From assembly GCF_004214935.1 (NCBI RefSeq), contig NZ_SFCC01000016.1, forward strand, positions 124,001 through 188,000: a stretch of DNA of 64,000 bases. The letters are read 5' to 3'. The stretch comes from Amycolatopsis suaedae. GTDB taxonomy: Bacteria; Actinomycetota; Actinomycetes; Mycobacteriales; Pseudonocardiaceae. Shown one piece after another: positions 1 through 64,000 of this stretch (positions are counted from its first letter, which is position 1; each line of letters begins with the position of its first letter). Both the position numbers and the translations under genes were made by a program. The notes below the pieces were generated by a model. It was given only the letters and a program-made list of their open reading frames with translations, was not told the origin of the DNA and ran no database searches.

Positions 1-1068
1 CTGCCCGGAGCCGACCCCGACTCCGGTGGCCTGCTGCGGCACGACGGCCCGGGCCCCGGCCTGGTGCCCTACCCGCTGCCGCACGGGGCCTATGCCGAGG
101 TGGACCTGCGGTTTCCCGGCCCGGAGGGCAGCGCGGGCATCGTGCTGCCCGGCGGGGCGGTGGTGACCGTCGAGGCGGCGGGGACGCTGCGGGCCGGGCA
201 CCGGGAGGTCCGCCTGCCGCCGGGGTGGCGGCCGGACACCTGGCACACGCTGTCCGTGCGGCAGCACGCCGGCCGGGTCACGGCGTGGCTGACCGCGGCC
301 CGGCTGGGTGATCCGGTGGCCGAGGTCGAGGCCGTCGCCTGGGGACCGGGCACGGCGGGCGTGCACGCGACCGGCACCGTGGAGCTGGACAACCTGTCGG
401 CCGCGCCCGCCGCCACCCGGCGGCACCGCGCAGACCCCGTTCCCGTGCCGGGGCGTTCGCTGCGGGAGCACTCCGACGACTTCGACGGCCCGAAGCCCGG
501 CTGGTCGTGGGTGCGTGAGCCGCAGGCGGTGCCGGTGCACGGGCGGCTGTTCTGGCCGGTCGCCGACGGTGACCTGGCCGGGCCGGGTGGCGGCGCGAGC
601 GTGCTGCTGCGGGACGCGCCCCGGGGCGGCTACGTCGTCGAGACCCGGCTGCGGCTGGATCTCGGCGCGGCAGGGGAGCGTGATCACCAGCAGGCCGGGC
701 TGATCGCCTACCGCGGTGACGACGACTTCGCCCGGCTCACCCACGTCGCCATCGGCGGCACGCGGCAGGTGGAGTACGTGCGGGAACTGCCGTTCGCCGG
801 GCGGCAGGCGTTCGGCGGGATGCCGGCGGGCACCGCCGCCGACGTCGTGTGGCTGCGGCTGGCGTACCGGCTGGAGCCGGGCACCGGGCGGCACCTGGTG
901 CGCGGGGGCAGCAGCCGCGACGGCCGGACGTGGACGTGGGGCGGCACCTGGACGTTCGACCCCGGCCCGGCCCCGCGCATCGGGCTGGTCGCCCACGGCG
1001 GCGCCCACCCGCCGGTCACGGCCGCCTTCGACTACTTCCTGGTGTCCCGTTTACGTCAGGACACGTGA
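1..1068 (+). CDS. C-terminal part of a secreted carbohydrate-active protein with two concanavalin-like beta-sandwich domains (5' end outside window)
   Basis: The frame is open from base 1, so this is the end of a longer protein; an in-frame GTG at 64 is probably internal. Two beta-sandwich-like segments are visible: one over about the first 140 residues, and a second from the DDFDGPKPGWSW segment to the stop, with the WLRLAYRLEPG and SRDGRTW strands typical of the C-terminal sandwich of GH43-type glycosidases or DUF1349-like lectin folds. No catalytic residues can be assigned because the N-terminal part is missing. The stop codon lies inside the palindrome that follows, so the hairpin begins before translation ends. 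A glycoside hydrolase accessory domain is my inference. Confidence 0.6.
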   Translation: MPGADPDSGGLLRHDGPGPGLVPYPLPHGAYAEVDLRFPGPEGSAGIVLPGGAVVTVEAAGTLRAGHREVRLPPGWRPDTWHTLSVRQHAGRVTAWLTAARLGDPVAEVEAVAWGPGTAGVHATGTVELDNLSAAPAATRRHRADPVPVPGRSLREHSDDFDGPKPGWSWVREPQAVPVHGRLFWPVADGDLAGPGGGASVLLRDAPRGGYVVETRLRLDLGAAGERDHQQAGLIAYRGDDDFARLTHVAIGGTRQVEYVRELPFAGRQAFGGMPAGTAADVVWLRLAYRLEPGTGRHLVRGGSSRDGRTWTWGGTWTFDPGPAPRIGLVAHGGAHPPVTAAFDYFLVSRLRQDT

Positions 1069-1114
1069 AGGCCACCTTCACCACGTCAGACGTAATGAAG
1101 GTGGCCTTCACGTG
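1062..1114. terminator. Perfect 19-bp-arm palindrome between convergent genes (family copy P1)
   Basis: CACGTGAAGGCCACCTTCA (1062-1080) and its exact reverse complement (1096-1114) flank a 15-base loop. It separates the partial plus-strand gene, whose TGA stop is inside the left arm, from the minus-strand gene ending at 1133. A bidirectional terminator is the natural reading. Close copies occur at 2526, 26436 and 36407. Confidence 0.75.
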
Positions 1115-1132
1115 CTTTGGTGCGGGGGAGGA

Positions 1133-2296
1133 TCAGCTCTGGCTGTCGTCCTTCACCGGGGCCAGGTTGCGGCGGCGGACCAGCACGACCGCGCCGGCGC
1201 CCAGCAGCAGCACCGCGCCGCCACCGAGGGCGAACGGCAGAGCGCCCGGGCCCTGGTTAGCGGCTGCCGCGATCTGCTCGCCGTCACCGGCGGGGATCTT
1301 CACCGGGACGCTCGGCGTGGTGCTCGGACCACCCGCGGCGGCCCACTTGGCGGTGGCCTTCGCCGACAGCTCGCTGGTCTCCGACTTGGCGACGATCAGC
1401 GACTGGGTCGGGTTCTCGTGGTACTTCTTGCCGATGAACAGGCGGCCCAGGTGCAGGCTGCCCTGGCCCTTCAGCTCGATGGTGATGTCGCCCGCCGCCG
1501 TGCCGGCCGGGACGTCGACGTAGATCTCGGCCTCGTTCTTCAGGCCCTCACCCTTGAGCTCCTTGCCCTTGGCGTCGACCAGCTTGACGCCCTCGGGCAG
1601 CTTCGCGGTCAGCTCCAGCTTCTCCGCGGTGGTGGCGAGCTTGAACGGGCCGATCTTCTTGCCCGCGGTGCCGGTCAGCGACTTCGGCTTGAGCTCGAGC
1701 GCCGGGGTGGGCTCGGACAGCTCCTTGGCGTTGGTCGTCAGGTACTTGTAGACGGCGAGGACGTCGTCCTTCGAGTCCTTGTTCTTCGGAGTGGGATCGG
1801 CCTCGTTGATCTTGCCGTTGTCGCTGAACGACCAGACCGCGGCCTGGGTGGCGCCGATGGCCTCGTTCTCGGCGAGTGCGCCGTCGGCGAGACCGGCCTT
1901 CTTGGCCAGTGCGTCGAGCTTCACCGTCGGGTAGCTGTTCTGCAGGACCCAGTTGATCTTGCCGCGGTTCTTGTGGAACGGGGATTCCGCCACCGGGTAC
2001 TTGTCCCAGCCGACCTCGCGCATGGCAGTGTGGGTCTCGCTGACCCGGGTGTCGATCTCGACGCAGTAGGTGTGCAGCTTGGTCTTGCCCTTGTCGTCGA
2101 GGGTCAGCGGGATGAGCCGGGTGAACAGCTCGCCCTTGCCATCGATCTTGACCTTGACGCCTTCCGGGCCGCCCGTCGGGTGGACATTGCCGGTGACGGC
2201 GTCGTCGGCGACGGCCGGGACGGCGGTCGTCAGTGCCAGCGCCAGCGCGGTACCTGCGGCCGCGGTGGCCGCCCGGACCAATCGAGCTCGTGCCAT
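1133..2296 (-). CDS. Secreted, membrane-anchored thioester-domain (TQXA-type) surface protein
   Basis: The 387-residue product starts at 2296, placed by an AAGGAG ribosome site; longer in-frame starts lack one. Residues 1-30 are a signal peptide ending PAVA-DD. The thioester-domain hallmarks are present: Cys78 in TYCVEID and Gln151 in ATQAAVW, the pair that forms the internal Cys-Gln thioester in Gram-positive adhesins. A lysine-rich beta domain follows, then a Pro/Gly-rich linker, one transmembrane helix and a C-terminal RRR tail. That end looks like a sorting signal, but there is no LPXTG or LAXTG, so anchoring is probably by the membrane helix. Likely exposed on the cell surface, able to bond covalently to a target amine. 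The 229 bases upstream carry its promoter but no other gene. Confidence 0.8.
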   Translation of the reverse strand: MARARLVRAATAAAGTALALALTTAVPAVADDAVTGNVHPTGGPEGVKVKIDGKGELFTRLIPLTLDDKGKTKLHTYCVEIDTRVSETHTAMREVGWDKYPVAESPFHKNRGKINWVLQNSYPTVKLDALAKKAGLADGALAENEAIGATQAAVWSFSDNGKINEADPTPKNKDSKDDVLAVYKYLTTNAKELSEPTPALELKPKSLTGTAGKKIGPFKLATTAEKLELTAKLPEGVKLVDAKGKELKGEGLKNEAEIYVDVPAGTAAGDITIELKGQGSLHLGRLFIGKKYHENPTQSLIVAKSETSELSAKATAKWAAAGGPSTTPSVPVKIPAGDGEQIAAAANQGPGALPFALGGGAVLLLGAGAVVLVRRRNLAPVKDDSQS

Positions 2297-2525
2297 GGTT
2301 CTCCTTCTTCGGTGTGGCATCTCAGCCGAAGGGTGGACAGCGTTCACGCCCCCATCGGGTCCAGCAGCGTCACACGCGTGAAAAACGGCAACCGGTCGAG
2401 CGAAACGGGTCATCAATCCCCCACCGTGGGTTACGCGCGCTCAGCGAACGCGGACTTTACTCACACGTCTGGGGGAGTCGAATCCGGGGTACCCACTGTC
2501 CGATTCCACCGGGAGTGTCCCCAAA

Positions 2526-2580
2526 GCACGTGAAGGCCACCTTCACCACGTCTCACGTAATGAAGGTGGCCTTCACGTGC
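2526..2580. terminator. Perfect 20-bp-arm palindrome (family copy P2)
   Basis: GCACGTGAAGGCCACCTTCA (2526-2545), a 15-base loop, and the exact reverse complement (2561-2580). It lies 9 bases beyond the stop of the minus-strand transcobalamin-like gene and upstream of the thioester-protein gene, so it probably ends the former transcript. Confidence 0.75.
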
Positions 2581-2589
2581 TCTGAGCCG

Positions 2590-4056
2590 TCAGCCGCCCG
2601 CGCGCACCTGGGCCGGGGTCTTCGTCGGCGTCGCGCTGTTGCCGAACGCCCAGGCCTCGATGCTGCCCAGCGGCGGCACGTAGGTCGAGGCGCCCTGGCT
2701 GCTGTACGTCCACGTCGTCGCGCCCTGGTTGGCGTGGTAGTACGCCCAGTAGGCGTTGGCGGGCGGCGTGTCCACGCACGGGTCCTGCGCCGGGCCCGGC
2801 TTGCTGTCGATCCGGCAGACGAACGCCAGCCCCCAGCGGGCGGTGCCCTCCGGGGTGAATCCGGCGTTGCGCAGCGCCGTCACGCCGTTGGCCTGGCTGC
2901 CCGCGGCGCACCGGGTCTCCTGCGTGCCGCCGAACGCGGCGAAGTCCACGGTCACCGTGACCCCGCTGGTCCCGGCACACGGCCCGGGCGTGCCCGCCCG
3001 CGCGGCGACGGTCTGCGGGGCCGAACAGTCGGGCACTGGCACCCGGGTGGCCGGGACCGACGGCGCCAGCGGCAGCGTCCGCCCGGCCAGCGCGGGCACG
3101 GCCTGCACGGTGGCGATGACGTTCGGGGCGCGGCTGCCCGGGTAGAAGAACGCGCCACGGTGCTCGGCCGGGTCGGTGCAGCCGAGCTGGAAACCGGTCA
3201 GTGCGGCGACGGCGCGTCCCGGCGTGCCGCCGTAGGCGAGCAGTGCCTGGATGGTCAGCGCGGTCGAGTTCGGGTCGGAGCTCTGGCCGGGGGCGGCGAG
3301 GAACCCGAATCCGCCGTCGGCGGCGCGGACCGCCTCCAGCGACGCGAGCGTCCGCTGCCTGCCCGGGCGCTCGCCGTAGGCGGCCAGTGCCTGCGTCGCC
3401 ATGCCGGTGCTGTTGGTGTCCGGGCCGCGGAACGTGGCCGGGTCGGCCTCCGGGCAGGCGACGGCGGTGTCGGCGCGGTAGGCCTGCCACAGGCCGTTCG
3501 CGCACTGCTGGGCGGTCAGCCAGGCCAGGCCGCGGGAGACGGCGGCATCGGAACGGGGCACGCGGGCGGCTTTGAGCGCGGTCAGCGCGATGCCTTGCCG
3601 GAACGCCCCGTCGAAGGTCGGCGCCGCGGCACCGAACAGACCGCTGGGCTGCTGCGTCGCGGTCAGCCTGGCGACCAGGTCGGTCCCGCCGAACCGGCGC
3701 GGGTCCTTGCCCGCGGCCACGGCCGCGAGGATCACGTAGCCGATCCTGCCCGGGTTGTCGTCCAGGCCGCCTGCCTGCGCGGCCAGGAACCGCACGGCGT
3801 CGGCCGAGGCCGCCCTGCCGACGCCTGCCGAATGCAGGGCCAGCACGGCGTAGGCGGTGTTGGTGACGTCGGGCTGCTCGGGCGTGCCGAGCTGCCCGCC
3901 GCCCGCGGTGAGACGCCCGGCCAGGTAGCCGGCGCCGTAACCGGCCGGCGTGGCGGCTTCCGCGGCGGCTGCCGGGGTGAGCACACCGCTCAGCCCGATC
4001 GCGGCGGCGAGTGCGAGGAGTCCGGATCTCTTCCGGACGCGAGGGAAGGGGGACAC
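2590..4056 (-). CDS. Secreted transcobalamin-like protein (alpha/alpha toroid plus DUF4430-like domain)
   Basis: The 488-residue product starts at GTG 4056, placed by an AAAGG ribosome site; upstream codons in frame belong to the riboswitch leader. Residues 1-35 are a signal peptide. Residues ~45-330 carry repeats of the prenyltransferase/squalene-oxidase alpha-toroid type (for example NTAYAVLALHSAG, NSTALTIQALLAYGG). The C-terminal ~140 residues resemble DUF4430, the beta domain of transcobalamin and intrinsic factor: TVTVDFAAFGG, AYWAYYHANQG, then a Gly-rich end with EAWAFG. Paired cysteines suggest extracytoplasmic folding. The cobalamin riboswitch directly upstream supports a role in capturing cobalamin or a relative outside the cell. 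No ECF transporter genes adjoin it, so partners must lie elsewhere. Function is inferred from architecture plus regulation. Confidence 0.8.
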   Translation of the reverse strand: MSPFPRVRKRSGLLALAAAIGLSGVLTPAAAAEAATPAGYGAGYLAGRLTAGGGQLGTPEQPDVTNTAYAVLALHSAGVGRAASADAVRFLAAQAGGLDDNPGRIGYVILAAVAAGKDPRRFGGTDLVARLTATQQPSGLFGAAAPTFDGAFRQGIALTALKAARVPRSDAAVSRGLAWLTAQQCANGLWQAYRADTAVACPEADPATFRGPDTNSTGMATQALAAYGERPGRQRTLASLEAVRAADGGFGFLAAPGQSSDPNSTALTIQALLAYGGTPGRAVAALTGFQLGCTDPAEHRGAFFYPGSRAPNVIATVQAVPALAGRTLPLAPSVPATRVPVPDCSAPQTVAARAGTPGPCAGTSGVTVTVDFAAFGGTQETRCAAGSQANGVTALRNAGFTPEGTARWGLAFVCRIDSKPGPAQDPCVDTPPANAYWAYYHANQGATTWTYSSQGASTYVPPLGSIEAWAFGNSATPTKTPAQVRAGG

Positions 4057-4159
4057 GGGATGACCTTTCTGCTGGGGACGGCATGGTCCCCGGGCAGCAG
4101 CCAGCTCGGACGCGCCCAGGCCCCAGGCGCAGTCCACGGCGCGTTGTGCGGAGCCCGTC

Positions 4160-4262
4160 CCCGGTGGGCATTCCGGCTCGCCCCCGTGCGGGGGCCTACG
4201 GTTGCGGGTCAGCGCCGGATTTCGACCGGCTTCCCCCAGCACGGGAACGTGCCAGGAAAAGC
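4160..4262 (-). promoter_or_regulatory. Cobalamin (B12) riboswitch
   Basis: Reading the minus strand, the leader contains GGGGGAAGCCGGTCGAAATC and then CCGGCGCTGACCCGCAACC (4202-4235), matching the conserved class core GGGAA..GGTG.AA.TCC..CxGxCCCGCxACTGT. A CCCCCGCACGGGGGC hairpin (4181-4195) and GAGCCGGAATGCCCACC (4163-4179) follow, where the family has GAGCC.GGA..CCTGCC. About 105 bases separate this core from the GTG start at 4056 and could hold the expression platform. Ligand-bound RNA normally turns the downstream gene off. Confidence 0.88.
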
Positions 4263-4300
4263 TAACAGCCGGACGGCCCCGGCGAATCGGCCGAACGTCG

Positions 4301-4783
4301 TCACCCTCGGGCGGTGTGCGCGGTCCGCAGGGCGCCCCAGCCGGAGTCGGCCGCGGCCCAGCCCGCCGTCGAGTCCAGCACCGCCAGCGTCGCGGTCCGG
4401 AAGCTCACCGGCTCGCCGGCCAGTGCGACCACCAGCGTCGTGACGTCGGGGTTGTGCCCGACCAGCAGGACGGTACGGGCCGTGGGCGGGGCCGTGCGGA
4501 CGGCGGCGAGCATCCCCGGCAGCGACTCGCCGTAGAGCCGGTCGTCCTCGATGACCGGTGGCATGGTCTCCCATTCGGCGCCGGTCAGCGCCAGGGTCTG
4601 CCGGGTCCGCAGCGCGGGGGAGCACAGCACGTGGTCGGGGACCAGCCCCGACTCACGCAGCCACCGCCCGGCCGCGGGGGCGTCCCGCCGTCCCCGGTCG
4701 TTCAGTGGCCGTTCCAGGTCGGCCACCCCGTCCGGCCACGCCGACTTGGCGTGCCGCATCACGATCAGCGTCTGTGCCGTCAC
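4301..4783 (-). CDS. SixA-type phosphohistidine phosphatase family protein
   Basis: A 160-residue histidine phosphatase. The N-terminal IVMRHAKSAW is the RHG/RHA catalytic motif, with His as phosphate acceptor; RPLNDRGRRDA and LCSPALRTRQT supply the phosphate-binding arginines, and LLVGHNPDV carries the second catalytic His. This size and motif set fit SixA rather than phosphoglycerate mutase. The GTG at 4783 begins right before the conserved TLIVMRH strand; the longer ATG form would add 18 residues running into the neighbouring gene. It is last in a short minus-strand run with the DprE2-like and Cache-domain genes. The physiological phosphoprotein is unknown. Confidence 0.82.
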   Translation of the reverse strand: MTAQTLIVMRHAKSAWPDGVADLERPLNDRGRRDAPAAGRWLRESGLVPDHVLCSPALRTRQTLALTGAEWETMPPVIEDDRLYGESLPGMLAAVRTAPPTARTVLLVGHNPDVTTLVVALAGEPVSFRTATLAVLDSTAGWAAADSGWGALRTAHTARG

Positions 4784-4815
4784 CCGCCCACTGTGGCACG
4801 CGGTCCGGAAGCGTG

Positions 4816-5556
4816 TCAGCGCGGCATGCGGCGCCACAGCGCTCGCGGCGCGTGCCGCAGCAGTGCGAAGACCGGCCGCAGGATGCCCGGAACCCAGACC
4901 TCGCCGCGTCCCTTGCGCAGCGCGGCCACCGTCGCGGCGGCGACCTGCGCCGGGGTGCTGGAGAACGGCGCCGGGCTCATGCCCTCGGTCATCCTGCCGA
5001 TGACGAAACCGGGCCGGACCAGCAGCAGCCGGATGTCGCGTTCGCCGGCCAGCGCGTCGGCGAGGCCGCTGGCGAAGCCGTCCAGCCCCGCCTTGGCCGA
5101 CCCGTAGACGTAGTTGGCACGACGGACCCGCGCCCCGGCCACCGACGAGAACACCACCATCGTGCCGCTGCCCTGCTCCCGCAGCAGCGTGGTGAGGTGG
5201 GTGAGCACGCTGATCTGCGCGACGTAGTCGGTGTGCACGATCGCGACGGCGTGCTCGGCGTCGGTCTCGGCACGCCGCTGGTCGCCCAGCACGCCGAAGG
5301 CGAGCACGACGACCTCCAGCGGACCGTGCTCACGGGCCACCTCGCGCAGCAGTTCCCGGTGCGTGCTCAGGTCGTCGGCGTCGAACTCGACCGCGTGCAC
5401 CTCGGTCGCGCCGGCCTCGCGCAGGGCGGCCGTCTCGTCGGCGAGCTCGCCGCTGCGCCGCGCGGCCAGCACCACCCGGCGCGCGCCCTCGGCCACCAGC
5501 CGCCGCGCGACCTCGATCCCGATCTCACTACGTCCACCCAGAACCAGCACCGTCAC
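4816..5556 (-). CDS. DprE2-like short-chain reductase (decaprenylphosphoryl-2-keto-pentose reductase family)
   Basis: A 246-residue SDR. VLVLGGRSEIGIEVARRL is the NAD(P) site with the GGxSEIG form typical of DprE2, and SSVAGARVRRANYVYGSAKAGLDGF matches the DprE2 active-site region (Ser, Tyr, Lys) including its RVRRANFVYGS block. The C-terminal LRHAPRALWRRMP also parallels DprE2. DprE2 makes decaprenylphosphoryl-D-arabinose for arabinogalactan, acting with the oxidase DprE1. No DprE1 gene is adjacent, so this may be a second copy or act on another polyprenyl or sugar substrate. Its start lies 16 bases after the Cache-domain gene stop, suggesting co-transcription. Confidence 0.72.
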   Translation of the reverse strand: MTVLVLGGRSEIGIEVARRLVAEGARRVVLAARRSGELADETAALREAGATEVHAVEFDADDLSTHRELLREVAREHGPLEVVVLAFGVLGDQRRAETDAEHAVAIVHTDYVAQISVLTHLTTLLREQGSGTMVVFSSVAGARVRRANYVYGSAKAGLDGFASGLADALAGERDIRLLLVRPGFVIGRMTEGMSPAPFSSTPAQVAAATVAALRKGRGEVWVPGILRPVFALLRHAPRALWRRMPR

Positions 5557-5572
5557 GAACGCGCACTCTGCC

Positions 5573-6298
5573 CTACAGCCGGACCAGCGACCACGGCAGC
5601 CCGGCGTACCCGTTCCAGCACTGCCGGTCTGGTACCACCTCGGCCGGACGGCCGGCGGGAGCCAGCGAACCCAGCAGCGCGCCCGGCGAGGTCGACGCGA
5701 TGACGCGGCCGAACACGTTGACCAGCGCCACGTTCCTGCCGACGTTCTCCAGCAACGGCAGCATGGTCTCGGCGAACTCGGCGGCCCGCACGTCGGCCGC
5801 CGCGACCCCGGCGAACGTCTCGCCCGACCGGATCGGCACGGCGAAGGTGAGCAGGTACTCGTCGGTGCCGGCGTAGTCGACGTACGGCCCGACGACCACC
5901 CGCTGCCCGGTGCGCCGCGGCGTGTCGAACCACTCGGCGGCGGTGTACTCGTAGCCGGTGACGTTGTGCGGATCGAGGTCGACGCTGAGCTGGGTGGGCT
6001 GGTTCGACCCGGGCAGGGTGCGCCACCACTCCAGCCAGCGCGGCTGGTCGGCCAGGACACCGGGCGCGGCGATGACGCCGGTTCCGGCGAGCGCGGGCCT
6101 GCCGTGCGCGAGGTGTTCCAGCAGGGTGGGCCGGATCGAGGCCAGCTCCCCGGTGGTCAGCTCGCTGCCGTGGGCGGCCAGCAGGTCCTCGACCTGCCCG
6201 GCGACGGTCGCGGCGCCGGCGAAGATGTCGGTGAGGACCGCGTCCACCTTGGCGGCCGCCGCGCTCACACCGAGGTCCGATACGCCGACCACGTTCAC
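5573..6298 (-). CDS. Cache-domain (PDC sensor-like) soluble protein
   Basis: A 241-residue protein without signal peptide or membrane helix. Residues ~85-225 look like a Cache/PDC fold: DPHNVTGYEYTAAEWFDTPR, then GPYVDYAGTDEYLLTFAVPI, RSGETFAGVAAADV, and ALVNVFGRVIAS. In membrane receptors this fold binds small ligands such as amino acids or carboxylates; here it stands alone. It shares its strand with the FadR-type regulator just upstream, and the divergent gene is an amino-acid permease, so it may help sense or bind the same compound. That role is inferred. GTG 6298 is the likely start; no strong ribosome site is visible. Confidence 0.65.
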   Translation of the reverse strand: MNVVGVSDLGVSAAAAKVDAVLTDIFAGAATVAGQVEDLLAAHGSELTTGELASIRPTLLEHLAHGRPALAGTGVIAAPGVLADQPRWLEWWRTLPGSNQPTQLSVDLDPHNVTGYEYTAAEWFDTPRRTGQRVVVGPYVDYAGTDEYLLTFAVPIRSGETFAGVAAADVRAAEFAETMLPLLENVGRNVALVNVFGRVIASTSPGALLGSLAPAGRPAEVVPDRQCWNGYAGLPWSLVRL

Positions 6299-6376
6299 CC
6301 CCGCCGTCGTTCGCTGGTCCTGCGGACAGCCTAGTGTCCCGCACCGGAAATCCGCTGAACAATTCGCCGGCCCAGC

Positions 6377-6489
6377 TTCCCGCTGGCGGCGTTGCCGGTC
6401 CGCCCGAGTACGGTCCAGTACGAGGGCGAACCGGCGCCTTGCCAGCGGAAACCTGGACTCGCCGACTTGTGCACCGGACTTCCGGTGCA
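6377..6489. repeat. Imperfect long hairpin and a perfect short hairpin downstream of the GntR gene
   Basis: 6377-6451 folds on itself: TTCCCGCTGGC near 6377 faces GCCAGCGGAAA at 6441-6451, with further pairing inward (CCGCCC against GGGCG, ending near GAGTAC/GTAC). At 6470-6489 TGCACCGGA and TCCGGTGCA form a perfect 9-bp stem with a two-base centre. Both lie between the GntR stop (6503) and the Cache gene start (6298), and may terminate or attenuate minus-strand transcription. No T tract is present. Confidence 0.5.
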
Positions 6490-6502
6490 GGACACTGGTG
6501 CG

Positions 6503-7255
6503 TTACCGGGCGGAAAGGTGTAAGCGGAACTCCAGCAATCTGGCGATGCCCTTCTCCACGTGCGCCTCGGTCAGCGCCCGCGCGCGCGTGCCGTCCGCGT
6601 CGGCGATGGCGTCGAGGATCTCCCGGTGCTGACGCACCGTCTCCTCCAGCCCGACGGCCTCCCCGAACGGGATCCACAGCAGTTCCCCGATCTCGCCCTG
6701 CAGATCGATCTCCTGCCGGGTCAGCCGCGTCGACTGGGCGGCGGCCGCGGTCTCGATGTGGAAGCGCCCGTCGGCCCGGCGGCGGTCGCCTGCCGTCTTC
6801 GCCTCCGCGAGCTGGTCGACCAGGGAAGCCAGCCGTTCCAAGTGATCGCGGGACGCGCGTTCGGCGGCCAGCCGTGCCGCCGTGCCGGCGACGGCGACGT
6901 GCTGGTCGCCGATCTCGCGCAGCTCGTGGACGCTGAACTCGGCCAGCAGCTTGCGCAGCCGCGGCACCGTGGCGTCGACCGGGGCCCTGACGAAGCTGCC
7001 GCCGCTGCGCCCGCGCCGCGTCTCCACCAGCCCGCGCTGGCGCAGTGCCACCAGCGCCTCCCGCAGCGACACCGTCGACACGTGCAGGGTGTTGGCCAGC
7101 TCGGTCTCGCTGGGCAGTTGCTCGCCGTCGGCGAGCAGGCCGAGCGCGACGGCCTCGCTGATCCGGCGGACCACCTCGTCCACCCGGCCGCCCTCGGTGA
7201 GCGGGGCGAACACGACGTGCCGGGCCGCCCCCGACACCGTGTCTGCACTCACCAC
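6503..7255 (-). CDS. GntR-family (FadR subfamily) transcriptional regulator
   Basis: A ~250-residue regulator. The winged helix covers about residues 20-85 (EAVALGLLADGEQLPSETEL, then LHVSTVSLREALVALRQRGL). An all-helical FCD domain follows with the metal-binding His/Asp pattern seen in RFHIETAAAAQS and VRQHREILDA. The start at 7255 or 7252 (adjacent GTG codons) follows GGAAGGGAG. It diverges from an APC-type amino-acid permease, and the 12-bp palindrome at 7324-7335 between them is the likely operator. The probable ligand is the permease substrate or a product of it; the Cache-domain gene downstream may belong to the same regulon. Confidence 0.85.
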   Translation of the reverse strand: MVSADTVSGAARHVVFAPLTEGGRVDEVVRRISEAVALGLLADGEQLPSETELANTLHVSTVSLREALVALRQRGLVETRRGRSGGSFVRAPVDATVPRLRKLLAEFSVHELREIGDQHVAVAGTAARLAAERASRDHLERLASLVDQLAEAKTAGDRRRADGRFHIETAAAAQSTRLTRQEIDLQGEIGELLWIPFGEAVGLEETVRQHREILDAIADADGTRARALTEAHVEKGIARLLEFRLHLSAR

Positions 7256-7323
7256 GGGCTCCCTTCCGCTTTGCGTGGGAGACAGCGTAGTCCCGCGCTC
7301 CGGCACGCTCTTGCCGATTGAAC

Positions 7324-7335
7324 TATGAAGTCATA
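7324..7335. promoter_or_regulatory. Candidate GntR operator
   Basis: TATGAAGTCATA is an inverted repeat (TATGA / TCATA, two-base centre) in an AT-rich patch between divergent regulator and permease genes. It overlaps the longest possible permease start at 7325, which argues that translation begins further downstream. Confidence 0.55.
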
Positions 7336-7402
7336 TGTTTTATCCAGAGAGTCCGCGGTCCCGGTTCGGGATCGTTCTCGGATGTCGACGGAGCGCGGGG
7401 AC

Positions 7403-8866
7403 ATGATGGGGACGGCCTTCACCCGCCGGCCGGTGGCTGGTCCGGCCACCGGCGACGCGGCCTGGTTGCTCCGCCTGGGGTACCGCCCCGAACTCCGGCG
7501 CAGGCTCGGCCCGGTCGCCACGTTCGCGCTCGCGTACAGCTGCATGTCCCCGGTCATCACCGCCTACGCGTTGTTCACCAGCCCGCCTGGTGTCGTGCTG
7601 GGCCTGCCGCTGGGCTGGGGCCTGGTGGTGGCGGCGGTCGGCCAGCTGCTCGTCGCGCTCGTGCTCGGCGAGGTGGTGGCGCAGTTTCCGCTGACCGGCG
7701 GGCTGTACGCCTGGGTGCGCAGGCTGTGGGGCAGGCGCTCGGCGTGGCTGGCCGCGTGGGTCTACGGGTTCGCCATGCTCGGCATGATCGCCGGGCTGGG
7801 CTACGGCGCGGGCCCCTACCTCGCCACCGTCGTCGGGTTCGAGCCGTCGGTCGACAGTGGCGTGGGGTGCGCGGTGGTGCTGGTCGCCGTCGCCACCGCG
7901 GTCAACCTCGCCGGGACGCGGGCATTGGGCGTCGCCGTGACGGCCGGGCTGGTCGTGGAGGTCGCCGGCATCCTCGTGGTGGGCACCTGGGTTCTGCTGT
8001 CCCAGCGGCACCGGGACCTGTCGGTGCTGTTCGATCCGAAGAGCGCCGCGGTGGCGCTGGTCGTCGGCGCCGGGCTGTTCGGCGTGTTCCAGTTCTCCGG
8101 GTTCGAGGCCGCGGGCAGCGTGGCCGAGGAGGTCGCCGATCCGGCGCGCCGGGTGCCCAGGGCGCTGTGGCTGGCGGTCGTCGTCGGCGGCGTGCTGTCG
8201 ACCTACGTGTGCGTGGTGCTGATGATGACCGCGCCCGGCCCCGGCGCGCACGGCTCCGGAACCGGCCCGCTCACGCAGGTGCTGTACGGCGCGCTCGGCC
8301 CGGCGGGCGGCCGGGCCGCGCTCGGGATCGTCTTGCTGTGCTTCCTGTCCGGCATCATCGGGTTGCAGGCCGCGGCGGGCAGGCTGCTGTTCTCCGCCGC
8401 CCGCGACGGCATGCTGCCCGGCAGCCGTCTGCTGGCCACCGTCTCGGTGGCCCGCGCAGTGCCGGCACCCGCGCTGGTCGTGGCCGGTGCCGTGCCCGTG
8501 CTGCTGGTCTACATCAGCCGGATCTTCCCAGGCACGATGGCCGCCATCGGCGCGTTCGCAGTCCTCGGGATCTACCTCGGGGTGCAGACGGTCGTGCTGG
8601 CCGCGTTGCGCGCCAGGGTGCGGGGCTGGCGTCCCGCCGGGGGTTTCTCGCTGGGGCGCTGGGCGTTCCCGGTCAACGTCGGTGCCCTCGCCTACGGTGT
8701 CGTCGCGCTGGTGTGCCTGCTGTGGCCGCCGCTGGCGGGCAGTTCCCTGCCGCTGGTGGCCGGAGCACTCGTCGTCAGTGTGGGGCTGGCGGTACTGGCC
8801 CTGCTGCGCCCGCACCGGCGCAGCGGGGCCATTGCCGGCGACGCGGTACGGCCGCCGGCCGGCTGA
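7403..8866 (+). CDS. APC-superfamily amino-acid/polyamine permease
   Basis: About 487 residues from ATG 7403, chosen because GGAG lies ten bases upstream and because earlier in-frame starts overlap the putative operator. Roughly twelve hydrophobic segments are visible. The N-terminal helix has AYSCMSPVITAYALF and the next region GEVVAQFPLTGGLYAWVRRLWG, matching the conserved APC helix 1-2 region where substrate is held. The helix-6 region reads FGVFQFSGFEAAGSVAEEVADPARRVPRA across 8085-8160, a strong APC signature. It probably imports an amino acid or amine by proton or sodium symport under control of the divergent GntR regulator. The substrate cannot be told from sequence. Confidence 0.85.
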   Translation: MMGTAFTRRPVAGPATGDAAWLLRLGYRPELRRRLGPVATFALAYSCMSPVITAYALFTSPPGVVLGLPLGWGLVVAAVGQLLVALVLGEVVAQFPLTGGLYAWVRRLWGRRSAWLAAWVYGFAMLGMIAGLGYGAGPYLATVVGFEPSVDSGVGCAVVLVAVATAVNLAGTRALGVAVTAGLVVEVAGILVVGTWVLLSQRHRDLSVLFDPKSAAVALVVGAGLFGVFQFSGFEAAGSVAEEVADPARRVPRALWLAVVVGGVLSTYVCVVLMMTAPGPGAHGSGTGPLTQVLYGALGPAGGRAALGIVLLCFLSGIIGLQAAAGRLLFSAARDGMLPGSRLLATVSVARAVPAPALVVAGAVPVLLVYISRIFPGTMAAIGAFAVLGIYLGVQTVVLAALRARVRGWRPAGGFSLGRWAFPVNVGALAYGVVALVCLLWPPLAGSSLPLVAGALVVSVGLAVLALLRPHRRSGAIAGDAVRPPAG

Positions 8867-9011
8867 TCCGCCGGTTCCGGCGTCCGGCCCAGCGCACTGG
8901 GACATTCGTACCCCGCCCGCGGGTCAACCCTGGATTCGCCGATCGCGCTCGGGGACGATCGTTCCGGGAGTGCGGCCCAGAGTCCTTTGTGGACTGATCT
9001 GAGGGAGGATC

Positions 9012-10061
9012 ATGAGGTTCAGCTTCGTCATGCTGCCCAACTACCCGGTCGATGAGACGCTCGCGTCGATCGAACTCGCCGACCAGCTGGGCTTTCACGC
9101 CTGCTACGCCGCCGACGAGACCTGGCACAAGGACCTCTGGTTGCTCTTCGCCGCGGCCGCCGCGCGCACCAGCCGGATCCGGTTCGGCCCCAGCCTGTCC
9201 GCCGTGACGCTGCGCGAGCCGACCATGATCGCGCAGGCCACCGCGACCCTCGACGAGCTGACCGGCGGGCGTGCCGAGTGCGTGCTCGGCTCGGGCAACT
9301 TCGGGCTGCTGGCCCAGTACGGGATCGACTGGGCCCGCACCAAGCCGCTGAGCCGCGTTGTCGAGGCGCACCACGTCGTGCGCACCATGCTGGACGAGGG
9401 CGCGATCACCCACGACGGCGAGTTCCACCGCTACCAGGGCCTGTTCACGTTCGCCCGGCCGGTGCAGCCGCGGGTGCCGGTGAAGCTCGGTGCCATGCGC
9501 GGGCCGCGCTCGTTCCAGGTGGCCGGTGAGATCTCCGACGGTGTGCACCACGCGCTGAGCTACACCCGGCGGGCCTACGAGTACATGGTGGACAACGTCG
9601 GCATCGGCGCCCGGCGTGCCGGCCGCGACGCCGCCACGCTCGACCTCGGCGCGTGGATCGTGTTCGCCGTCGGCCGCGACTCGGCCGCGGCCAAGAACGC
9701 GGCCCGCGCGATGGTCGGGCTCTACGCCTCGTCGATGCCCGCCGAACAGCTGGAACGCAACGACGTCGACCCGGCGGAGCTGACCGGCATCATCGCCGCG
9801 GTGGGCGAGGGCAGGGTGGACCGGGCCTACGAGCTGACCCCGCCGGAGCTGGCCGACCGCCTGTCGGTCGCTGGCACGCCCGAGGAGTGCCTGGCGAAGC
9901 TGCGCACGCAGATCGTCCCGGCCGGGGTGAACCACCTGATCTTCGCCATCACCGACGCCGCGCTGGTCAAGGCGTTCTCCGGGGTGGAACTCGACGGCGT
10001 GGCCACCATGGCGGAGCAGCTGCGGCTGATCCACGACGAGATCATGCCCGCCCTGCGCTGA
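9012..10061 (+). CDS. LLM-class (F420-dependent) oxidoreductase
   Basis: A 349-residue luciferase-like monooxygenase/MER-type TIM barrel with an excellent GGGAGG ribosome site. Family marks are visible: the FSFVMLPNYPVDETL first strand, RIRFGPSLSAVTLREPTMIA, the TLDELTGGRAECVLGSGN loop, and the C-terminal VAGTPEECLAKLRTQ. In actinobacteria such proteins usually use F420 (sometimes FMN) for hydride transfer to varied substrates. It stands alone, 145 bases after the permease and convergent with the next operon across a long repeat region, so context does not reveal the substrate. Confidence 0.82.
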   Translation: MRFSFVMLPNYPVDETLASIELADQLGFHACYAADETWHKDLWLLFAAAAARTSRIRFGPSLSAVTLREPTMIAQATATLDELTGGRAECVLGSGNFGLLAQYGIDWARTKPLSRVVEAHHVVRTMLDEGAITHDGEFHRYQGLFTFARPVQPRVPVKLGAMRGPRSFQVAGEISDGVHHALSYTRRAYEYMVDNVGIGARRAGRDAATLDLGAWIVFAVGRDSAAAKNAARAMVGLYASSMPAEQLERNDVDPAELTGIIAAVGEGRVDRAYELTPPELADRLSVAGTPEECLAKLRTQIVPAGVNHLIFAITDAALVKAFSGVELDGVATMAEQLRLIHDEIMPALR

Positions 10062-10078
10062 CGCGGCCGGGCGGACGG

Positions 10079-10630
10079 CGCGGCAGGGCCAGGTGGGGCG
10101 GTCTCGAGCGTGGAACTCGCGGGCTGGAATGCAGAACTCGCGTGCGTGAGTGCAGAACTCACGATGTGGAGCGGGTTCTCACGTGGTGCCGGTCGCCCGC
10201 GTGAACGGCTCGTTCGCGCGAGTCGTACGTTCTGACGCGCGAGTTGTACGTTCCCGCTTGCCTGGTCCCACGATCCGGCACCCCGGTTCTGGATCGTGAG
10301 ACCAGTCCTGTCCTCGTCTGGCCGAACGGGCCGCTCGCGCGGCCCTGTCGTTCAGGAATGCGAGTTTCGCGTTCCTGAACACGTCATTCACGTTCCTGAA
10401 CACGACACTCACCATCCGGACCCGGCGACCCAGTCCGTGAACCCACCTCACGCCAGGGGGACCTGCGGCAGGGCCAGGTGGCGACCCGCGAGTCGACCGT
10501 TCCGGACCCGCGAGTTGTCGGTTCCCGCCTGCGGGTCCCACTGCGTGGCACGCCGGGTCCAGACCGCGAGACCAGCTCTGTCGTCGCGTGCGCGAGTTTC
10601 GCATTCCCGAGCACGACACTCACCATCCGG
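10079..10630. repeat. Dispersed mosaic repeat, copy R1 plus a partial second copy
   Basis: This gene-free stretch is homologous to 36149-36400 and, inverted, to 49395-49713. The core (10104-10256) carries GAACTCGCG/GAACTCACG boxes on the left and CGCGAGT boxes followed by GTACGTTC on the right, so the halves are inverted relative to each other. Against the 36-kb copy I count 59 identical of 65 bases from GAGCGTGGAACTC onward. A second partial copy occupies about 10475-10625. Between them GTTCAGGAA ... TTCCTGAAC (near 10350-10379) forms another hairpin. It lies between convergent genes. Confidence 0.75.
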
Positions 10631-10762
10631 ACCTCGTGCGGCAATGAGAAGCGCGTGGATGTCCGTAGCTGGGCCCGAAGGCCGGGATGCCGATCCGCCG
10701 CCCGTCGACATCCCGGCCGTCCCGGGGACGGCGGGGGTGTCGCCGCCGTCGGCGTCGCGCTC

Positions 10763-10845
10763 TGAAAGCGCTTGCACAGACAGGATTACCCGCGTAGACG
10801 GTTGAGGGTCAACAGAAGATCAGATCTTTTACTTCATATATCAGA
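10763..10845 (-). promoter_or_regulatory. Orphan LacI-type promoter/operator with no downstream gene
   Basis: On the minus strand there is a -35-like TTGACC (10807-10812), an 18-base spacer, a -10-like TAATCC (10783-10788), then TGCAAGCGCTTTCA (10763-10776), a nearly symmetric LacI/GalR-type operator placed at the expected transcription start. Further upstream, 10834-10845 carries TCATATATCAGA on the plus strand, identical to a box before the GH28 gene. Transcription would run left into the repeat region, where I see no convincing gene in about 700 bases. Confidence 0.5.
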
Positions 10846-10858
10846 CATGTTAACCCGT

Positions 10859-11929
10859 TCAGCGCAACAGGTGCCGGGCGACGATCTCCCGCTGCACCTC
10901 CGACGCCCCCTCGTAGATCCGCGGGGCACGCACCTCGCGGTACAGGTGTTCGAGCAGGTGACCGCGTTCCAGCGCCCGGGCACCGTGCACCTGGACGGCC
11001 GTGTCCACGGCCAGCTGCGCGGTCTCGGTGGCGAACAGCTTCGCCATGGCGGCCAGCGAGGCCACCTCGTCGCTGCCGGCGTCGTAGGCCGTGGCGGCCT
11101 CGTGCACCAGCAGCCGGGCCGCCCGCAGCCGGGTGGCCACCTCCGCCAGCTGGTGCGACACGGCCTGGAAGTCGGCCAGCCGCCTGCCGAACGCCTCCCG
11201 CGAGCGGACGTGCTCGACCGCCGCGGTCAGTGCCGCGTGCCCCATCCCGACGGCGAACGCGCCGACGCTGGGGCGGAACAGGTTCAGCGTCCCCATCGCC
11301 ACCCGCATGCCGCCGTCCACCTCGCCCAGCACCGCCTCGGCCGGCACGAACACCCGGTCGAACCGCAGCCTGCCGATCGGGTGCGGCGCCAGCATGTCGA
11401 TGTGCTCGCCGGACAGGCCGGGCGCGTCCCCTGGCACGCAGAACCCGGTGATGCCCTTGGCGCCCGCGTCCGGGGTGGTGCGGGCGAACACCGAGTACAC
11501 ATCGGCCTCGGGCGCGTTGGAGATGTAGGACTTCTCGCCGGACAGCAGGAAACCGCCCTCGGCACGTTCGGCGGACAGGGCCAGCGACGCGACGTCGGAC
11601 CCGGCACCGGGCTCGGTGAGCGCGAACGCCGCCACCGCCTCGCCCCCGGCGACCGCCGGTATCCAGGTGTTGACGACATCCGGGCCGCCGGACAGCAGCG
11701 GATGCGCCCCCAGACCCTGCAGCGCCAGCGCCGTCTCGGCCTCCGTGCAGTGCCGGGCCAGGCCTTCCCGCAGTACACACAACCGCCGCGCCGACACCGA
11801 TCCGTCGAACAACGCGGGCAGCAGGCCACGGCCGGCCAGCGCCCGCAGCAGCGGCCGGTTCACCCCGGGCGACTCGCTCGCCAGCGCGGTCAGCTCGACC
11901 GCCACCGCCTCGACCTCGGCCAATTCCAT
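10859..11929 (-). CDS. Acyl-CoA dehydrogenase family protein of the tryptophan/anthraniloyl-CoA operon
   Basis: A 356-residue flavoprotein dehydrogenase. FALTEPGAGSDVASLAL is the FAD-binding signature (T/S-E-x-x-x-G-S), GFLLSGEKSYISNAPEADVY is the middle beta domain, and the C-terminal VQVHGARALERGHLLEHLYR and IYEGASEVQREIVARHLL are family hallmarks; the Glu in YEGASE sits near the usual catalytic-base region. ATG 11929 overlaps the RidA stop (GTGATG), so translation is coupled. As last gene of the eight-gene operon it probably oxidises or reduces an alicyclic CoA intermediate formed after ring attack on 2-aminobenzoyl-CoA. The exact step is inferred. Confidence 0.85.
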   Translation of the reverse strand: MELAEVEAVAVELTALASESPGVNRPLLRALAGRGLLPALFDGSVSARRLCVLREGLARHCTEAETALALQGLGAHPLLSGGPDVVNTWIPAVAGGEAVAAFALTEPGAGSDVASLALSAERAEGGFLLSGEKSYISNAPEADVYSVFARTTPDAGAKGITGFCVPGDAPGLSGEHIDMLAPHPIGRLRFDRVFVPAEAVLGEVDGGMRVAMGTLNLFRPSVGAFAVGMGHAALTAAVEHVRSREAFGRRLADFQAVSHQLAEVATRLRAARLLVHEAATAYDAGSDEVASLAAMAKLFATETAQLAVDTAVQVHGARALERGHLLEHLYREVRAPRIYEGASEVQREIVARHLLR

Positions 11930-12342
11930 CACGGCACCACCGCCGTGCCGAGCAGTTCCACCTTGGCCTCGGGGTCGAACAGCTCGGCGACACCGAGCAA
12001 CGCGATCGCCGGGTAGTGACGGCCGAAATGCTTGCGGTACAGCGGCGCCAGCTCCCTGAGCGACGCGCGGTACTCGGCCATCGCGCTGGTGTAGATCACC
12101 AGCGACACCAGGTGCTCCGGCGAACCGCCGCACGCGGCCAGCGCGGTGACGACGTTGCCGGCGGCGACGTCGAACTGCTCGGCCAGCGTGGTGCCGACGA
12201 TCGCCCCGTCGGCGCCCTGCGCGGTCTGCCCGCCCAGGTACACCGTGGTCCCGGCAGCCGGGACGACGGCGTGCGCGAACCCGACTGGCTCGGCCAGCCC
12301 GGGCGCCGTCACCACCCGGTGCGGGGTCACCTGCCCGTCCAC
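11929..12342 (-). CDS. RidA (YjgF/YER057c) family enamine/imine deaminase
   Basis: A 137-residue RidA-fold protein starting at GTG 12342, preceded by AAGGAG. Family features are GFAHAVVPAAGTTVYLGGQT, EQFDVAAGNVVTALAACGGS with the N-x-x-x-x-L pattern, VIYTSAMAEYRA, and YPAIALLGVAELFDPEAKVEL; the canonical active-site Arg of RidA is not in its usual R-x-x-x-V/I context, the end reading YPAIALLGV. The family hydrolyses reactive enamines or imines to ketone plus ammonia. In this operon it could release ammonia from the amino group of an anthraniloyl-CoA-derived enamine. It overlaps both neighbours. Confidence 0.8.
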   Translation of the reverse strand: MDGQVTPHRVVTAPGLAEPVGFAHAVVPAAGTTVYLGGQTAQGADGAIVGTTLAEQFDVAAGNVVTALAACGGSPEHLVSLVIYTSAMAEYRASLRELAPLYRKHFGRHYPAIALLGVAELFDPEAKVELLGTAVVP

Positions 12343-13154
12343 TGTGGACTCCTTCCCGCCGTCCAGGCCCGGTAGAACTCCTTGTGGTCCTCGGTGTTCA
12401 TCAGCAGCGCCTGGGTGATGGCCTCCAGCTCGACGGCCGAGCCGAGGTCCATGTCCAGCTCCCTGGTCAGCAGCACCTTGGTCGCCGAGTACGCCTGCGC
12501 CGGGCCGTCGGCCAGCCGCCGCGCCAGCGCGCCGACGGCCGCAGGCAGCTCCTCGTCGGGCACCACCGAGGACGCCAGCCCGATCCGCTCGGCCCGCTGC
12601 GCGTCCAGCTTGTCGCCCAGCATCAGCAGTTCGGTTGCCCTGCCCAGGCCGACCAGCCGCGGCAGCAGGTACGCCGACCCCATGTCGGCACCGGCCAGGC
12701 CCACCTTCGTGAACAGGAACGCGAACTTCGCCGACGCGGCCAGCAGCCGGAAGTCGGCGGCCAGCGCCAGCACCGAACCGGCCCCGGCGGCCACGCCGTT
12801 GATCCCGGCGACGATCGGCAGCGGGCACTCCCGCATGGCCTTCACCACCGCGCCGGTCATCCTGGTGAACTCCAGCAGCTGGGTGACGTCCATCTTCCGC
12901 AGCTCGCCGATGATCTCCTCGACGTCGCCGCCCGAGCAGAACCCGCGGCCCCGCCCGGTGAGCACCAGCACCCGCGCGTCGCCGCGGTGCGGCAGCTCGG
13001 CCAGCAGATCCCGCAGGTCGGCGTAGACGTCGAAGGTGAGCGCGTTGAGCTTGTCCGGGCGGGTGAACGTCACCGTGGCCACGCCGTCGCCGACGGCGAA
13101 GTCGAAGTGCTCCCACTGCTGGGTCAGGCCCGGTGAGGCGCGGAACGGGCTCAT
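12327..13154 (-). CDS. Enoyl-CoA hydratase/isomerase family protein
   Basis: A 275-residue crotonase-fold enzyme. Oxyanion-hole strands are visible in TRPDKLNALTFDVY and GRGRGFCSGGDVEEI, and in GINGVAAGAGSVLALAADFR. The second loop ends GADMGSAYLLPRL; position-specific Glu residues typical of true hydratases are not obvious there, so it may be an isomerase or a ring-opening hydrolase instead. Its ATG overlaps the stop of the SDR gene (ATGA) and its 3' end overlaps RidA by 16 bases. In context it should act on an alicyclic or opened CoA thioester downstream of the monooxygenase. Specific reaction unknown. Confidence 0.83.
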   Translation of the reverse strand: MSPFRASPGLTQQWEHFDFAVGDGVATVTFTRPDKLNALTFDVYADLRDLLAELPHRGDARVLVLTGRGRGFCSGGDVEEIIGELRKMDVTQLLEFTRMTGAVVKAMRECPLPIVAGINGVAAGAGSVLALAADFRLLAASAKFAFLFTKVGLAGADMGSAYLLPRLVGLGRATELLMLGDKLDAQRAERIGLASSVVPDEELPAAVGALARRLADGPAQAYSATKVLLTRELDMDLGSAVELEAITQALLMNTEDHKEFYRAWTAGRSPQWTGR

Positions 13155-13843
13155 GTCTGGATGCCACCTCCGTCGAGGACGAGTGTCTGACCGTTGATCG
13201 CCGCGGCCTCCGGCGCCGCGAGGAAGGCGACCGCGTACGCCACCTCGTCGGGTTCCAGCAGCCGCCCCAGCGGGGACGCCGACGCCAGCGCGGCCTCGGC
13301 CGCCGCCGGGTCGCGGCCGGTGGTCTCGGCGATGCGGGCCACCGACTCCGCGGTCATGTCGGTCCGCACGAACGCCGGGCACACGGCGTTGGCGGTGACC
13401 CCGGTGCCCGCCACCTCGGCGGCCACCGCCCGCATCAGGCCGACGGCCGCGTGCTTGGCGGCGGTGTAGCCGCCGGTGTAGCGGTAGCCGACCCGCCCGG
13501 CCGTCGACGCGACCGTGACGATCCGCCCGCTGCCGCGTTCCCGCATACCGGCCAGCACCGCCCGGGTGCACAGGAACGCACCGGTGGCGTTGACGTCGTG
13601 CTGGGAATGCCAGTCGGCCAGCGTGGTGCGCGCCAGCGGTGCGCTGGTGGAGATCCCGGCGTTGTTCACCAGGACGTCCACCGGGCCCGCGGCGGCGAAG
13701 AACCCGGCGACGGCGGCCTCGTCGGTGACGTCGCAGTCGGCCCTGCCGACAGCCAGCACCCGGTCGCCCGCCGCCAGGAACCGCGCCGCGATCGCGGCCC
13801 CGATGCCCCGGGTACCGCCGGTCACCACCACCAGCCTGCTCAC
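13151..13843 (-). CDS. Short-chain dehydrogenase (3-hydroxyacyl-CoA dehydrogenase-like)
   Basis: A 230-residue classical SDR. VVVTGGTRGIGAAIAARFL is the TGxxxGIG cofactor site, [14 protein letters not shown] the NNAG motif, and VASTAGRVGYRYTGGYTAAK gives the Ser-Tyr-Lys active site; ANAVCPAFVRTDMT is the PG-like turn. The protein ends INGQTLVLDGGGIQT, as in FabG-like members. GTG 13843 overlaps the ligase stop by four bases and its own stop overlaps the hydratase start, so it is coupled on both sides. It likely oxidises a 3-hydroxyacyl-CoA made from anthraniloyl-CoA. Confidence 0.83.
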   Translation of the reverse strand: MSRLVVVTGGTRGIGAAIAARFLAAGDRVLAVGRADCDVTDEAAVAGFFAAAGPVDVLVNNAGISTSAPLARTTLADWHSQHDVNATGAFLCTRAVLAGMRERGSGRIVTVASTAGRVGYRYTGGYTAAKHAAVGLMRAVAAEVAGTGVTANAVCPAFVRTDMTAESVARIAETTGRDPAAAEAALASASPLGRLLEPDEVAYAVAFLAAPEAAAINGQTLVLDGGGIQT

Positions 13844-15342
13844 GACCGGCTCCGCAGCGCCCGCCGGTCCAGCTTGCCGTTGGCCGTCTTCGGTAGTTCG
13901 CCGAGCAGGTGGACCTCCCGCGGCCGCTTGTGCCCGGCCAGCCGCTCCATGGCGTACGCCAGCACGTCCCCGGCGTCCACTGTGGACCCCGTCCGCAGCA
14001 CCACGTACGCGTGCGGCACTATCAGACCACCGGTCTCTACGCCGAGTACCGCGCACTCGACGACGTCGGGATGCCCGATCAGCACGTGCTCGATCTCGCT
14101 GGGCGCGACCCAGATCCCGCCCACCTTCAGCAGGTCGTCGGCGCGGCCACGGTGGGAGAACCGGCCGTCGGCGTCGCGGCTGAACAGGTCGGCCGAGCGC
14201 AGCGTGTTCCCGGCGAACGTGGCCGCCGACTTCTCCGGGTCGCCGTGGTACTCCCGCGCGATCGTCGGGCCGCTGACCTCCAGCGTGCCGATCCCACCGG
14301 CGGGCAGTTCGGCGCCGGACTCGTCGACGACCCGCGCGGTGTAGCCCGGCACCGGCGTGCCCAGGCTGCCGCGGCGCACGTCGCCGGGCCGGTTGGACAG
14401 GTAGATGTGGTAGGCCTCCGACGAGCCGATGCCGTCGACCACCTCGACGCCGAACGTCTCGTCCCACTTGCGGTGCAGCTCCGCGGGCAGCGCCTCACCG
14501 GCCGACGTGCACAGCCGCAGGCAGCTCAGGTCCTGCTCGCGTGCCGACGGGTGGGCCAGCATGGCGCTCATCATCGTCGGCACGTTGACCAGGATCGTCG
14601 GCCGGTGCTCGGCGATCAGCTCGAACAGCAACTCGGGCGTGGTGCGTTCGGCGAACGCGATCCCGGCCGCGCCGACGCCGTACGGGAACATCGCCACCAG
14701 GTCACGGGCGTAGCCGAAGAACAGCTTCGGCACGCCCAGCACGACGTCGTCGGCCCGCAGGTCCAGCACACCGCGGGCGTAGGCCTCGAAGCTGCGCAGC
14801 GGGCTGCGGGCCGGGTGCACACACGCCTTGGGAGCTCCGGTGCTGCCGGTGGTGAACTTCCAGACGGCCACGTCGTCGTCGGCGACGTCGGCCGCGGCCA
14901 GCCCGTCCGGCGCACGCTCGATCAGCGTCCACAGTGGATGCTCGCCGGGCCGCAGGTCGCCGGTTCCGGTGACCAGCAGACCGGTCGCGCCCGCCTCGCG
15001 GAACGGCCCGAGCGTCGTCGCGTCCACCAGGACCGCCCGGGCCCGCGTGTAGTCGAGGAAGTAGCGGTAGTCCTTCGGTGTCAGAAACGTGTACACCTCG
15101 GCGGTGACCGCGCCGATCTTCTGCGCGGCGTACCAGGAGGCGACGAACTCGACGCCGTCGGACAGCGCCAGCAGCACCCGGTCACCACGCCGCACGCCGT
15201 GCTCGAGCAGCACCGCGCCGATGCGGTCGGCGAGCACGGACAGCTCGCGGTAGGTCCACTCGCGCCCGCCGGTGATCAGCGCGGTCCGCTCGCCCCGGCC
15301 CAGTTCGAGGTTGCGGTCGAGAAAGAACGACGTCAGGTTCAC
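13840..15342 (-). CDS. Aryl-CoA ligase, probably 2-aminobenzoate (anthranilate)-CoA ligase
   Basis: A 500-residue ANL-superfamily enzyme of the benzoate-CoA ligase branch. Motifs in order are VWKFTTGSTGAPKACVH (ATP/phosphate loop), GVPKLFFGYARDL (typical of benzoate-CoA ligases), LCTSAGEALPAEL, DGIGSSEAYHIYLSNRPG (A5 region), SADLFSRDADGRFSHRGR, and the C-terminal LPKTANGKLDRR with the adenylation Lys. It forms aryl-AMP then aryl-CoA in the cytoplasm. Placement between kynurenine-type genes and a 2-aminobenzoyl-CoA monooxygenase homologue makes anthranilate the likely substrate. GTG 15342 overlaps the upstream stop by four bases. Confidence 0.85.
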   Translation of the reverse strand: MNLTSFFLDRNLELGRGERTALITGGREWTYRELSVLADRIGAVLLEHGVRRGDRVLLALSDGVEFVASWYAAQKIGAVTAEVYTFLTPKDYRYFLDYTRARAVLVDATTLGPFREAGATGLLVTGTGDLRPGEHPLWTLIERAPDGLAAADVADDDVAVWKFTTGSTGAPKACVHPARSPLRSFEAYARGVLDLRADDVVLGVPKLFFGYARDLVAMFPYGVGAAGIAFAERTTPELLFELIAEHRPTILVNVPTMMSAMLAHPSAREQDLSCLRLCTSAGEALPAELHRKWDETFGVEVVDGIGSSEAYHIYLSNRPGDVRRGSLGTPVPGYTARVVDESGAELPAGGIGTLEVSGPTIAREYHGDPEKSAATFAGNTLRSADLFSRDADGRFSHRGRADDLLKVGGIWVAPSEIEHVLIGHPDVVECAVLGVETGGLIVPHAYVVLRTGSTVDAGDVLAYAMERLAGHKRPREVHLLGELPKTANGKLDRRALRSRS

Positions 15343-16091
15343 CGCATCTCCCGGATCGTCTCGACGAGCATCGTGGTCAGCGTGTCGAACGTGGCCGCCC
15401 CCTCGGCGGCGCTCGCCTCGGCGGGCGCGCCGCAGTAGGCGTCGGGCATGCCCAGATCGCGGAAGTCCCTGGCGCCGCCCGCCATCGCGGCGGGCAGGCT
15501 CACCGGGACCGGCGGCAACGTGGGCAGCAGCGCGGTGTCGACCAGGTCCGGCCGGTCGGCCAGCACCAGCGACGTCTCGTAACGGCCGGCGTGGCAGGCG
15601 CCGGAGCGGAACTCGTCGGTGAGCCGCTGGGCGTTGCGGCGCCGGACCAGGTCCAGGTGCCCCAGCGTGACACCACGCGCGTCGGCGACGGTGCCCACCA
15701 CCCGGCGCAGCGTGGCGACGTGTTCGGGCTCGAAGTGGTTGTTCACCAGCACGATCCGTTCCAGCCCCTGGTCGGTCAGTGCCAGGCAGATGTCGGTGAG
15801 CAGCGCGTGCAGGGTGTCCTCGGAGACCGAGATCCCGCCGGGGAAGCCTGCCGCGCAGCGGGTCACGCCGTAGGGCACCGCCGGGAGCACGAGTACGTGA
15901 ACGTCCGGGTCGTCGGCCAGCCGGGCGGCGGCGCGCTCGCACATGCCCGCGGAGATCAGCGGATCGGTGCCCAGCGGGGCGTGCGGCCCGTGTGGTTCGA
16001 CGGCGCCGACCGGCAGCAGCAGCACGGGTGTCCTCGGCCCGTCGCGCAGGGCGGCGACCTGCGGGGAGGTCAGCTCGGCGAAGGCGGTCAT
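15339..16091 (-). CDS. Creatininase-family metal-dependent amidohydrolase; candidate N-formylkynurenine formamidase
   Basis: A 250-residue creatininase-fold protein. LLPVGAVEPHGPHAPLGTDPL gives the Glu/His/Asp metal ligands, VTRCAAGFPGGISVSEDTL the substrate loop, LVNNHFEPEH the HGNxxN-equivalent region (Asn-Asn-His here), and GACHAGRYETSLVL the HAGxxET metal/catalytic motif. Members hydrolyse small amides. The cluster encodes tryptophan dioxygenase and kynureninase but no recognisable KynB or other arylformamidase, and this is the only amidase in it, so it is the best candidate for removing the formyl group. That assignment is inference. It is coupled to the monooxygenase by a TGATG overlap. 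Confidence 0.78.
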   Translation of the reverse strand: MTAFAELTSPQVAALRDGPRTPVLLLPVGAVEPHGPHAPLGTDPLISAGMCERAAARLADDPDVHVLVLPAVPYGVTRCAAGFPGGISVSEDTLHALLTDICLALTDQGLERIVLVNNHFEPEHVATLRRVVGTVADARGVTLGHLDLVRRRNAQRLTDEFRSGACHAGRYETSLVLADRPDLVDTALLPTLPPVPVSLPAAMAGGARDFRDLGMPDAYCGAPAEASAAEGAATFDTLTTMLVETIREMR

Positions 16092-18154
16092 CAGGGATCC
16101 AGCTGGCAGAGGTCGGCCCGCCCGGCGGCCAGGACCGTGTTGACGTCGTCCGCCGTCGTCAGGTGCCCGCCGACCATCGTGGGTACCCTGGCCTCACTGC
16201 GGATCCGGTCGGACAGCACGGTGAGGAAGCCGCGCCGGTAGACCGGCCTGCTCTCGGCGATCGTCTGCCCCGCCGTGACGGTGATCAGCGACACTCCGCC
16301 GAACGACAGTGCCCTGGCGATCGTGACCCCGTCGTCGACGGTCATCCCGCCGGGTGCCCAGTCGTCGACGGTGAGGCGCACCGAGATCGGCCGGTCCTTC
16401 GGCCACGCCTCGCGGCAGGCGGCCAGTACCTCCAGCGGGAACCGCAGCCGGTTGTCCGGGCTGCCGCCGTAGCGGTCGGTGCGCCGGTTGGTCAGCGGGG
16501 ACAGGAACCCGGCCAGCAGCCTGCCCTGCGCGCAGTCCAGCTGCAGCACGTCGAATCCGGCCTTGGCGGCCTTCGCGGCGGCCGTGGCGAACGCCGTGCG
16601 GATCTCGGCCAGCCCGTCGGCGTCCAGCTCGGCGGGCACCTGCCCGCGCGGGGCGTAGCGCACGGCCGAGGCCGCCACCAGCGGCCAGCTCTGCCCGGCG
16701 GGCAGCGGGATGTCGATGCCGCGCTCGGGTGTCCTGGTGGCGCCGCGGGCACCGGCGTGGGTCAGCAGGATGCCGGTCACGGCGCCGGCCTTGTGTGCCG
16801 CCTCGACCTCCGCCTTCCACGGGTGGTCGAGCATCGGCGTGTCCGGGTTGATCCGGCCCCGGTCGGTCACGGCGACCGGGGAGGTGAACACCAGGCCGCC
16901 GCCGAATTTCGCGGGCACCCACAGGGGGACGCCGGGTTCGGCGTATTCGGCGATCCGGTTGGGCACCGTGAGCCGTCCCAGCTTCAGTGGCACCAGTGCG
17001 GGCGGTGGGGGGACCCGGTGACCGGTGCCGGAGAAGGAGCCGTCGCTGGCGGACATGAAGTGCGGGTCGCGCAGGGTCAGGTTGCCGTGGCTGATCCGCC
17101 CGCTGCGGGTGAGCAGGTTGACGGCGAACACGCTGGGGTCGAGGTGGGTGTGGTGCCGGACGCGGGCGAAGTAGGCGGCGCTGTCGGCGGCGGCCTGCTG
17201 GAAGCGTTCCACGACCGGTGCCCGCTCGGCCTGGTAGCGCACCAGTGCGGCGGTGAGGTCGTCGCCCCGCGACAGCGCACCGGCCAGCGCGATGGCGTCC
17301 TCCATGGCGAGCTTGGTGCCCGAGCCGATGGAGAAGTGCGCGGTGTGCGCGGCGTCGCCGAGCAGGACCCGGTTCCCGCTGTGCCAGTTGCGGTTGCGGA
17401 TGTGCGGGAAGTCCAGCCAGGCCGAGCGGTTCGACATCAGCCGGTGCCCGGCCAGGTCCTCGGCGAACAGCTCCTCGCAGAACGAGATGCTCTCATCATC
17501 CGACATGGTGTCCAGGCCCAGCGCACGCCAGGTCGGTTCGGGACATTCGACGATGAACGTGCTGGTGTTCTCGTCGAACGGGTAGCTGTGCACCTGCACC
17601 AGGCCGTGCTCGGTGCCGGTGAAGATGAACCGGAACGCGTCCAGCACCAGGTCGGTGCCGTACCAGATGTACTTGCAGCCCACCGTTTCCACGCTGGTGC
17701 CGAACTCCTCCGCCGCGGCGGACCGCAGCACGCTGTTCACCCCGTCGGCGCCGACCAGCAGGTCGCAGTCGGCGGCCAGCTCGGCGGGGTCGGCGACTTC
17801 GGTCTCGAAGCGGAGCGTGACGCCCAGCTGCCCGCAACGGCGCTGCAGGACGGCCAGCAGCTCGCGGCGGGCGATGGCGGAGAACCCGTGGCCACGGCAG
17901 CGTTGCAGGATCCCGCGAAACCGGATGTCGACGGCATCCCAGCGGGCGAAGGTGTCGGTGATCTCCAGGTAGGTCGGATTGTCGGCGTCGCGCAGCGAGC
18001 CGAGCGTCTCCTCGGAGAACACCACGCCCCAGCCGAACGTCGCGCCCGGCGCGTTGCGCTCGACGATGGTCACCTCGTGTGCCGGGTCCGCCTTCTTCAG
18101 CAGGATTCCCAGGTACAGGCCGGCCGGTCCGGCGCCGAGGACGGTGACCTTCAC
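16091..18154 (-). CDS. FAD monooxygenase / OYE fusion, 2-aminobenzoyl-CoA monooxygenase-reductase-like
   Basis: A 687-residue fusion. Residues 1-~385 form an FAD-dependent aromatic hydroxylase: VTVLGAGPAGLYLGILL (GxGxxG), DCDLLVGADGVNSVLR (DG motif) and NRVLLGDAAHTAHFSIGSGT (GD motif). Residues ~395-687 form an old-yellow-enzyme barrel: PNRIAEYAEPG, LTHAGARGATRTPERG and FLSPLTNRRTDRYGG. The architecture matches 2-aminobenzoyl-CoA monooxygenase/reductase (also annotated as salicylyl-CoA 5-hydroxylase/oxidoreductase). Two oddities in the reductase half: the usual LHCAHGYLL reads LDCAQGRLL, losing two His and a Tyr, and the protein stops at GRADLCQLDP, where the family continues with the FMN-phosphate loop. 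Monooxygenase activity looks intact; reductase activity is doubtful. The start overlaps the LLM stop. Confidence 0.85.
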   Translation of the reverse strand: MKVTVLGAGPAGLYLGILLKKADPAHEVTIVERNAPGATFGWGVVFSEETLGSLRDADNPTYLEITDTFARWDAVDIRFRGILQRCRGHGFSAIARRELLAVLQRRCGQLGVTLRFETEVADPAELAADCDLLVGADGVNSVLRSAAAEEFGTSVETVGCKYIWYGTDLVLDAFRFIFTGTEHGLVQVHSYPFDENTSTFIVECPEPTWRALGLDTMSDDESISFCEELFAEDLAGHRLMSNRSAWLDFPHIRNRNWHSGNRVLLGDAAHTAHFSIGSGTKLAMEDAIALAGALSRGDDLTAALVRYQAERAPVVERFQQAAADSAAYFARVRHHTHLDPSVFAVNLLTRSGRISHGNLTLRDPHFMSASDGSFSGTGHRVPPPPALVPLKLGRLTVPNRIAEYAEPGVPLWVPAKFGGGLVFTSPVAVTDRGRINPDTPMLDHPWKAEVEAAHKAGAVTGILLTHAGARGATRTPERGIDIPLPAGQSWPLVAASAVRYAPRGQVPAELDADGLAEIRTAFATAAAKAAKAGFDVLQLDCAQGRLLAGFLSPLTNRRTDRYGGSPDNRLRFPLEVLAACREAWPKDRPISVRLTVDDWAPGGMTVDDGVTIARALSFGGVSLITVTAGQTIAESRPVYRRGFLTVLSDRIRSEARVPTMVGGHLTTADDVNTVLAAGRADLCQLDP

Positions 18155-18951
18155 GCCAGCACCTCGGCCAGGCGGTCCACCTCGTCGGGGTCGGCGACGG
18201 TGGGGAACAGGATCAGCTCGTCGCAGCCCTCGTCCTCGTAGCCGCGCACGAAGTCCTTGATCGCGCGTGCGCTGGTCAGGTTGGCCGCCGCGACGGTGTC
18301 CGCGAACGGGCCGGTGAACGAGTAGTAGTCGCGCAGGTAGTCGCTGCCGGAGTCCGGTTCGGACAGTGCGAAGTAACCCTGACCCCACAGCAGTGGCGCG
18401 GTGCGCCTGCCGTGGTCGGCGAACGCCGCGCGTACCCGCGTCACCGCCGAGGCGAACGCGCGGGGCGGGCCGCCGCCGTGGGCGTAGCCGTCGGCGTAGC
18501 GGGCCGTCCTGGCGAAGGCGGCACCGCTGCTTCCGCCGCACAGCACCGGGTACGGGGTGTCCTCGGTGCGCAGCAGGGCGAGCTGGTCGGACAGCGTCGC
18601 GCCGCGGGTGCGGCGGTCGGCCCCGGCCGCGGTGTAGTCGTCGCCGCGGGCACCGATGCCGAGCCCCAGGGTGAACCGGCCGCCGGACAGCCGGTGCACG
18701 GCGTCGGCCTGCTTGGCCAGCACGCCCGCCGGGCGCAGCGGCCCGATGGCGATCATCGTCGCCAGGCCGATCCGCCCGGTGACGGCAGCGGCGGCGGACA
18801 GCGTGGCGAACGGGTCGACGCTGTCGTAGACCAATCGGTCCAGTACGGCCGCGGTGGAGAACGGGCCCGCGTCGGCCCGCCGTGCCCACGTCGTCAGAAG
18901 CGTTCCCGGGGTGCCCGGGATGGTGTTCGGCAGTCCGATGCCTACCCGCAT
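18151..18951 (-). CDS. LLM-class oxidoreductase, first gene of the anthraniloyl-CoA operon
   Basis: A 266-residue luciferase-like protein, shorter than the usual 300-350. VGIGLPNTIPG, GRIGLATMIAIGPLRPAGVLAK and the RLSGGRFTLGLGIGARGDDY loop are standard; the C-terminal CDELILFPTVADPDEVDRLAEVLA closes the barrel. ATG 18951 follows a -10-like TAGCTT by seven bases on the minus strand, so the transcript is probably leaderless. Its operon position implies reduction or oxygenation of a pathway intermediate with F420 or FMN, perhaps compensating for the degenerate reductase domain of the next gene. That idea is speculative. Confidence 0.78.
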   Translation of the reverse strand: MRVGIGLPNTIPGTPGTLLTTWARRADAGPFSTAAVLDRLVYDSVDPFATLSAAAAVTGRIGLATMIAIGPLRPAGVLAKQADAVHRLSGGRFTLGLGIGARGDDYTAAGADRRTRGATLSDQLALLRTEDTPYPVLCGGSSGAAFARTARYADGYAHGGGPPRAFASAVTRVRAAFADHGRRTAPLLWGQGYFALSEPDSGSDYLRDYYSFTGPFADTVAAANLTSARAIKDFVRGYEDEGCDELILFPTVADPDEVDRLAEVLA

Positions 18952-18962
18952 GAAACTGAAGC

Positions 18963-18990
18963 TACACCCGAGCGGGGTGAGGTGTATAGA
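18963..18990. promoter_or_regulatory. Divergent promoter and candidate PaaX operator
   Basis: Only 48 bases separate the two divergent starts. TACACC (18963-18968) and GGTGTA (18981-18986) form an inverted repeat with a 12-base spacer, enclosing CACCC/GGGTG. TATAGA (18985-18990) is a good -10 for the plus strand and lies nine bases before GTG 19000, suggesting a leaderless or near-leaderless regulator mRNA. Confidence 0.55.
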
Positions 18991-18999
18991 GTCGAGGGT

Positions 19000-19800
19000 G
19001 TGGAACCGTTCGAGGCAGCGCCGCAGGAGCTGGTGCTGACCCTGCTCGGCAGCTACCTGCATGACCGTCGCGGTCAGATGGTGTGGTCGGGCGGGCTGGT
19101 CGCGCTGCTCGCCGAGCTGGGTTTCTCCGAGGGCGCCGCCCGCATCGCGCTGGCCCGGCTGGCCCGGCGCGGCCTGCTGGAGCGGGTCCGCCGCGGGCGG
19201 CAGGTGCACTACGCGCTCACCAAGCGCACGGTGGACGTGCTCGCCGAGGGCGACGAGCGGCTGGCCGGCCTCGGCCGCGGCCGGACGGCGGGGGAGTGGA
19301 CGGTGCTGTGGCACGCCATCCCGCACGACCGCAGGCTGGAGCGGGAACGGCTGGTGCGCAGGCTGCGGTTCCTGGGCTTCGGCTCGGTGCAGGACGCCAC
19401 CTGGCTGGCCGCGCACGACCGGGAAGCCCAGGTCGCCGAACTGCTGCGGGAACTCGACGTCACCGACCACGCCGGCGTGCTGCTGGGCAGGCCGGCGGCG
19501 TCACTGGACGTGCGGGCGTTCGCCGCCCGCGCCTGGGACCTGGACCGGCTGGCCGAGCGGTACGCCGCGTTCGCCGACACGTTCACCCGGCCCGTGCCGG
19601 AGAATCCGGCAGCGGCGTTCGCGCTGCGGACCCGGCTGGTGCACGGCTACCGGCAGTTCCTCACCCAGGACCCGGAACTGCCCGAGGAGCTGGTACCCGC
19701 ACCGCCGCGGCGGGCCGAGGCGGTGCGGCTGTTCCACGACCTGTACCCCGCGCTGGCCCCGGCCGCGCAACGCCACTTCGACGAGGTGACCCATGCCTGA
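19000..19800 (+). CDS. PaaX-family transcriptional repressor
   Basis: A 266-residue regulator. The N-terminal winged helix includes ELVLTLLGSYLHDRRGQMVWS, FSEGAARIALARLARRGLL and a basic wing RRGRQVHYAL. The PaaX middle domain has WTVLWHAIPHDRRLERERL and RRLRFLGFGSVQDATWLAAHD, and the C-terminal domain ends with helices rich in Leu and Arg. PaaX proteins are released from DNA by aryl-CoA thioesters, so anthraniloyl-CoA is the plausible effector here. GTG 19000 is preferred; GTG 18982 would add six residues and overlap the putative operator. The gene overlaps the dioxygenase start by eight bases. Confidence 0.83.
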   Translation: MEPFEAAPQELVLTLLGSYLHDRRGQMVWSGGLVALLAELGFSEGAARIALARLARRGLLERVRRGRQVHYALTKRTVDVLAEGDERLAGLGRGRTAGEWTVLWHAIPHDRRLERERLVRRLRFLGFGSVQDATWLAAHDREAQVAELLRELDVTDHAGVLLGRPAASLDVRAFAARAWDLDRLAERYAAFADTFTRPVPENPAAAFALRTRLVHGYRQFLTQDPELPEELVPAPPRRAEAVRLFHDLYPALAPAAQRHFDEVTHA

Positions 19801-20572
19801 CCATTCCGCCGCACTGACCTACAGCTCGTATCTGGCGCTGGACGAGGTCCTCGGCGCGCAACGGCCCCGTTCCGACGAGCACGACGAGCTGCTGTTCATC
19901 GTCATCCACCAGGTCTACGAGCTGTGGTTCAAGCAGATCCTGCACGAGGTCGTCGAGCTGCAGCGGCGGCTGGAGGCGGGCGAGATCCCGCACGCCATCC
20001 GCACGTTGCGCCGCATCCTGACCGTGCTGAAGGTTGTGGTGGCGCAGATCGACGTCCTGGAGACCATGACGCCCAGCCAGTTCACCGGGTTCCGGTCGCG
20101 GCTGGACGCGTCCAGCGGCTTCCAGTCCGCGCAGTTCCGCGAGCTGGAGGCGGCGCTGGGCAGGCGGGATACCCGGGTGCTGGACCACTACCCGGAAGGC
20201 GGCGACCGGGACCGGATCGCCGCGGCGCTGGCCCGGCCGTCGATCTTCGACTCGTTCCTGGCATTCCTGGGCAAGCTCGGCTACGGCGATCTGGCGCGGG
20301 CGGACGTGAGTGCCCCGCTGGAGCCGTCGGCGAGCAGGCAGGAGGTGCTGCTGCGGGTGTACGCCGACGACGGCGGCGCGGCGTCGGTGGCCGAACTGCT
20401 GGTGGATCTGGACGAGGGGCTGCAGGAATGGCGCTACCGGCACGTGAAGATGGTCGAGCGGACCATCGGCGACAAGACCGGCACCGGCGGGTCGTCGGGC
20501 GCGCACTACCTGCGCGGGACGTTGTTCACGCCGATGTTCCCGGACCTGTGGGCCGTGAGGAGTAAGCTGTGA
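19793..20572 (+). CDS. kynA: Tryptophan 2,3-dioxygenase
   Basis: A 259-residue heme dioxygenase that opens the indole ring of L-tryptophan to N-formylkynurenine. Hallmarks: LTYSSYL near the N-terminus, ELLFIVIHQVYELWFKQILH with the active-site Phe and His, ETMTPSQFTGFRSRLDASSGFQS with the carboxylate-binding Arg, and WRYRHVKMVERTIGDKTGTG holding the proximal heme His and the conserved GTGGSSG loop. Length fits the bacterial family (about 260-280). It is coupled to the regulator upstream and, by a four-base GTGA overlap, to kynureninase downstream. Confidence 0.93.
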   Translation: MPDHSAALTYSSYLALDEVLGAQRPRSDEHDELLFIVIHQVYELWFKQILHEVVELQRRLEAGEIPHAIRTLRRILTVLKVVVAQIDVLETMTPSQFTGFRSRLDASSGFQSAQFRELEAALGRRDTRVLDHYPEGGDRDRIAAALARPSIFDSFLAFLGKLGYGDLARADVSAPLEPSASRQEVLLRVYADDGGAASVAELLVDLDEGLQEWRYRHVKMVERTIGDKTGTGGSSGAHYLRGTLFTPMFPDLWAVRSKL

Positions 20573-21723
20573 ACCCGCTCGCCGCGCACTACACCCGGTT
20601 CCGGGTCGCCGAGCGGCTGCTGCTGACCGGGCACTCGCACCAGGCGTGGCCGGACGTCGCCGTCGAGGGCCAGCTGGCGGCGTTCGACGACGCGGCGTCC
20701 GATGTGGACGGAAAGTGGGCACGAGCCGCGGCGAAGGCCGACGAGGTGCGGGCCGCCGTACGGGGCTGGCTCGACGACCCGGACGCCGACATCGCGCTGG
20801 GCGGCAGCACCCACGACCTGGTGCTGCGGCTGCTGTCCGCACTGGACCTGCGGCACCGGCCGCGGCTGGTCACCACCGACGGGGAGTTCCACACCCTGCG
20901 CAGGCAGCTGACCAGGCTCGCCGAGGAGGGCGTCGAGGTGGTCTGGGTGCCCTCGGCGCCCGCGGACACGCTCGCTGCCCGGCTCGCCGAGCAGACCGAC
21001 GACCGGACCTGCGCGGTGCTGGTGTCGAAGGTGCTGTTCGCGACGTCGCGGATCGTCGGCGGGCTGGCCGAGCTGGCCGCGGCCTGCACGCGGCACGGTG
21101 CGGAGCTGGTCGTCGACGCCTATCACGCGCTCGGCGTGGCGCCGTTCTCCGTTCCCGGCGAGGGGCTGGGGCAGGCGTGGGTGCTCGGCGGCGGGTACAA
21201 GTACCTGCAGTACGGGGAGGGCAACTGCTTCCTGCGGCTGCCCGCGCACGCGCAGGCGCTGCGGCCGGTGATCACCGGGTGGTTCGCCGAGTTCGGTTCG
21301 CTGGACGGGGAGGCGTCCGGCCGGGTCGGCTACGCCCGTGGCGGCGACCGGTTCGCCGGGGCGACCTACGACCCGACCAGTCACTACCGGGCCGCCCGGG
21401 TGGCCCGGTTCTTCGCCGAGCAGGGCCTGACGGCGTCGCGGCTGCGGGAGATCTCGTTGCGGCAGACGACGTTGCTGGCGCGGCACTTCGACGAGCTGGA
21501 CCTGCCGCCGGAGGTGGTCACCAGGGACCGGTCGGCGCCGAGGGAGGCGTTCGGCGGGTTCCTGGCGCTGGAGTGCGCCGACGCGGCAGGCCTGTGCGCG
21601 GCGCTGGCCGGGCGCGGCGTGCGGACCGACAGCCGGGGCCGCTACCTCCGCTTCGGCCCGGCCCCGTACCTGTCCGACACCCAGCTCGCCGACGCCATGG
21701 CCGCGCTGGCCTCGGTCGTCTGA
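20569..21723 (+). CDS. kynU: Kynureninase (PLP-dependent, aminotransferase class V fold)
   Basis: A 384-residue PLP enzyme predicted to cleave kynurenine to anthranilate and alanine. LLTGHSHQAWPDVAVEG is the N-terminal substrate region, VVDAYHALGVAPF carries the Asp that contacts PLP, GGGYKYLQYGEGNCFLR the Schiff-base Lys, and VITGWFAEF the family W-x-A loop. Sequence alone could also fit a related class V enzyme, but the position directly after tryptophan dioxygenase makes kynureninase strongly favoured. Its GTG start overlaps the dioxygenase stop. Repeat DNA follows immediately. Confidence 0.88.
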   Translation: MNPLAAHYTRFRVAERLLLTGHSHQAWPDVAVEGQLAAFDDAASDVDGKWARAAAKADEVRAAVRGWLDDPDADIALGGSTHDLVLRLLSALDLRHRPRLVTTDGEFHTLRRQLTRLAEEGVEVVWVPSAPADTLAARLAEQTDDRTCAVLVSKVLFATSRIVGGLAELAAACTRHGAELVVDAYHALGVAPFSVPGEGLGQAWVLGGGYKYLQYGEGNCFLRLPAHAQALRPVITGWFAEFGSLDGEASGRVGYARGGDRFAGATYDPTSHYRAARVARFFAEQGLTASRLREISLRQTTLLARHFDELDLPPEVVTRDRSAPREAFGGFLALECADAAGLCAALAGRGVRTDSRGRYLRFGPAPYLSDTQLADAMAALASVV

Positions 21724-21728
21724 CCCGG

Positions 21729-21859
21729 CGCGAGTCCACCTCTCGCACCCCGCGAGTCCACCGTTCCCGCCCCGCGAGTTACACATTCGCGCCCGGCGGG
21801 AATGGTCAACTCGGGGGTGCCGAGTGGTGGACTCGCGGCGCCGGAGTGGTGGACTCGCG
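21729..21859. repeat. Nested inverted repeat of CGCGAGTCCACC boxes (R4)
   Basis: CGCGAGTCCACC occurs at 21729-21740 and 21751-21762 and its reverse complement at 21826-21837 and 21848-21859, with CGCGAGTT and a central spacer between. The two pairs can form one long cruciform. CAACCTGGGCGG then repeats twice near 21869-21904. It sits directly after the kynureninase stop and belongs to the same AACTCGCG-box family as the repeats at 10, 36 and 49 kb. Confidence 0.65.
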
Positions 21860-21943
21860 CGGATGGCGCAACCTGGGCGGGTGAGCGGCCCAACCTGGGC
21901 GGCGCGCGTTTCCGGTCACCCGGGCGGGGGAACCCGGGTGGAC

Positions 21944-22240
21944 ATGTCCAGACTGCGTACCTCCACCGGAAACCGAGTCGCGGCAGCCAGGGTGATCACC
22001 GGCGTCGGAGCGGTGTTCGCCGTGATCGAGGCGCTCTACATCCTGATGATCCTGCTCGGGGCCAACGCCGCCAACGGCTTCTTCCAGCTGGTGAAGTCGG
22101 TCGCCGAACCGCTGGCGCTGTTCTTCCCCGGCTTGTTCACGCTGGACAGCCACGAGATCGGCGTGCTGATCAACTACGGCCTGGCGGCCGTGTTCTGGCT
22201 GGTCGTCACCGGCCTGCTGGCCCGGCTCATCGCGCGCTAG
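21944..22240 (+). CDS. Small two-helix membrane protein, YggT-like, function unknown
   Basis: A 98-residue protein with two hydrophobic segments: about residues 17-38 (GVGAVFAVIEALYILMILLG) and 70-95 (LINYGLAAVFWLVVTGLLAR), separated by a loop with FFQLVKSVAEPLALFFPGLF that may be a third, re-entrant segment. The layout recalls YggT-family proteins but similarity is weak. ATG 21944 is the first plausible start after the repeat region; no strong ribosome site. Its TAG stop shares the tetranucleotide CTAG with the convergent gene's stop. Confidence 0.6.
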   Translation: MSRLRTSTGNRVAAARVITGVGAVFAVIEALYILMILLGANAANGFFQLVKSVAEPLALFFPGLFTLDSHEIGVLINYGLAAVFWLVVTGLLARLIAR

Positions 22241-22887
22241 ACCCAGGACGGGAGCGCGATGCGGTCCCGCCCGGCGTGTTTGGCGCGCAGCAGCGCCACG
22301 TCGGCCTGCCGCAACGGCTCGTGCAGGTCGCCGTCGAGGCAGACGCCCACGCCGATCGACGCCGTGACGCCCTCCACCACCACCGGGTGACCGCTCGCCG
22401 AGCGGACGGTCACCTCGGTGGTGCCCAGCCGGGCCCGGATCGTGCGTGCCGTCGCCAGGCCCGCCTCCAGCGACGTGGCCGGCAGCAGCACCAGGAACTC
22501 GTCACACGTACCGGCGGTGCAGCGCCCGACGATCCCGGTCGCGCCGACCGCCTCGCGCAGCCGCCCGGCCAGTGCCGCGAGCACGACGTCGCCCGCGGCG
22601 CGCCCGTGTGCGTCGTTCACCGCCCGGAACCGGTCGAGGTCGAGCAGCAGCAGGACGCTCGGCTCGGTCCCGGTGTGCGTCAGCGCGTGCCCCGCCCGCC
22701 GCTCCCAGCTCGACCGTTCGGGCAGGCCGGTGACGCCGTCGACCGCCCTCGCGTGGAAGGTGATCGGGCACCAGGCACAATCCGTTGTGCCGGTCGAGTG
22801 TCCCCCGGACCCCCAGGCCGGGGGGCGGTTTGTACCTGTGTACACACCTCGACCGGTAGACTGTTTCGCGTCAGTGGAACCAGTCAT
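22237..22887 (-). CDS. Degenerate GGDEF-domain protein
   Basis: A 216-residue protein. After a ~45-residue tail containing CAWCPITFHARAVD, a GGDEF fold runs to the end: DGVTGLPERSSWERR, LLLLDLDRFRAVNDAHGRAAGDV (metal and substrate residues), then AGTCDEFLVLLPA where GGDEF should be, then TASIGVGVCLDG and ALLRAKHAGRDRIAL. The two glycines of GGDEF are replaced by Thr-Cys, so diguanylate cyclase activity is unlikely; it may bind GTP or act as a scaffold. It diverges from the HTH/ImmA/MAB_1171c module, where GGDEF proteins could plausibly belong. Confidence 0.8.
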   Translation of the reverse strand: MTGSTDAKQSTGRGVYTGTNRPPAWGSGGHSTGTTDCAWCPITFHARAVDGVTGLPERSSWERRAGHALTHTGTEPSVLLLLDLDRFRAVNDAHGRAAGDVVLAALAGRLREAVGATGIVGRCTAGTCDEFLVLLPATSLEAGLATARTIRARLGTTEVTVRSASGHPVVVEGVTASIGVGVCLDGDLHEPLRQADVALLRAKHAGRDRIALPSWV

Positions 22888-22982
22888 GGAGGCAGCCTAG
22901 ACCCGCGCCTCCGGCGTTTCAACTTGCGAGAAGATGTACCCTCGACGAAGGTTCGTCGTGGGTGTAAGCCGTGGGAGGTCGG

Positions 22983-23444
22983 ATGTCCCAGCGAGCGGAC
23001 CGCGACCGCAGTCTGGCGGCGAAGCTGAACCACCTCTTCGCCACCCAGACCCCGCGCAGCGGCCAGGAGTACAGCAACGAGCACGTGGCCGCGGCCATCT
23101 CGGGCAAGGGCGAGGTCACCATCTCGCAGAGCTACATCTGGCAGCTGCGCAAGGGCAAGAAGGACAACCCGACCTTCAAGCACCTGCAGGCACTCGCTGC
23201 CTTCTTCGGCGTCCCGGCCAGCTACTTCTTCGACGACGAGGTCACCGACCGGGTCGACGCGCAGCTGGCCGAGCTGAAGTCCGAGCAGCGCAGGCTCAAC
23301 GAGATCGCCAGCTCCAGCGACGCCCAGCTGATGGCGATGCGGGCCGGTGAACTGTCCCCGCAGCGGCGGCGGCTGGTGATGGAACTGCTCAACGTCGTGT
23401 ACCGCGAGCAGCGGGCCGAACGCGGCGATAGGCCGGAAGAGTGA
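22983..23444 (+). CDS. EspR-like helix-turn-helix regulator
   Basis: A 153-residue XRE-type regulator following GGGAGG. Residues ~10-75 (LAAKLNHLFATQTP, YSNEHVAAAISGKGEVTIS, SYIWQLRKGKKDNPTFKHL, LAAFFGVPASYFFDD) match the EspR/Rv3849 and Streptomyces regulator type in which SYIWQLRxGKKxNPT is the recognition helix. The C-terminal half (RVDAQLAELKSEQRRLNEI, RRRLVMELLNVVYREQRA) is helical and probably dimerises. It begins a plus-strand run with an ImmA/IrrE metallopeptidase and a membrane protein, and probably regulates that run. Confidence 0.82.
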   Translation: MSQRADRDRSLAAKLNHLFATQTPRSGQEYSNEHVAAAISGKGEVTISQSYIWQLRKGKKDNPTFKHLQALAAFFGVPASYFFDDEVTDRVDAQLAELKSEQRRLNEIASSSDAQLMAMRAGELSPQRRRLVMELLNVVYREQRAERGDRPEE

Positions 23445-23530
23445 GACAAACCGGGCACGGGTCTCTGAACTGCGGCTGAACCGTTACGGTCGTCCAAGCG
23501 GACGACCAGTCGCGGGACGGAAGGTGACCT

Positions 23531-24076
23531 GTGCGCGAGCGTGCCCTACGCCGCCGGTGCCGGCAGTTGTTGACCGACCTCGACATCCGGCCCCCGCTCG
23601 ACGTCACCGAGTTGTGCCGCAAGGTCGGCGAGCAGCGGGGCAGGCCCATCCGGCTGATCGCGCACCCCATCCCGGTGCCGGGGCCGTTCGGCGTGTGGAT
23701 CGCCGACGAGGACGCCGACTACGTCATCTACCAGGAGAAGACGACCAAGTCCCACCAGGGCCACATCATCCTGCACGAGCTGGGGCACATGATCGCCGGG
23801 CACCGGCCCGGTGCCGACGACGAGCTGCTGATGGCCGAGCTGCTCGCGCCGGCCGAGCCGGAGCCGGCGGAGCTGAGCGAGCGCTTCCCCGATCTGGACC
23901 CCGAGGCCGTCCGGCGTGCCCTGCGCCGCAGCTCCTACGACAACGACCAGGAACGGGAGGCCGAGACCGTGGCGACGATCATCCTGGAGTGGGCCTCGGT
24001 ACTGGACCGGGTGGCCCCGAGGACTTCGGGCGACCCCATGGAGACCGCTCTCGCCGACCGGCTGGGATGGTTGTGA
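23531..24076 (+). CDS. ImmA/IrrE-family zinc metallopeptidase-like protein
   Basis: A 181-residue protein from GTG 23531. HIILHELGHMIAGH is the HExxH zinc site with the usual third His nearby, and QEREAETVATIILEWAS supplies the downstream Glu-containing helix (ExxA) of ImmA/IrrE peptidases. The N-terminal DLDIRPPLDVTELCRKVGEQ matches the family. ImmA-type enzymes cleave partner HTH repressors, so the HTH protein 86 bases upstream is the obvious candidate partner. No phage or conjugative genes are nearby, so this appears to be a chromosomal signalling module. The pairing is inference. Confidence 0.82.
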   Translation: MRERALRRRCRQLLTDLDIRPPLDVTELCRKVGEQRGRPIRLIAHPIPVPGPFGVWIADEDADYVIYQEKTTKSHQGHIILHELGHMIAGHRPGADDELLMAELLAPAEPEPAELSERFPDLDPEAVRRALRRSSYDNDQEREAETVATIILEWASVLDRVAPRTSGDPMETALADRLGWL

Positions 24077-24080
24077 CTCC

Positions 24081-25217
24081 ATGAACTCCGGGATCCTCGC
24101 CTACGGCATCGTCTCCATCATCGCGCTGGTCTGGATGCTGACCAGGCTCGTCCGGACCCCGCGCAGCGCCCCGCTGTGGGCGGTCACCGGTGTCGTCGCC
24201 GGGTTCGCCGTCGCGTTCCCGTTCGGCGAGGCCGCGGGCGACCAGGTGTCGCTGCTCGGGCTGTCCCCGATGCTGTGCAGGCTGGTGCAGCACGGCGCCC
24301 TGCTGGTGGCGGCCAACTGCCTGATCGCGTTCTTCCTGTTCTCCGCGCTGGAGTTCCGCCGCGCGCTGCGGCAGACGCTGGCCTACGCCGTGCCGCTGCT
24401 GGTCACGCTGGTGGTCCTCACCGTCGCCGCGGTGCGCACCCCGCCGGGCACCGGCACCAACGACCACCGGGTCACCAGCGTCGCGGTGTTCTTCGTGACC
24501 GCCGACCTGTACCTCGGCTTCGGCTTCGCCGTCGCGTTCGTGCTGGCCTGGCGCTACGCCAGGGGCGCCGAACGCAGGCTGGCGCGCGGCCTGCGGATCG
24601 CCGCGCTCGGCATGGCGGGCGTGGTACTGGCACACAGCCTGTTCATCCCGTCGGTCATCATGCGCTGGACCGGCGCGGCGGCCTCGGCCAGCGCCGACGG
24701 CAACGCCCAGACGACCATCGGCTGGTTCGGCGCGGTGTTCTTCATGCTGCCGGGCACGGTGCTGTTCGTCGTCGGCGTGAGTTACCCGGCCGCCGCCCGG
24801 CGCTGGGCGGCGCTGCGGGTGTGGGCCTACCACCGCAGGATGTACCACCGGCTCGGCCCGCTGTGGCAGGAGCTGCACCGGCACTTCCCCGAGGGCCAGC
24901 TGGGCCGGGTGCCCACCAGCCGGTGGCGGGACCTGCTCACCGTGCGTGGTGTGCACCGCCGCTACTACCGCAGGGTGATCGAGTGCCGGGACGGCCTGGT
25001 CCGGCTCAGCCCGTACCTGGCCACGGTCGGCGGCCCGGACTCGACGACCGACCCCGCCGTGCTGGCCCAGCGGCTGCGTGCCGCGCTGAAGGCACACGCC
25101 GACGACGCGCCGGTGCCCGCGCAGGCGGTCCCGGTGGCGGTGCCGGCCACCGGCGACACGCTGGACGAGGACGTCCGCGAGCTGGCCGCGCTGTCGGCCG
25201 CGTTGCGCACCGCGTGA
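24081..25217 (+). CDS. MAB_1171c-like integral membrane protein
   Basis: A 378-residue protein: seven or eight hydrophobic segments in the first ~245 residues ([20 protein letters not shown] at the N-terminus to [20 protein letters not shown]), then a cytoplasmic domain starting [20 protein letters not shown] with [13 protein letters not shown] and [20 protein letters not shown]. This is the architecture of the MAB_1171c/DUF6545 family, uncharacterised proteins repeatedly placed next to ImmA/IrrE and HTH genes in actinobacteria. It starts four bases after the metallopeptidase stop. Transport is often suggested, but nothing here proves it; a receptor role is equally possible. Confidence 0.75.
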
Positions 25218-25223
25218 GAACGC

Positions 25224-25252
25224 TTGGCGGATCACGCCCGGGGCTCTAGGTT
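25224..25252 (+). promoter_or_regulatory. Probable sigma-70-type promoter of valine dehydrogenase
   Basis: TTGGCG (25224-25229), a 17-base spacer and TAGGTT (25247-25252) fit a vegetative promoter. It leaves a leader of about 90 bases before GTG 25351, which has the ribosome site AAAGGAG. Confidence 0.5.
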
Positions 25253-25350
25253 CGTGCCCGAGGTACCTCCGCGGTGACGATCTCGCCGCGCGGGCACCGA
25301 TCCCCAGGGCGTGTCACAAGCACGCCGGTGCAGACAAAGGAGTCACCACC

Positions 25351-26427
25351 GTGTCCTCCCAGGGTGTGTTCGATCGCGACACCGGCCACGAACAGGTCGT
25401 GTACTGCCACGACAAGGCCAGCGGCCTCAAGGCCATCATCGGCATCTACTCCACCGCGCTGGGCCCCGCGCTCGGCGGAACCCGGTTCTACCCCTACGCC
25501 TCCGAACAGGACGCGCTCGACGACGTGCTGGCCCTGTCCAAGGGCATGGCCTACAAGAACGCGCTCGCCGGCCTGGACCTCGGCGGCGGCAAGGCCGTCA
25601 TCATCGGTGACCCGGCCACCGACAAGTCCGAGGCGCTGCTGCGGGCCTACGGCCGGTTCGTCGCCTCACTCGGCGGCCGCTACATCACCGCCTGCGACGT
25701 GGGCACGTTCGTGGCCGACATGGACGTCGTGGCCAGGGAGAGCCGCTTCGTCACCGGCCGCTCGCCGGAGGACGGCGGCGCGGGCGACTCGTCGGTGCTC
25801 ACCGCGTTCGGCGTGTTCCAGGGCATGCGCGCCAGTGCCGACCACCTGTGGGGCACGCCCGAGCTGCGTGGCAGGCGGGTCGGCGTCGCCGGTGTCGGCA
25901 AGGTGGGCCACATCCTGGTCGGGCACCTGATCGAGGCGGGTGCGCAGGTGGTGATCACCGACGTCTCGGCGGCGGCCGTCGAGCGCACCCGGGCCCAGTA
26001 CCCGGCCGTCGGCGTGGCCGCCGACGCCGACGAGCTGCTGCGCTCCGAGCTGGACGTGTTCGCCCCGTGCGCGCTGGGTGGCGCGCTGAACGACGACACG
26101 GTGCCGGTGCTGCGGGCCAAGGTGGTCTGCGGCGCGGCCAACAACCAGCTCGCGCACCCCGGCATCGACAAGCAGCTGGCCGACCGCGGCGTGTTGTTCG
26201 CGCCGGACTACCTGGTCAACGCCGGTGGCGTGATCCAGGTCAGCGACGAGCTGCACGGTTTCGACTTCGCCAGGGCTCAGCGCAAGGCCGCGGGCATCTT
26301 CGACACCACCAAGGCGGTGTTCGCGCTGGCCGACGCCGAGGGCGTACCGCCGGCGACGGCCGCGGACCGGCTCGCCGAGCGGCGCATGTCGGAGATCTCC
26401 GGCCTGCGCTCGATCATGGTCGGCTGA
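25351..26427 (+). CDS. vdh: Valine/leucine dehydrogenase (Glu/Leu/Phe/Val dehydrogenase family)
   Basis: A 358-residue NAD-dependent amino-acid dehydrogenase. [14 protein letters not shown] is the substrate-binding Gly-rich region, [20 protein letters not shown] contains the two catalytic Lys region, [21 protein letters not shown] is the Rossmann site, and [21 protein letters not shown] and [18 protein letters not shown] complete the family pattern. It deaminates branched-chain amino acids to 2-oxo acids, which in actinomycetes feed branched fatty acid and polyketide precursors. A palindromic terminator follows the stop by nine bases. Confidence 0.9.
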
Positions 26428-26435
26428 GTATCCGG

Positions 26436-26490
26436 GCACGTGAAGGCCACCTTCATTACGTGAGACGTAGTGAAGGTGGCCTTCCCGTGC
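26436..26490. terminator. Palindrome family copy P3 between convergent genes
   Basis: GCACGTGAAGGCCACCTTCA (26436-26455), a 15-base loop, and TGAAGGTGGCCTTCCCGTGC (26471-26490), with one mismatched pair. It fills the 69-base gap between the convergent valine dehydrogenase and DUF5302 genes, ideal for terminating both. Confidence 0.75.
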
Positions 26491-26496
26491 TGTGGG

Positions 26497-26685
26497 TCAG
26501 CCGCTCTTGCGGCGGAACTCGCGCTTGTGCGCGGCGGGGCCGTGCGCGTAGTTGACCTTGGAGCCGCGGTCCTCGTGGGACGTGCCGGACTTCGCCTTGG
26601 CCTGCTTGCGCTCCAGCGCCTCCCGGAACTTGCGCTTGACCTCGTCTTCCGCACCAGCTTCTGCGGACGGTGTGGAGTCGGACAT
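26497..26685 (-). CDS. DUF5302-type small hydrophilic protein
   Basis: A 62-residue charged protein with a GGAGG ribosome site. The pattern EDEVKRKFREALERKQAKAK, then SKVNYAHGPAAHKREFRRKSG matches the actinobacterial DUF5302 family, small nearly invariant proteins of unknown function. The central helix is amphipathic and the tail strongly basic, so nucleic-acid or ribosome association is conceivable but unproven. Confidence 0.82.
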   Translation of the reverse strand: MSDSTPSAEAGAEDEVKRKFREALERKQAKAKSGTSHEDRGSKVNYAHGPAAHKREFRRKSG

Positions 26686-26836
26686 GGAAACCTCCGGCCA
26701 AGGTCGTGTGCTTTCCGGTCCAGCCTTCCAGGCGTGCCCCGCGATGGCGAGTGGATTTCACCGGTTGCCGTTCATTCGACCGATGCGTAGGCTCGTTACA
26801 TGTAGATAAGCTACGTATTCGGATCTGGGAGGAACC

Positions 26837-27316
26837 ATGGGCAGAAGGCTTCTGGCCGCGGCCGTCGCGGCCGCCGGGGTGGCGGCCGTCACGCTGACCG
26901 GCGTGGCGTCGGCGGGCGGTGGAGGGGACCGCGAGGCGTTCGCCGAGCTGGTGCGGACCCAGCAGCGGGCCTGGGAGATCGAGTCGGGCGCCTTGTTCGC
27001 CTCGACGTTCACCCGGGACGGCAGCGTGGTCACGTTCAACGGCGACCATCTCGTGACCCGGCCGGTGATCGCGGCTGAGATGCAGCGGTACTTCGACCAC
27101 TACATCGAGGACACCACGTTCCAGGTGCTCGGCGAGCACGTCCAGTACCTGCGGCCGGATCTGGTCACCATCACCCGCACGACCTGTCTGGTCACCGCTC
27201 CGGCCACGGGCTGCCGCGACGGGTCGCTGTCGGTCAACACCAACCTGCTGACCAAGGAACGGGGCGGCTGGCGGCAGGCGATCTTCCAGAACACCCGCAA
27301 GGTGCCGCTGCCCTGA
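26837..27316 (+). CDS. Secreted SnoaL/NTF2-like protein
   Basis: A 159-residue protein with an AGGA-type ribosome site. Residues 1-26 are a signal peptide (MGRRLLAAAVAAAGVAAVTL...ASAGG). The rest is an NTF2-like cone: FAELVRTQQRAWEIESGALF, FTRDGSVVTFNG, ITRTTCLVTAPATGC (two Cys that could pair outside the cell) and WRQAIFQNTRKV, close to the SgcJ/EcaC or DUF4440 group. No catalytic residues can be assigned. Upstream (about 26797-26817) ACATGTAG and CTACGTA form an imperfect inverted repeat overlapping the likely promoter. Confidence 0.7.
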   Translation: MGRRLLAAAVAAAGVAAVTLTGVASAGGGGDREAFAELVRTQQRAWEIESGALFASTFTRDGSVVTFNGDHLVTRPVIAAEMQRYFDHYIEDTTFQVLGEHVQYLRPDLVTITRTTCLVTAPATGCRDGSLSVNTNLLTKERGGWRQAIFQNTRKVPLP

Positions 27317-27325
27317 CACGACCCC

Positions 27326-27349
27326 GGGGTCAGACCGTGGTCTGACCCC
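27326..27349 (+). terminator. Perfect 11-bp hairpin
   Basis: GGGGTCAGACC and GGTCTGACCCC form an 11-bp stem with a GT centre, starting ten bases after the stop of the secreted NTF2-like protein. No T tract follows, as is usual in GC-rich actinobacteria. Confidence 0.7.
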
Positions 27350-27404
27350 AGCTGTGCGACCGGAGTCCGACGCGCGACGTCCCGCCGGAGCCGACAATCC
27401 GCAC

Positions 27405-28223
27405 ATGCGTGCTCATCACTCGTCCACTTCGGACGAAAAGAAGCGGGAATTCCCGGCGTGGCTGGCGGTGACCGGGCCGGTCGCTCGTGACCTGCACACC
27501 CCGGGCCTGCCCTGGTTTCCCGGCAGGTGGATCGGCGGCGCCTGCCTGATCGTGGCGCCGGTTCTCATGCTGGTCGGCACCCCCCTGCGGTCGCCGTTCC
27601 ACTTCTTCTTCCCGCAGCAACTGGCGGCACAACAGCAGCACCCGGCGGTGATGGCAGCGGCGTACGCCTGCTTCGCGCTGGGAAACGTGCTGCTGTTCCC
27701 CGCGGTCGTCACCCTGTGCCGGGGGATCGTCAGAACCCGGCCGGTCTGGGCGTACTGGGGTGGCACGCTCGTCGTCCTGGGCCTGTTCACGCGCGCCTAC
27801 CACGCGGGGACCGACCAGATCGTGTTCGTCCTGTCCGGCACGCGGGGCGTCGAGTCCGCCGGGCAGCTGGTGGCCGACTACTACGGGGCCTGGGGTGCGA
27901 TGACCTGGCACCCCTTCCGCATCCTCGGCGGGGCGACTCTCGCCGGCTGGATCGTCCTCGCCGTGGGGGCTTGGCGTTCGGGCGTGCTCCGCCCGCTGGG
28001 TGCGGTGTCCCTGGCGCTGATGTCCGTCCATGCCTTCGGCACGCTGAAGGGCACGCAGGTTCCGGTGTCGATTCTCGCCACCGGGGGCCTGACCGTGGCG
28101 TTGGTTCCCGTCGGGGTGTATCTGCTGCGCGCCGGGCCCGGCCCGACCCGCAAGGCGATCGGCTGGATCGTCGTGACGGCGTCGCTACTCACCCTCGGTG
28201 CGTTGTTCGGGCCGCGTGGCTGA
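27405..28223 (+). CDS. Multi-spanning membrane protein of unknown function
   Basis: About 272 residues from ATG 27405 (GTG 27354 is an alternative; neither has a clear ribosome site). Seven hydrophobic segments are visible, including WIGGACLIVAPVLMLVGTPL, AAAYACFALGNVLLFPAVV, YWGGTLVVLGLFTRAYHAG and the C-terminal WIVVTASLLTLGALFG. An HFFFPQQLAAQQQHP loop follows the first helix. I do not recognise the family with certainty; the layout resembles generic DUF998-like proteins. It converges on the GH28 gene with only two bases between stops. Confidence 0.65.
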   Translation: MRAHHSSTSDEKKREFPAWLAVTGPVARDLHTPGLPWFPGRWIGGACLIVAPVLMLVGTPLRSPFHFFFPQQLAAQQQHPAVMAAAYACFALGNVLLFPAVVTLCRGIVRTRPVWAYWGGTLVVLGLFTRAYHAGTDQIVFVLSGTRGVESAGQLVADYYGAWGAMTWHPFRILGGATLAGWIVLAVGAWRSGVLRPLGAVSLALMSVHAFGTLKGTQVPVSILATGGLTVALVPVGVYLLRAGPGPTRKAIGWIVVTASLLTLGALFGPRG

Positions 28224-28225
28224 GT

Positions 28226-29611
28226 TCAGCCTGCCGGCCTGCCGTTGATCGTCGTGTTACGAAAGCGCAGGTTGTCGGTGTCGATCAGGTGATTCGGCTG
28301 GGCGATGCGGGTGAACGTGCTGTCGCTGATCAGCACGTCGCGGATGTGGCTCTGCGGCAGGCCCTCGAAGTTGGCCGCGACGCGGCCGCCGTCGATGCGC
28401 ATGCGGTCCACGGTGATGTTCCGGATGCGCGGGTAGTGCCCCTTCGTGCCGCCGCCGTTGTAGAACATGCTGACGTCGAGGATCTCCCGTTCGACGTCGC
28501 GGCCGGTGAAGTCACGCAGGTGGATGCCGTCGACGTAGCCGCCCCGGTCGGAGTTGGTCTTGATGTAGAGCGCGTGCTTGACCGGGTAGCGGCCGGGGAA
28601 GTCCGGTGCGTTGATCTCGCAGTCGCGGGCGAACGCCGTGTGCACGCCGCCGGACATCTCGCTGCCGACGGTGATCCCGCCCCAGCGGCCGGAGAACTTG
28701 CACCGTTCCACCACGACGTGGGAGGTCGGGATGCCGACCTGGCGGCCATCGGCATCCCGACCGGACTTGAGTACCACACAGTCGTCGTTGGTGTTGAAGC
28801 GGGAGTCCGCCACGTAGGCGAAGCTGGACGAGTCCAGGTCGACGCCGTCACCCTGCGAGTTGGTGGTGAGGATGTGGATGTCGCGCACGGTGATGTTCCG
28901 GCTGAACACGAAGTGCAGCGACCACATCGCGGGGTTGGTGATGAACACGTCGCTGACCGCGATGTTCCGGCAGCGGAAGAACTGGATCATGTTGGGCCGC
29001 AGGCGTTTGCCCGGGCCGAAGATCCGCCGTTCGACGGGGACGCCCTCCTCGCCCATGCGCCGCAGCTCCTGCGTCGCGCCCGCGCCCCAGCCACGCCATT
29101 CCCCGTTGACGGCGTCGCCGTCGAGCGTGCCGCTGCCGGTGATGGCCAGGTTGCGTTGCTCGAAGGCGTAGATGAAGGGGGAGTAGTTGTAGCAGAGGGT
29201 GCCTTCCCAGCGGGTCAGCACGAGCGGGAGGTAGTCGGCCGGGTCGGTGCTGAACTTGACCGTGGCACCGGCGCCGACGTGCAGTTCGACGTTGCTGCGC
29301 AGGTGGATCGGCCCGGTGCGGAACGTGCCGGGCGGCACGACCACCCGGCCGCCGCCCGCCGCCGAGCAGGCGGCGACGGCGCGGGCGAACGCCGCGGTGT
29401 TGCTCGCGGCGCCGGCTGCCGGGTCCGCGCCGAAGCCGGTGACGACGAAGTCGCGCCGGGGAATCCGCGGCGGCCGGACGCGGGCCATGATCCGCGGGAC
29501 CTGCCGCCACGGATCGGCTTCGCCCGCCGCCGTGGCTGTCGCGGGGGTGAGTACCGCGGCCGACGCCAGCGCGCCGGCCCCGGCGAGGAACGTGCGCCGC
29601 GAATGCGTCAT
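28226..29611 (-). CDS. Tat-exported GH28-family glycosidase (polygalacturonase-like)
   Basis: A 461-residue protein. Residues 1-29 are a Tat signal (SRRTFLAGAGALASAAVL). The body is a right-handed beta helix of the pectin-lyase fold: VTGFGADPAAGAASNTAAF, a GSGTLDGDAVNGEW turn, TTNSQGDGVDLDSSSF, FNTNDDCVVLKSGRD with the paired acids of GH28, GGITVGSEMSGG and YIKTNSDRGGYVDG. GH28 enzymes hydrolyse polygalacturonan or related alpha-linkages by inversion outside the cell. Substrate may be pectin or rhamnogalacturonan. The promoter carries the box TCATATATCAGA shared with two other loci. Confidence 0.82.
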   Translation of the reverse strand: MTHSRRTFLAGAGALASAAVLTPATATAAGEADPWRQVPRIMARVRPPRIPRRDFVVTGFGADPAAGAASNTAAFARAVAACSAAGGGRVVVPPGTFRTGPIHLRSNVELHVGAGATVKFSTDPADYLPLVLTRWEGTLCYNYSPFIYAFEQRNLAITGSGTLDGDAVNGEWRGWGAGATQELRRMGEEGVPVERRIFGPGKRLRPNMIQFFRCRNIAVSDVFITNPAMWSLHFVFSRNITVRDIHILTTNSQGDGVDLDSSSFAYVADSRFNTNDDCVVLKSGRDADGRQVGIPTSHVVVERCKFSGRWGGITVGSEMSGGVHTAFARDCEINAPDFPGRYPVKHALYIKTNSDRGGYVDGIHLRDFTGRDVEREILDVSMFYNGGGTKGHYPRIRNITVDRMRIDGGRVAANFEGLPQSHIRDVLISDSTFTRIAQPNHLIDTDNLRFRNTTINGRPAG

Positions 29612-29618
29612 CGCCCCA

Positions 29619-29640
29619 TCATATATCAGATACATCAGAC
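29619..29640 (-). promoter_or_regulatory. Promoter/operator of the GH28 gene with shared TCATATATCAGA box
   Basis: TCATATATCAGA (29619-29630, plus-strand reading) is identical to 10834-10845 and shares TGATATATGA (reverse strand) with 48177-48186 before the sugar-acid operon. A second ATCAGA-like half-site, CATCAGA, follows within ten bases. It lies eight bases upstream of the GH28 ATG. Confidence 0.5.
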
Positions 29641-29650
29641 GTCCAGCCTC

Positions 29651-29709
29651 AGTTGATGTCCCCCAATGCCACATTGGGGGACATCAACTCCCCCAATGTG
29701 GCATTGGGG
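29651..29709. repeat. Double palindrome with alternative foldings
   Basis: AGTTGATGTCCCCCAATG (29651-29668) pairs perfectly with 29672-29689 over 18 bp around a CCA loop. Directly after, CCCCCAATG TGG CATTGGGG (29690-29709) forms a second hairpin. Because the two cores are complementary, 29660-29680 can instead pair with 29690-29709. It lies between two minus-strand genes, downstream of the lipase stop's opposite side and upstream of the GH28 promoter. Confidence 0.7.
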
Positions 29710-29728
29710 TACTACGGAGAGGCGGGTG

Positions 29729-30562
29729 TCATCGGAGGTGTGCGAGCACCTTCTGGGCGCTGGCACGCATGCCGAGGGCGTTGGGGTGCACCGGGGCCGC
29801 GGGGGCGGTCGGGAAGATGCCCTCCACCCACTTCGTGCCCGGCGGGGTGCAGACGTCGTGGCCGCGGGTGAACGTGTCGACGTACTCGGCACCGTTGCGC
29901 GAGGCCTGCTCGGCGACGATCTCGTTCAGCCTGCGCTCGACGCCGTCCAGGAACGGCACGTCGCCCCGCGCGATCGGCACGATCGGGAAGCAGCCGGTGC
30001 GCTCGGGCAGGATGGCCGGGTAGCCGACCAGGACGATCCGGGCCCGCGGCGCCCTGGTGCGGATGCCGTCGACGGCCTCGCCCAGCTTCGGCGCGAACGC
30101 GGTGAGCCGCTGCTCGAGTGTGTCGCCGTAGTGATCGGCACACGGCGAGCCGCCCGGGTTGGTCACCGCCAGCAGGCCGCAGGTCACCACGATCTCGGCG
30201 AAGCCGACGTCGTTGCCGCCCATGCCCATCGTCACCAGGTCGGTGCCTGCGGTGAGCGCGTCGTACTGCGGTGGCACGAAGCCGAACTGGCGGCCGGTGA
30301 GGTCGCGGGTCGTCGCACCGCCGCAGCTGACGTCGACGAACTTCGCCGGCTTCAGCTCGGCGGCCACCAGCGAGGGGTAGTTGCGGTCGGACCGGGTGCA
30401 GGGCAGGTCGATCTGGTTGGGGATGAGCGAACCCGAGGTGAACGAGTCGCCGAGCGCCACGTAGCGGTCGATGGAATCCGCGGCCGCGGCCGGAGCGGCC
30501 ACCACGGCGGCCGCGGCGGCCGTGGCGAGACAGAGGGCGAGACGGCGCCGGAAAGAGACCAT
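29729..30562 (-). CDS. Secreted SGNH/GDSL lipase or esterase
   Basis: A 277-residue enzyme with GGAG ribosome site. Residues 1-28 are a signal peptide. Block I YVALGDSFTSGSLI holds the catalytic Ser, block II the Gly in SCGGATTRDLTG, block III MGMGGNDVGFAE the Asn, and block V APVHPNALGM the catalytic His (with an acid upstream at or near block V). Six cysteines could form three disulfides, as in the structurally known Streptomyces SGNH lipases of this type. It acts on acyl esters outside the cell. It diverges from a TetR regulator, and the palindrome ACTCGCGAGT lies between them. Confidence 0.87.
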   Translation of the reverse strand: MVSFRRRLALCLATAAAAAVVAAPAAAADSIDRYVALGDSFTSGSLIPNQIDLPCTRSDRNYPSLVAAELKPAKFVDVSCGGATTRDLTGRQFGFVPPQYDALTAGTDLVTMGMGGNDVGFAEIVVTCGLLAVTNPGGSPCADHYGDTLEQRLTAFAPKLGEAVDGIRTRAPRARIVLVGYPAILPERTGCFPIVPIARGDVPFLDGVERRLNEIVAEQASRNGAEYVDTFTRGHDVCTPPGTKWVEGIFPTAPAAPVHPNALGMRASAQKVLAHLR

Positions 30563-30598
30563 GTCAACTCCAGTGGTGAGATGGGCCACACGGAAGTT

Positions 30599-30608
30599 AC
30601 TCGCGAGT
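30599..30608. promoter_or_regulatory. Palindrome between lipase and TetR genes
   Basis: ACTCGCGAGT is a perfect 10-bp palindrome in the 87-base divergent gap and could be the TetR operator. Its halves equal the box repeated in the large intergenic elements elsewhere in the window. Confidence 0.4.
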
Positions 30609-30649
30609 TTGAATCTGGGTCAACGGTCGTTCCCCATTAGGCTCAGCGG

Positions 30650-31291
30650 ATGACCAGGCGGCACAGGGATCCCGAGGCCGCTTTGGTGGCAGCCGGCACC
30701 AGGCTGTTCTCCCGGCACGGCTACGACGCGGTGTCCATCGACGACATCGCCGCCGAGGCCGGACTGGCCAAGGGCCTGCTGTACTACTACTTCGCCGGCA
30801 AGCGCGCCCTGTACCTCGCCGTCGTCCGGGCCGCGGCCGACGCGCTGGCCGAGCGCACCGTTCCCGACCCGGCGCTGCCCGCTGCGCGGCGCACCGCCGC
30901 CGTGCTGGACGCGGTGATCGAATGGGCCAAGGAGTACGGCGAGAACAGCAGGCTGCTGCTGTCCCAGCACGCCGGCCCCGACCCCGAGCTGCAGGCGATC
31001 CTGCAGGCCGCCCGGACCCGGCAGGTCGACATGATGCTGGCCGGCATGCGCCGCACCGGCGCGGAACTGGGCCTGCCGCCTGCCGGGGAGACACCGGCAC
31101 TGCGGTACGCCGTGCGCGGCTGGATCGCGTTCATCGAAGGCGTGCTCACCCAGTGGCTCGACGAGCGCGACCTGTCCGAATCCGAGCTACGGGAGTTGTT
31201 CCTGCACGCCGCGGGCGGCCTGCTCACCGCCGCCCGGCGCGCAGAGCGCCCGGCGCGCCCTCGGGCACGGCGGGATTCGCCGGAGCGATAG
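30650..31291 (+). CDS. TetR-family transcriptional regulator
   Basis: A 213-residue repressor. The HTH occupies residues ~12-55: AGTRLFSRHGYDAVSIDDIA, AEAGLAKGLLYYYFAGKRAL. The ligand domain is all helical and the last ~25 residues are a disordered Arg/Pro-rich tail (ERPARPRARRDSPER). That tail is encoded opposite the last codons of the convergent ChoD-like gene: the two genes overlap by 68 bases. Regulation of the divergent lipase is the simplest guess; a lipid or sterol ligand is possible given the neighbours. Confidence 0.83.
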   Translation: MTRRHRDPEAALVAAGTRLFSRHGYDAVSIDDIAAEAGLAKGLLYYYFAGKRALYLAVVRAAADALAERTVPDPALPAARRTAAVLDAVIEWAKEYGENSRLLLSQHAGPDPELQAILQAARTRQVDMMLAGMRRTGAELGLPPAGETPALRYAVRGWIAFIEGVLTQWLDERDLSESELRELFLHAAGGLLTAARRAERPARPRARRDSPER

Positions 31292-32903
31292 GGGACAGCC
31301 GCACGTACGGCGAGCCCAGCGGCGGGCGCGGGTCCGGTTCACCCTTGTTGGGCCACAGCGACATCGCCCGCTCCGCCTGCGCGGTGATGGTCAGCGACGG
31401 GTTGACGCCCAGGTTCGCCGAGATCGCCGACCCGTCCGCCACGTGCAGGCCAGGGTGTCCGTAGAGCCGCTGGTACGGGTCGACCACACCGGTCTCCGGC
31501 GAGTCGCCGATGACGCAGCCGCCGATGAAGTGCCCGGTGATCGGGATGTTCGCCATCTCCGTCCACGACCCCAGCGGCACGCCGTCGATCTTGCCGGCCA
31601 CCCGCCGCGCCACCTCGTGACCAGCCGGGATCCACTCCGGGTTCGGCGCCCCCTCGCCCTGCCGGGTCGTCATCCGCCGCCCGAACAGGCCACGCCGCGT
31701 GTAGGTGGTCACCGAGTTGTCCAGCGTCTGCATCACCAGCAGGCCGATCAGGCCCTCCGACCAGCGCCGCGGATTGTGCATGCGTACCAGGTTCCGGCGC
31801 TGCCGCCACAGCTCCCGCAGGCCGAGCACCCACCGCCTGCGGCCCGGCTCGGCGTCGACCAGGACCGTGGCCAGCATCGACAACACGTTGCTGCCCTTGC
31901 CGTAGCGCACCGTCTCGACATGCGTGTCCTCGTCGGGATGAATCGAGGAGGTGATCGCCAGGCCGCGGGTGAGGTCGGTGCCCCTGCGCAGCGACCGCGC
32001 GCCCAGCACCGCCTCGGAGTTGGTCCTGGCCAGGTACCCCAGCCGCGGTGAGATCCCGGGCAGCGAGCCGCCGTCACGCAGCCGGTGCAGCAGCCGCTGC
32101 GTGCCCAGCGACGCCGCGGCGAACACCACCTGGCGCGCGGTGAACTCCGGCCCCGCCCGGCGCACCCACCGTCCGGTGTGGACGGTCCGCACCCGGTAGC
32201 CGTCACCGTCCGGGCACACGTCGACGACCGTGGTTAGCGGGTGCACGGTGGCCCCCGCCTGCTCGGCGAGGTACAGGTAGTTCTTCACCAGCGTGTTCTT
32301 CGCGCCGTGCCGGCAGCCGGTCATGCACTCGCCGCAGTGCCGGCAGCCCCGCCGCGCGGGGCCGGCGCCGCCGAAGAACGGGTCGGGATCCTCCCGCCCC
32401 GGGCCGCTGCCGAAGTAGACCCCGACCTGGGTGCGCCGGTAGGTGTGCCCGATGCCCATCTCGTCGCCGACCTGCTTGAGCACCCGGTCCGACCGCGTGG
32501 TCAGCGGGTTCTCCACCACGCCGAGCATCCGCTTGGCCTGGTCGTAGTGCGGTGCCAGCTCGGCACGCCAGTCGGTGATCGAGGCCCACTGCGGGTCGCG
32601 GTAGAACTTCTCCGGCGGCTCGTACAGCGTGTTGGCGTAGACCAGCGAACCGCCGCCGACGCCGGTGCCGCTCATGACGAACGTGTTGCGCAGCAACGTC
32701 AGCCGCTGGATCCCGAAGCAGCCCAGCCGCGGTGCCCACAGGTAACGGCGCAGCCGCCACGAGGTCTTCGCGAACTCGTCGTCGGCGAACCGCCTGCCCG
32801 CCTCCAGCACACCGACGCGGTAGCCCTTCTCGGTCAGCCGCAGCGCCGTGACGCTGCCGCCGAAGCCGGAGCCGATCACCAGCACGTCGTAGTCGGTCCT
32901 CAT
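31224..32903 (-). CDS. choD: ChoD-like GMC oxidoreductase (putative cholesterol oxidase family)
   Basis: A 559-residue flavoprotein matching mycobacterial ChoD in layout and length: DYDVLVIGSGFGGSVTALRL (FAD site), GVLEAGRRFADDEFAKTSW, GTGVGGGSLVYANTL, a four-Cys segment CRHCGECMTGCRHGAKNTLV, and the C-terminal LHVADGSAISANLGVNPSLT with the family Asn. The end LSPIAPANPAVPEGAPGALR also parallels ChoD. ChoD was named a cholesterol oxidase, but its true substrate is debated. Its ATG overlaps the monooxygenase stop (ATGA), so the two flavoenzymes probably act on the same sterol-like or terpenoid compound. Confidence 0.83.
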   Translation of the reverse strand: MRTDYDVLVIGSGFGGSVTALRLTEKGYRVGVLEAGRRFADDEFAKTSWRLRRYLWAPRLGCFGIQRLTLLRNTFVMSGTGVGGGSLVYANTLYEPPEKFYRDPQWASITDWRAELAPHYDQAKRMLGVVENPLTTRSDRVLKQVGDEMGIGHTYRRTQVGVYFGSGPGREDPDPFFGGAGPARRGCRHCGECMTGCRHGAKNTLVKNYLYLAEQAGATVHPLTTVVDVCPDGDGYRVRTVHTGRWVRRAGPEFTARQVVFAAASLGTQRLLHRLRDGGSLPGISPRLGYLARTNSEAVLGARSLRRGTDLTRGLAITSSIHPDEDTHVETVRYGKGSNVLSMLATVLVDAEPGRRRWVLGLRELWRQRRNLVRMHNPRRWSEGLIGLLVMQTLDNSVTTYTRRGLFGRRMTTRQGEGAPNPEWIPAGHEVARRVAGKIDGVPLGSWTEMANIPITGHFIGGCVIGDSPETGVVDPYQRLYGHPGLHVADGSAISANLGVNPSLTITAQAERAMSLWPNKGEPDPRPPLGSPYVRLSPIAPANPAVPEGAPGALRAGRR

Positions 32904-34354
32904 GCGCTCACCGTCCGGTAGTCGGCCAGGTCCGGTTCCCTGGTACGCCGGTGGTACTCGCTGACCAGCCCCGGCCAGTTGGCCGACACCCGGCCGCTCT
33001 CCTCGCGGTACCAGCTCGCGCAGCTCGCCCACACGCTGGCGGCCAGCCTGCGCTGCACCTCGCTGTCGTAGCGTCGCTCCACCTCCGGCCGGACGTCCAC
33101 ATAGGACACGCCGGGGCGGCCGAGATGCTCGGCCATCCGCCGGATGTAGCGGGCCTGCCGTTCCAGCATGTACACGATGGACCCGGCGCCGAGGTTGGTG
33201 TTCGGGCCGTACATGCAGAACAGGTTGGGAAAGCCGGGAATCGTCATGCCCAGGTAGGCCCGCGCGCCGCCGGCCCATGCCTCGGACAGTTCCCTGCCGC
33301 CCAGGCCGCGGATCTTGAGCGGGCCGAGGAAGTCGTGGGTGGCGAACCCGGTGCCGTAGATCAGGACGTCCAGCTCGTGCTCGGTGCCGTCGGCGGTGCG
33401 GACGCCGCCCGGCGTGATCTCGGTGATCGGCGCGGTCTCGACGTGCACGTTCGGCTGAGCCAGCGCGGGTAGGTAGTCGTTGGTGAACAGGATCCGCTTG
33501 CAGCCCATCGGGTAGTCCGGCACCAGCTTGCGCCGCAGCCCGGCGTCGGCGATGTGCCTTCGGCGCAGCTGGCGGGTCCGCCATTCGAACGGCGTCGCCA
33601 GCCACCGGTGGCGGGTCATCGCGTAGGTGGCGTACTCGGCGAGCAGCCAGATCCGCAGCCTGCCGATCAGCCGGGTGAGCGGCAGGTGCCGGAAGAGCCA
33701 TCGTTGCCATGGCCGGTACGGGTTGTCCCGCTTGGCCATGATGTAGGGCGCCGAGCGCTGGAACACCGTCAGCGTGCCGGCCTGCCGCTGGACTTCCGGC
33801 ACGAACTGGATGGCGCTGGCCCCGGTGCCGATCACCCCGACCCGCTTACCGGTCAGCTCGCAGTCGTGGTCCCACTCGGCGGAGTGGAAGCCGCGCCCGG
33901 CGAAGGTGTCCCTGCCGGGAATGGCGGGCAGCGCCGGCCGGGACAGCTGGCCGACGGCGGGAACCAGCACGGTGGCCTCGAAGGTCTCGCCGCTGCTGGT
34001 GTCCACCACCCAGCGGCCGCGGTCGGCGTCGAACGACGCGCTGGTCACCTCGGTGCCGAACCGGACCAGGCCGGTGACTCCGTAGCGGTCGGCCACCGCC
34101 CGCAGGTAGGCGAGGATGTCGGGCTGGCGGGAGTAGCGGCGGGGCCAGTCCGGATTGGGCGCGAAGGAGAACGAGTACAGCGGCGACGGGATGTCGCAGC
34201 CCGAGCCGGGGTAGGTGTTGTCGCGCCACACGCCGCCCAGGGTGTCGGCCTTCTCCAGGACCGTCACGTCGGTGAACCCGGCCCGGCGCAGCTCGATGGC
34301 CATGGCCAGGCCGCCGAAACCGGAGCCGACGATGAGAACGGACGGTGTACCCAT
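32900..34354 (-). CDS. Baeyer-Villiger/flavin-containing monooxygenase
   Basis: A 484-residue class B flavoprotein monooxygenase. VLIVGSGFGGLAMAIELRRA binds FAD, VGVIGTGASAIQFVPEV binds NADPH, and FAGRGFHSAEWDHD fits the Baeyer-Villiger fingerprint FxGxxxHxxxW. YGTGFATHDFL is the downstream FMO motif. Such enzymes insert oxygen next to a ketone or oxidise heteroatoms. Coupling with the ChoD-like oxidase (alcohol to ketone) suggests consecutive oxidation of one substrate, followed by lactone or ester formation. The divergent AraC regulator is the likely controller. Confidence 0.84.
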   Translation of the reverse strand: MGTPSVLIVGSGFGGLAMAIELRRAGFTDVTVLEKADTLGGVWRDNTYPGSGCDIPSPLYSFSFAPNPDWPRRYSRQPDILAYLRAVADRYGVTGLVRFGTEVTSASFDADRGRWVVDTSSGETFEATVLVPAVGQLSRPALPAIPGRDTFAGRGFHSAEWDHDCELTGKRVGVIGTGASAIQFVPEVQRQAGTLTVFQRSAPYIMAKRDNPYRPWQRWLFRHLPLTRLIGRLRIWLLAEYATYAMTRHRWLATPFEWRTRQLRRRHIADAGLRRKLVPDYPMGCKRILFTNDYLPALAQPNVHVETAPITEITPGGVRTADGTEHELDVLIYGTGFATHDFLGPLKIRGLGGRELSEAWAGGARAYLGMTIPGFPNLFCMYGPNTNLGAGSIVYMLERQARYIRRMAEHLGRPGVSYVDVRPEVERRYDSEVQRRLAASVWASCASWYREESGRVSANWPGLVSEYHRRTREPDLADYRTVSA

Positions 34355-34448
34355 GACCACCGACGCTAGGACGGCCGCGCCGGGTTGGGAAGGGTGAAGG
34401 CGGCCAGCGAATTGAGAATTCCGGCCAGCCCGGTGACAATGACCCGTC

Positions 34449-35492
34449 ATGGACACCGGCGTCCGTCTGCCCACACCGGCCGTGCGCGACTGGGACTTCC
34501 CGCGCAGCGCGGCCAGCGTGCTGCTGATGACCCGGTTCGCCGCCGAACGCGGGGTGGACGCCCGCGAGCTGCTGCGTGGCAGCGGCCTGACCGCCGAGCG
34601 GGTCCGCGATCCGGACACCCAGATCGACGCGGGCCAGGAACTCCGGGTCGTGCGGGCGCTGACCGGCGCGCTCGGCGGCGGTGACGCCGTCGCGCTGGAG
34701 CTGGGCAGCCGCTACCGGGTGTCGACGTTCGGGATCTTCGGGTTCGCCTGCGTCAGCAGCCCGACCCTGCGTGACACCATCGCGTTCGCCCTGCGGTACC
34801 TGGATCTGAGCTTCACGTTCGCCATCCCGCGCGTCGAGGTGGCTGGTGGCGAGCTGCGGATGCGGATGCACGACGAGCTGGTGCCAGCCGACGTCCGCAG
34901 GCCGCTGGTGCTGCGTGATCTCGCGGCCATCGTCACCGTCCTGCGGGACCTGCTGCCCGACATCCGGCTGACCCGCCTGGAGTTCGCCTTCGAGGGCGAG
35001 GCGACGGGGCAGTACCGCGAGGTGTTCGGCACCGACCCGGTCTTCGGCGCGCCCGCACATGTCGGCGCGGTCGACGCCGCCTACCTGGACCGCCCGCTGC
35101 CGCAGGCCAACGAGCACACGGTCGCCATCTGCGAGGCGCACTGCCGGGAACTGCTGGCGCGGCGGCGGGCGCGTACCGGTATCACGCACGAAGTGCGCGA
35201 GCGGCTGGTGCGCGTCGACGGGCTGTCACTGGGGATGGCCGAGGTCGCGGCCGCGCTCAACCTGAGCGAGCGCACGCTGCGGCGGCGCCTGGCCGAGGCG
35301 GGCACCAGCTTCCGGCAGCTGGCCGACGAGGTGCGGCAGGCCGTCGCCGAGGAACTGCTGGCCACCGGCGCGCTGACCGTGCAGGACGTGGCCGTGCGCC
35401 TCGGTTACGCCGAGGCGTCCAGCTTCATCTACGCGTTCAAGCGATGGAAGGGCATGACGCCCGCGGCGTTCGTCCGTGGCCTGCGACGCTGA
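34449..35492 (+). CDS. AraC-family regulator with OruR/arabinose-binding-type N-terminal domain
   Basis: A 347-residue regulator. The N-terminal ~190 residues (VLLMTRFAAERGVDARELLR, YRVSTFGIFGFACVSSPTLR) form the ligand domain common to AraC-type regulators of sterol, fatty-acid or terpenoid genes. The C-terminal pair of helix-turn-helix motifs is clear: LGMAEVAAALNLSERTLRRR and LTVQDVAVRLGYAEASSFIY, then FKRWKGMTPAAFV. It diverges from the monooxygenase/ChoD pair across 94 bases and probably activates it in response to the substrate. Confidence 0.85.
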   Translation: MDTGVRLPTPAVRDWDFPRSAASVLLMTRFAAERGVDARELLRGSGLTAERVRDPDTQIDAGQELRVVRALTGALGGGDAVALELGSRYRVSTFGIFGFACVSSPTLRDTIAFALRYLDLSFTFAIPRVEVAGGELRMRMHDELVPADVRRPLVLRDLAAIVTVLRDLLPDIRLTRLEFAFEGEATGQYREVFGTDPVFGAPAHVGAVDAAYLDRPLPQANEHTVAICEAHCRELLARRRARTGITHEVRERLVRVDGLSLGMAEVAAALNLSERTLRRRLAEAGTSFRQLADEVRQAVAEELLATGALTVQDVAVRLGYAEASSFIYAFKRWKGMTPAAFVRGLRR

Positions 35493-35550
35493 GTGGTCTT
35501 CCAGGTTGACGCCCGAGTGGCCTGCTCTTAGTGTGAGGTGTTCGGTGATC

Positions 35551-35615
35551 AGCGAGGCCCTCAGCCGGCCGGAACGTGTTTCCTCGGGGTAGGCACGTTC
35601 CGTGAGGGCCCCGCT
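35551..35615 (+). terminator. Two-part hairpin between convergent genes
   Basis: AGCGAGGCCCTCA (35551-35563) pairs with TGAGGGCCCCGCT (35603-35615) with one mismatch, and inside it GGAACGTG (35571-35578) pairs with CACGTTCC (35594-35601). It sits between the AraC gene and the convergent small membrane protein gene and should terminate both. Confidence 0.7.
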
Positions 35616-35622
35616 TCTGGGG

Positions 35623-36003
35623 TCAGCGCGGGTAGTCCTCGTAGCGCTCGCCCTGCCAGGGGCCACCACGTTGGCCCGGCCAGTCTCCGCTGTCCCGCCA
35701 GTCCGGTCCGCCCTGCCAGTGCGGGCGTGGCTGGCCGTACTCCCGCACGTGCCCCGGCCTGCCGGGACCGTCGGATGCCGCGACGATCGCCCCGACGACA
35801 CCGCCGCCGACGAGCATGCCAGCCAGCCCGACGCCGACCAGGGCCGTCGCCCGGTGGGCCAGCATCCTGCGGAACCGGCCCGGCGGCTTCGGCGCGGGCG
35901 GTGGCGGTGGCGGCGGTGGGATCGGCGGCGCGGCCTGCGGGGTCTCGGTCGTGGTCTCCTGTTGCTTCTCGGGTTCCTGCTCGGGTGTCTTCTCGTCGCT
36001 CAT
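35623..36003 (-). CDS. Small proline-rich single-pass membrane protein
   Basis: A 126-residue protein with AGGAG ribosome site. A charged Glu/Thr/Gln-rich N-terminus is followed by a Pro tract (eight consecutive prolines within PPIPPPPPPPPAPKPPG), a basic RFRRMLAHR, one transmembrane helix (ATALVGVGLAGMLVGGGVVGA) and a Trp/Gly/Arg-rich tail with WQGGPDWRDSGDWPGQRGG. The orientation rule predicts the proline-rich part in the cytoplasm. Function unknown; similar low-complexity proteins occur widely in actinobacteria. Confidence 0.75.
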   Translation of the reverse strand: MSDEKTPEQEPEKQQETTTETPQAAPPIPPPPPPPPAPKPPGRFRRMLAHRATALVGVGLAGMLVGGGVVGAIVAASDGPGRPGHVREYGQPRPHWQGGPDWRDSGDWPGQRGGPWQGERYEDYPR

Positions 36004-36148
36004 CTCGCACTCCTGGGTTGTGCCTGCGTCCAGGGTCGCGGCGGTTCCTGTGTGTGCGCTGATGCCAACCTGTCGATTCGATGAGGACGGCCGCCCCGGT
36101 GCCCTGGCACGTGCACTGCGCCGTCAGGGTCCCGGCAGAGTCCGGGGT

Positions 36149-36400
36149 GCGGCAGGGCGGTGGGTGGTCCCGAGCGTGGAACTCGCGTACCGGAACGCAG
36201 AACTCGCGTGCGTGAGCGTAGAACTCACGATGTGGACGCCGGTTCTCACGTAGCGCCGGTCACTCGCGCCAACGGCCCGTTCGCGCGAGTTGTACGTTCT
36301 CACGCGCGAGTCGTCCGTTCCGGACCCGCGAGTTGTCCGTTCCCGGCCACCTGGTCCACTGTCCGGCACACCGGGTCCAGATCGCGAACACCGGGCCTGG
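36149..36400. repeat. Dispersed mosaic repeat, copy R2
   Basis: This fills most of the 527-base gap before the LacI gene. It starts GCGGCAGGGCGGTGG, continues with GAGCGTGGAACTCGCG boxes, GCAGAACTCGCGTGCGTGAG and ATGTGGA, then inverted CGCGAGTTGTACGTTC boxes and a CACCTGGTCCACTGTCCGGC tail. It is homologous to 10079-10375 and, inverted, 49395-49713. A palindrome (P4) follows six bases later. I see no gene in 36004-36530. Confidence 0.75.
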
Positions 36401-36406
36401 GCACAA

Positions 36407-36461
36407 GCTCGTGAAGGCCACCTTCATTACGTCTCACGTGGTGAAGGTGGCCTTCACGTGC
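36407..36461. repeat. Palindrome family copy P4
   Basis: GCTCGTGAAGGCCACCTTCA (36407-36426) faces TGAAGGTGGCCTTCACGTGC (36442-36461) with one mismatch across a 15-base loop. Unlike the other copies it does not lie behind a gene: the left neighbour starts at 36003 and the right one at 36531, both reading away. It directly follows repeat R2. Confidence 0.7.
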
Positions 36462-36530
36462 TCTGCGGCTCGACGGACGCGGCGGCGGCTGATGCATGGT
36501 TTTGCAAGCCGCTGTTCCATAATTGCGGGC

Positions 36531-37550
36531 ATGAAGCAACAGACACGTCGGATCGCCGAGGTCGCCAAGCAGGTGGGCGTCAGCGAGGCCACCGTCAGCA
36601 GGGTGCTCAACGGCAGGCCCGGCGTGGCCGAGGCCACCAGAACCGCGGTGCTCACCGCGCTGGACGTCCTCGGCTACGAGCGGCCGACGCAGCTGCGCGG
36701 CGAGCGCGCCAGGCTGGTCGGGCTGGTCCTGCCCGAGCTGCAGAACCCGATCTTCCCCGCGCTGGCCGAGGTCATGGGCAACGCGCTGGCGCAGCAGGGC
36801 TTCACCCCGGTGCTGTGCACCCGCACCGCGGGCGGGGTGTCCGAGGCCGACTACGTCGACCTGCTGCTCAGCCAGCAGGTGTCCGGCGTCGCGTTCGCCG
36901 GCGGCCACTACGCGCAGGCCGAGGCCACCCACGAGCACTACCACCGGCTCGTCGAGCGTGGCCTGCCGACCGTGCTGCTCAACGCGGCGGTCGGCGAACT
37001 GGGGATGCCGCAGGTGTCCTGTGACGACGCGATGGCCGTCGAGCAGGCCATGGGGCACGTGCGCTCGCTGGGCCACGAGCGGATCGGGCTGCTGCTGGGG
37101 CCCGCCGACCACGTGCCGTCCCGGCGCAAGCAGGAGGCGTTCGAGAAGTGCCTGGTCGCCGCCGGGCTGCCGGTGCGCCCGGACGACGTCGCGCACGGCA
37201 TGTTCTCCCTGGAGGGCGGCCACGCCGGTGCCGCCCGCCTGCTCAAGCACGGCGTCACCGCGATCCTGTGCGCGAGCGACCCGCTGGCACTGGGTGCCAT
37301 CCGCGCGGCCCGGCGCGCGGGGCTGTCGGTGCCCGGTGACGTCTCGGTGGTCGGGTACGACGACTCGGCCATGATGCAGTGCGTCGACCCGCCGCTGACC
37401 ACCATCCGGCAGCCCATCGAGGCCATGGGCCGGGCCGTGGTCGAGCTGCTGGTGAAGCGCATCAACGGTGGTCACGTGCCCGCGGAGGAACTGCTCTTCG
37501 CTCCCGAGCTGGTCGTGCGCGCCTCCACCGGACGAGCGGCAGTCGAGTAA
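36531..37550 (+). CDS. LacI-family transcriptional regulator of the sugar ABC/GH13/GH99 operon
   Basis: A 339-residue repressor. RIAEVAKQVGVSEATVSRVL and LNGRPGVAEATRTAVLTAL form the HTH and hinge. The sugar-binding domain follows (VGLVLPELQNPIFPALAEVM, PADHVPSRRKQEAFEKCL, DVSVVGYDDSAMMQCVDPPL). A -10-like CATAAT (36518-36523) ends seven bases before ATG 36531, so a leaderless mRNA is likely. The octamer TTCCATAA recurs before the substrate-binding-protein gene (near 37571), and TTGCAA lies in its own promoter. It sits 87 bases upstream of the transport operon and presumably represses it until an alpha-glucoside is present. Confidence 0.87.
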   Translation: MKQQTRRIAEVAKQVGVSEATVSRVLNGRPGVAEATRTAVLTALDVLGYERPTQLRGERARLVGLVLPELQNPIFPALAEVMGNALAQQGFTPVLCTRTAGGVSEADYVDLLLSQQVSGVAFAGGHYAQAEATHEHYHRLVERGLPTVLLNAAVGELGMPQVSCDDAMAVEQAMGHVRSLGHERIGLLLGPADHVPSRRKQEAFEKCLVAAGLPVRPDDVAHGMFSLEGGHAGAARLLKHGVTAILCASDPLALGAIRAARRAGLSVPGDVSVVGYDDSAMMQCVDPPLTTIRQPIEAMGRAVVELLVKRINGGHVPAEELLFAPELVVRASTGRAAVE

Positions 37551-37637
37551 TTACAATCTTCTGTCGGGTTCTTCCATAAACGAGCCTCACACTTTAGAGT
37601 GGCTGCCGTCACACGAGGCTCCGGGAAGAAGGCGTCC

Positions 37638-38999
37638 ATGAACATTCGCAAACGGATCGTCGCGGCGGCGGTCGCCGCCGGGCTGGCGGTCACGCTGGTG
37701 GCGTGCTCCGACGGCGGCAGCGGGGAACGGTCGGCAGACGGCAGGATCGCGGTGTCGATCAACGGCCAGCCCCCGCAGACCCAGGCCTTCGAGCGGATGA
37801 TCTTCGACCAGGACGTCGCCGAGTTCGAGGCCACGCACCCGGACATCGACCTGGTGCCGCACGAGGGCTTCATGGAGGTCGAGCAGTTCTCCGCGAAGCT
37901 CGCCGGCGGCCAGCTGGAGGACGTCTTCTACGTCTACTTCACCGACCCGGCGCAGATCATCGCCCGCCGCCAGGCCGCCGACATCACCGAGGCGGCCGCC
38001 GCCATCCCCGAGGTCGCCCAGCTGCAGCCGCAGCTGCTGGACGTCTTCCGCAACGCCGAGGGCAAGCTGTTCGGCCTGCCCACGGCGAACTACTCGATGG
38101 GCCTGCTCTACAACCGCACGCTGTTCACCCGCGCCGGGCTCGACCCGAACAAGCCGCCGCGCACCTGGGCCGAGGTCGCCGACGCGGCGAAGAAGATCTC
38201 CGCGCTGGGCGGCGGAACCGTCGGCTACGCCGACTTCAGCCGCAACAACCAGGGCGGCTGGCACCTCACCGCGTGGATCAACTCGCTCGGCGGCCAGGTC
38301 GCCCGCAAGGACGGCGACGCCTGGAAGGCCGACTTCAACAACGAGATCACCCGCACCGCGCTGAACCACCTCAAGCGGATGCGCTGGACCGACGACTCCA
38401 TGGGCACCAAGCAGCTGCTGGAAGCCGCCGACGCGCAGCGCATGATGGGCGCCGGCCAGCTGGGCATGTACCTGGCCGCTCCGGACAACGTGCCGACCGT
38501 GGTCAAGCAGTTCAACGGCAAGTACGAGGACTACGGCCTGGCCCCGATCCCCGAGGCGAAGGGCACGCTCATCGGCGGCGAGGGCTACATGGTCAACCCG
38601 AAGGCGTCGCCGGAGAAGGTCAAGGCGGGCCTGGAGTGGATCCGCTGGCGCTACCTCAACCCCGCCCGCTTCGACTCGTTCACCAAGCGCTACGCCGACG
38701 CCAAGCAGCCGGTCGGCCTGCCCGCGGTGCCCAACCAGGACATCTGGCAGGGCGAGGCCCGCGCGCAGCAGGAAGCGGCGAAGACCAAGTACGCCAACAT
38801 CCCCGCGCAGCACTACAAGCCCTACCTCGACGCCGCGTCCACCATCAAGGGCTCGCTGGAACCGCCGAACGCGCAGCAGGTCTACGCCGCGCTGGACACC
38901 GTCATGCAGGCGGTCCTGACCAAGGCGGACGCCAACGTCGACGAGCTGCTGTCCGCGGCCGAGACGCGGGTCAACGGCATCCTCGCCCAGGTCAAGTGA
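37638..38999 (+). CDS. Sugar ABC transporter substrate-binding lipoprotein
   Basis: A 453-residue CUT1-type binding protein. The signal ends at the lipobox LVAC with Cys as lipid anchor (residue ~22). SBP features include FEATHPDIDLVPHEGF, SAKLAGGQLEDVFYVYF, LFGLPTANYSMGLLYNRTLF (conserved in maltose-type proteins), GQLGMYLAAPDNVPT and GGEGYMVNPKASPEK. It captures an oligosaccharide for the two following permeases. Its stop overlaps the permease GTG by four bases. No ATPase gene is present, so a shared MsiK-type ATPase probably serves it. Confidence 0.87.
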   Translation: MNIRKRIVAAAVAAGLAVTLVACSDGGSGERSADGRIAVSINGQPPQTQAFERMIFDQDVAEFEATHPDIDLVPHEGFMEVEQFSAKLAGGQLEDVFYVYFTDPAQIIARRQAADITEAAAAIPEVAQLQPQLLDVFRNAEGKLFGLPTANYSMGLLYNRTLFTRAGLDPNKPPRTWAEVADAAKKISALGGGTVGYADFSRNNQGGWHLTAWINSLGGQVARKDGDAWKADFNNEITRTALNHLKRMRWTDDSMGTKQLLEAADAQRMMGAGQLGMYLAAPDNVPTVVKQFNGKYEDYGLAPIPEAKGTLIGGEGYMVNPKASPEKVKAGLEWIRWRYLNPARFDSFTKRYADAKQPVGLPAVPNQDIWQGEARAQQEAAKTKYANIPAQHYKPYLDAASTIKGSLEPPNAQQVYAALDTVMQAVLTKADANVDELLSAAETRVNGILAQVK

Positions 39000-39865
39000 G
39001 GCGGCGCTGGACCGGGCAGCTGACCGCGTACGGTCTGCTGTCCGCCGCGCTGGTCGTGTTCGCGCTGTTCTCCTGGTACCCGATCGTCCGCGGCGTGCTG
39101 CTGGGGTTCCAGCAGGTCAACTTCGTCGACGACCCGGCGTGGGTGGGCCTGGAGAACTTCCAGCGGCTGTTCGACGATCCGCTGTTCGGCATCGCCTGGC
39201 GCAACACCCTGCTGTTCACCGGGCTCGCGCTGGTGCTCGGCTTCGCGGTCCCGTTCGCCGCGGCCGTGCTGCTCAACGAACTGCGGCACGCCAGGGCGTA
39301 CTTCCGGCTGCTGGTGTACCTGCCGGTGATGCTGCCGCCGGTGGTCACCGCGCTGCTGTGGAAGTGGTTCTACGACCCGGGCCCCGGGCTGTTCAACGAG
39401 GCACTGCGCACGGTAGGGCTGCCGGACTCGGCGTGGCTGGACTCCAGCAGCACGGCGATGGTGTCGCTGGTGATCGTGTCCACCTGGGCGAACATGGGCA
39501 CCACCACGCTGATCTACCTGGCCGCGCTGCAGACCATCCCGGGTGAGCTGTACGAGGCGGCCGAGCTGGACGGTGCCGGGCTGTGGCGGCGGCTGTGGAA
39601 CGTCACCATCCCGCAGACCCGGTTCGTGCTGCTGGTGCTGTTGCTGCTGCAGGTGGTGGCGACCATGCAGGTGTTCACTGAGCCGTTCGTGATGACCGGC
39701 GGCGGGCCGGACGACTCGACGGTCACCGTGCTGCTGCTGCTCTACCGCTACGCCTTCGTCTACAACGACTTCGGCACGGCCAGCGCGCTCAGCCTGCTGC
39801 TGTTCGTGGCGCTCGGGGTGTTCTCCGTCGCCTACGCGCGAATGACCAGGAAGGCGAACGCATGA
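38996..39865 (+). CDS. Sugar ABC transporter permease (CUT1, MalF-type)
   Basis: A 289-residue permease with six transmembrane segments. The EAA loop EAAELDGAGLWRRLWNVTIP contacts the ATPase. LVYLPVMLPPVVTALLWKWF and VFTEPFVMTGGGPDDSTVTV are typical of MalF-like subunits. It overlaps the binding-protein gene at its start and the second permease at its end (ATGA), giving coupled expression. Confidence 0.87.
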   Translation: MRRRWTGQLTAYGLLSAALVVFALFSWYPIVRGVLLGFQQVNFVDDPAWVGLENFQRLFDDPLFGIAWRNTLLFTGLALVLGFAVPFAAAVLLNELRHARAYFRLLVYLPVMLPPVVTALLWKWFYDPGPGLFNEALRTVGLPDSAWLDSSSTAMVSLVIVSTWANMGTTTLIYLAALQTIPGELYEAAELDGAGLWRRLWNVTIPQTRFVLLVLLLLQVVATMQVFTEPFVMTGGGPDDSTVTVLLLLYRYAFVYNDFGTASALSLLLFVALGVFSVAYARMTRKANA

Positions 39866-40737
39866 GCACCCGCACGCTGGTGTCGCCGTCGTCGCTGCGC
39901 ACGCGGCGCGGCAAGATCGTCTACTGGACGGTGTTCGCCCTGGTGTTCGCCGGGTTCGCGCTGGCGTTCCTGTTCCCGCTGTACTGGGCGGTCACCGGCG
40001 CGATGAAACCGGCCGAGGAACTGGCCCGCATCCCGCCGACGCTGGTCCCGCAGACGTGGGAACCGCAGTCGTTCGCGCAGGCGTGGGACCAGATGGATCT
40101 CGGCAGGTTCTTCCTCAACACCGTCGTCGTGGCGGCCGGGGCGTGGGCGGTGTCGCTGGCGGTCGACGTGCCCGCCGCGTACGCGTTGTCCAAGCTGCGG
40201 CCCCGGTTCGGCAACGCCGTGCTGGGCATGATGCTGGTGACGTTGATGCTGCCGTCGGCGGCGTTGCTGGTGCCGACCTACCTGACGATCACCGACGTGC
40301 CGCTGATCGGGGTGAACCTGCTCAACAACCCGGCGGCGATCTGGCTGCCGGCCGCGGCCAACGCGTTCAACGTCTACCTGCTCAAACGGTTCTTCGACCA
40401 GATACCCGACGAGCTGCTCGAAGCGGCCACAATGGACGGTGCGGGGCCCGTGCGGACCCTGCTGCGGATCGTGCTGCCGATCTCCCGGCCGATCCTGGCG
40501 GTGGTGTCGATCCTGGTGGTCGTGGCCGCCTGGAAGGACTTCATCTGGCCGCTGCTGGTGCTGCAGGACCCGAGCACGCAGACGTTGAGCGTGCTGCTGC
40601 AGCGGGTAGCCGAGTTCATGCCGCTCAACCTGCTGATCGCCGGGATGGTGCTGGCCAGCGTCCCGATGATCGCGCTGTTCCTCGTGTTCCAGAAACAGGT
40701 CCTCGCCGGGCTGACCGCCGGCAGCATCAAGGGCTGA
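39862..40737 (+). CDS. Sugar ABC transporter permease (CUT1, MalG-type)
   Basis: A 291-residue permease with six transmembrane segments. The EAA loop reads EAATMDGAGPVRTLLRIVLP, and ALAFLFPLYWAVTGAMKPAEEL and VPAAYALSKLRPRFGNAVLG are characteristic of MalG-type partners. It pairs with the preceding subunit; the ATPase must come from elsewhere. The intracellular glycosidase gene follows after 29 bases. Confidence 0.87.
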   Translation: MSTRTLVSPSSLRTRRGKIVYWTVFALVFAGFALAFLFPLYWAVTGAMKPAEELARIPPTLVPQTWEPQSFAQAWDQMDLGRFFLNTVVVAAGAWAVSLAVDVPAAYALSKLRPRFGNAVLGMMLVTLMLPSAALLVPTYLTITDVPLIGVNLLNNPAAIWLPAAANAFNVYLLKRFFDQIPDELLEAATMDGAGPVRTLLRIVLPISRPILAVVSILVVVAAWKDFIWPLLVLQDPSTQTLSVLLQRVAEFMPLNLLIAGMVLASVPMIALFLVFQKQVLAGLTAGSIKG

Positions 40738-40766
40738 ACCGCCCGGGGGAAAGGTGGAATGACGAC

Positions 40767-42359
40767 ATGAGCCAGTCCGCTTGGTGGCGGCACGCCGCGA
40801 TCTACCAGGTCTACCTGCGTAGCTTCGCCGACGGCAACGGCGACGGCATCGGTGACCTCGCCGGTGTCCGGTCGCGGCTGGGCTATCTGTCGGATCTGGG
40901 TGTGGACGCGCTGTGGTTCACGCCGTGGTACCCGTCGCCGATGGACGACGGCGGCTACGACGTCGCCGACTTCCGCGACATCGAGCCGACGTTCGGCACG
41001 CTCGGCGAGGCCGAGCAGCTCATCGCCGAGGCACACGAGCGCGGCATCCGGGTCATCATCGACGTGGTGCCCAACCACTGTTCGGACGCCCACCGGTGGT
41101 TCACCGCCGCGGTGGCCGCGGGCCCGGGATCGCCGGAACGCGAACGGTTCTGGTTCCGCGACGGCCGCGGTCCGGACGGCTCGCAGCCGCCGAACAACTG
41201 GCGTTCGCGCTTCGGCGGCTCGGCGTGGACCCGCGTGCCGGACGGCCAGTGGTATCTGCACCTGTACAGCTCGCGCCAGCCCGACCTGAACTGGGAGAAC
41301 CCGGAGGTGCGCGAGGAGTTCCGCGACATCCTGCGGTTCTGGTTCGATCGCGGGGTGGACGGGGTGCGCATCGACGTCGCCGACGGGCTGGTCAAGGACC
41401 CGGCCCTGCCCGACGTCGAGCCCGGTGACGAGACGCCGTTCTCCGACCAGGAGGACCTGCACGAGATCTACCGGGACTGGCGGCGCATCGCCGACGGCTA
41501 CCCGGGGCAGCGCATGCTGGTCGGCGAGATGTGGCTGTCCGACCTGCGCCGGTCGGCCCGCTACCTGCGCTCCGACGAGCTGCACGGGGCGTTCAACTTC
41601 GACTTCCTGGTCTGCCCGTGGGACGCCGAGCGCTTCCGCGGGGTGATCGACCGGACCCTGTCCTCGCACGCGGAGGTGGGTGCGACGGCGTCGTGGGTGC
41701 TGTCCAACCACGACGTCACCCGGCCGGTCACCCGCTACGGCCGCGCGGGCGACACCGGGTTCTCGTTCGCCGACCGGCTGCACGGCACGCCGGTCGACCG
41801 CGAGCTGGGCACCCGGCGGGCCCGCGCGGCCGCGTTGCTGGCCATGGCGCTGCCCGGCGTGGTGTACGTCTACCAGGGCGAGGAGCTGGGGCTGTGGGAG
41901 ATCGAGGACATCCCCGGCGAGCTGCGGCAGGACCCGGTGTGGGAACGCAGCGACCACGCCGACCCCGGCCGGGACGGCTGCCGCGTGCCGTTGCCGTGGT
42001 CGGGTTCCGTGCCGCCGTTCGGGTTCGGCCCGGACGACGCGGAGAAGGAGCCGTGGCTGCCGCAACCCGCCGTCTGGTCGGAGTACACCGCGTCCCGGCA
42101 GGAATCCGACCCCGGCTCGATGCTGCGGCTGTACCGGGAGGGGCTGCGGCTGCGCCGGGAGTGTTCCGGTGAGCTGAGCTGGCTGGTCGGCGTCGGCGGC
42201 GACGTGCTCGCGTTCCGCCGCGGTGAGGACTTCGCCTGTGTGCTCAACCTCGGCGCGGAGGCGGTTCCGCTGCCGCGGCACCGCTCCCTGCTGTTGTCCA
42301 GCGGCCCGCTGGACGGTGACCTGCTGCCGGCCGACACCGCGGCCTGGCTGAATCTGTAG
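40767..42359 (+). CDS. GH13 alpha-glucosidase (intracellular)
   Basis: A 530-residue GH13 enzyme without signal peptide. Conserved regions in order: WWRHAAIYQVYLRSFADGNG, DVVPNHCS (region I), DGVRIDVADGLVKD with the nucleophile Asp (II), MLVGEMWLS with the acid/base Glu (III), and SNHDVTRP with the transition-state Asp (IV). The sequence resembles oligo-1,6-glucosidase and actinobacterial alpha-glucosidases (GH13_30-like). It would split imported alpha-glucosides to glucose. The transporter and LacI regulator upstream agree with this. Confidence 0.9.
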   Translation: MSQSAWWRHAAIYQVYLRSFADGNGDGIGDLAGVRSRLGYLSDLGVDALWFTPWYPSPMDDGGYDVADFRDIEPTFGTLGEAEQLIAEAHERGIRVIIDVVPNHCSDAHRWFTAAVAAGPGSPERERFWFRDGRGPDGSQPPNNWRSRFGGSAWTRVPDGQWYLHLYSSRQPDLNWENPEVREEFRDILRFWFDRGVDGVRIDVADGLVKDPALPDVEPGDETPFSDQEDLHEIYRDWRRIADGYPGQRMLVGEMWLSDLRRSARYLRSDELHGAFNFDFLVCPWDAERFRGVIDRTLSSHAEVGATASWVLSNHDVTRPVTRYGRAGDTGFSFADRLHGTPVDRELGTRRARAAALLAMALPGVVYVYQGEELGLWEIEDIPGELRQDPVWERSDHADPGRDGCRVPLPWSGSVPPFGFGPDDAEKEPWLPQPAVWSEYTASRQESDPGSMLRLYREGLRLRRECSGELSWLVGVGGDVLAFRRGEDFACVLNLGAEAVPLPRHRSLLLSSGPLDGDLLPADTAAWLNL

Positions 42360-42368
42360 GAGGTTGTG

Positions 42369-43391
42369 ATGCGGGTGCTGGTACTGGCGGTGGCTCTGCT
42401 GGCGGCACTGTGCGTGCCGCCGGCGGCCGCCCAGCCGCCGTTGTCCGGTAAGACGCACGTGTTCTACTACCCGTGGTACGGCAATCCGGCGACCTACGGC
42501 CAGTACCGGCACTGGCAGCAGGGCGGGCACCAGCCGCCCTCGGCCATCGGCGCGGACTTCTACCCGGCGCTGGGCCCCTACGACTCCGGTGACTTCGCCG
42601 GTGCGGTCGACCGGCACATGCGGTGGATCCGCGAGGCCGGGGTGGGAACGCTGGTGTACAGCTGGTGGGGCCGGGGCTCCTACGAGGACGGCCTGGCGGC
42701 CGGTGTCCTGGCCGCGGCGGCGCGGTACGGGCTGAAGGTCGCCTGGCACTTGGAACCCTACGCCGGCCGCACCGCCCAGTCCACTGTGGACGACGTGCGA
42801 TACATCGTGGGACGCTACGGTTCCAGCCCGGCGTTCTACCGCGACGCCGCGCACGGCAACCGGCCGGCGTTCTACGTGTTCGAGAGCCTGCGGGTGGCGG
42901 ACTGGGCGCCGCTGGCGGCGGTGCGCCCGGAGGCCATCGTGCTGGCGCAGACCACCGACCTGTCCAAGGTCACGCACTTCGGCGGGATCTACACCTACGA
43001 CGTGCTCGCCTCACAGAACCCGGTGGGCTGGAAGGGGATCGCCGACTTCTGCCGAGCCAACGGCCTGGTGTGGGCACCGTCGATCGGCCCCGGCTACATC
43101 GACGACCGGGCCGTTCCCGGCAACACCACGCCCACGCTGGAGCGGGCAGGCGGCGCGACCTACGACCGGCAGTGGGCCACCGCGCTGGACCCGGCCAACG
43201 GCGGCAAGCCGGACTGGGTGTCGATCACCTCGTTCAACGAGTGGCACGAGGGCTCGTCCCTGGAGCCGGCCAGTTCCAGCCCGCCCGCCGGGCACGGCTA
43301 CCGCACCTACGAGGGCGCCTACGGCCGTACCGGCCCCGCCGCCGAGACGGCCTACCTGGACCGAACGGCCCACTGGGTCACGCGGTTCTAG
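42369..43391 (+). CDS. Secreted GH99-like endo-alpha-mannosidase/mannanase
   Basis: A 340-residue protein with AGGAGG overlapping the stop of the GH13 gene. Residues 1-22 are a signal peptide. GH99 hallmarks: THVFYYPWYGNPATYGQYRH, GVGTLVYSWWGRGSYEDG, VAWHLEPYAGRT, WAPSIGPGYIDDR and ITSFNEWHEGSSLEPA, the last containing the catalytic Glu region. GH99 enzymes cut an internal alpha-1,2-mannoside and release an alpha-1,3-linked disaccharide. Being secreted and co-transcribed with an uptake system and alpha-glucosidase, it may supply Glc-alpha-1,3-Man-type sugars. One CGCGAGTCGTACGTTC box follows the stop. Confidence 0.82.
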   Translation: MRVLVLAVALLAALCVPPAAAQPPLSGKTHVFYYPWYGNPATYGQYRHWQQGGHQPPSAIGADFYPALGPYDSGDFAGAVDRHMRWIREAGVGTLVYSWWGRGSYEDGLAAGVLAAAARYGLKVAWHLEPYAGRTAQSTVDDVRYIVGRYGSSPAFYRDAAHGNRPAFYVFESLRVADWAPLAAVRPEAIVLAQTTDLSKVTHFGGIYTYDVLASQNPVGWKGIADFCRANGLVWAPSIGPGYIDDRAVPGNTTPTLERAGGATYDRQWATALDPANGGKPDWVSITSFNEWHEGSSLEPASSSPPAGHGYRTYEGAYGRTGPAAETAYLDRTAHWVTRF

Positions 43392-43421
43392 CCGCGAGTC
43401 GTACGTTCCGGGCCGGGCCCG

Positions 43422-45461
43422 TCAGGGGCAGGTGATCTTGGGCTGGGGGTTGTAGCGGACGTTGCGCGGCTCGCGGCGCACCTCGCGGCCGCTGAGGTCG
43501 CGCAGGATGCGGGTGTCGCTGGCGGTGAAGCCCTGCGCGCCGTTGGACGGCTGGCAGTTCTCCGTCGGGCCGGCCTTCTCCTGCGGCTCGGTGAAGTTGT
43601 GCCGCTCGCCGGTCACCGACTCCACGTTGTACCGCTTGGTGCCCCACAGCTTCACCGTGATCGACGACGGCGACCAGATGGTCTGGATGGCCACCCCGGT
43701 GTCGCTGTCGTTGGTGAACTTCAGGTCGATCACGCTGGCACCGGCGTGGTTCTGGAACACCGTCGCCTCACGCGCCACCGGGTAGCGGCTGATGTAGTAA
43801 CTGTGCTCCTTGTGCCCGGCGTCCTTCATGCCGGCGAAGTAGTACGCGTTGTACAGCGTGGTGGCGAACTGCGAGATGCCGCCACCGACCTCGCGGCCGG
43901 GCGCGCCGTCGGAGATGACGCCCGCCTCGACGTAGCCCTGCGCCTTGGTCCGCGGCCCGGTGAAACCGTTGAGGCTGAACGTCTCGCCCGGCTTGACGAA
44001 GGCGCCGTTCACCTTCTGCGCCACCACCCGGATGTTGACGCCGGAGTCGGAAGCGAAGCCCTTCGTGGTGAACTCGCCGATGACCTCCTTGACGCCGTAC
44101 TTGTTCGCGTCCTCGGTGGTCACCTTCGCCGGCTTGTTCTCGTAGAGCGCCTTGACCTCACGGTTCTCCGTGCGCAGCAGCACCTCGGGCAGCGGTGCGA
44201 GGCTGGGGTCCCAGTTGATCTTCTTGCCGTCCTCGGACGGCTGCACGGTCGGCCTGCCGCCCTCGAACACGATCTGGGCGTCCTTGCCCTCCTTCTCGGT
44301 GGACGCCAGCTGCGGCCCGGCCGCCTCGACGATCTTCGCGTTGTCGATCTTCGGCTTCAGCTGTCCCGCCTCGTCGACCTCGAACGTCAGCGCCGCGCCG
44401 ATCTGCGGCGGCTGCAGCACCGCGTCCTTGCCCTCGCCACGCACCAGCACCAGGCCGGACACGGCGGGCTTGGCGAACTGCTCCAGCGCCGCCCGCACGG
44501 CCTCCGGCGTGGACCGCACCGGGGTCACCGCCACCGGCAGCTGGACGGCCTGCTCGCCTGCCCACTGGGTGAGGATCGCCTGCATCGCGCCGTCGACGTC
44601 GAGCTTCTGGCCCTGCTTGGGGTCGACCGGGATCGGCTGACCCTCCTCGAACCGGATCGTGCCCTCCATCGGGTCCCGGTCGACGGCCTGCCGCACGTCC
44701 TCCATGGCACCGGCCAGCTTCTGCGGTTCGGCGTGGGTGGCGACGCCGACCTCGCGGGTGGTGAAGAAGGACGCGAGCCGGGTGAACGGGTTCAGCGGCT
44801 GGTCGCCGGCGTTGTCCAGGGTGGTCGGCCAGTCCAGCTTCAGCCCGGCCTCGGCGGGGTTGAAGCTCTCGGCGACGTCGCCCGCCTGGTACTTGACCGG
44901 CTGGGTCAGCCGCGGCTCCAGCTTCTGCCGCAGCTCGGCCTCGGCATCGGAGCGCGACATCCCGCCGACGTCGACTCCGGCCACGGTCACGCCGCGCGGC
45001 ACGTCACCGCTGCTGATGAGCAGGTCGGCGCCGTAGACCACGACGAGCACGCCCAGCGCGGCGCCGCCGATGATCGCGGCCTTGCGCAGCGAGCGGCGCC
45101 GGGCGGCGCCCGGGTCGTCGTCCTCGGCTCGCGGCGCGGGCACCGGGACGACGCCCTCGACCTGCTCGGTCGGCGCATCGGCGTCGGGACGCTGCGGCGC
45201 GAACCGCTGGGTCGCCGCCGCGTCGAACTGCTGCGTGGCACCGGCGTCGAACCGCTGGCCGACCGCGGGCATGTGCTGGGTCGCACCGGCGTCGAACTGG
45301 GGCCCGGACGAGTCGAGAAGTTCCCCCCGCGCCGGAGGGAACACGTCGGTTCTCTCGGCGTCGGACTCGGGCCACTGGCGGTCTTGCGGCAACTGTCCAC
45401 CCTCCACGTCGCCGTGCGGATCGTCGGCGTCGGTCCCCAAGATACGGGGCGCCATTATCAC
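43422..45461 (-). CDS. VanW-family membrane protein with PG_binding_4 domains
   Basis: A ~679-residue protein. The cytoplasmic N-terminus (~130 residues) is acidic and carries a repeated FDAGATQ-type motif: QFDAGATQHMP, RFDAGATQ, QFDAAATQRFAP. One transmembrane helix follows (AAIIGGAALGVLVVVYGADL). Outside lie two PG_binding_4-like regions (GVTVAGVDVGGMSRSDAEAE; LVLVRGEGKDAVLQPP) and the VanW domain (VIGEFTTKGFASDSGVNIRV, PGETFSLNGFTGPRTKAQGY, EVGGGISQFATTLYNAYYFA), ending with two Cys. VanW proteins are linked to glycopeptide resistance and cell-wall work, but their activity is unknown. GTG 45461 or ATG 45455 may start it; neither has a strong ribosome site. Confidence 0.82.
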   Translation of the reverse strand: MIMAPRILGTDADDPHGDVEGGQLPQDRQWPESDAERTDVFPPARGELLDSSGPQFDAGATQHMPAVGQRFDAGATQQFDAAATQRFAPQRPDADAPTEQVEGVVPVPAPRAEDDDPGAARRRSLRKAAIIGGAALGVLVVVYGADLLISSGDVPRGVTVAGVDVGGMSRSDAEAELRQKLEPRLTQPVKYQAGDVAESFNPAEAGLKLDWPTTLDNAGDQPLNPFTRLASFFTTREVGVATHAEPQKLAGAMEDVRQAVDRDPMEGTIRFEEGQPIPVDPKQGQKLDVDGAMQAILTQWAGEQAVQLPVAVTPVRSTPEAVRAALEQFAKPAVSGLVLVRGEGKDAVLQPPQIGAALTFEVDEAGQLKPKIDNAKIVEAAGPQLASTEKEGKDAQIVFEGGRPTVQPSEDGKKINWDPSLAPLPEVLLRTENREVKALYENKPAKVTTEDANKYGVKEVIGEFTTKGFASDSGVNIRVVAQKVNGAFVKPGETFSLNGFTGPRTKAQGYVEAGVISDGAPGREVGGGISQFATTLYNAYYFAGMKDAGHKEHSYYISRYPVAREATVFQNHAGASVIDLKFTNDSDTGVAIQTIWSPSSITVKLWGTKRYNVESVTGERHNFTEPQEKAGPTENCQPSNGAQGFTASDTRILRDLSGREVRREPRNVRYNPQPKITCP

Positions 45462-45526
45462 GACTTCAGCTCACCCTGGTGCGGGATGCGGCAAGCGGCC
45501 GAAAGGGTGAGCCGAACGAACGGTTC

Positions 45527-47251
45527 TCAGCGTGGATCGGGCTCGGGATTGTGGCCCGCACGAGCGAGAAAGTCGAAGTCACAGCCCACATCGGCCTGAG
45601 TGATGTGACTGGAGTACAGCGCTCCGTAACCACGCTCGAACTTCGGTGGCGGCGGCGTCCACGCGGCCCGCCGCGCCGCCAGTTCCGCATCCGGAACATC
45701 CAGTTCGAGCCTGCGGCCGGGTACGTCCAGAATGACCGGATCGCCGTCCCGTACCAGTGCCAGCGGCCCGCCGACGTGTGACTCCGGCGCCACGTGCAGG
45801 ACACACGCGCCGTAGCTGGTGCCGCTCATGCGGGCGTCGGAGATGCGGACCATGTCGCGGACTCCCTTGGCCAGCAAGCGCTCCGGGATCGGCAGCATGC
45901 CGTATTCGGGCATTCCCGGTCCGCCCTGCGGGCCACTGCCGCGCAGCACCAGCACGGAGTCCTCGGTGATCTCCAGTGCCGGGTCGTCGATCCGCCGCTT
46001 GAGGTCGGCGTAGTCGTCGAACACCACGGCGGGACCGGTGTGCCGCAACAGGTCCTGCTGTGCGGCGATGTGCTTGATCACCGCGCCGCCGGGCGCCAGG
46101 TTCCCGCGCAGCACGGCCACTCCGCCCTCGGCGGCGACCGGGTCGTCGCGGCGCCGGATGACGTCGTCGCGGTACACCCCGGCGCCGGCGAGATCGTCGG
46201 CCAGCGTCTTGCCGGTGACGGTCGTGCGATCGGTGTGCAGCAGGTCGGTCAGCCGCGACAGCAGCCCGCGCAGTCCGCCCGCGTAGTAGAAGTCCTCCAT
46301 CAGGAACTCGCCGAACGGGCGCAGGTTCGCCAGCACCGGCACCCGCCGTGCGGTGGCGTCGAAGTCGTCCAGCGACAGCGGGACCTGCCCGCGCCCGGCC
46401 ATGGCGACGAGGTGGATCAGCGCGTTGGTCGACCCGCCCAGCGCCAGCACCGCGGTGACCGCGTCGGCGTAGGCACGCTCGTCGAGCACGGTGCCGATGC
46501 GCAGGTCCTCCCACACCATGCCGACGATCCGCGCCCCGCTGGCCGCGGCCATCCGGTGGTGGGCGGAGTCGACGGCCGGGATGGACGACGCCCCGGGCAG
46601 GGTGAGCCCGAGCACCTCGGCGGCCGCCGTCATGGTCGACGCGGTGCCCATCGTCATGCAGGTGCCGGGGGAGCGGGCCAGGCCGCGTTCCAGCTCGTCC
46701 AGTTCACGCTGACCGATCAGGCCTGCCCGTTTGTCGTCCCAGTACTTCCACATGTCGGTGCCGCTGCCCAGCACCTCGTCACGCCAGTGCCCGCGCAGCA
46801 TCGGCCCGGCCGGTACGAAGATCGCGGGCAGCCCGGCGCTGATCGCGCCCATCAGCAGCGCCGGTGTCGTCTTGTCGCAGCCGCCCATGAGCACCGCGCC
46901 GTCGATCGGGTAGGAGCGCAGGATCTCCTCGGTCTCCATCGCCAGCAGGTTGCGGTACAGCATGGGCGTCGGCTTCTGGAACGTCTCCGACAGCGTGGCG
47001 ACCGGGAACTCCAGCGGGAACCCACCCGCCTGCCACACGCCGCGCTTGACCTGCTCGGCCCGCTCCCGCAGGTGCATGTGGCAGGGGTTGATGTCGCTCC
47101 ACGTGTTGAGGATCCCGATGACCGGCTTGCCCAGGTGCTCCTCCGGATTGATGCCGAGCTGGCGGGTCCGGGTGCGGTGGCTGAAGTCCCGCAGCTCGTC
47201 GCCGCCGTACCAGCGGTGACTGCGCAGGTCCCCGGGTCGCACAGCCCTCAC
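45527..47251 (-). CDS. IlvD/Edd-family dehydratase, probably a sugar-acid (pentonate) dehydratase
   Basis: A 574-residue [Fe-S]-dependent dehydratase. HMHLRERAEQVKRGVWQAGG, VLMGGCDKTTPALLMGA (cluster Cys), RSPGTCMTMGTASTM (second Cys), IPAVDSAHHRMAAASGARIV and RISDARMSGTSYGACVLHVAPES are family motifs. The SDARMSGTSYG and LHVAPES forms resemble L-arabinonate and related aldonate dehydratases rather than IlvD. It probably converts an aldonate to its 2-keto-3-deoxy form. GTG 47251 overlaps the stop of the DapA-family gene by four bases, so both steps are co-expressed. Confidence 0.82.
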   Translation of the reverse strand: MRAVRPGDLRSHRWYGGDELRDFSHRTRTRQLGINPEEHLGKPVIGILNTWSDINPCHMHLRERAEQVKRGVWQAGGFPLEFPVATLSETFQKPTPMLYRNLLAMETEEILRSYPIDGAVLMGGCDKTTPALLMGAISAGLPAIFVPAGPMLRGHWRDEVLGSGTDMWKYWDDKRAGLIGQRELDELERGLARSPGTCMTMGTASTMTAAAEVLGLTLPGASSIPAVDSAHHRMAAASGARIVGMVWEDLRIGTVLDERAYADAVTAVLALGGSTNALIHLVAMAGRGQVPLSLDDFDATARRVPVLANLRPFGEFLMEDFYYAGGLRGLLSRLTDLLHTDRTTVTGKTLADDLAGAGVYRDDVIRRRDDPVAAEGGVAVLRGNLAPGGAVIKHIAAQQDLLRHTGPAVVFDDYADLKRRIDDPALEITEDSVLVLRGSGPQGGPGMPEYGMLPIPERLLAKGVRDMVRISDARMSGTSYGACVLHVAPESHVGGPLALVRDGDPVILDVPGRRLELDVPDAELAARRAAWTPPPPKFERGYGALYSSHITQADVGCDFDFLARAGHNPEPDPR

Positions 47252-48168
47252 AGCAGGCCCCACGTGGCCAGCAGTGCGCCGACCCCGGCGCGGCCGGACT
47301 CGCCGAGCACGCGGCTGGGCGGGCGGACGTCCCGGCGGCAGATGCCCAGCTGGGCGAGGGCTTCCTTGACCACGCTCACATTGTTCTCCGAATCGCCGTC
47401 CGCACGCAGCTGTTCGAACGGCCGGATCAGGTCCCAGACCCGGGTGGCTGCCGCGGTGTCGCCTGCCCGCAACGCGGCCAGCAGCTCGGCAGGCAGCGCC
47501 GGGGCGACGTTGACCAGCCCGGAGGTGAAGCCGGTCGCGCCGACGGCGAAGTAACCCGGCGCGGACAGCTCGGCGAGCCCGGCGATCCAGACGAACCGGT
47601 CCCGTCCGGCGTCGCCGGCGACCGTGGCGAACCGCACCGGGTCGGGGACGGCGTACTTCACCGCGATCACGTTGGGCGCCAGCGCGCCCAGCCGGGCCAG
47701 TGCGGCGCCGTCGACGCGGGTGCTGCGCACGTACAGCACCACGCCGAGTTCGGGCACCGCCTCGGCGATGCGGTGGTGGTAGTCGACCCAGCCGTCCAGC
47801 GAGACGTACGGGTGCACCGGCTGGTGGACCATGATCGCCTCCGCGCCGTGGTCGCGGGCGTGCCGCGCGGCGGCGACGGCGTCGGGCACGGCATGACCGA
47901 CCCCCGCGACGATCGTCGCCCTGCCGCCCACCGCGTCCGCGGTCAGTTCCAGCGCCGTGCGGGCCTCCGGCGCGCTGAGCGCGTAGAACTCGCCGGTGTT
48001 GCCGTTCGGGGTGACCACGCCGACCCCGCCGTCGACGATCCGGGTGACGATCTTGCGGTGTGCCGGTTCGTCGATCCCGCCGCCGGCGTCGAACGGCGTG
48101 ACCGGAATCGCGACCACGCCGGCCAGCCTGTCCCGCAATGCGGTGAAACTCGTGGGAAGCTCCTGCAT
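47248..48168 (-). CDS. DapA/NAL-family aldolase or dehydratase acting on a 2-keto-3-deoxy acid
   Basis: A 306-residue TIM-barrel lyase. GVVAIPVTPFDAGGGIDEPA and TPNGNTGEFYALSAPEART are the 2-oxo-acid binding strands, VVLYVRSTR holds the catalytic Tyr, and NVIAVKYAVPD the Schiff-base Lys. With an aldonate dehydratase downstream, it likely handles 2-keto-3-deoxypentonate or 5-keto-4-deoxyglucarate rather than dihydrodipicolinate. The ATG at 48168 has no ribosome site but a -10-like element nearby, so the mRNA may be nearly leaderless. It diverges from the GntR regulator. Confidence 0.8.
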   Translation of the reverse strand: MQELPTSFTALRDRLAGVVAIPVTPFDAGGGIDEPAHRKIVTRIVDGGVGVVTPNGNTGEFYALSAPEARTALELTADAVGGRATIVAGVGHAVPDAVAAARHARDHGAEAIMVHQPVHPYVSLDGWVDYHHRIAEAVPELGVVLYVRSTRVDGAALARLGALAPNVIAVKYAVPDPVRFATVAGDAGRDRFVWIAGLAELSAPGYFAVGATGFTSGLVNVAPALPAELLAALRAGDTAAATRVWDLIRPFEQLRADGDSENNVSVVKEALAQLGICRRDVRPPSRVLGESGRAGVGALLATWGLL

Positions 48169-48173
48169 GTGCC

Positions 48174-48187
48174 ATATGATATATGAC
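48174..48187. promoter_or_regulatory. Candidate GntR operator of the sugar-acid operon
   Basis: ATATGATATATGAC lies in the 75-base gap between divergent aldolase and GntR genes. It includes TGATATATGA (48177-48186), the same ten bases as the reverse complement of the boxes at 10834 and 29619. Confidence 0.5.
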
Positions 48188-48243
48188 GTGACCACCGCGT
48201 AGATTTGATTCCACCACCGCCCGCCGAACCGGAGTGAGAACCG

Positions 48244-48894
48244 ATGTCAGGGACGTTCAGCCTGCCAGCCTCGCGGACCGAGGTCGTGCTCGAGGAGATC
48301 CGCCGGGGCATCCTCACCCGGGAACTGCGGCCGGGCCAGCCGCTGGTCGAGGCCGAGCTGGCGCAGCGGCTCGGCGTGTCGAAGACGCCGGTGCGCGAGG
48401 CGCTCAAGGTGCTGTCGAACTCCGGGCTGGTGACGTTCAGCCCATACAAGGGCGCGTCGGTGTGCGTCGTCGACGCCGCCATGGCCAGGGACGTGTTCGA
48501 CCTGCGGCTGATGCTCGAACCCGAGGCGGTGCGGCGGTCCGTGCAGCGCGGCGATCCGGCCGTCGTCGACGAGGCGGCCGAGGCGCTCAAGGCAGCGCAG
48601 GCCGCGCTGCCCGACCGGGATCACGCCGAGCTGAGCCTGCTCAACCGCACGTTCCACCGCGCCCTCTACGCCGGCTGCGGCAACCCGCTGCTGATCGACA
48701 TCCTGGACCAGCTGCGTGACCGCTCCGCGCTGATCAGCATCGTCGGCTGGGACGCCAATCCCAGCTGGCGCAAGGAATGGAACGAGCACAAGGCGGTACT
48801 GGCGGCGGCCCGCAAGGGCGACGCGGACGGCGCCGCGGAGCTGCTGCGCCGCCACATCGCGGACTTCCTGGAGCGCATCCTCGCCGTGACCTAG
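48244..48894 (+). CDS. GntR-family (FCD subfamily) regulator of sugar-acid genes
   Basis: A 216-residue regulator preceded by GGAG. VLEEIRRGILTRELRPGQPL and LAQRLGVSKTPVREALKVLS form the winged helix; the C-terminal FCD domain is all helical with FDLRLMLEPEAVRRS, LLNRTFHRALYAGCGNP and EHKAVLAAARKGDADGAAEL carrying the metal His/Asp residues. It diverges from the dehydratase/aldolase operon and probably represses it, possibly together with the GH28 gene 19 kb away that has the same box. A long repeat-bearing gap follows. Confidence 0.85.
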   Translation: MSGTFSLPASRTEVVLEEIRRGILTRELRPGQPLVEAELAQRLGVSKTPVREALKVLSNSGLVTFSPYKGASVCVVDAAMARDVFDLRLMLEPEAVRRSVQRGDPAVVDEAAEALKAAQAALPDRDHAELSLLNRTFHRALYAGCGNPLLIDILDQLRDRSALISIVGWDANPSWRKEWNEHKAVLAAARKGDADGAAELLRRHIADFLERILAVT

Positions 48895-48948
48895 CCGTGC
48901 CCGTCCGCCGCCCAGCTCCCTCGCTGTCCTGCGGGTGGTGCTGGTGCC

Positions 48949-49168
48949 GTGAAGGGGGCCCTCACTGCGTCTGATGTCAGGGTCCCGGCGAAGTCGGGCG
49001 CCGGGCGTGAGCAAGGGAGCTTTACTGGCGAAGAAGGGTAGTAAAGCTCCCTCGCTGCTTTACGGGTGTGGCTGGTGGGGCTGCCGTGGCCTGTGATGCC
49101 AGCGGGACACCTGGGATCGCGTGAAGGCCGAGCTCCTGTCGCCAGACGTGATGAAGGTGGCCTTCACC
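48949..49168. repeat. Cluster of hairpins downstream of the GntR gene, including a 17-bp stem
   Basis: GTGAAGGGGGCCCTCACTGC begins at 48949. At 49010-49026 AGCAAGGGAGCTTTACT faces AGTAAAGCTCCCTCGCT at 49040-49056 (one mismatch), a strong terminator-like hairpin. At 49120-49168 GTGAAGGCC ... GATGAAGGTGGCCTTCACC is a decayed copy of the P1-P4 palindrome. This covers the first third of the 829-base gene-free gap 48895-49723. Confidence 0.65.
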
Positions 49169-49374
49169 TACCTGACGCGAACCCGCCACGCGGGCACACC
49201 TGCCACACCGGCACCAGCCAGCACACCCACCCCACCAGCCACCACGAACGAGACAACACCCCCGCACCCCGCCGCCAGCAACGGCACCATACTTGCGCGA
49301 GACGCAACCACAGCGCCCCTGCCCACGGACCCAGACCGTCGCTGCCCACGACATTGCCGGGACCTCGACGTCTG

Positions 49375-49713
49375 ACGTAGTGAAGGGAGCCTTCACGGCA
49401 CAGTGACTGGTCGGGAATGCGACACTCGCGCTCCGGACCAGCAGGGCGCGCGACCGGCCCGTTCGGCCCCGCGAAACCGTGCCGGTCTCGCAGTCTGGAA
49501 CCGGCATGCCGGACAGTGGGACCAGACGGGCGGGAATGCGCAACTCGCGGGTCCGGAACGGACAACTCGCGCGAACGGACCGCTCACACAGCCGACCGGC
49601 ACGAGGCGGGAACCCGGTCCACATCGTGAGTTCTGCGCGCACGCACGCGAGTTCTGCGTTCCGGCACACGAGTTCTGCACTCGAGCCCACCCACCTCGCC
49701 CTGCCCGGCACCC
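49375..49713. repeat. Dispersed mosaic repeat, copy R3 (inverted), with half palindrome
   Basis: 49375-49396 holds TGACGTAGTGAAGG and CCTTCACGG, one half of the P-family palindrome. It is followed by an inverted copy of the mosaic element seen at 10 and 36 kb: CACTCGCGCTCCGGACCAG, CCAGACGGGCGGGAATGCGC, CAACTCGCG boxes, CATCGTGAGTTCTGCGCGCA, GCACACGAGTTCTGCACTCG and CTCGCCCTGCC at the end. Orientation and order (element then palindrome) match the 36-kb copy. 49200-49375 shows no gene or repeat I can identify. Confidence 0.72.
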
Positions 49714-49723
49714 GACTGTGCCT

Positions 49724-50956
49724 TCACGGCATCTGGCGAGCCAGGGGCGCGGACAGGTCGCGCATGCCGGGGGCCAGGGCGGCGTAGCCTGCCGAGAGCA
49801 GGCAGCCGGCACCGACCACGAGCCAGGTCTGTGCCACGCCGAGGTTCTCCACGAGCAGTCCGGCCGCGGTGGTGCCGAGCGGGCCGGCCAGCAACGCCAT
49901 CGAGCCGACGCTGCCGATCACGCGGCCACGCAGCCGTTCCGGGGTCTGCTCCTGCATGACCACGGCCGTGATCGGGTTGACCGGGGCGGCGGCGACGCCG
50001 ACGAGGGTGGCCAGCACGGTCATCCCGAGCACCGAGTCGAACAGGCCGAACGCCGCGATGCCCAGCGAGCAGAACGTCAGGCCCCACAACAGCACCGGCC
50101 GGCGCGGCAGGCGGTGCGCCACGATGCCGTAGACCACCGCACCGGCGACCCCGCCGACGGCGAACATCGCCGTCACCAGGCCCAGCTGCTCGGGCTGCCC
50201 GGCCCGCTGCAGCACCACGGTCAGCACGATCGGGATCGGCGCCAGGAACATCACCAGCACCATGGCCGTCAGCCCGGTACCGCGCAGCACCGGCGTGCGC
50301 CAGACGAACCGCAGGCCTTCCAGTACGGCGTGGACGTAACGCTGCGGCGGCTCGGTGCCACGCACGTCGGCGGGGATGGTGAACGTGGTCAGCAGCACCG
50401 CGCCGGCGAACATGGCGACCGTGACCCACAGCGTGTTGGACGCGCCGACCAGCGCGATCAGCACGCCGCCGATGCCGGGCGCGGCGATGTTGCCGATGCC
50501 GTCGAGTGCCTCACCCCAGGCGTTGATCCGCTCCAGCGGCGTGCGGGACGTCCTGGCGACGTCGGGGCGCAGCGATTCGCGCGCGGCCATGCCCGGCCCG
50601 TCGAACACCGCGCCCAGCGCGACCAGGACCGCGATCGTCACGCCGGTCAGTCCCAGCGTGCGGTCCAGCAGCGGCAGCGCAGCCACGGCGAGGCCGCTGA
50701 GGATGTCGGCGCCGATGCTCAGCCTGCGCCTGCCCCAGCGGTCGATCAGCGCACCGCCGAGCAGCGAGGACAGCGCCATGGGCCCCAGCGTGGCCGCGGC
50801 GATCAGCCCGGCCAGCGCGGCGCTGCCGGTGCGCTCCAGCACCAGCCACGGGATGGCCAGGTTGACGATGCCGTTGCCGGTGACGGACAGCCCGGTCGCG
50901 CCGAGCAGTCCGATGACCGGCAGCTGACGGCGCCAGCCGCTCTCGTGATCCGTCAC
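49724..50956 (-). CDS. MFS transporter (EntS-like exporter group)
   Basis: A 410-residue permease with twelve hydrophobic segments. SLLGGALIDRWGRRRLSIGA is the MFS loop 2-3 motif (DxxGRR), repeated more loosely as GIVAHRLPRRPVLLWGL between helices 8 and 9. AVFDGPGMAARESLRPDVAR and VNPITAVVMQEQTPERLRGRV are typical of MFS_3/enterobactin-exporter-like proteins. Probably exports a small molecule or drug. It is 42 bases after the saccharopine-dehydrogenase-like gene on the same strand and has an operator-like repeat just upstream of its GTG. Confidence 0.84.
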   Translation of the reverse strand: MTDHESGWRRQLPVIGLLGATGLSVTGNGIVNLAIPWLVLERTGSAALAGLIAAATLGPMALSSLLGGALIDRWGRRRLSIGADILSGLAVAALPLLDRTLGLTGVTIAVLVALGAVFDGPGMAARESLRPDVARTSRTPLERINAWGEALDGIGNIAAPGIGGVLIALVGASNTLWVTVAMFAGAVLLTTFTIPADVRGTEPPQRYVHAVLEGLRFVWRTPVLRGTGLTAMVLVMFLAPIPIVLTVVLQRAGQPEQLGLVTAMFAVGGVAGAVVYGIVAHRLPRRPVLLWGLTFCSLGIAAFGLFDSVLGMTVLATLVGVAAAPVNPITAVVMQEQTPERLRGRVIGSVGSMALLAGPLGTTAAGLLVENLGVAQTWLVVGAGCLLSAGYAALAPGMRDLSAPLARQMP

Positions 50957-50965
50957 GAGAGTGAG

Positions 50966-50983
50966 TGTACATCAATGTTCACA
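50966..50983. promoter_or_regulatory. Inverted repeat upstream of the MFS gene
   Basis: TGTACAT and ATGTTCA surround a CA centre, ten bases before the MFS start. The spacing suits a regulator binding at the promoter, but no regulator gene adjoins it. Confidence 0.35.
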
Positions 50984-50998
50984 TCGGGACGGTAATGC

Positions 50999-52144
50999 TC
51001 ACTCGTCCAGGGTGCGGAAGGTGAGGCCTGCCGCGACCAGGCGGTCGATCAGGGCCTGGCCCATGGCGGTCGCCGTGGTCACCTGGCCCGCGGTCTCCGG
51101 CAGGTCGTCGGTGGCCAGGCACAGGGCCGACTCCCCGAACATCACGGCCGTCTCGTCGTAGCCGGGGTCGCGGCCGGACACCTCGGTGACCACCCGGCGC
51201 CCGCCGCCCTCGCCGGTGAACCGGACGGCGAACCACGACTTCGCCCTGCGCTCGGCGCTGGGCCCGTTCCCGGACGGCTGCAGGCGCTCCAGTGCCCGGC
51301 GGGCGGGCGGAACCTGCGCCAGTGCCGCGACGGCGGTCAGCCCGGCGACACCGGCCACCAGCGCGGGCAGCCGCCGCACCGTGGCGTACTGCCGGTACCG
51401 GAAGCTGCCGCCGCCGTACCCGCGGGCGGCAGCCGAGCGGGCCACGATCTGCGGGTCGATCGTCGGCATCGGCACCGCCCAGTTGCCGGTACCGCGTTCG
51501 CGGTGCGGCACACCGGACAGCGGCCGCATCGGCAGGCCCTCGACGCGGGCCCGTTCCCGTGCCGTCCGCAGCATCGGCAGCAGGCGGGAGGCCGCCGTCA
51601 GCGCCGAGGCGTAGGTGCCGCCGGAGAACGCCGCGCCCACCCGCAGGTAGGCGTCCAGCCGGATGGGCACCCCGGCGGGCAGGCGGTCCACCGTGTACAG
51701 CGCGCCCAGGTCGTAGGGGATGGAGTCGAACCCGCAGGCATGTACCAGCCGGGCCCCGGTGCCGACGGCCCGTTCGTGGTGGCGCAGGTAGACGCGGTCG
51801 GCGAACTCCGGCTCGCCGGTCAGGTCCAGGTAGTCGGTCCCGGTGTCGGCGCACGCGGCGACCAGCGGCTCGCCGTGGCGCAGGTAGGGGCCGACGGTCG
51901 TGGCCACCACACGCGTGGACCGGGCGACCGCCCGCAGCGAGTCCGGGTCGGCGACGTCGGCCCGCAGCAGCGGGACGTCCGCGTGGGCAGGGCCGAGCCG
52001 GTCGCGTACGGCGGCGAGCTTGGCGGTGTTGCGGCCGGCCAGTGCCCAGCGCAGGCCGGCGGGGGCGGCGCGGGCGAGGTACTCGGCGACGAGCGTGCCG
52101 GTGAACCCGGTCGCCCCGAACAACACCAGATCGTGGTCAGACAT
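50999..52144 (-). CDS. Saccharopine-dehydrogenase-like / trans-acting enoyl reductase family protein
   Basis: A 381-residue NAD(P)-binding protein. DLVLFGATGFTGTLVAEYLA is the GxTGxxG site; VVATTVGPYLRHGEPLVAAC, DYLDLTGEPEFADRVYLRHH and VHACGFDSIPYDLGALYTVD are hallmarks of the family that includes mycobacterial trans-acting enoyl reductase (Rv2953-type) and saccharopine dehydrogenase-like proteins. It likely reduces a lipid or polyketide chain rather than saccharopine. It diverges from a classical SDR across a TetR-type operator, and its own neighbours also suggest lipid metabolism. Confidence 0.8.
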   Translation of the reverse strand: MSDHDLVLFGATGFTGTLVAEYLARAAPAGLRWALAGRNTAKLAAVRDRLGPAHADVPLLRADVADPDSLRAVARSTRVVATTVGPYLRHGEPLVAACADTGTDYLDLTGEPEFADRVYLRHHERAVGTGARLVHACGFDSIPYDLGALYTVDRLPAGVPIRLDAYLRVGAAFSGGTYASALTAASRLLPMLRTARERARVEGLPMRPLSGVPHRERGTGNWAVPMPTIDPQIVARSAAARGYGGGSFRYRQYATVRRLPALVAGVAGLTAVAALAQVPPARRALERLQPSGNGPSAERRAKSWFAVRFTGEGGGRRVVTEVSGRDPGYDETAVMFGESALCLATDDLPETAGQVTTATAMGQALIDRLVAAGLTFRTLDE

Positions 52145-52153
52145 GTGTGTATA

Positions 52154-52166
52154 TTACTCGAAGTAA
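52154..52166. promoter_or_regulatory. Candidate TetR-type operator
   Basis: TTACTCGAAGTAA (TTACT / AGTAA with CGA centre) lies in the AT-rich 54-base gap between divergent genes. The form is typical of mycobacterial-style TetR sites, but no TetR gene adjoins it in this part of the window. Confidence 0.5.
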
Positions 52167-52198
52167 CACATACCGACGGTATCCCCAGGGGAGCGGCG

Positions 52199-53017
52199 AT
52201 GAGGCAGTTCACCGACCGGGTCGCGGTCGTCACCGGCGCGGGGTCCGGCATCGGCCGGGCACTGGCACGTGACCTGGCCGTCCGTGGCGCGCAGCTGGCG
52301 TTGTCCGACGTCGACGGCGAGCGGCTGTCCGCCGTCGTCGCCGAGTGCGAATCGCTGGGCGCGAAGGTCAGCGGGCAGGCACTGGACGTCGGTGACCGCG
52401 CCGCCGTCCTGGCCTACGCGGACCGGGTCGCCGAGGAGTTCGGCCGGGTGGAACTCGTGGTGAACAACGCAGGTGTCGCGCTCAAGGGCACGGTCGCCGA
52501 GATGGACTGGGCCGACCTGGACTGGATCGTCGGCGTCAACTTCTGGGGCGTGGTGCACGGCAGCAAGGCGTTCCTGCCGCACCTGATCGCGGCGGGGGAG
52601 GGCCATCTGGTCAACATCTCCAGCGTGTTCGGCCTGATCGGCGTGCCGACGCAGTCGGCGTACAACGCCACCAAGTTCGCCGTGCGCGGCTTCACCGAGG
52701 CGCTGCGGCAGGAGATGGTGGTGGCCGGGCACCGGGTCGGCGTGAGCTGCGTGCACCCCGGCGGCGTGCGCACGAACATCGCCCGTGACGCCCGTGGGCT
52801 GCCCGGCGACGAGCGGGCCAGCGCCGCGAAGCTGTTCGACCGGGTCGCCCGCACCAGCCCGGAACGGGCCGCCCGCACCATCCTGCGCGGCGTGCAGCGG
52901 GACCGGGCGAGGATCCTCGTCGGCCCGGACGCGTACCTGATCGACGCGCTGCCCCGGGTGCTCAGCGCCGGGTACCAGCGGCTGGTCGCCGGGGTGGCGA
53001 AGCGGCTGCCGCTGTAG
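52199..53017 (+). CDS. Short-chain dehydrogenase, paralogue A
   Basis: A 272-residue classical SDR with GGAG upstream. VAVVTGAGSGIGRALARDLA is the cofactor site, LVVNNAGVALKGTV the NNAG motif, and NISSVFGLIGVPTQSAYNAT with the following K the Ser-Tyr-Lys triad; VSCVHPGGVRTNIARD is the PG turn. It is nearly identical in layout to the SDR at 53547, including the VNFWGVVHGSKAFLPHLIA stretch, so the two arose by tandem duplication. The family oxidises hydroxy-lipids, sterols or alcohols; substrate unknown. Confidence 0.86.
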   Translation: MRQFTDRVAVVTGAGSGIGRALARDLAVRGAQLALSDVDGERLSAVVAECESLGAKVSGQALDVGDRAAVLAYADRVAEEFGRVELVVNNAGVALKGTVAEMDWADLDWIVGVNFWGVVHGSKAFLPHLIAAGEGHLVNISSVFGLIGVPTQSAYNATKFAVRGFTEALRQEMVVAGHRVGVSCVHPGGVRTNIARDARGLPGDERASAAKLFDRVARTSPERAARTILRGVQRDRARILVGPDAYLIDALPRVLSAGYQRLVAGVAKRLPL

Positions 53018-53080
53018 CAGTCCTGGTAATTCACTGGCATTCGCTGGCGCGGGCGGGCCGTGCGTGCTGGAGTGGCCGCC

Positions 53081-53524
53081 ATGACGATCACCGCCGACCT
53101 GCGTGCCGCCCGCGAGGCTCTCGTGCGCGAGCACATGGAGTCCGAGAACACCCACGAGTTCGACACCACGCTGGCCACCTTCGACCACCCGCGTTACGAG
53201 ATCGTGGCCACCGGCCAGGTCTACGACGGTGCCGAGCAGGTGTCGGCCTACTACGCCAGGACCCGGGAGATCTTCCCCGACCAGCGCAACGAGCTGATCG
53301 CGCTGCACCACGCCGACGACGCGGTGATCGCCGAGTTCTGGCTGCTCGGCACGCACCGGGGCAGCATCGCGGGGGAGCCGCCGACCGGCAAGGAGTTCCG
53401 CATCCGCGCGGCCGCGCTGTTCCTGTTCGAGGGCCCGACGCTGGTGTGCGAGCGGGTCTACAACGACATGCTCGGCATCCTCACCCAGATCGGCCTCGCC
53501 CCCGAGCTGACACTAGATTCGTGA
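53081..53524 (+). CDS. SnoaL/NTF2-like protein
   Basis: A 147-residue protein starting 63 bases after the first SDR. Features: REALVREHMESENTHEFDTT, DHPRYEIVATGQVYDGAEQV, SAYYARTREIFPDQRNELI and the GTHRGSIAGEPPTGKEFRIR loop common to ester-cyclase and SnoaL-type folds. Cavity proteins of this fold act as cyclases, isomerases or hydratases. Its position between two paralogous dehydrogenases suggests a role in the same small pathway. Confidence 0.75.
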   Translation: MTITADLRAAREALVREHMESENTHEFDTTLATFDHPRYEIVATGQVYDGAEQVSAYYARTREIFPDQRNELIALHHADDAVIAEFWLLGTHRGSIAGEPPTGKEFRIRAAALFLFEGPTLVCERVYNDMLGILTQIGLAPELTLDS

Positions 53525-53546
53525 GCCTCACCGGACGGGAGCGGCG

Positions 53547-54362
53547 ATGAGGGAGTTCACCGGCAGGGTCGCGGTGGTGACCGGCGCGGGGTCCGGCATC
53601 GGCAGGGCACTGGCCCGCGACCTCGCCGCGCGCGGGGCCGAGCTGGCGTTGTCCGACGTCGACGGCGACCGGCTGGGCACCGTCGTCGACGAGTGCGCCG
53701 GGCTGGGCGCCACGGCCCGCGGGTACGTACTCGACGTCAGCGACCGGGCCGCCGTGCTGGCCCACGCCGATCAGGTCGCGGGCGACTTCGGCCGCGTCGA
53801 GCTGGTGGTCAACAACGCCGGGGTCACGCTGAGCGGCAAGATCACCGAGGCGGAGTGGGCCGACCTGGACTGGATCGTCGGCATCAACTTCTGGGGCGTC
53901 GTGCACGGCAGCAAGGCGTTCCTGCCGCACCTGATCGCCGCGGACGAGGCGTACCTGGTCAACGTCTCCAGCATGTTCGGCCTGATCGGCGTTCCGGGCC
54001 AGGCGGCCTACAGCGCCACCAAGTTCGGCGTGCGCGGCTTCACCGAGGCGTTGCGGCAGGAGATGCTGGCCGGCGGGCACCGGGTGGGCGTGAGCAGTGT
54101 GCACCCCGGCTGCGTGCGGACCAACATCGTCCGGGACGCCCGCGGCATCCCGGATGCCGAGCGGGCCGAGTCGGCGCGGGCGTTCGACCGGATCGCCGGG
54201 ACCACGGCCGAGCGCGCGGCGAGCACCATCCTGCGGGGCGTCCAGCGGCGCAAGCCGAAGATCCTCGTCGGCGGCGACGCCCGCGTGGTGGACCTGCTGC
54301 CCAGGCTCTTCGGCGCCGGCTACCAGCGCCTGACGGCCGGCCTGACGAAGCGCCTGCCGTAA
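53547..54362 (+). CDS. Short-chain dehydrogenase, paralogue B
   Basis: A 271-residue SDR very similar to the one at 52199: VAVVTGAGSGIGRALARDLA is identical, the active site reads NVSSMFGLIGVPGQAAYSAT followed by K, and VGVSSVHPGCVRTNIVRDAR replaces the Gly-Gly of the paralogue with Gly-Cys. The C-terminal LFGAGYQRLTAGLTKRLP matches too. It is 22 bases after the SnoaL-like gene and probably belongs to the same transcript. Different substrates or stereochemistry for the two copies is a reasonable guess. Confidence 0.86.
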   Translation: MREFTGRVAVVTGAGSGIGRALARDLAARGAELALSDVDGDRLGTVVDECAGLGATARGYVLDVSDRAAVLAHADQVAGDFGRVELVVNNAGVTLSGKITEAEWADLDWIVGINFWGVVHGSKAFLPHLIAADEAYLVNVSSMFGLIGVPGQAAYSATKFGVRGFTEALRQEMLAGGHRVGVSSVHPGCVRTNIVRDARGIPDAERAESARAFDRIAGTTAERAASTILRGVQRRKPKILVGGDARVVDLLPRLFGAGYQRLTAGLTKRLP

Positions 54363-54440
54363 GCGCCCGTCGGCACTCATCGGATCAATTCGAGAACATT
54401 GCCCGGTCGGGCTCTAGATCCAGCGTTCCAATTGCTGTAT

Positions 54441-54451
54441 ACATCGGATGT
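54441..54451. promoter_or_regulatory. Candidate GntR operator of the L-fucose-type operon
   Basis: ACATCGGATGT is a perfect palindrome about a single G, 33 bases before GTG 54484. ACCTCGGATGT at 61656-61666, with one change, lies before the GntR/mutarotase genes, so both promoters probably answer to the same regulator. Confidence 0.6.
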
Positions 54452-54483
54452 CTACAGAAGAGGATCGCTGGGAGGATGGGCCC

Positions 54484-55338
54484 GTGCAGCTGTTGCGCCT
54501 CGGTGAGCCAGGAGCGGAACGTCCCTACGTCCGTGCCGACGGAGGCGGCCTGCACGACCTGAGCCCGCTGACCACCGACATCGATGGCACCTTCCTCGCC
54601 GACGACGGTATCGCCAGGACGCGCGCCGCGCTCGCGGCGGGCGAGCTGCCGGCCGCGGACGGCACCGGCCTGCGCACCGGACCGCCGATCGCGCAGCCGG
54701 GCAAGGTCGTCTGCATCGGCCTGAACTACCGCCGCCACGCCGAGGAGACCGGCGGGGCCATCCCCGAGGAGCCGGTGGTGTTCATGAAGGCGCCCGACGT
54801 TGTGGTCGGCCCGAACGACCCGATCCTGCTGCCGCGCGGGTCCACCCACACGGACTGGGAGGTCGAGCTGGGCGTCGTCATCGGCCGCACCGCCCGCTAC
54901 CTGGACGGTCCCGAGGCCGCGTTGGACCACGTCGCCGGATACGCGGTATCCAACGACGTGTCCGAGCGCGAGTACCAGCTGCACCGCGGCGGCCAGTGGG
55001 ACAAGGGCAAGTCCTGCGAGAACTTCAACCCGCTCGGGCCGTGGCTGGTCCCGGCCGACGAGGTCGGCGACCCGCAGGTACTCGGCCTGCGGCTGTCGGT
55101 CAACGGCGCCCGCAAGCAGGATTCGAGCACCGCGGACATGATCTTCACGGTCGCCTACTGCGTGTACTACCTGAGCCAGTTCATGGTGCTGCGCCCCGGC
55201 GACCTGATCAACACCGGCACCCCGGAGGGCGTCGCGCTCGGCCAGCCGCGGCCGCGGCCCTACCTGCGCGAGGGCGACGTGGTGGAGCTGGAGATCGACC
55301 GGCTCGGCACCCAGCGACAGCGCGTCGAGCAGGGCTGA
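54484..55338 (+). CDS. FAH-family hydrolase, probably 2,4-diketo-3-deoxy-L-fuconate hydrolase
   Basis: A 284-residue enzyme from GTG 54484, placed by [60 protein letters not shown] (metal Glu residues), [10 protein letters not shown] and [15 protein letters not shown] are diagnostic for the fumarylacetoacetate hydrolase family. In the non-phosphorylative L-fucose pathway a member of this family cleaves the diketo acid to pyruvate and lactate, and the next gene encodes L-fuconate dehydratase, which supports that role. The related L-rhamnose pathway uses a similar enzyme. Confidence 0.85.
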
Positions 55339-55343
55339 CGGCG

Positions 55344-56645
55344 ATGGCGCGTATCACCGGCATGGAGGTCCTCGACGTCCGGTTCCCCACCTCGCGGGAA
55401 CTGGACGGCTCGGACGCGATGAACCCCGATCCCGACTACTCGGCCGCCTACGTCGTGCTGCACACCGACGGCGGCCCGGACGGCTACGGGCTGACCTTCA
55501 CCATCGGCCGCGGCAACGACGTGCAGGCCGCGGCCATCGCCGCGCTGGCCGACCACGTCGTCGGCCGCGAGGTGCCGGAGACCGCGGCGCAGCTGGCCGC
55601 GCTGTCCGCCGACCTGGTCGGCGACTCGCAGCTGCGCTGGCTCGGCCCGGAGAAGGGCGTTGCGCACATGGCGGTCGGCGCCGTGGTCAACGCGGGCTGG
55701 GATCTGGCGGCCCGGCGGGCCGGGCGTCCACTGTGGAGGTTCCTGGCCGAGATGACCCCGGAGGAGATCGCCGGGCAGGTCGACTTCCGCTACCTCACCG
55801 ACGCGCTCACCGAGGACGAGGCGCTGGAGATCCTGCGGGCGGCCGAGCCGGGCCGGGCACGGCGTGCCGCGGACATCGCCGAACGCGGCTACCCCGCCTA
55901 CACCACCTCGCCCGGCTGGCTGGGCTACGGCGACGCGAAGCTGACCCGGCTGGCCGAGCAGGCCGTCGCCGACGGCTTCGACATGATCAAACTGAAGGTC
56001 GGCGGTGACCTCACCGACGACATCCGCCGGATGAAGCTGGCCCGCGAGGCCGTCGGGCCGGACGTGCGCATCGCCGTCGACGCCAACCAGCGCTGGGACG
56101 TCGGCGCCGCGGTGAGCTGGATGGAGGCACTCGCGCCGTACCGGCCGTACTGGATCGAGGAGCCCACCTCGCCCGACGACGTGCTGGGGCACAAGGCGAT
56201 CGCCGACGGTGTCGCGCCGATCCTGGTGGCCACCGGTGAGCACGTCGCCAACCGGGTGATGTTCAAGCAACTGTTGCAGGCGGGCGCGATCTCGGTGCTG
56301 CAACTGGACGCCTGCCGGGTCGGCGGCGTCAACGAGAACATCGCCATCCTGTTGCTGGCGGCCAAGTTCGGCGTCCCGGTCTGCCCGCACGCCGGTGGCG
56401 TGGGCCTGTGCGAGCTGGTGCGGCACCTGTCGTTCTTCGACTACGTCGCGGTGTCGGGCAGCACGGAGAATCGCGTGATCGAGTGGGTTGATCACCTGCA
56501 CGAGCACTTCACCGACCCCGCGGTGGTCCGCGACGGTCACTACCTCGCACCGGCCGAGCCGGGCTTCTCCGCCCGGATGCACGACGCCACCCTGCGGCGG
56601 TTCCGCTTCCCCGACGGTCCCGAATGGACGGAGAACGCACGATGA
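55344..56645 (+). CDS. L-fuconate dehydratase (enolase superfamily)
   Basis: A 433-residue mandelate-racemase-type enzyme of full family length. [20 protein letters not shown] is the L-fuconate dehydratase capping-domain signature. The barrel has [10 protein letters not shown] with the KxK base, VAVDANQRW-type [20 protein letters not shown] and ATGEHVANR giving three metal ligands, and [12 protein letters not shown] with the catalytic His. It dehydrates L-fuconate to 2-keto-3-deoxy-L-fuconate. It starts five bases after the hydrolase stop and overlaps the SDR start by four. Confidence 0.9.
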
Positions 56646-57382
56646 CCACGGCAGAGTTCGACGGCCGCGTCGCGATCGTCACCGGCGGCGCGTCGGGTAT
56701 CGGCGCGGCGGTCGCGGCCACGCTGGCCGCCCGCGGCGCACGGGTCGCGGTCCTCGACCTGAACCCGCCCGACGGCGGTTTCCGTTGCGACGTCGGCGAC
56801 GACGCCGAGGTCACCGCCGCCGTCGCCGGGGTGGTCGAGCGGTTCGGCCGCCTCGACGTGCTGGTCAACAACGCCGGGATCGGCGCGCAGGGCGACGTCG
56901 CCGCCAACTCCGACGAGGAATGGCACCGGGTGCTCGACGTCAACGTGGTCGGCATGGCCAGGGTCAGCCGGGCCGCGCTGCCGCACCTGCGCGAGTCCGA
57001 CGCGGCGGCCATCGTCAACACCTGCTCGATCGCCGCCTGGGCCGGGCTGCCCGGCCGCGCGCTGTACTCGGCCAGCAAGGGCGCGGTGCTGGGCCTGACG
57101 CTGGCCATGGCGACCGACCACCTGGCCGACGCCATCCGCGTCAACTGCGTCTGCCCGGGCACGGTCGACACGCCGTGGGTGGGCAGGCTGCTGGACTCGG
57201 CGGCCGACCCCGACGCCGAGCGCGCCGCGCTGCGGGCACGTCAGCCGATCGGCAGGCTGGTGTCGGCCGACGAGGTCGCGCACGCTGTGGCCTACCTGGC
57301 GAGCCCGCTGTCCGGCTCGACCACGGGGACGGCGCTGGCCGTCGACGGGGGTATGTACGGCCTGCGCCCGCGCAGGAACTGA
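56642..57382 (+). CDS. Short-chain dehydrogenase, probably 2-keto-3-deoxy-L-fuconate dehydrogenase
   Basis: A 246-residue SDR from ATG 56642 (ATGA overlap with the dehydratase). [53 protein letters not shown] with following K, and [20 protein letters not shown] are visible; the CPGTVDTPW turn is characteristic of the deoxyketonate dehydrogenases. It would oxidise the C4 hydroxyl to give the diketo acid cleaved by the FAH-family enzyme. L-fucose 1-dehydrogenase is the alternative, but the aldo/keto reductase downstream fits that role better. Confidence 0.83.
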
Positions 57383-57408
57383 ACCCGAAGTTGTCAAGGA
57401 GGACATTC

Positions 57409-58446
57409 GTGGTGAAGACGTTCGTCAAGGCAGCTGCCGCCGCCTCGGTAGCCGTGCTCGCACTGACTGCCTGCGGCTCGACCCGCGACAACGCCGCACC
57501 CCAGCCCGGCGGCGGGCAGGGCGGCACCGTCGGAGCCACCGTTCCGCTGCTGACCTCACCGTTCTGGCAGGCGTACAACAACTACGTGCCGCAGAAGGCG
57601 TCGGCCGAGGGCGTGCAGGTGCTGCCGACGGTCAACGCCAACAGCGACCCGACCAAGCTCATCACCGACATGAACAACCTGCTCAACCAGGGGGTCAAAG
57701 GCCTGGTGGTGACCCCGCTGGACTCGGCGGCCGTGGTCGCCGGGCTGGAGCAGGCGCAGCGTAAGGGGGTTCCGGTGGTGGCGGTCGACGTCGCCCCGGA
57801 GGGCGGCAAGGTCGCCATCGTCGTGCGCGCGGACAACAAGGCCTACGGCGTCAAGGCGTGCGAGCACATCGCGAGCAAGGTGCCCGAGGGCAAGGTCGTG
57901 CAGATCATGGGCGATCTGGCCTCGGTCAACGGCCGGGAGCGTTCCGAGGCGTTCCGCGAGTGCATGAAGAAGTACCCGAAGGTGCAGGTGCTGGAGGTGC
58001 CCGCGGAGTGGAAGGCCGACAAGGCCGCCGCCGGGCTGGAGGGCCTGCTCACGTCCAACCCGGACGTGAAGGCCATCTACATGCAGGCCGGCGGCGTCTA
58101 CCTGGCCCCGACCATGCAGGCGTTGCAGCGCAAGAACATGTTCTTCCCGGTGGGCGACCCCAAGCACGTGGTGCTGGTCAGCAACGACGGCATCCCGCAG
58201 GAACTGGAGGCCATCCGCAAGGGCGAGCTGGACGCCACCGTGTCCCAGCCCGCCGACGACTACGCCCGCTACGGCATGCACTACATCAAGCGCGCCATGG
58301 CCGGTGAGACGTTCAAGCCGGGCCCGACCGACCACGGCAGCACGATCGTGGAGACGCGGCCGGGCATCCTGGAGGACCAGCTGGCCGCGCCGCTGGTGAC
58401 CAGGGACAACGTCGACGACAAGGCGCTGTGGGGCAACCAGCTATGA
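57409..58446 (+). CDS. Sugar ABC transporter substrate-binding lipoprotein (ribose type)
   Basis: A 345-residue CUT2-type binding protein with AGGAGG six bases before GTG 57409. The signal ends LALTACGS with the lipobox Cys. VGATVPLLTSPFWQAYNNYV, GVKGLVVTPLDSAAVVAGLE and VPVVAVDVAPEGG match periplasmic-binding-protein-4 domains. In context the ligand is L-fucose or a close deoxyhexose. Its stop overlaps the ATPase start. Confidence 0.87.
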   Translation: MVKTFVKAAAAASVAVLALTACGSTRDNAAPQPGGGQGGTVGATVPLLTSPFWQAYNNYVPQKASAEGVQVLPTVNANSDPTKLITDMNNLLNQGVKGLVVTPLDSAAVVAGLEQAQRKGVPVVAVDVAPEGGKVAIVVRADNKAYGVKACEHIASKVPEGKVVQIMGDLASVNGRERSEAFRECMKKYPKVQVLEVPAEWKADKAAAGLEGLLTSNPDVKAIYMQAGGVYLAPTMQALQRKNMFFPVGDPKHVVLVSNDGIPQELEAIRKGELDATVSQPADDYARYGMHYIKRAMAGETFKPGPTDHGSTIVETRPGILEDQLAAPLVTRDNVDDKALWGNQL

Positions 58447-59948
58447 CCGCTGAGCCAGTTGTGCGGGCACACGGCGTCGGCAAGCGGTACGGCCCCACGG
58501 TCGCGCTGCACGACGTCAGCCTGACCGTGCGGCCCGGCGAGTCGCACGCGCTCGTCGGCCGCAACGGCGCGGGCAAGTCCACGCTGGTCTCCATCCTCAC
58601 CGGACTGTCCAAACCGGACACCGGTGCGGTGGAGTTCGGCGGGCGGCCCGCGCCCGCGCTGGGCGACCGGGAGGGCTGGCGCAGCCGGGTGGCCTGCGTC
58701 TACCAGCACTCCACGGTGATCCCGCACCTGACCGTCGCCGAGAACCTGTTCCTCAACCGCCAGCCGACCGGCCGGTTCGGCATTTCCTGGTCCCGGCTGC
58801 GCCGGCAGGCCGCCGAGCTGCTGGAGTCCTGGCGGGTCGCCGTCGACCCGGACGTGCCAGCCGGTGAGCTGTCGGTGGAGGACCGGCAGCTGGTGGAGAT
58901 CGCCAGGGCGCTGTCCTACGGCGCGCGGTTCATCGTGCTCGACGAGCCGACCGCACAGCTGGACAGCCAGGCCATCGAGCGGCTGTTCGTCCGCATGCGT
59001 GAACTGCAGGCGAGCGGGGTGACGTTTCTGTTCATCTCGCACCACCTGCAGGAGGTGCACGAGGTCTGCCAGGCGGTCACGGTGCTGCGCGACGCGCGGC
59101 ACGTGGTCACCGCCGGGGTCGACGAGCTGTCCCGCGCGCAGCTGATCGACGCGATGACCGGCGAGGAGGGCGGGCTGGCGGTCGCCGACGCCGCCGACCG
59201 CGCACCGCTGCCCGCCGGCGCCGATGCGGCGCTGACCGTCGAGGACCTGTCCGGTGACGACTTCGCCGGGGTGTCGTTCACCCTGCGCCGCGGCGAGGTG
59301 CTCGGGTTGGCCGGCAGCAACGCCAGCGGCAAGCACCAGGTGGCCGAGACCGTCTACGGCCTGCGGGCGCCGTCGGGCGGTCGCGTACTGCTCGACGGCG
59401 CTGCGCTGCCCGCCGGGGACGTCGGAGCCGCGCTGCGGGCCGGGATCGGCTGCGTTCCCCGCGACCGCCACCACCAGGGACTGGTGCTGGGCCTGTCGAT
59501 CGCCGACAACGCCACGATGACCGTGCTGGACCGGCTCGGCCCGGCCGGGCTGGCCCCGCCGAAGGCCCGCGAGGCCAGGGCGGCCACGGCCATCGCCGAC
59601 TACGGCGTGGTCGCGGCCGGGCCGGAGCAGGAGGTGTCGGCGCTGTCCGGCGGCAACCAGCAGAAGGTGGTGCTGGCCAGGGCACTGGCCGGCGACCCGA
59701 GGGTGCTGGTGCTCATCAACCCCACCGCCGGGGTGGACGTGAAGTCCAAGGAGGCGCTGCTCGCGGTCGTCGACCGAGTGCGTGCCGAGGGCAAGGCGGT
59801 GCTGATCGTCAGCGACGAGCTGGACGACCTGCGGCCCGCCGACCGGGTGCTGGTGCTGCGGTCGGGGCGGCTGGTCGCCGAACACCAGGCCGGCTGGTCC
59901 GACGGGGACCTGGTGGCCGACATCGAAGGAGTCGAACTCGATGACTGA
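58443..59948 (+). CDS. Sugar ABC transporter ATPase with two ABC domains (RbsA type)
   Basis: A 501-residue double ATPase. Domain 1: VGRNGAGKSTLVSIL (Walker A), ELSVEDRQLVEIARALS (signature region) and FIVLDEPTAQLDSQ (Walker B). Domain 2: GLAGSNASGKHQVAETVYGL has a changed Walker A (GSNASGKHQ), ALSGGNQQKVVLARALAGDP is the signature and VLVLINPTAGVDVKSKEALL the Walker B with Asn-Pro-Thr in place of the catalytic Asp-Glu-Pro. Asymmetric sites are normal in this family. Overlaps with both neighbours. Confidence 0.87.
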   Translation: MTAEPVVRAHGVGKRYGPTVALHDVSLTVRPGESHALVGRNGAGKSTLVSILTGLSKPDTGAVEFGGRPAPALGDREGWRSRVACVYQHSTVIPHLTVAENLFLNRQPTGRFGISWSRLRRQAAELLESWRVAVDPDVPAGELSVEDRQLVEIARALSYGARFIVLDEPTAQLDSQAIERLFVRMRELQASGVTFLFISHHLQEVHEVCQAVTVLRDARHVVTAGVDELSRAQLIDAMTGEEGGLAVADAADRAPLPAGADAALTVEDLSGDDFAGVSFTLRRGEVLGLAGSNASGKHQVAETVYGLRAPSGGRVLLDGAALPAGDVGAALRAGIGCVPRDRHHQGLVLGLSIADNATMTVLDRLGPAGLAPPKAREARAATAIADYGVVAAGPEQEVSALSGGNQQKVVLARALAGDPRVLVLINPTAGVDVKSKEALLAVVDRVRAEGKAVLIVSDELDDLRPADRVLVLRSGRLVAEHQAGWSDGDLVADIEGVELDD

Positions 59949-60951
59949 CACCCTGTCGCGGACCGGCGCGCCCGCGCGCCCGGCGGCCCGGCGCAGGCTG
60001 CCGCGGCTGCGGGAGCTGGCGCTGGTGCCCGCGCTGATCGTGCTGCTGGTGGTCGGCGGCCTGGTCAACGACCGGTTTCTCACCACCGACAACCTGGTCT
60101 CCATCCTCGGCGCGTCGGCGGCGCTGGCGCTGGTGGTGCTGGGCGAGTCGCTGGTGCTGATCTCCGGCAAGTTCGACCTGTCGCTGGAGTCCACCGTCGG
60201 CATCGCGCCGGTGCTGGGGGCCATGCTGGTGCTGCCCGCCGTGTCGGCCGGGTTCGGCGTCGAGGTGCCCACGGTGGTCGGCCTGCTGGTGATCGTGGCC
60301 GTCGGCGCGCTGATCGGGACGTTCAACGGGTTCCTGATCATCAAGCTGCAGCTCAACGCGTTCATCGTGACGCTGGCGATGCTGATCGTGCTGCGCGGCG
60401 TGCTGGTCGGGCTGACCGAGGGCAAGACGCTGTTCGCCATGCCGGACGCCTTCTTCGCGCTGGCCACCGAGACGTTCCTCGGGCTGCCCGCCTCGGTGTG
60501 GCTGGCCGCGGCGGCCTACGCGATCACCGGGTTCGTGCTGCGGTATCACCGGGTCGGCCGCGCGTTGTACGCCATCGGCGGCAACCGGGACGCGGCCAGG
60601 GCGGCGGGTATCCGGGTGGACCGGATCTCCTGGCTGGTGTTCGTCGTCGCCGGGGTGCTCGCCTCGCTCGGCGGTCTGGTGATGACCGGCTACGTCGGCG
60701 CCATCAACGCCAACCAGGGCGACGGGATGATCTTCACCGTGTTCGCGGCGGCCGTCATCGGCGGAATCTCCCTGGACGGCGGGCGGGGCACGATGTTCGG
60801 CGCCCTGACCGGTGTGCTGCTGCTGGCGGTGGTGGAGAACATGCTGACGCTGGCGCAGGTCCCGAGCTTCTGGATCCAGGCGCTCTACGGCGGCATCATC
60901 CTGATCGCGCTGATGATCGCCCGGTTCACCACCGGCAAATCGCAGACGTGA
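59941..60951 (+). CDS. Sugar ABC transporter permease (ribose type)
   Basis: A 336-residue permease with eight to ten hydrophobic segments. ALALVVLGESLVLISGKFDL, LIGTFNGFLIIKLQLNAFIV and VIGGISLDGGRGTMFGALTG are hallmarks of RbsC-type subunits. It overlaps the ATPase gene by eight bases and converges with GntR, three bases separating their ends. Completes the importer for the locus. Confidence 0.87.
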   Translation: MTDTLSRTGAPARPAARRRLPRLRELALVPALIVLLVVGGLVNDRFLTTDNLVSILGASAALALVVLGESLVLISGKFDLSLESTVGIAPVLGAMLVLPAVSAGFGVEVPTVVGLLVIVAVGALIGTFNGFLIIKLQLNAFIVTLAMLIVLRGVLVGLTEGKTLFAMPDAFFALATETFLGLPASVWLAAAAYAITGFVLRYHRVGRALYAIGGNRDAARAAGIRVDRISWLVFVVAGVLASLGGLVMTGYVGAINANQGDGMIFTVFAAAVIGGISLDGGRGTMFGALTGVLLLAVVENMLTLAQVPSFWIQALYGGIILIALMIARFTTGKSQT

Positions 60952-60953
60952 CG

Positions 60954-61640
60954 CTACTTCTCGGCTGTGCCCAGGGCGTTGCGCAGCCACTGTTCGACGC
61001 CTGCCACGTGCACGGTCGCCCAGGAGCGGGCCAGCTCCGGCTGGCGGGCAGCGATGGCCTCGTAGATGGCCATGTGCTGCTCGCGGGTCCGCTCGACCGC
61101 CCCCTCCTGGGTCAGGCCGCGCCAGATCCGCGCCCGCGTCGTCGGGCCGGACAGGCTGTCCAGCAGCGAGCACAGCACCGGGTTGCCCGACCCCTCGGCG
61201 ATGCGGCGGTGGAAGGCCAGGTCGTTGGCCACCAGCGCTTCCACCGTCGGGGCGTCGTCCACCTCGTCCAGCAGCGCCCGCAGCTCGGCCAGGTCGGCGT
61301 CGGTCATGTGGATCGCGGCCTGCGCGGTCGCCGCCGGTTCCAGGATCTGCCGCACCGCCAGGAAGTCGAGCACGGTGTCGTCGCGGTGGAAGTCGACGAC
61401 GAAGGTCATCGCGTCGAGCAGCAGGTTGGGTTCGAGGCTGGTGACGTAGGTGCCGTCGCCCTGCCGCACGTCCAGCACCCGGATCAGGCACAGCGCCTTG
61501 ACCGCCTCGCGCAGCGAGCTGCGGGACAGCCCGAGCCGCTGGGCCAGCTCGGCCTCCTTCGGCAGCCGGTCGCCCGGCGCCAGTTCACCGGAGATGATCA
61601 TCCCCTTGATCTTGTCGATCGCTTCGTCGGTGACCGGCAT
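60954..61640 (-). CDS. GntR-family (FadR subfamily) regulator of the L-fucose-type locus
   Basis: A 228-residue regulator with AAGGAA before ATG 61640. AIDKIKGMIISGELAPGDRL and LAQRLGLSRSSLREAVKALC form the winged helix; DAMTFVVDFHRDDTVLDFLA, ANDLAFHRRIAEGSGNPVLC and EQHMAIYEAIAARQPELARS make the FCD domain with its metal residues. The palindrome ACATCGGATGT before the catabolic operon and its near copy in this gene's own promoter are the likely sites. A deoxy-sugar acid probably relieves repression. Confidence 0.86.
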   Translation of the reverse strand: MPVTDEAIDKIKGMIISGELAPGDRLPKEAELAQRLGLSRSSLREAVKALCLIRVLDVRQGDGTYVTSLEPNLLLDAMTFVVDFHRDDTVLDFLAVRQILEPAATAQAAIHMTDADLAELRALLDEVDDAPTVEALVANDLAFHRRIAEGSGNPVLCSLLDSLSGPTTRARIWRGLTQEGAVERTREQHMAIYEAIAARQPELARSWATVHVAGVEQWLRNALGTAEK

Positions 61641-61655
61641 GCGCGCGTTCCTTAG

Positions 61656-61666
61656 ACCTCGGATGT
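61656..61666. promoter_or_regulatory. Second candidate GntR operator
   Basis: ACCTCGGATGT differs by one base from the palindrome at 54441-54451 and lies in the gap between GntR and the divergent mutarotase gene. Confidence 0.5.
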
Positions 61667-61703
61667 CTGTGCTCGGTTCAGATTGCCACGTCAGGAGGCA
61701 GTG

Positions 61704-62036
61704 ATGTCCACGACCCGCCCCGAACGTCCCCAGACCGTGGCACTGCACACCCGGCTGAAACCGGGCCGCGAGGCCGAGTACGACCGCGTGCACGCCGTTA
61801 TCCCGCCGGAGCTGGACACCGCGCTGCGGGCGGCGGGCGTGCACTCGTGGCGGATCTGGCGCGACGGGCTCGACCTGTTCCACGTCGTCGAGGTGGACGA
61901 CTACGCCGCCATGCGGGCACGCCTGCGCGACGATCCGGCCAACGTCGCCTGGCAGGAGCGGATGGCCGTGCTGCTCGACGTGGCCGACGACTACTCCGGC
62001 AAGCCCGGCCTGCGTCAGGTGTGGGAGCTGCCGTGA
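61704..62036 (+). CDS. L-rhamnose/L-fucose mutarotase (RhaM/DUF718 family)
   Basis: A 110-residue protein with AGGAGG. QTVALHTRLKPGREAEYDRV contains the active-site His, AVIPPELDTALRAAGVHSWR and RIWRDGLDLFHVVEVDDYAA are conserved, and the Trp-rich end DDYSGKPGLRQVWEL closes the barrel. It equilibrates alpha and beta anomers of a deoxyhexose, feeding the dehydrogenase encoded next. Its stop overlaps the next start (GTGA). Confidence 0.87.
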   Translation: MSTTRPERPQTVALHTRLKPGREAEYDRVHAVIPPELDTALRAAGVHSWRIWRDGLDLFHVVEVDDYAAMRARLRDDPANVAWQERMAVLLDVADDYSGKPGLRQVWELP

Positions 62037-63007
62037 ACGCGACCGTGGCCCGGCTCGGCCGGCTCGGGCTGGGCTGTGCCCAGCTGGGCAACCTGTACCG
62101 GGCGATGTCCGACGAGAACGCCGCCGCCACCGTCGAGACGGCCTGGCGGGGCGGCATCCGCTACTTCGACACCGCCCCGCACTACGGCCTCGGCCTGTCC
62201 GAACGCAGGCTGGGCGCGGCGCTGGCCCGCTATCCGCGCGAGGAGTTCGTGCTGTCCACCAAGGTGGGCAGGCTGCTCGAACCCGACCCGGACGGCGCGG
62301 GCAGGCGCGACGACGCCGGGTTCGACGTGCCCGCGACGCTGCGCAGGCGCTGGGACTTCAGCCGGGACGGGGTGCTGCGGTCGCTGGAGTCGAGCCTGGA
62401 GCGGCTGGGCCTGGACCGGGTGGACGTCGTCTACGTCCACGACCCGGACGACCACTGGGAACCGGCGCTGCGCGAGGCCCTGCCCACCCTGGTCGAACTG
62501 CGTGAGCAGGGCGTGGTCGGTGCCGTCGGCGTCGGCATGAACCAGACGGCCATGCTGGCCGACTTCGTCCGCCACGCCGACGTCGACGTGCTGATGATGG
62601 CCGGCCGGTACACGCTGCTGAACCAGCCGGCACTGGACGAGCTGCTGCCGCTGTGTGCCGAGCGCGGTGTCGCGGTGGTGGCGGCCGGGGTGTTCAACGG
62701 CGGCATCCTCGCCACCGACACGCCGGGGACCGTCTACGACTACACCGAGGCGCCCGCCGAGCTGGTGGACACCGCCCGGCGCATCGCGCGGGCGTGCGGG
62801 CGGCACGGCGTCCGGCTGCCGGAGGCGGCGATCGCGCTGCCGGCCGCGCACCCGGCGGTCCGGTCGGTCGTGGTGGGCTCCGCATCACCCGCCCAGGTCG
62901 CGGGCAATCTCGCCAGGGCGGCCGCCGTCGTGCCGGCCGCGCTGTGGACGGAGTTGAAGACCACCGGTCTGTTACGTTCCGACGCTCCGGTTCCGGTCGA
63001 GGTGTAG
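62033..63007 (+). CDS. Aldo/keto reductase, probably L-fucose (D-threo-aldose) 1-dehydrogenase
   Basis: A 324-residue AKR from GTG 62033. GIRYFDTAPHYGLGLSERRL gives the catalytic Asp and Tyr, LSTKVGRLLEPD the Lys, and VVYVHDPDDHWEPALREALP the His. The family of D-threo-aldose 1-dehydrogenases (L-fucose dehydrogenase) has this form, including GMNQTAMLADFVRHADVDVL and AGVFNGGILATD. It would oxidise L-fucose to L-fucono-1,5-lactone. The lactonase that should follow is not in the window. Confidence 0.85.
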   Translation: MNATVARLGRLGLGCAQLGNLYRAMSDENAAATVETAWRGGIRYFDTAPHYGLGLSERRLGAALARYPREEFVLSTKVGRLLEPDPDGAGRRDDAGFDVPATLRRRWDFSRDGVLRSLESSLERLGLDRVDVVYVHDPDDHWEPALREALPTLVELREQGVVGAVGVGMNQTAMLADFVRHADVDVLMMAGRYTLLNQPALDELLPLCAERGVAVVAAGVFNGGILATDTPGTVYDYTEAPAELVDTARRIARACGRHGVRLPEAAIALPAAHPAVRSVVVGSASPAQVAGNLARAAAVVPAALWTELKTTGLLRSDAPVPVEV

Positions 63008-63068
63008 CTTCGGCGCGATCTGGGTATGCCGTCGTCAGCCAGCGGGCCGAGTACGAGAGGTGATCTCC

Positions 63069-63362
63069 ATGGCTGACACGTCGCGGCTTCCCGTCCCGGT
63101 CGCCGAGACCTGGGAGTGGCAACGCCACGGCAACTGCCGCAATCTGGACAGCGCGATGTTCTTCCACCCCGACGGCGAGCGGGGGTTCGCCAGGGCGGAC
63201 CGGATCGCGCGGGCCAAGCAGGTGTGCCGGACCTGCCCGGTGATCGTCGAGTGCCGCAGGCACGCGCTCAGCGTCGAGGAGCCGTTCGGGGTCTGGGGCG
63301 GGCTCGACGAGGGCGAGCGCAAGGAGGCCATCGCGCGGCGGCGCCAGGCGTCGGTCGCGTGA
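63069..63362 (+). CDS. WhiB-family iron-sulfur regulator (WhiB3-like)
   Basis: A 97-residue protein. Four Cys are in place: GNCR, then VCRTC and VECR, spaced as for a [4Fe-4S] cluster; FGVWGGL and basic ERKEAIARRRQA form the DNA/sigma-contact end. WEWQRHGNCRNLDSAMFFHP and DGERGFARADRIARAKQVCR resemble WhiB3. WhiB proteins bind SigA and tune redox or developmental genes. ATG 63069 follows GAGAGG; a longer start nine bases upstream is possible. Confidence 0.88.
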   Translation: MADTSRLPVPVAETWEWQRHGNCRNLDSAMFFHPDGERGFARADRIARAKQVCRTCPVIVECRRHALSVEEPFGVWGGLDEGERKEAIARRRQASVA

Positions 63363-63433
63363 GCATGGACTAGTACACCTTTCTCGTACAACTGCATGAG
63401 GACATTTCGACGCTGACGTCGCACCGTGTTCAA

Positions 63434-64000
63434 GTGAATCCGGTGCGTGTCTTCTTCGTCGACGATCAGGAACTGCTGGCCGAGGCGCTCGCCGTGCGCC
63501 TATCCGCGGCCGGTGGTGTGCTGGTCGTCGGCAGGGCGCCCACCACCGATCCCGGGCTCGGCGACGCCGTGAGCCGCACCCGTCCGCACGTCGTGGCCGT
63601 CGATCCCAGCCCGCTCGGTCCCGGGGCCGCCGACCTGCTGGAGACCGTGACCGCCGCGATGCCCGGCTGCCGCCTGGTCGTCCTGACCGGCAGCAGCGAC
63701 CCGGTGCTCGCCGCGACCGCGGCCAGGGCGGGCGCGATGGCGTGGGTCGGCAAGGACAGTTCCGCCGAGCACCTGGTCGGCGTGCTGCGCGGGGTGGTCG
63801 CCGGCAAGGCGTTCTTCGCGCCGGACCTGCTCGGATTCGTCCTCGGCGAGCTGCGCAACGACCTGACCAGGGGACGCGACTCGGGCGGTCCGCTGGAGAT
63901 CCTGTCCGCCCGCGAACGCGACGTGCTGCTCGGGATCGTGGAGGGCAAGCGCGGCAGCCAGATCGCGGCCGACCTGTTCCTGTCGGTCAACACCGTGCGC
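63434..64000 (+). CDS. LuxR/NarL-type response regulator (truncated by window end)
   Basis: About 189 residues are visible, beginning at GTG 63434 (VNPVRVFFVDDQELLAEALA). The receiver has the acidic pair VDDQ, the phospho-acceptor region VVAVDPSPLGP, a Thr/Ser at VVLTGSSDP and the Lys in AWVGKDSSAEH. The DNA-binding domain starts LSARERDVLLGIVEGKRGSQ and runs to the window edge at SVNTVR, within the recognition helix. The usual -DxxMP loop is replaced by DPSPLGP. Function and partner kinase lie outside the view. Confidence 0.8.
   Translation, partial: MNPVRVFFVDDQELLAEALAVRLSAAGGVLVVGRAPTTDPGLGDAVSRTRPHVVAVDPSPLGPGAADLLETVTAAMPGCRLVVLTGSSDPVLAATAARAGAMAWVGKDSSAEHLVGVLRGVVAGKAFFAPDLLGFVLGELRNDLTRGRDSGGPLEILSARERDVLLGIVEGKRGSQIAADLFLSVNTVR

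Follow-up and report, generated by a model that had tools for sequence, protein, structure and literature searches.

The window, by which we mean the whole 64,000-nucleotide stretch analysed here, contains three homologous copies of a repeat built from ACTCGCG boxes, together with smaller relatives, simple hairpins and one MITE that lacks the boxes (Table 1). A profile search recovered all three copies close to where an earlier note, made from the letters alone, had placed them, and the mosaic layout it described, with direct boxes in the left half, inverse boxes in the right half and the copies lying in long gaps, was borne out. The three relatives it had named at 10475, 21729 and 43393 are all real and differ in kind: the first is a partial copy, the second a separate array in which inverse boxes precede direct ones and the third a lone box.

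Copy 1 lies 16 nt past the end of a gene at 10061, and copy 2 lies between divergent gene calls (35623-36003 on the - strand and 36531-37550 on the + strand). None of the three copies has terminal inverted repeats (TIRs) at both ends: copy 2 has the left one only, and copies 1 and 3 have none intact. The first box of the separate array starts at the sixth base past a gene end at 21723, and positions 21724-21880 fold as a long hairpin (z = -6.96). Mixed 21- and 22-bp steps between boxes do not keep a reading frame. Taken alone, the heptamer is not surprising in this window, with 31 occurrences compared to 26.1 expected from shuffling. The elements had no match in Rfam at the gathering threshold; the sole match was a cobalamin riboswitch at another position in the window.

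Table 1 Features of the window, and intact boxed MITEs elsewhere in the source genome (G000)
Feature	Position	Strand	Description
Empty hairpin	1065-1111		Between convergent genes; overlaps gene end at 1068
Empty hairpin	2530-2576		Behind a - strand gene with its 3' end at 2590
Cobalamin riboswitch	4146-4271	-	37.6 bits
Box copy 1	10077-10442	+	Direct boxes 10115, 10136; inverse boxes 10217, 10238; then modules D and E
Partial copy adjoining copy 1	10484-10634	+	Inverse boxes and modules D, E; profile positions 215-384
Independent box array	21729-21859		Inverse boxes 21729, 21751, 21773 (22-bp steps), then direct boxes 21831, 21853
Empty hairpin	26440-26486		1 mismatch
Box copy 2	36117-36473	+	Without right-hand TIR; terminates in a complete simple hairpin
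Left TIR of copy 2	36125-36142	+	CAGGGTCCCGGCAGAGTC, 1 mismatch
Simple 'empty' 47-bp hairpin	36411-36457		GTGAAGGCCACCTTCAT-TACGTCTCACGTG-GTGAAGGTGGCCTTCAC
Single box	43393-43399	-	In a 30-bp gap with convergent gene ends on either side
Left half of host hairpin, split by MITE	48949-48965
Left target-site duplication	48967-48977		GCGTCTGATGT, 9 of 11 match the right one
ISAs1-type MITE without ACTCGCG boxes	48978-49367		TIRs 48978-48995 (0 mismatches) and 49350-49367 (3 mismatches)
Right target-site duplication	49368-49378		ACGTCTGACGT
Right half of host hairpin	49380-49396
Box copy 3	49406-49739	-	No intact TIR; adjoins the box-free MITE in the same gap
Intact boxed MITE (L004)	G000:C7:87441-87830		11 of 11 duplication
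Intact boxed MITE (L013)	G000:C12:77440-77894		11 of 11 duplication
Intact boxed MITE (L278)	G000:C18:28420-28793		11 of 11 duplication

Genome-wide distribution of the box arrays

The source genome is GC-rich and comprises 7.54 Mb in 32 contigs. Among the named genomes scanned, the closest by PurQ were Crossiella (86%), Actinocrispum wychmicini (85%) and Amycolatopsis circi (84%). The source genome contains 439 pairs of the form ACTCGCG-N12-16-ACTCGCG (boxes 19-23 bp apart), compared to 2 matches for the reversed pattern, and a BLAST search with window positions 10079-10375, in which 40 of 309 candidates were scored, gave at least 51 matches (E ≤ 0.01), confirming that the repeats form a dispersed family. 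Chance or base composition as the source of the repeats was ruled out by the reversed controls. Plasmid or phage carriage was likewise rejected, with window positions 36117-36473 finding no match in plasmid or phage collections at E 1e-3. Box-pair counts ranged from none to 154 in 35 congeners and were at background (0-3) in 24 genomes from other families of the order, a patchy distribution confined to the genus among the 60 genomes searched. Between species the heptamer is constant and the spacers vary, a conservation that is biased because the heptamer was itself the search anchor.

Arrangement and position were analysed in 1.264 Mb (1.2 Mb of the source genome plus the window), searched with a profile of 31 copies and with genes called by a simple codon-usage caller made for this analysis. 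In many copies the interior is a long imperfect palindrome of two to three direct boxes of the type GAACGNNNRACTCGCG, two to four inverse boxes and then further modules, with modules present on either side of the boxes. Boxes on the same strand were spaced by 21 bp in 43 cases and by 22 bp in 31; among spacings of up to 60, only 6 took another value. Spread along the chromosome was uneven, with zero box-element matches in G000:C22:1-200000, while C11 and the window were rich.

In the literature, motif strings of these repeats were found in one unrelated paper only, and the element was undescribed among the matches listed. A term search of the portions of PMC12306157 and PMC13155455 that were covered found the genus named in neither.

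Position behind genes and host hairpins

Box clusters stand at the 3' ends of genes. Of the 42 clusters in the 1.264 Mb, 41 lay in non-divergent gaps (24 convergent, 17 co-directional), and the single exception, in a divergent gap, was window copy 2; divergent gaps account for 143 of the 358 gaps of at least 100 bp, and their avoidance was significant (Fisher p 7.9e-8). Among the 41 clusters having a flanking 3' gene end, 32 were within 30 nt of one, and both orientations relative to the upstream gene were seen in co-directional gaps. The same placement was found in congeners G021 and G031, where 19 of 20 fetched arrays, from loci selected for box pairs, were in non-divergent gaps.

Many genes are followed by a simple hairpin with halves exactly 30 bp apart (GTGAAGGNNNCCTTCA...TGAAGGNNNCCTTCAC). 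We found 21 of these in the 1.264 Mb and hairpin halves in 65 gaps, one of them divergent. Like an intrinsic terminator, the stable hairpin stands directly past stop codons. The U-run of such a terminator is generally missing: when the eight bases following each of the 21 empty hairpins were inspected by eye, one had TTTT and the others at most TTT. At filled sites the halves are separated, and in many the insert starts with CAGGGNCCCGGCAAAGTC and ends with its inverse, while others contain different repeats. One hairpin family reaches an extreme in congener G001, in which a 17-bp palindrome, GTGAAGGNNNCCTTCAC, has 1231 copies in 6.9 Mb compared to 253 in the source genome (reversed controls, 0 in both).

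The orthologous site behind fba yielded no clean pair with and without an insert, and relatives have other hairpins or arrays there. Across 29 relatives, with one locus (L094) ending at a contig end, an array was found only in G007 (three boxes in register), and G015, G073 and G082 had single box matches. Behind fba in G018 and G006 (L105 and L115), other repeats follow the hairpin, with a AATGTCGGT motif recurring by eye in steps of ~23 bp; perhaps these are another box-array family in the same niche. The corresponding hairpin loop in G019 (L120) contains a stretch with an N, which we take to resemble sequencing-adapter letters and which is possibly an assembly artefact at the palindrome.

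A MITE carrier inserted in hairpin loops

Where copies in other parts of the genome are intact, they terminate in 18-bp inverted repeats, CAGGGNCCCGGCAAAGTC, and are flanked by a duplicated target of 11 bp that corresponds to the loop of the 47-bp hairpin behind genes. With at most one mismatch, the source genome has 105 forward and 85 reverse TIR sites, compared to 0 and 1 for the reversed control. Within the 1.264 Mb there are 49 such sites, distributed over convergent gaps (n = 23), co-directional gaps (n = 24), a divergent gap (n = 1) and coding sequence (n = 1). TIRs were paired with up to three mismatches per end, which gave 37 distinct pairs that span 99-719 bp, 30 of them within 350-540 bp; single sites found at this tolerance are mostly coding and due to chance.

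Flanks resembling the loop were present on both sides of 22 of the 37 pairs (one right end is common to two of these pairs). The loop triplet was directly equal in 13 of these 22, compared to a permutation mean of 5.6 (p 9e-5), with a palindromic match in only 2, and the 11-bp flanks were identical in 4. Over the whole flank, matching in pairs from the source genome was at the level of permutation (6.32 vs 6.21, p 0.36); because the targets are alike, the whole-flank test is uninformative in this genome and only the loop-triplet test discriminates. Rejoined flanks refolded into hairpins that had the duplication at their tip; z was -5.0 to -15.4 across 16 pairs from the source genome, and the weakest cases were z -2.4 in G005 and -2.0 in G019. 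The 16 pairs from the source genome (of 28) had been selected for flanks that agreed, directly or as a palindrome, at 8 or more of 11 positions; a further 6 of 9 pairs came from G005 and 5 of 7 from G019. Nearly all pairs were picked by flank similarity, and refolding therefore illustrates rather than tests the target.

The CAGGGNCCCGGCAAAGTC end was also above control in G001, G002, G005 and G019. The elements that it encloses in G005 and G019 are 97-500 bp long and have different interiors; the 11-bp duplication is perfect for three of nine G005 pairs (p 0.00035) and for one of seven G019 pairs (duplication test, p 0.079). At one G019 locus (L253) the duplicated letters, GCGTCTAGCGC, form the loop of the hairpin found behind fba in several congeners. 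A series of G005 loci (L234-L247) displays GAATGAGTCATTC palindromes that build both MITE interiors and host hairpins, an unrelated palindrome in the same roles.

Of 28 box elements in the 1.264 Mb, 12 have both TIRs, 10 have one and 6 have none; 636 control placements in 318 element-free gaps gave both ends in 0 cases, the left alone in 3 and the right alone in 10. That 16 of the 28 lack one or both TIRs weighs against the carrier model. None of the 20 array loci from G021 and G031 had a TIR end at up to two mismatches. Because these congeners have arrays without such ends, the array appears to be the older cargo and probably predates the carrier.

Relationship to the ISAs1 family

The ISAs1 family is described, in the sections of a Frankia paper used here (PMC11946415), as having ends of 14-22 bp that start with CAGGG and a 10-bp direct repeat. 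The MITE end CAGGGNCCCGGCAAAGTC agrees with this description, and so do the duplications, which measure 11 bp in the MITEs and 10-12 bp at six of seven congener IS sites. Among 40 genomes of the genus, 4 had matches to the ISAs1-family profile above the cut-off; these copies have CAGGGTTCCGGCAAAGT or CAGGGGCCCGGCAAAGT at their ends, which differ from the MITE end at one or two bases. Of seven such loci measured, three were flanked by a duplication of 11 bp, two by one of 10 bp and one by one of 12 bp, and the seventh had none. One transposase (L226) matches PF13808 and PF01609. A genome from another family of the same order, G053, has eight ISAs1 copies of 1353 bp with the end CAGGGCCCCGGCAAAGTCG, which is identical to the MITE end; one end has T for C in two of the eight copies, and a 10-bp duplication flanks seven. 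Because ISAs1 copies have near-identical or identical ends and duplications of 10-12 bp, we assign the carrier to this type.

Profile and protein searches found 0 matches to an ISAs1 transposase in the source genome, nor was one found in G002, G005 or G019, where the ends are present; G001 had only a short remnant. An autonomous partner in the source genome would be marked by TIRs that face each other at a distance of 1-3 kb; inspection by eye of the places listed (part of 190) showed no such pair. With no detectable ISAs1 gene there, the element is an orphan. The element is short, has TIRs and is flanked by a target-site duplication, as expected of a MITE, and insertion sequences with its ends exist in congeners and G053 and were not found in the genome itself. 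The name MITE is often used without the requirement for a parental IS in the same genome.

Autonomous congener ISAs1 copies had no strong hairpins at their sites (z +2.0 to -2.2; energies only for G053). The loop preference was thus seen for the MITE only. Inspected by eye, several complete ISAs1 copies in G017, G027 and G025 (L223, L226, L230, L232, L224) have flank letters in common, for example CCCTCCC, and, downstream, a stretch resembling CCAGTCTA, as if one repeated target had been entered.

Proposed origin and alternative explanations

We consider it likely that the repeats have two layers: an ISAs1-type MITE that inserts into hairpin loops behind genes, and a box array as its cargo. 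This reading draws on the ends, the duplications, the target loop, the nesting, the position behind genes and the palindromic interior, all of which are legible in the DNA itself. The sequence shows a non-autonomous, ISAs1-type miniature element inserted in the loop of the 47-bp hairpin, with 11 bp of that loop duplicated, and many copies carry the dyad box array, as a long palindrome, with further modules. Loop transposition, nested insertion and later truncation or recombination would have produced the mosaic. The ISAs1 transposase presumably acted in trans and has since been lost from the source genome. The hairpin behind a gene may be a bidirectional transcription terminator or a 3'-end protector, and a nested insert would preserve a long hairpin; for the array, a role as bidirectional terminator or as protein-binding array is suggested. 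The earlier picture of a dispersed, structured mosaic with many copies genome-wide is thus retained, RNA covariation excepted, and the ISAs1-type carrier, the hairpin-loop target and the nesting had been missed.

The box array could instead be the functional unit, with ACTCGCG bound by a putative protein at sites phased every two helical turns and dyad-symmetric, forming, behind genes, an insulator, a roadblock or a chromosome-organising array for which the MITE is a mere vehicle. Spacing is nearly always 21 or 22 bp in three genomes, and across 30 copies from the source genome conservation is higher in the box columns than in the remaining columns of the array (0.985 vs 0.903, p 0.0025, columns not being independent). 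Among G031 units anchored on the spacer, 38 of 54 keep CTCGCG, and the constancy of the heptamer, the differing spacers and the patchy, genus-only distribution also fit. However, the candidate protein is only postulated, a fixed period also arises from tandem duplication alone, and some G031 units have CACACG or CACGTG in place of the box core. We regard this explanation as unlikely. Somewhat more doubtful is a wider version, in which ACTCGCG arrays are a genus-wide, helically phased platform for a putative protein that was captured here by a loop-homing ISAs1-type MITE; if true, a transposon would have copied a regulatory or architectural array to more than 100 gene ends, as extrapolated from the 1.264 Mb.

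An origin without transposition is improbable in our assessment. Local palindrome growth, slippage and short-homology recombination would exchange modules by concerted evolution, and by eye there are mosaic junctions inside hairpin arms (C22:253691 and C22:368923); box number varies and copies can be bounded at one end only. Against this stand the TIR boundaries, the 11-bp duplications and the complete ISAs1 elements that share these ends.

We believe it quite improbable that the repeat is a structured non-coding RNA, or a regulatory element acting as RNA, that is conserved for its fold. Folding is strong: direct and inverse arms pair as one long imperfect hairpin, with z -6.35 and -7.59 in two window copies, in agreement with the earlier description of a structured element, and z -17.1 in one G031 array. 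In 30 aligned copies from the source genome, 97.3% of cells pair, compared to at most 53.7% in slid controls. Nonetheless, only one cell in these 30 copies was altered on both sides, compared to 0.5 in shuffles, and arms from the same copy paired no better than swapped arms in 29 copies (p 0.68). Swapping the outer arms of 25 filled hairpins was also negative (p 0.91). The covariation test that had been proposed for RNA structure therefore came out at the level of shuffling, and covariation in the source genome lends an RNA no support. In G031, based on 7 of 10 loci, arms from the same array did match each other better than arms exchanged between arrays, with the observed value reached in 37 of 5040 permutations, a point in favour of an RNA. 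The missing Rfam match and the occurrence of both orientations relative to the upstream gene argue against one, and since a palindromic insert folds anyway, folding is accounted for without RNA function.

REP- or BIME-type palindromes spread by a RAYT (Y1) transposase, which the hundreds of short palindromes behind genes might bring to mind, are very improbable and were rejected at the level tested, because TIRs with an 11-bp duplication are not of that type and Y1_Tnp (PF01797) was found in 0 of 40 genus genomes, including the source genome, compared to 5 of 14 control genomes.

Comparison with known elements and implications

With its CAGGG start, TIRs of 18 bp or more, direct repeat of 10-12 bp and ends shared with the complete G053 copies, the proposed carrier resembles the ISAs1 family; it differs in having no transposase gene and in targeting hairpin loops, whereas complete congener copies are not in strong hairpins. 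Its closest parallel in organisation is the BrickBuilt MITE of Porphyromonas gingivalis which, in the parts of its description compared here (PMC4596501), is likewise intergenic, has a tandem-array interior whose 23-nt unit covers roughly two helical turns, includes many copies with one or no TIR and shares its ends with complete IS elements. BrickBuilt differs in its IS5-type ends, its tandem repeats and its unrelated sequence, whereas the array described here is dyad-symmetric, and those parts do not describe a hairpin-loop target. Insertion into extragenic palindromes is shared with REP-targeting IS elements, for which the sections used of a survey (PMC1525189) name IS3, IS110, IS4, IS256 and IS5, with 0 occurrences of ISAs1 in the main text. 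The BOX, RUP and SPRITE repeats of Streptococcus pneumoniae, as characterised in the portions compared of PMC10969869 and PMC3049150, likewise form clusters of small repeats nested in one another, in some cases terminator-like, but they are other elements from another phylum.

MITEs with internal tandem arrays (PMC4596501) and IS insertion into extragenic palindromes (PMC1525189) are, in the parts of those papers compared, already known. As far as the literature searched shows, what is new is a MITE of ISAs1 type whose targets are hairpin loops behind genes and whose cargo is a phased dyad array. Many congeners also keep a phased box array behind their genes, and in the two that were examined it has no transposon ends. 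These results point to an element of transposon origin that finds safe sites in the hairpin loops behind genes, duplicates the loop and nests palindromes in palindromes, and they account for a class of long, puzzling gaps at the 3' ends of genes in this actinobacterial group.
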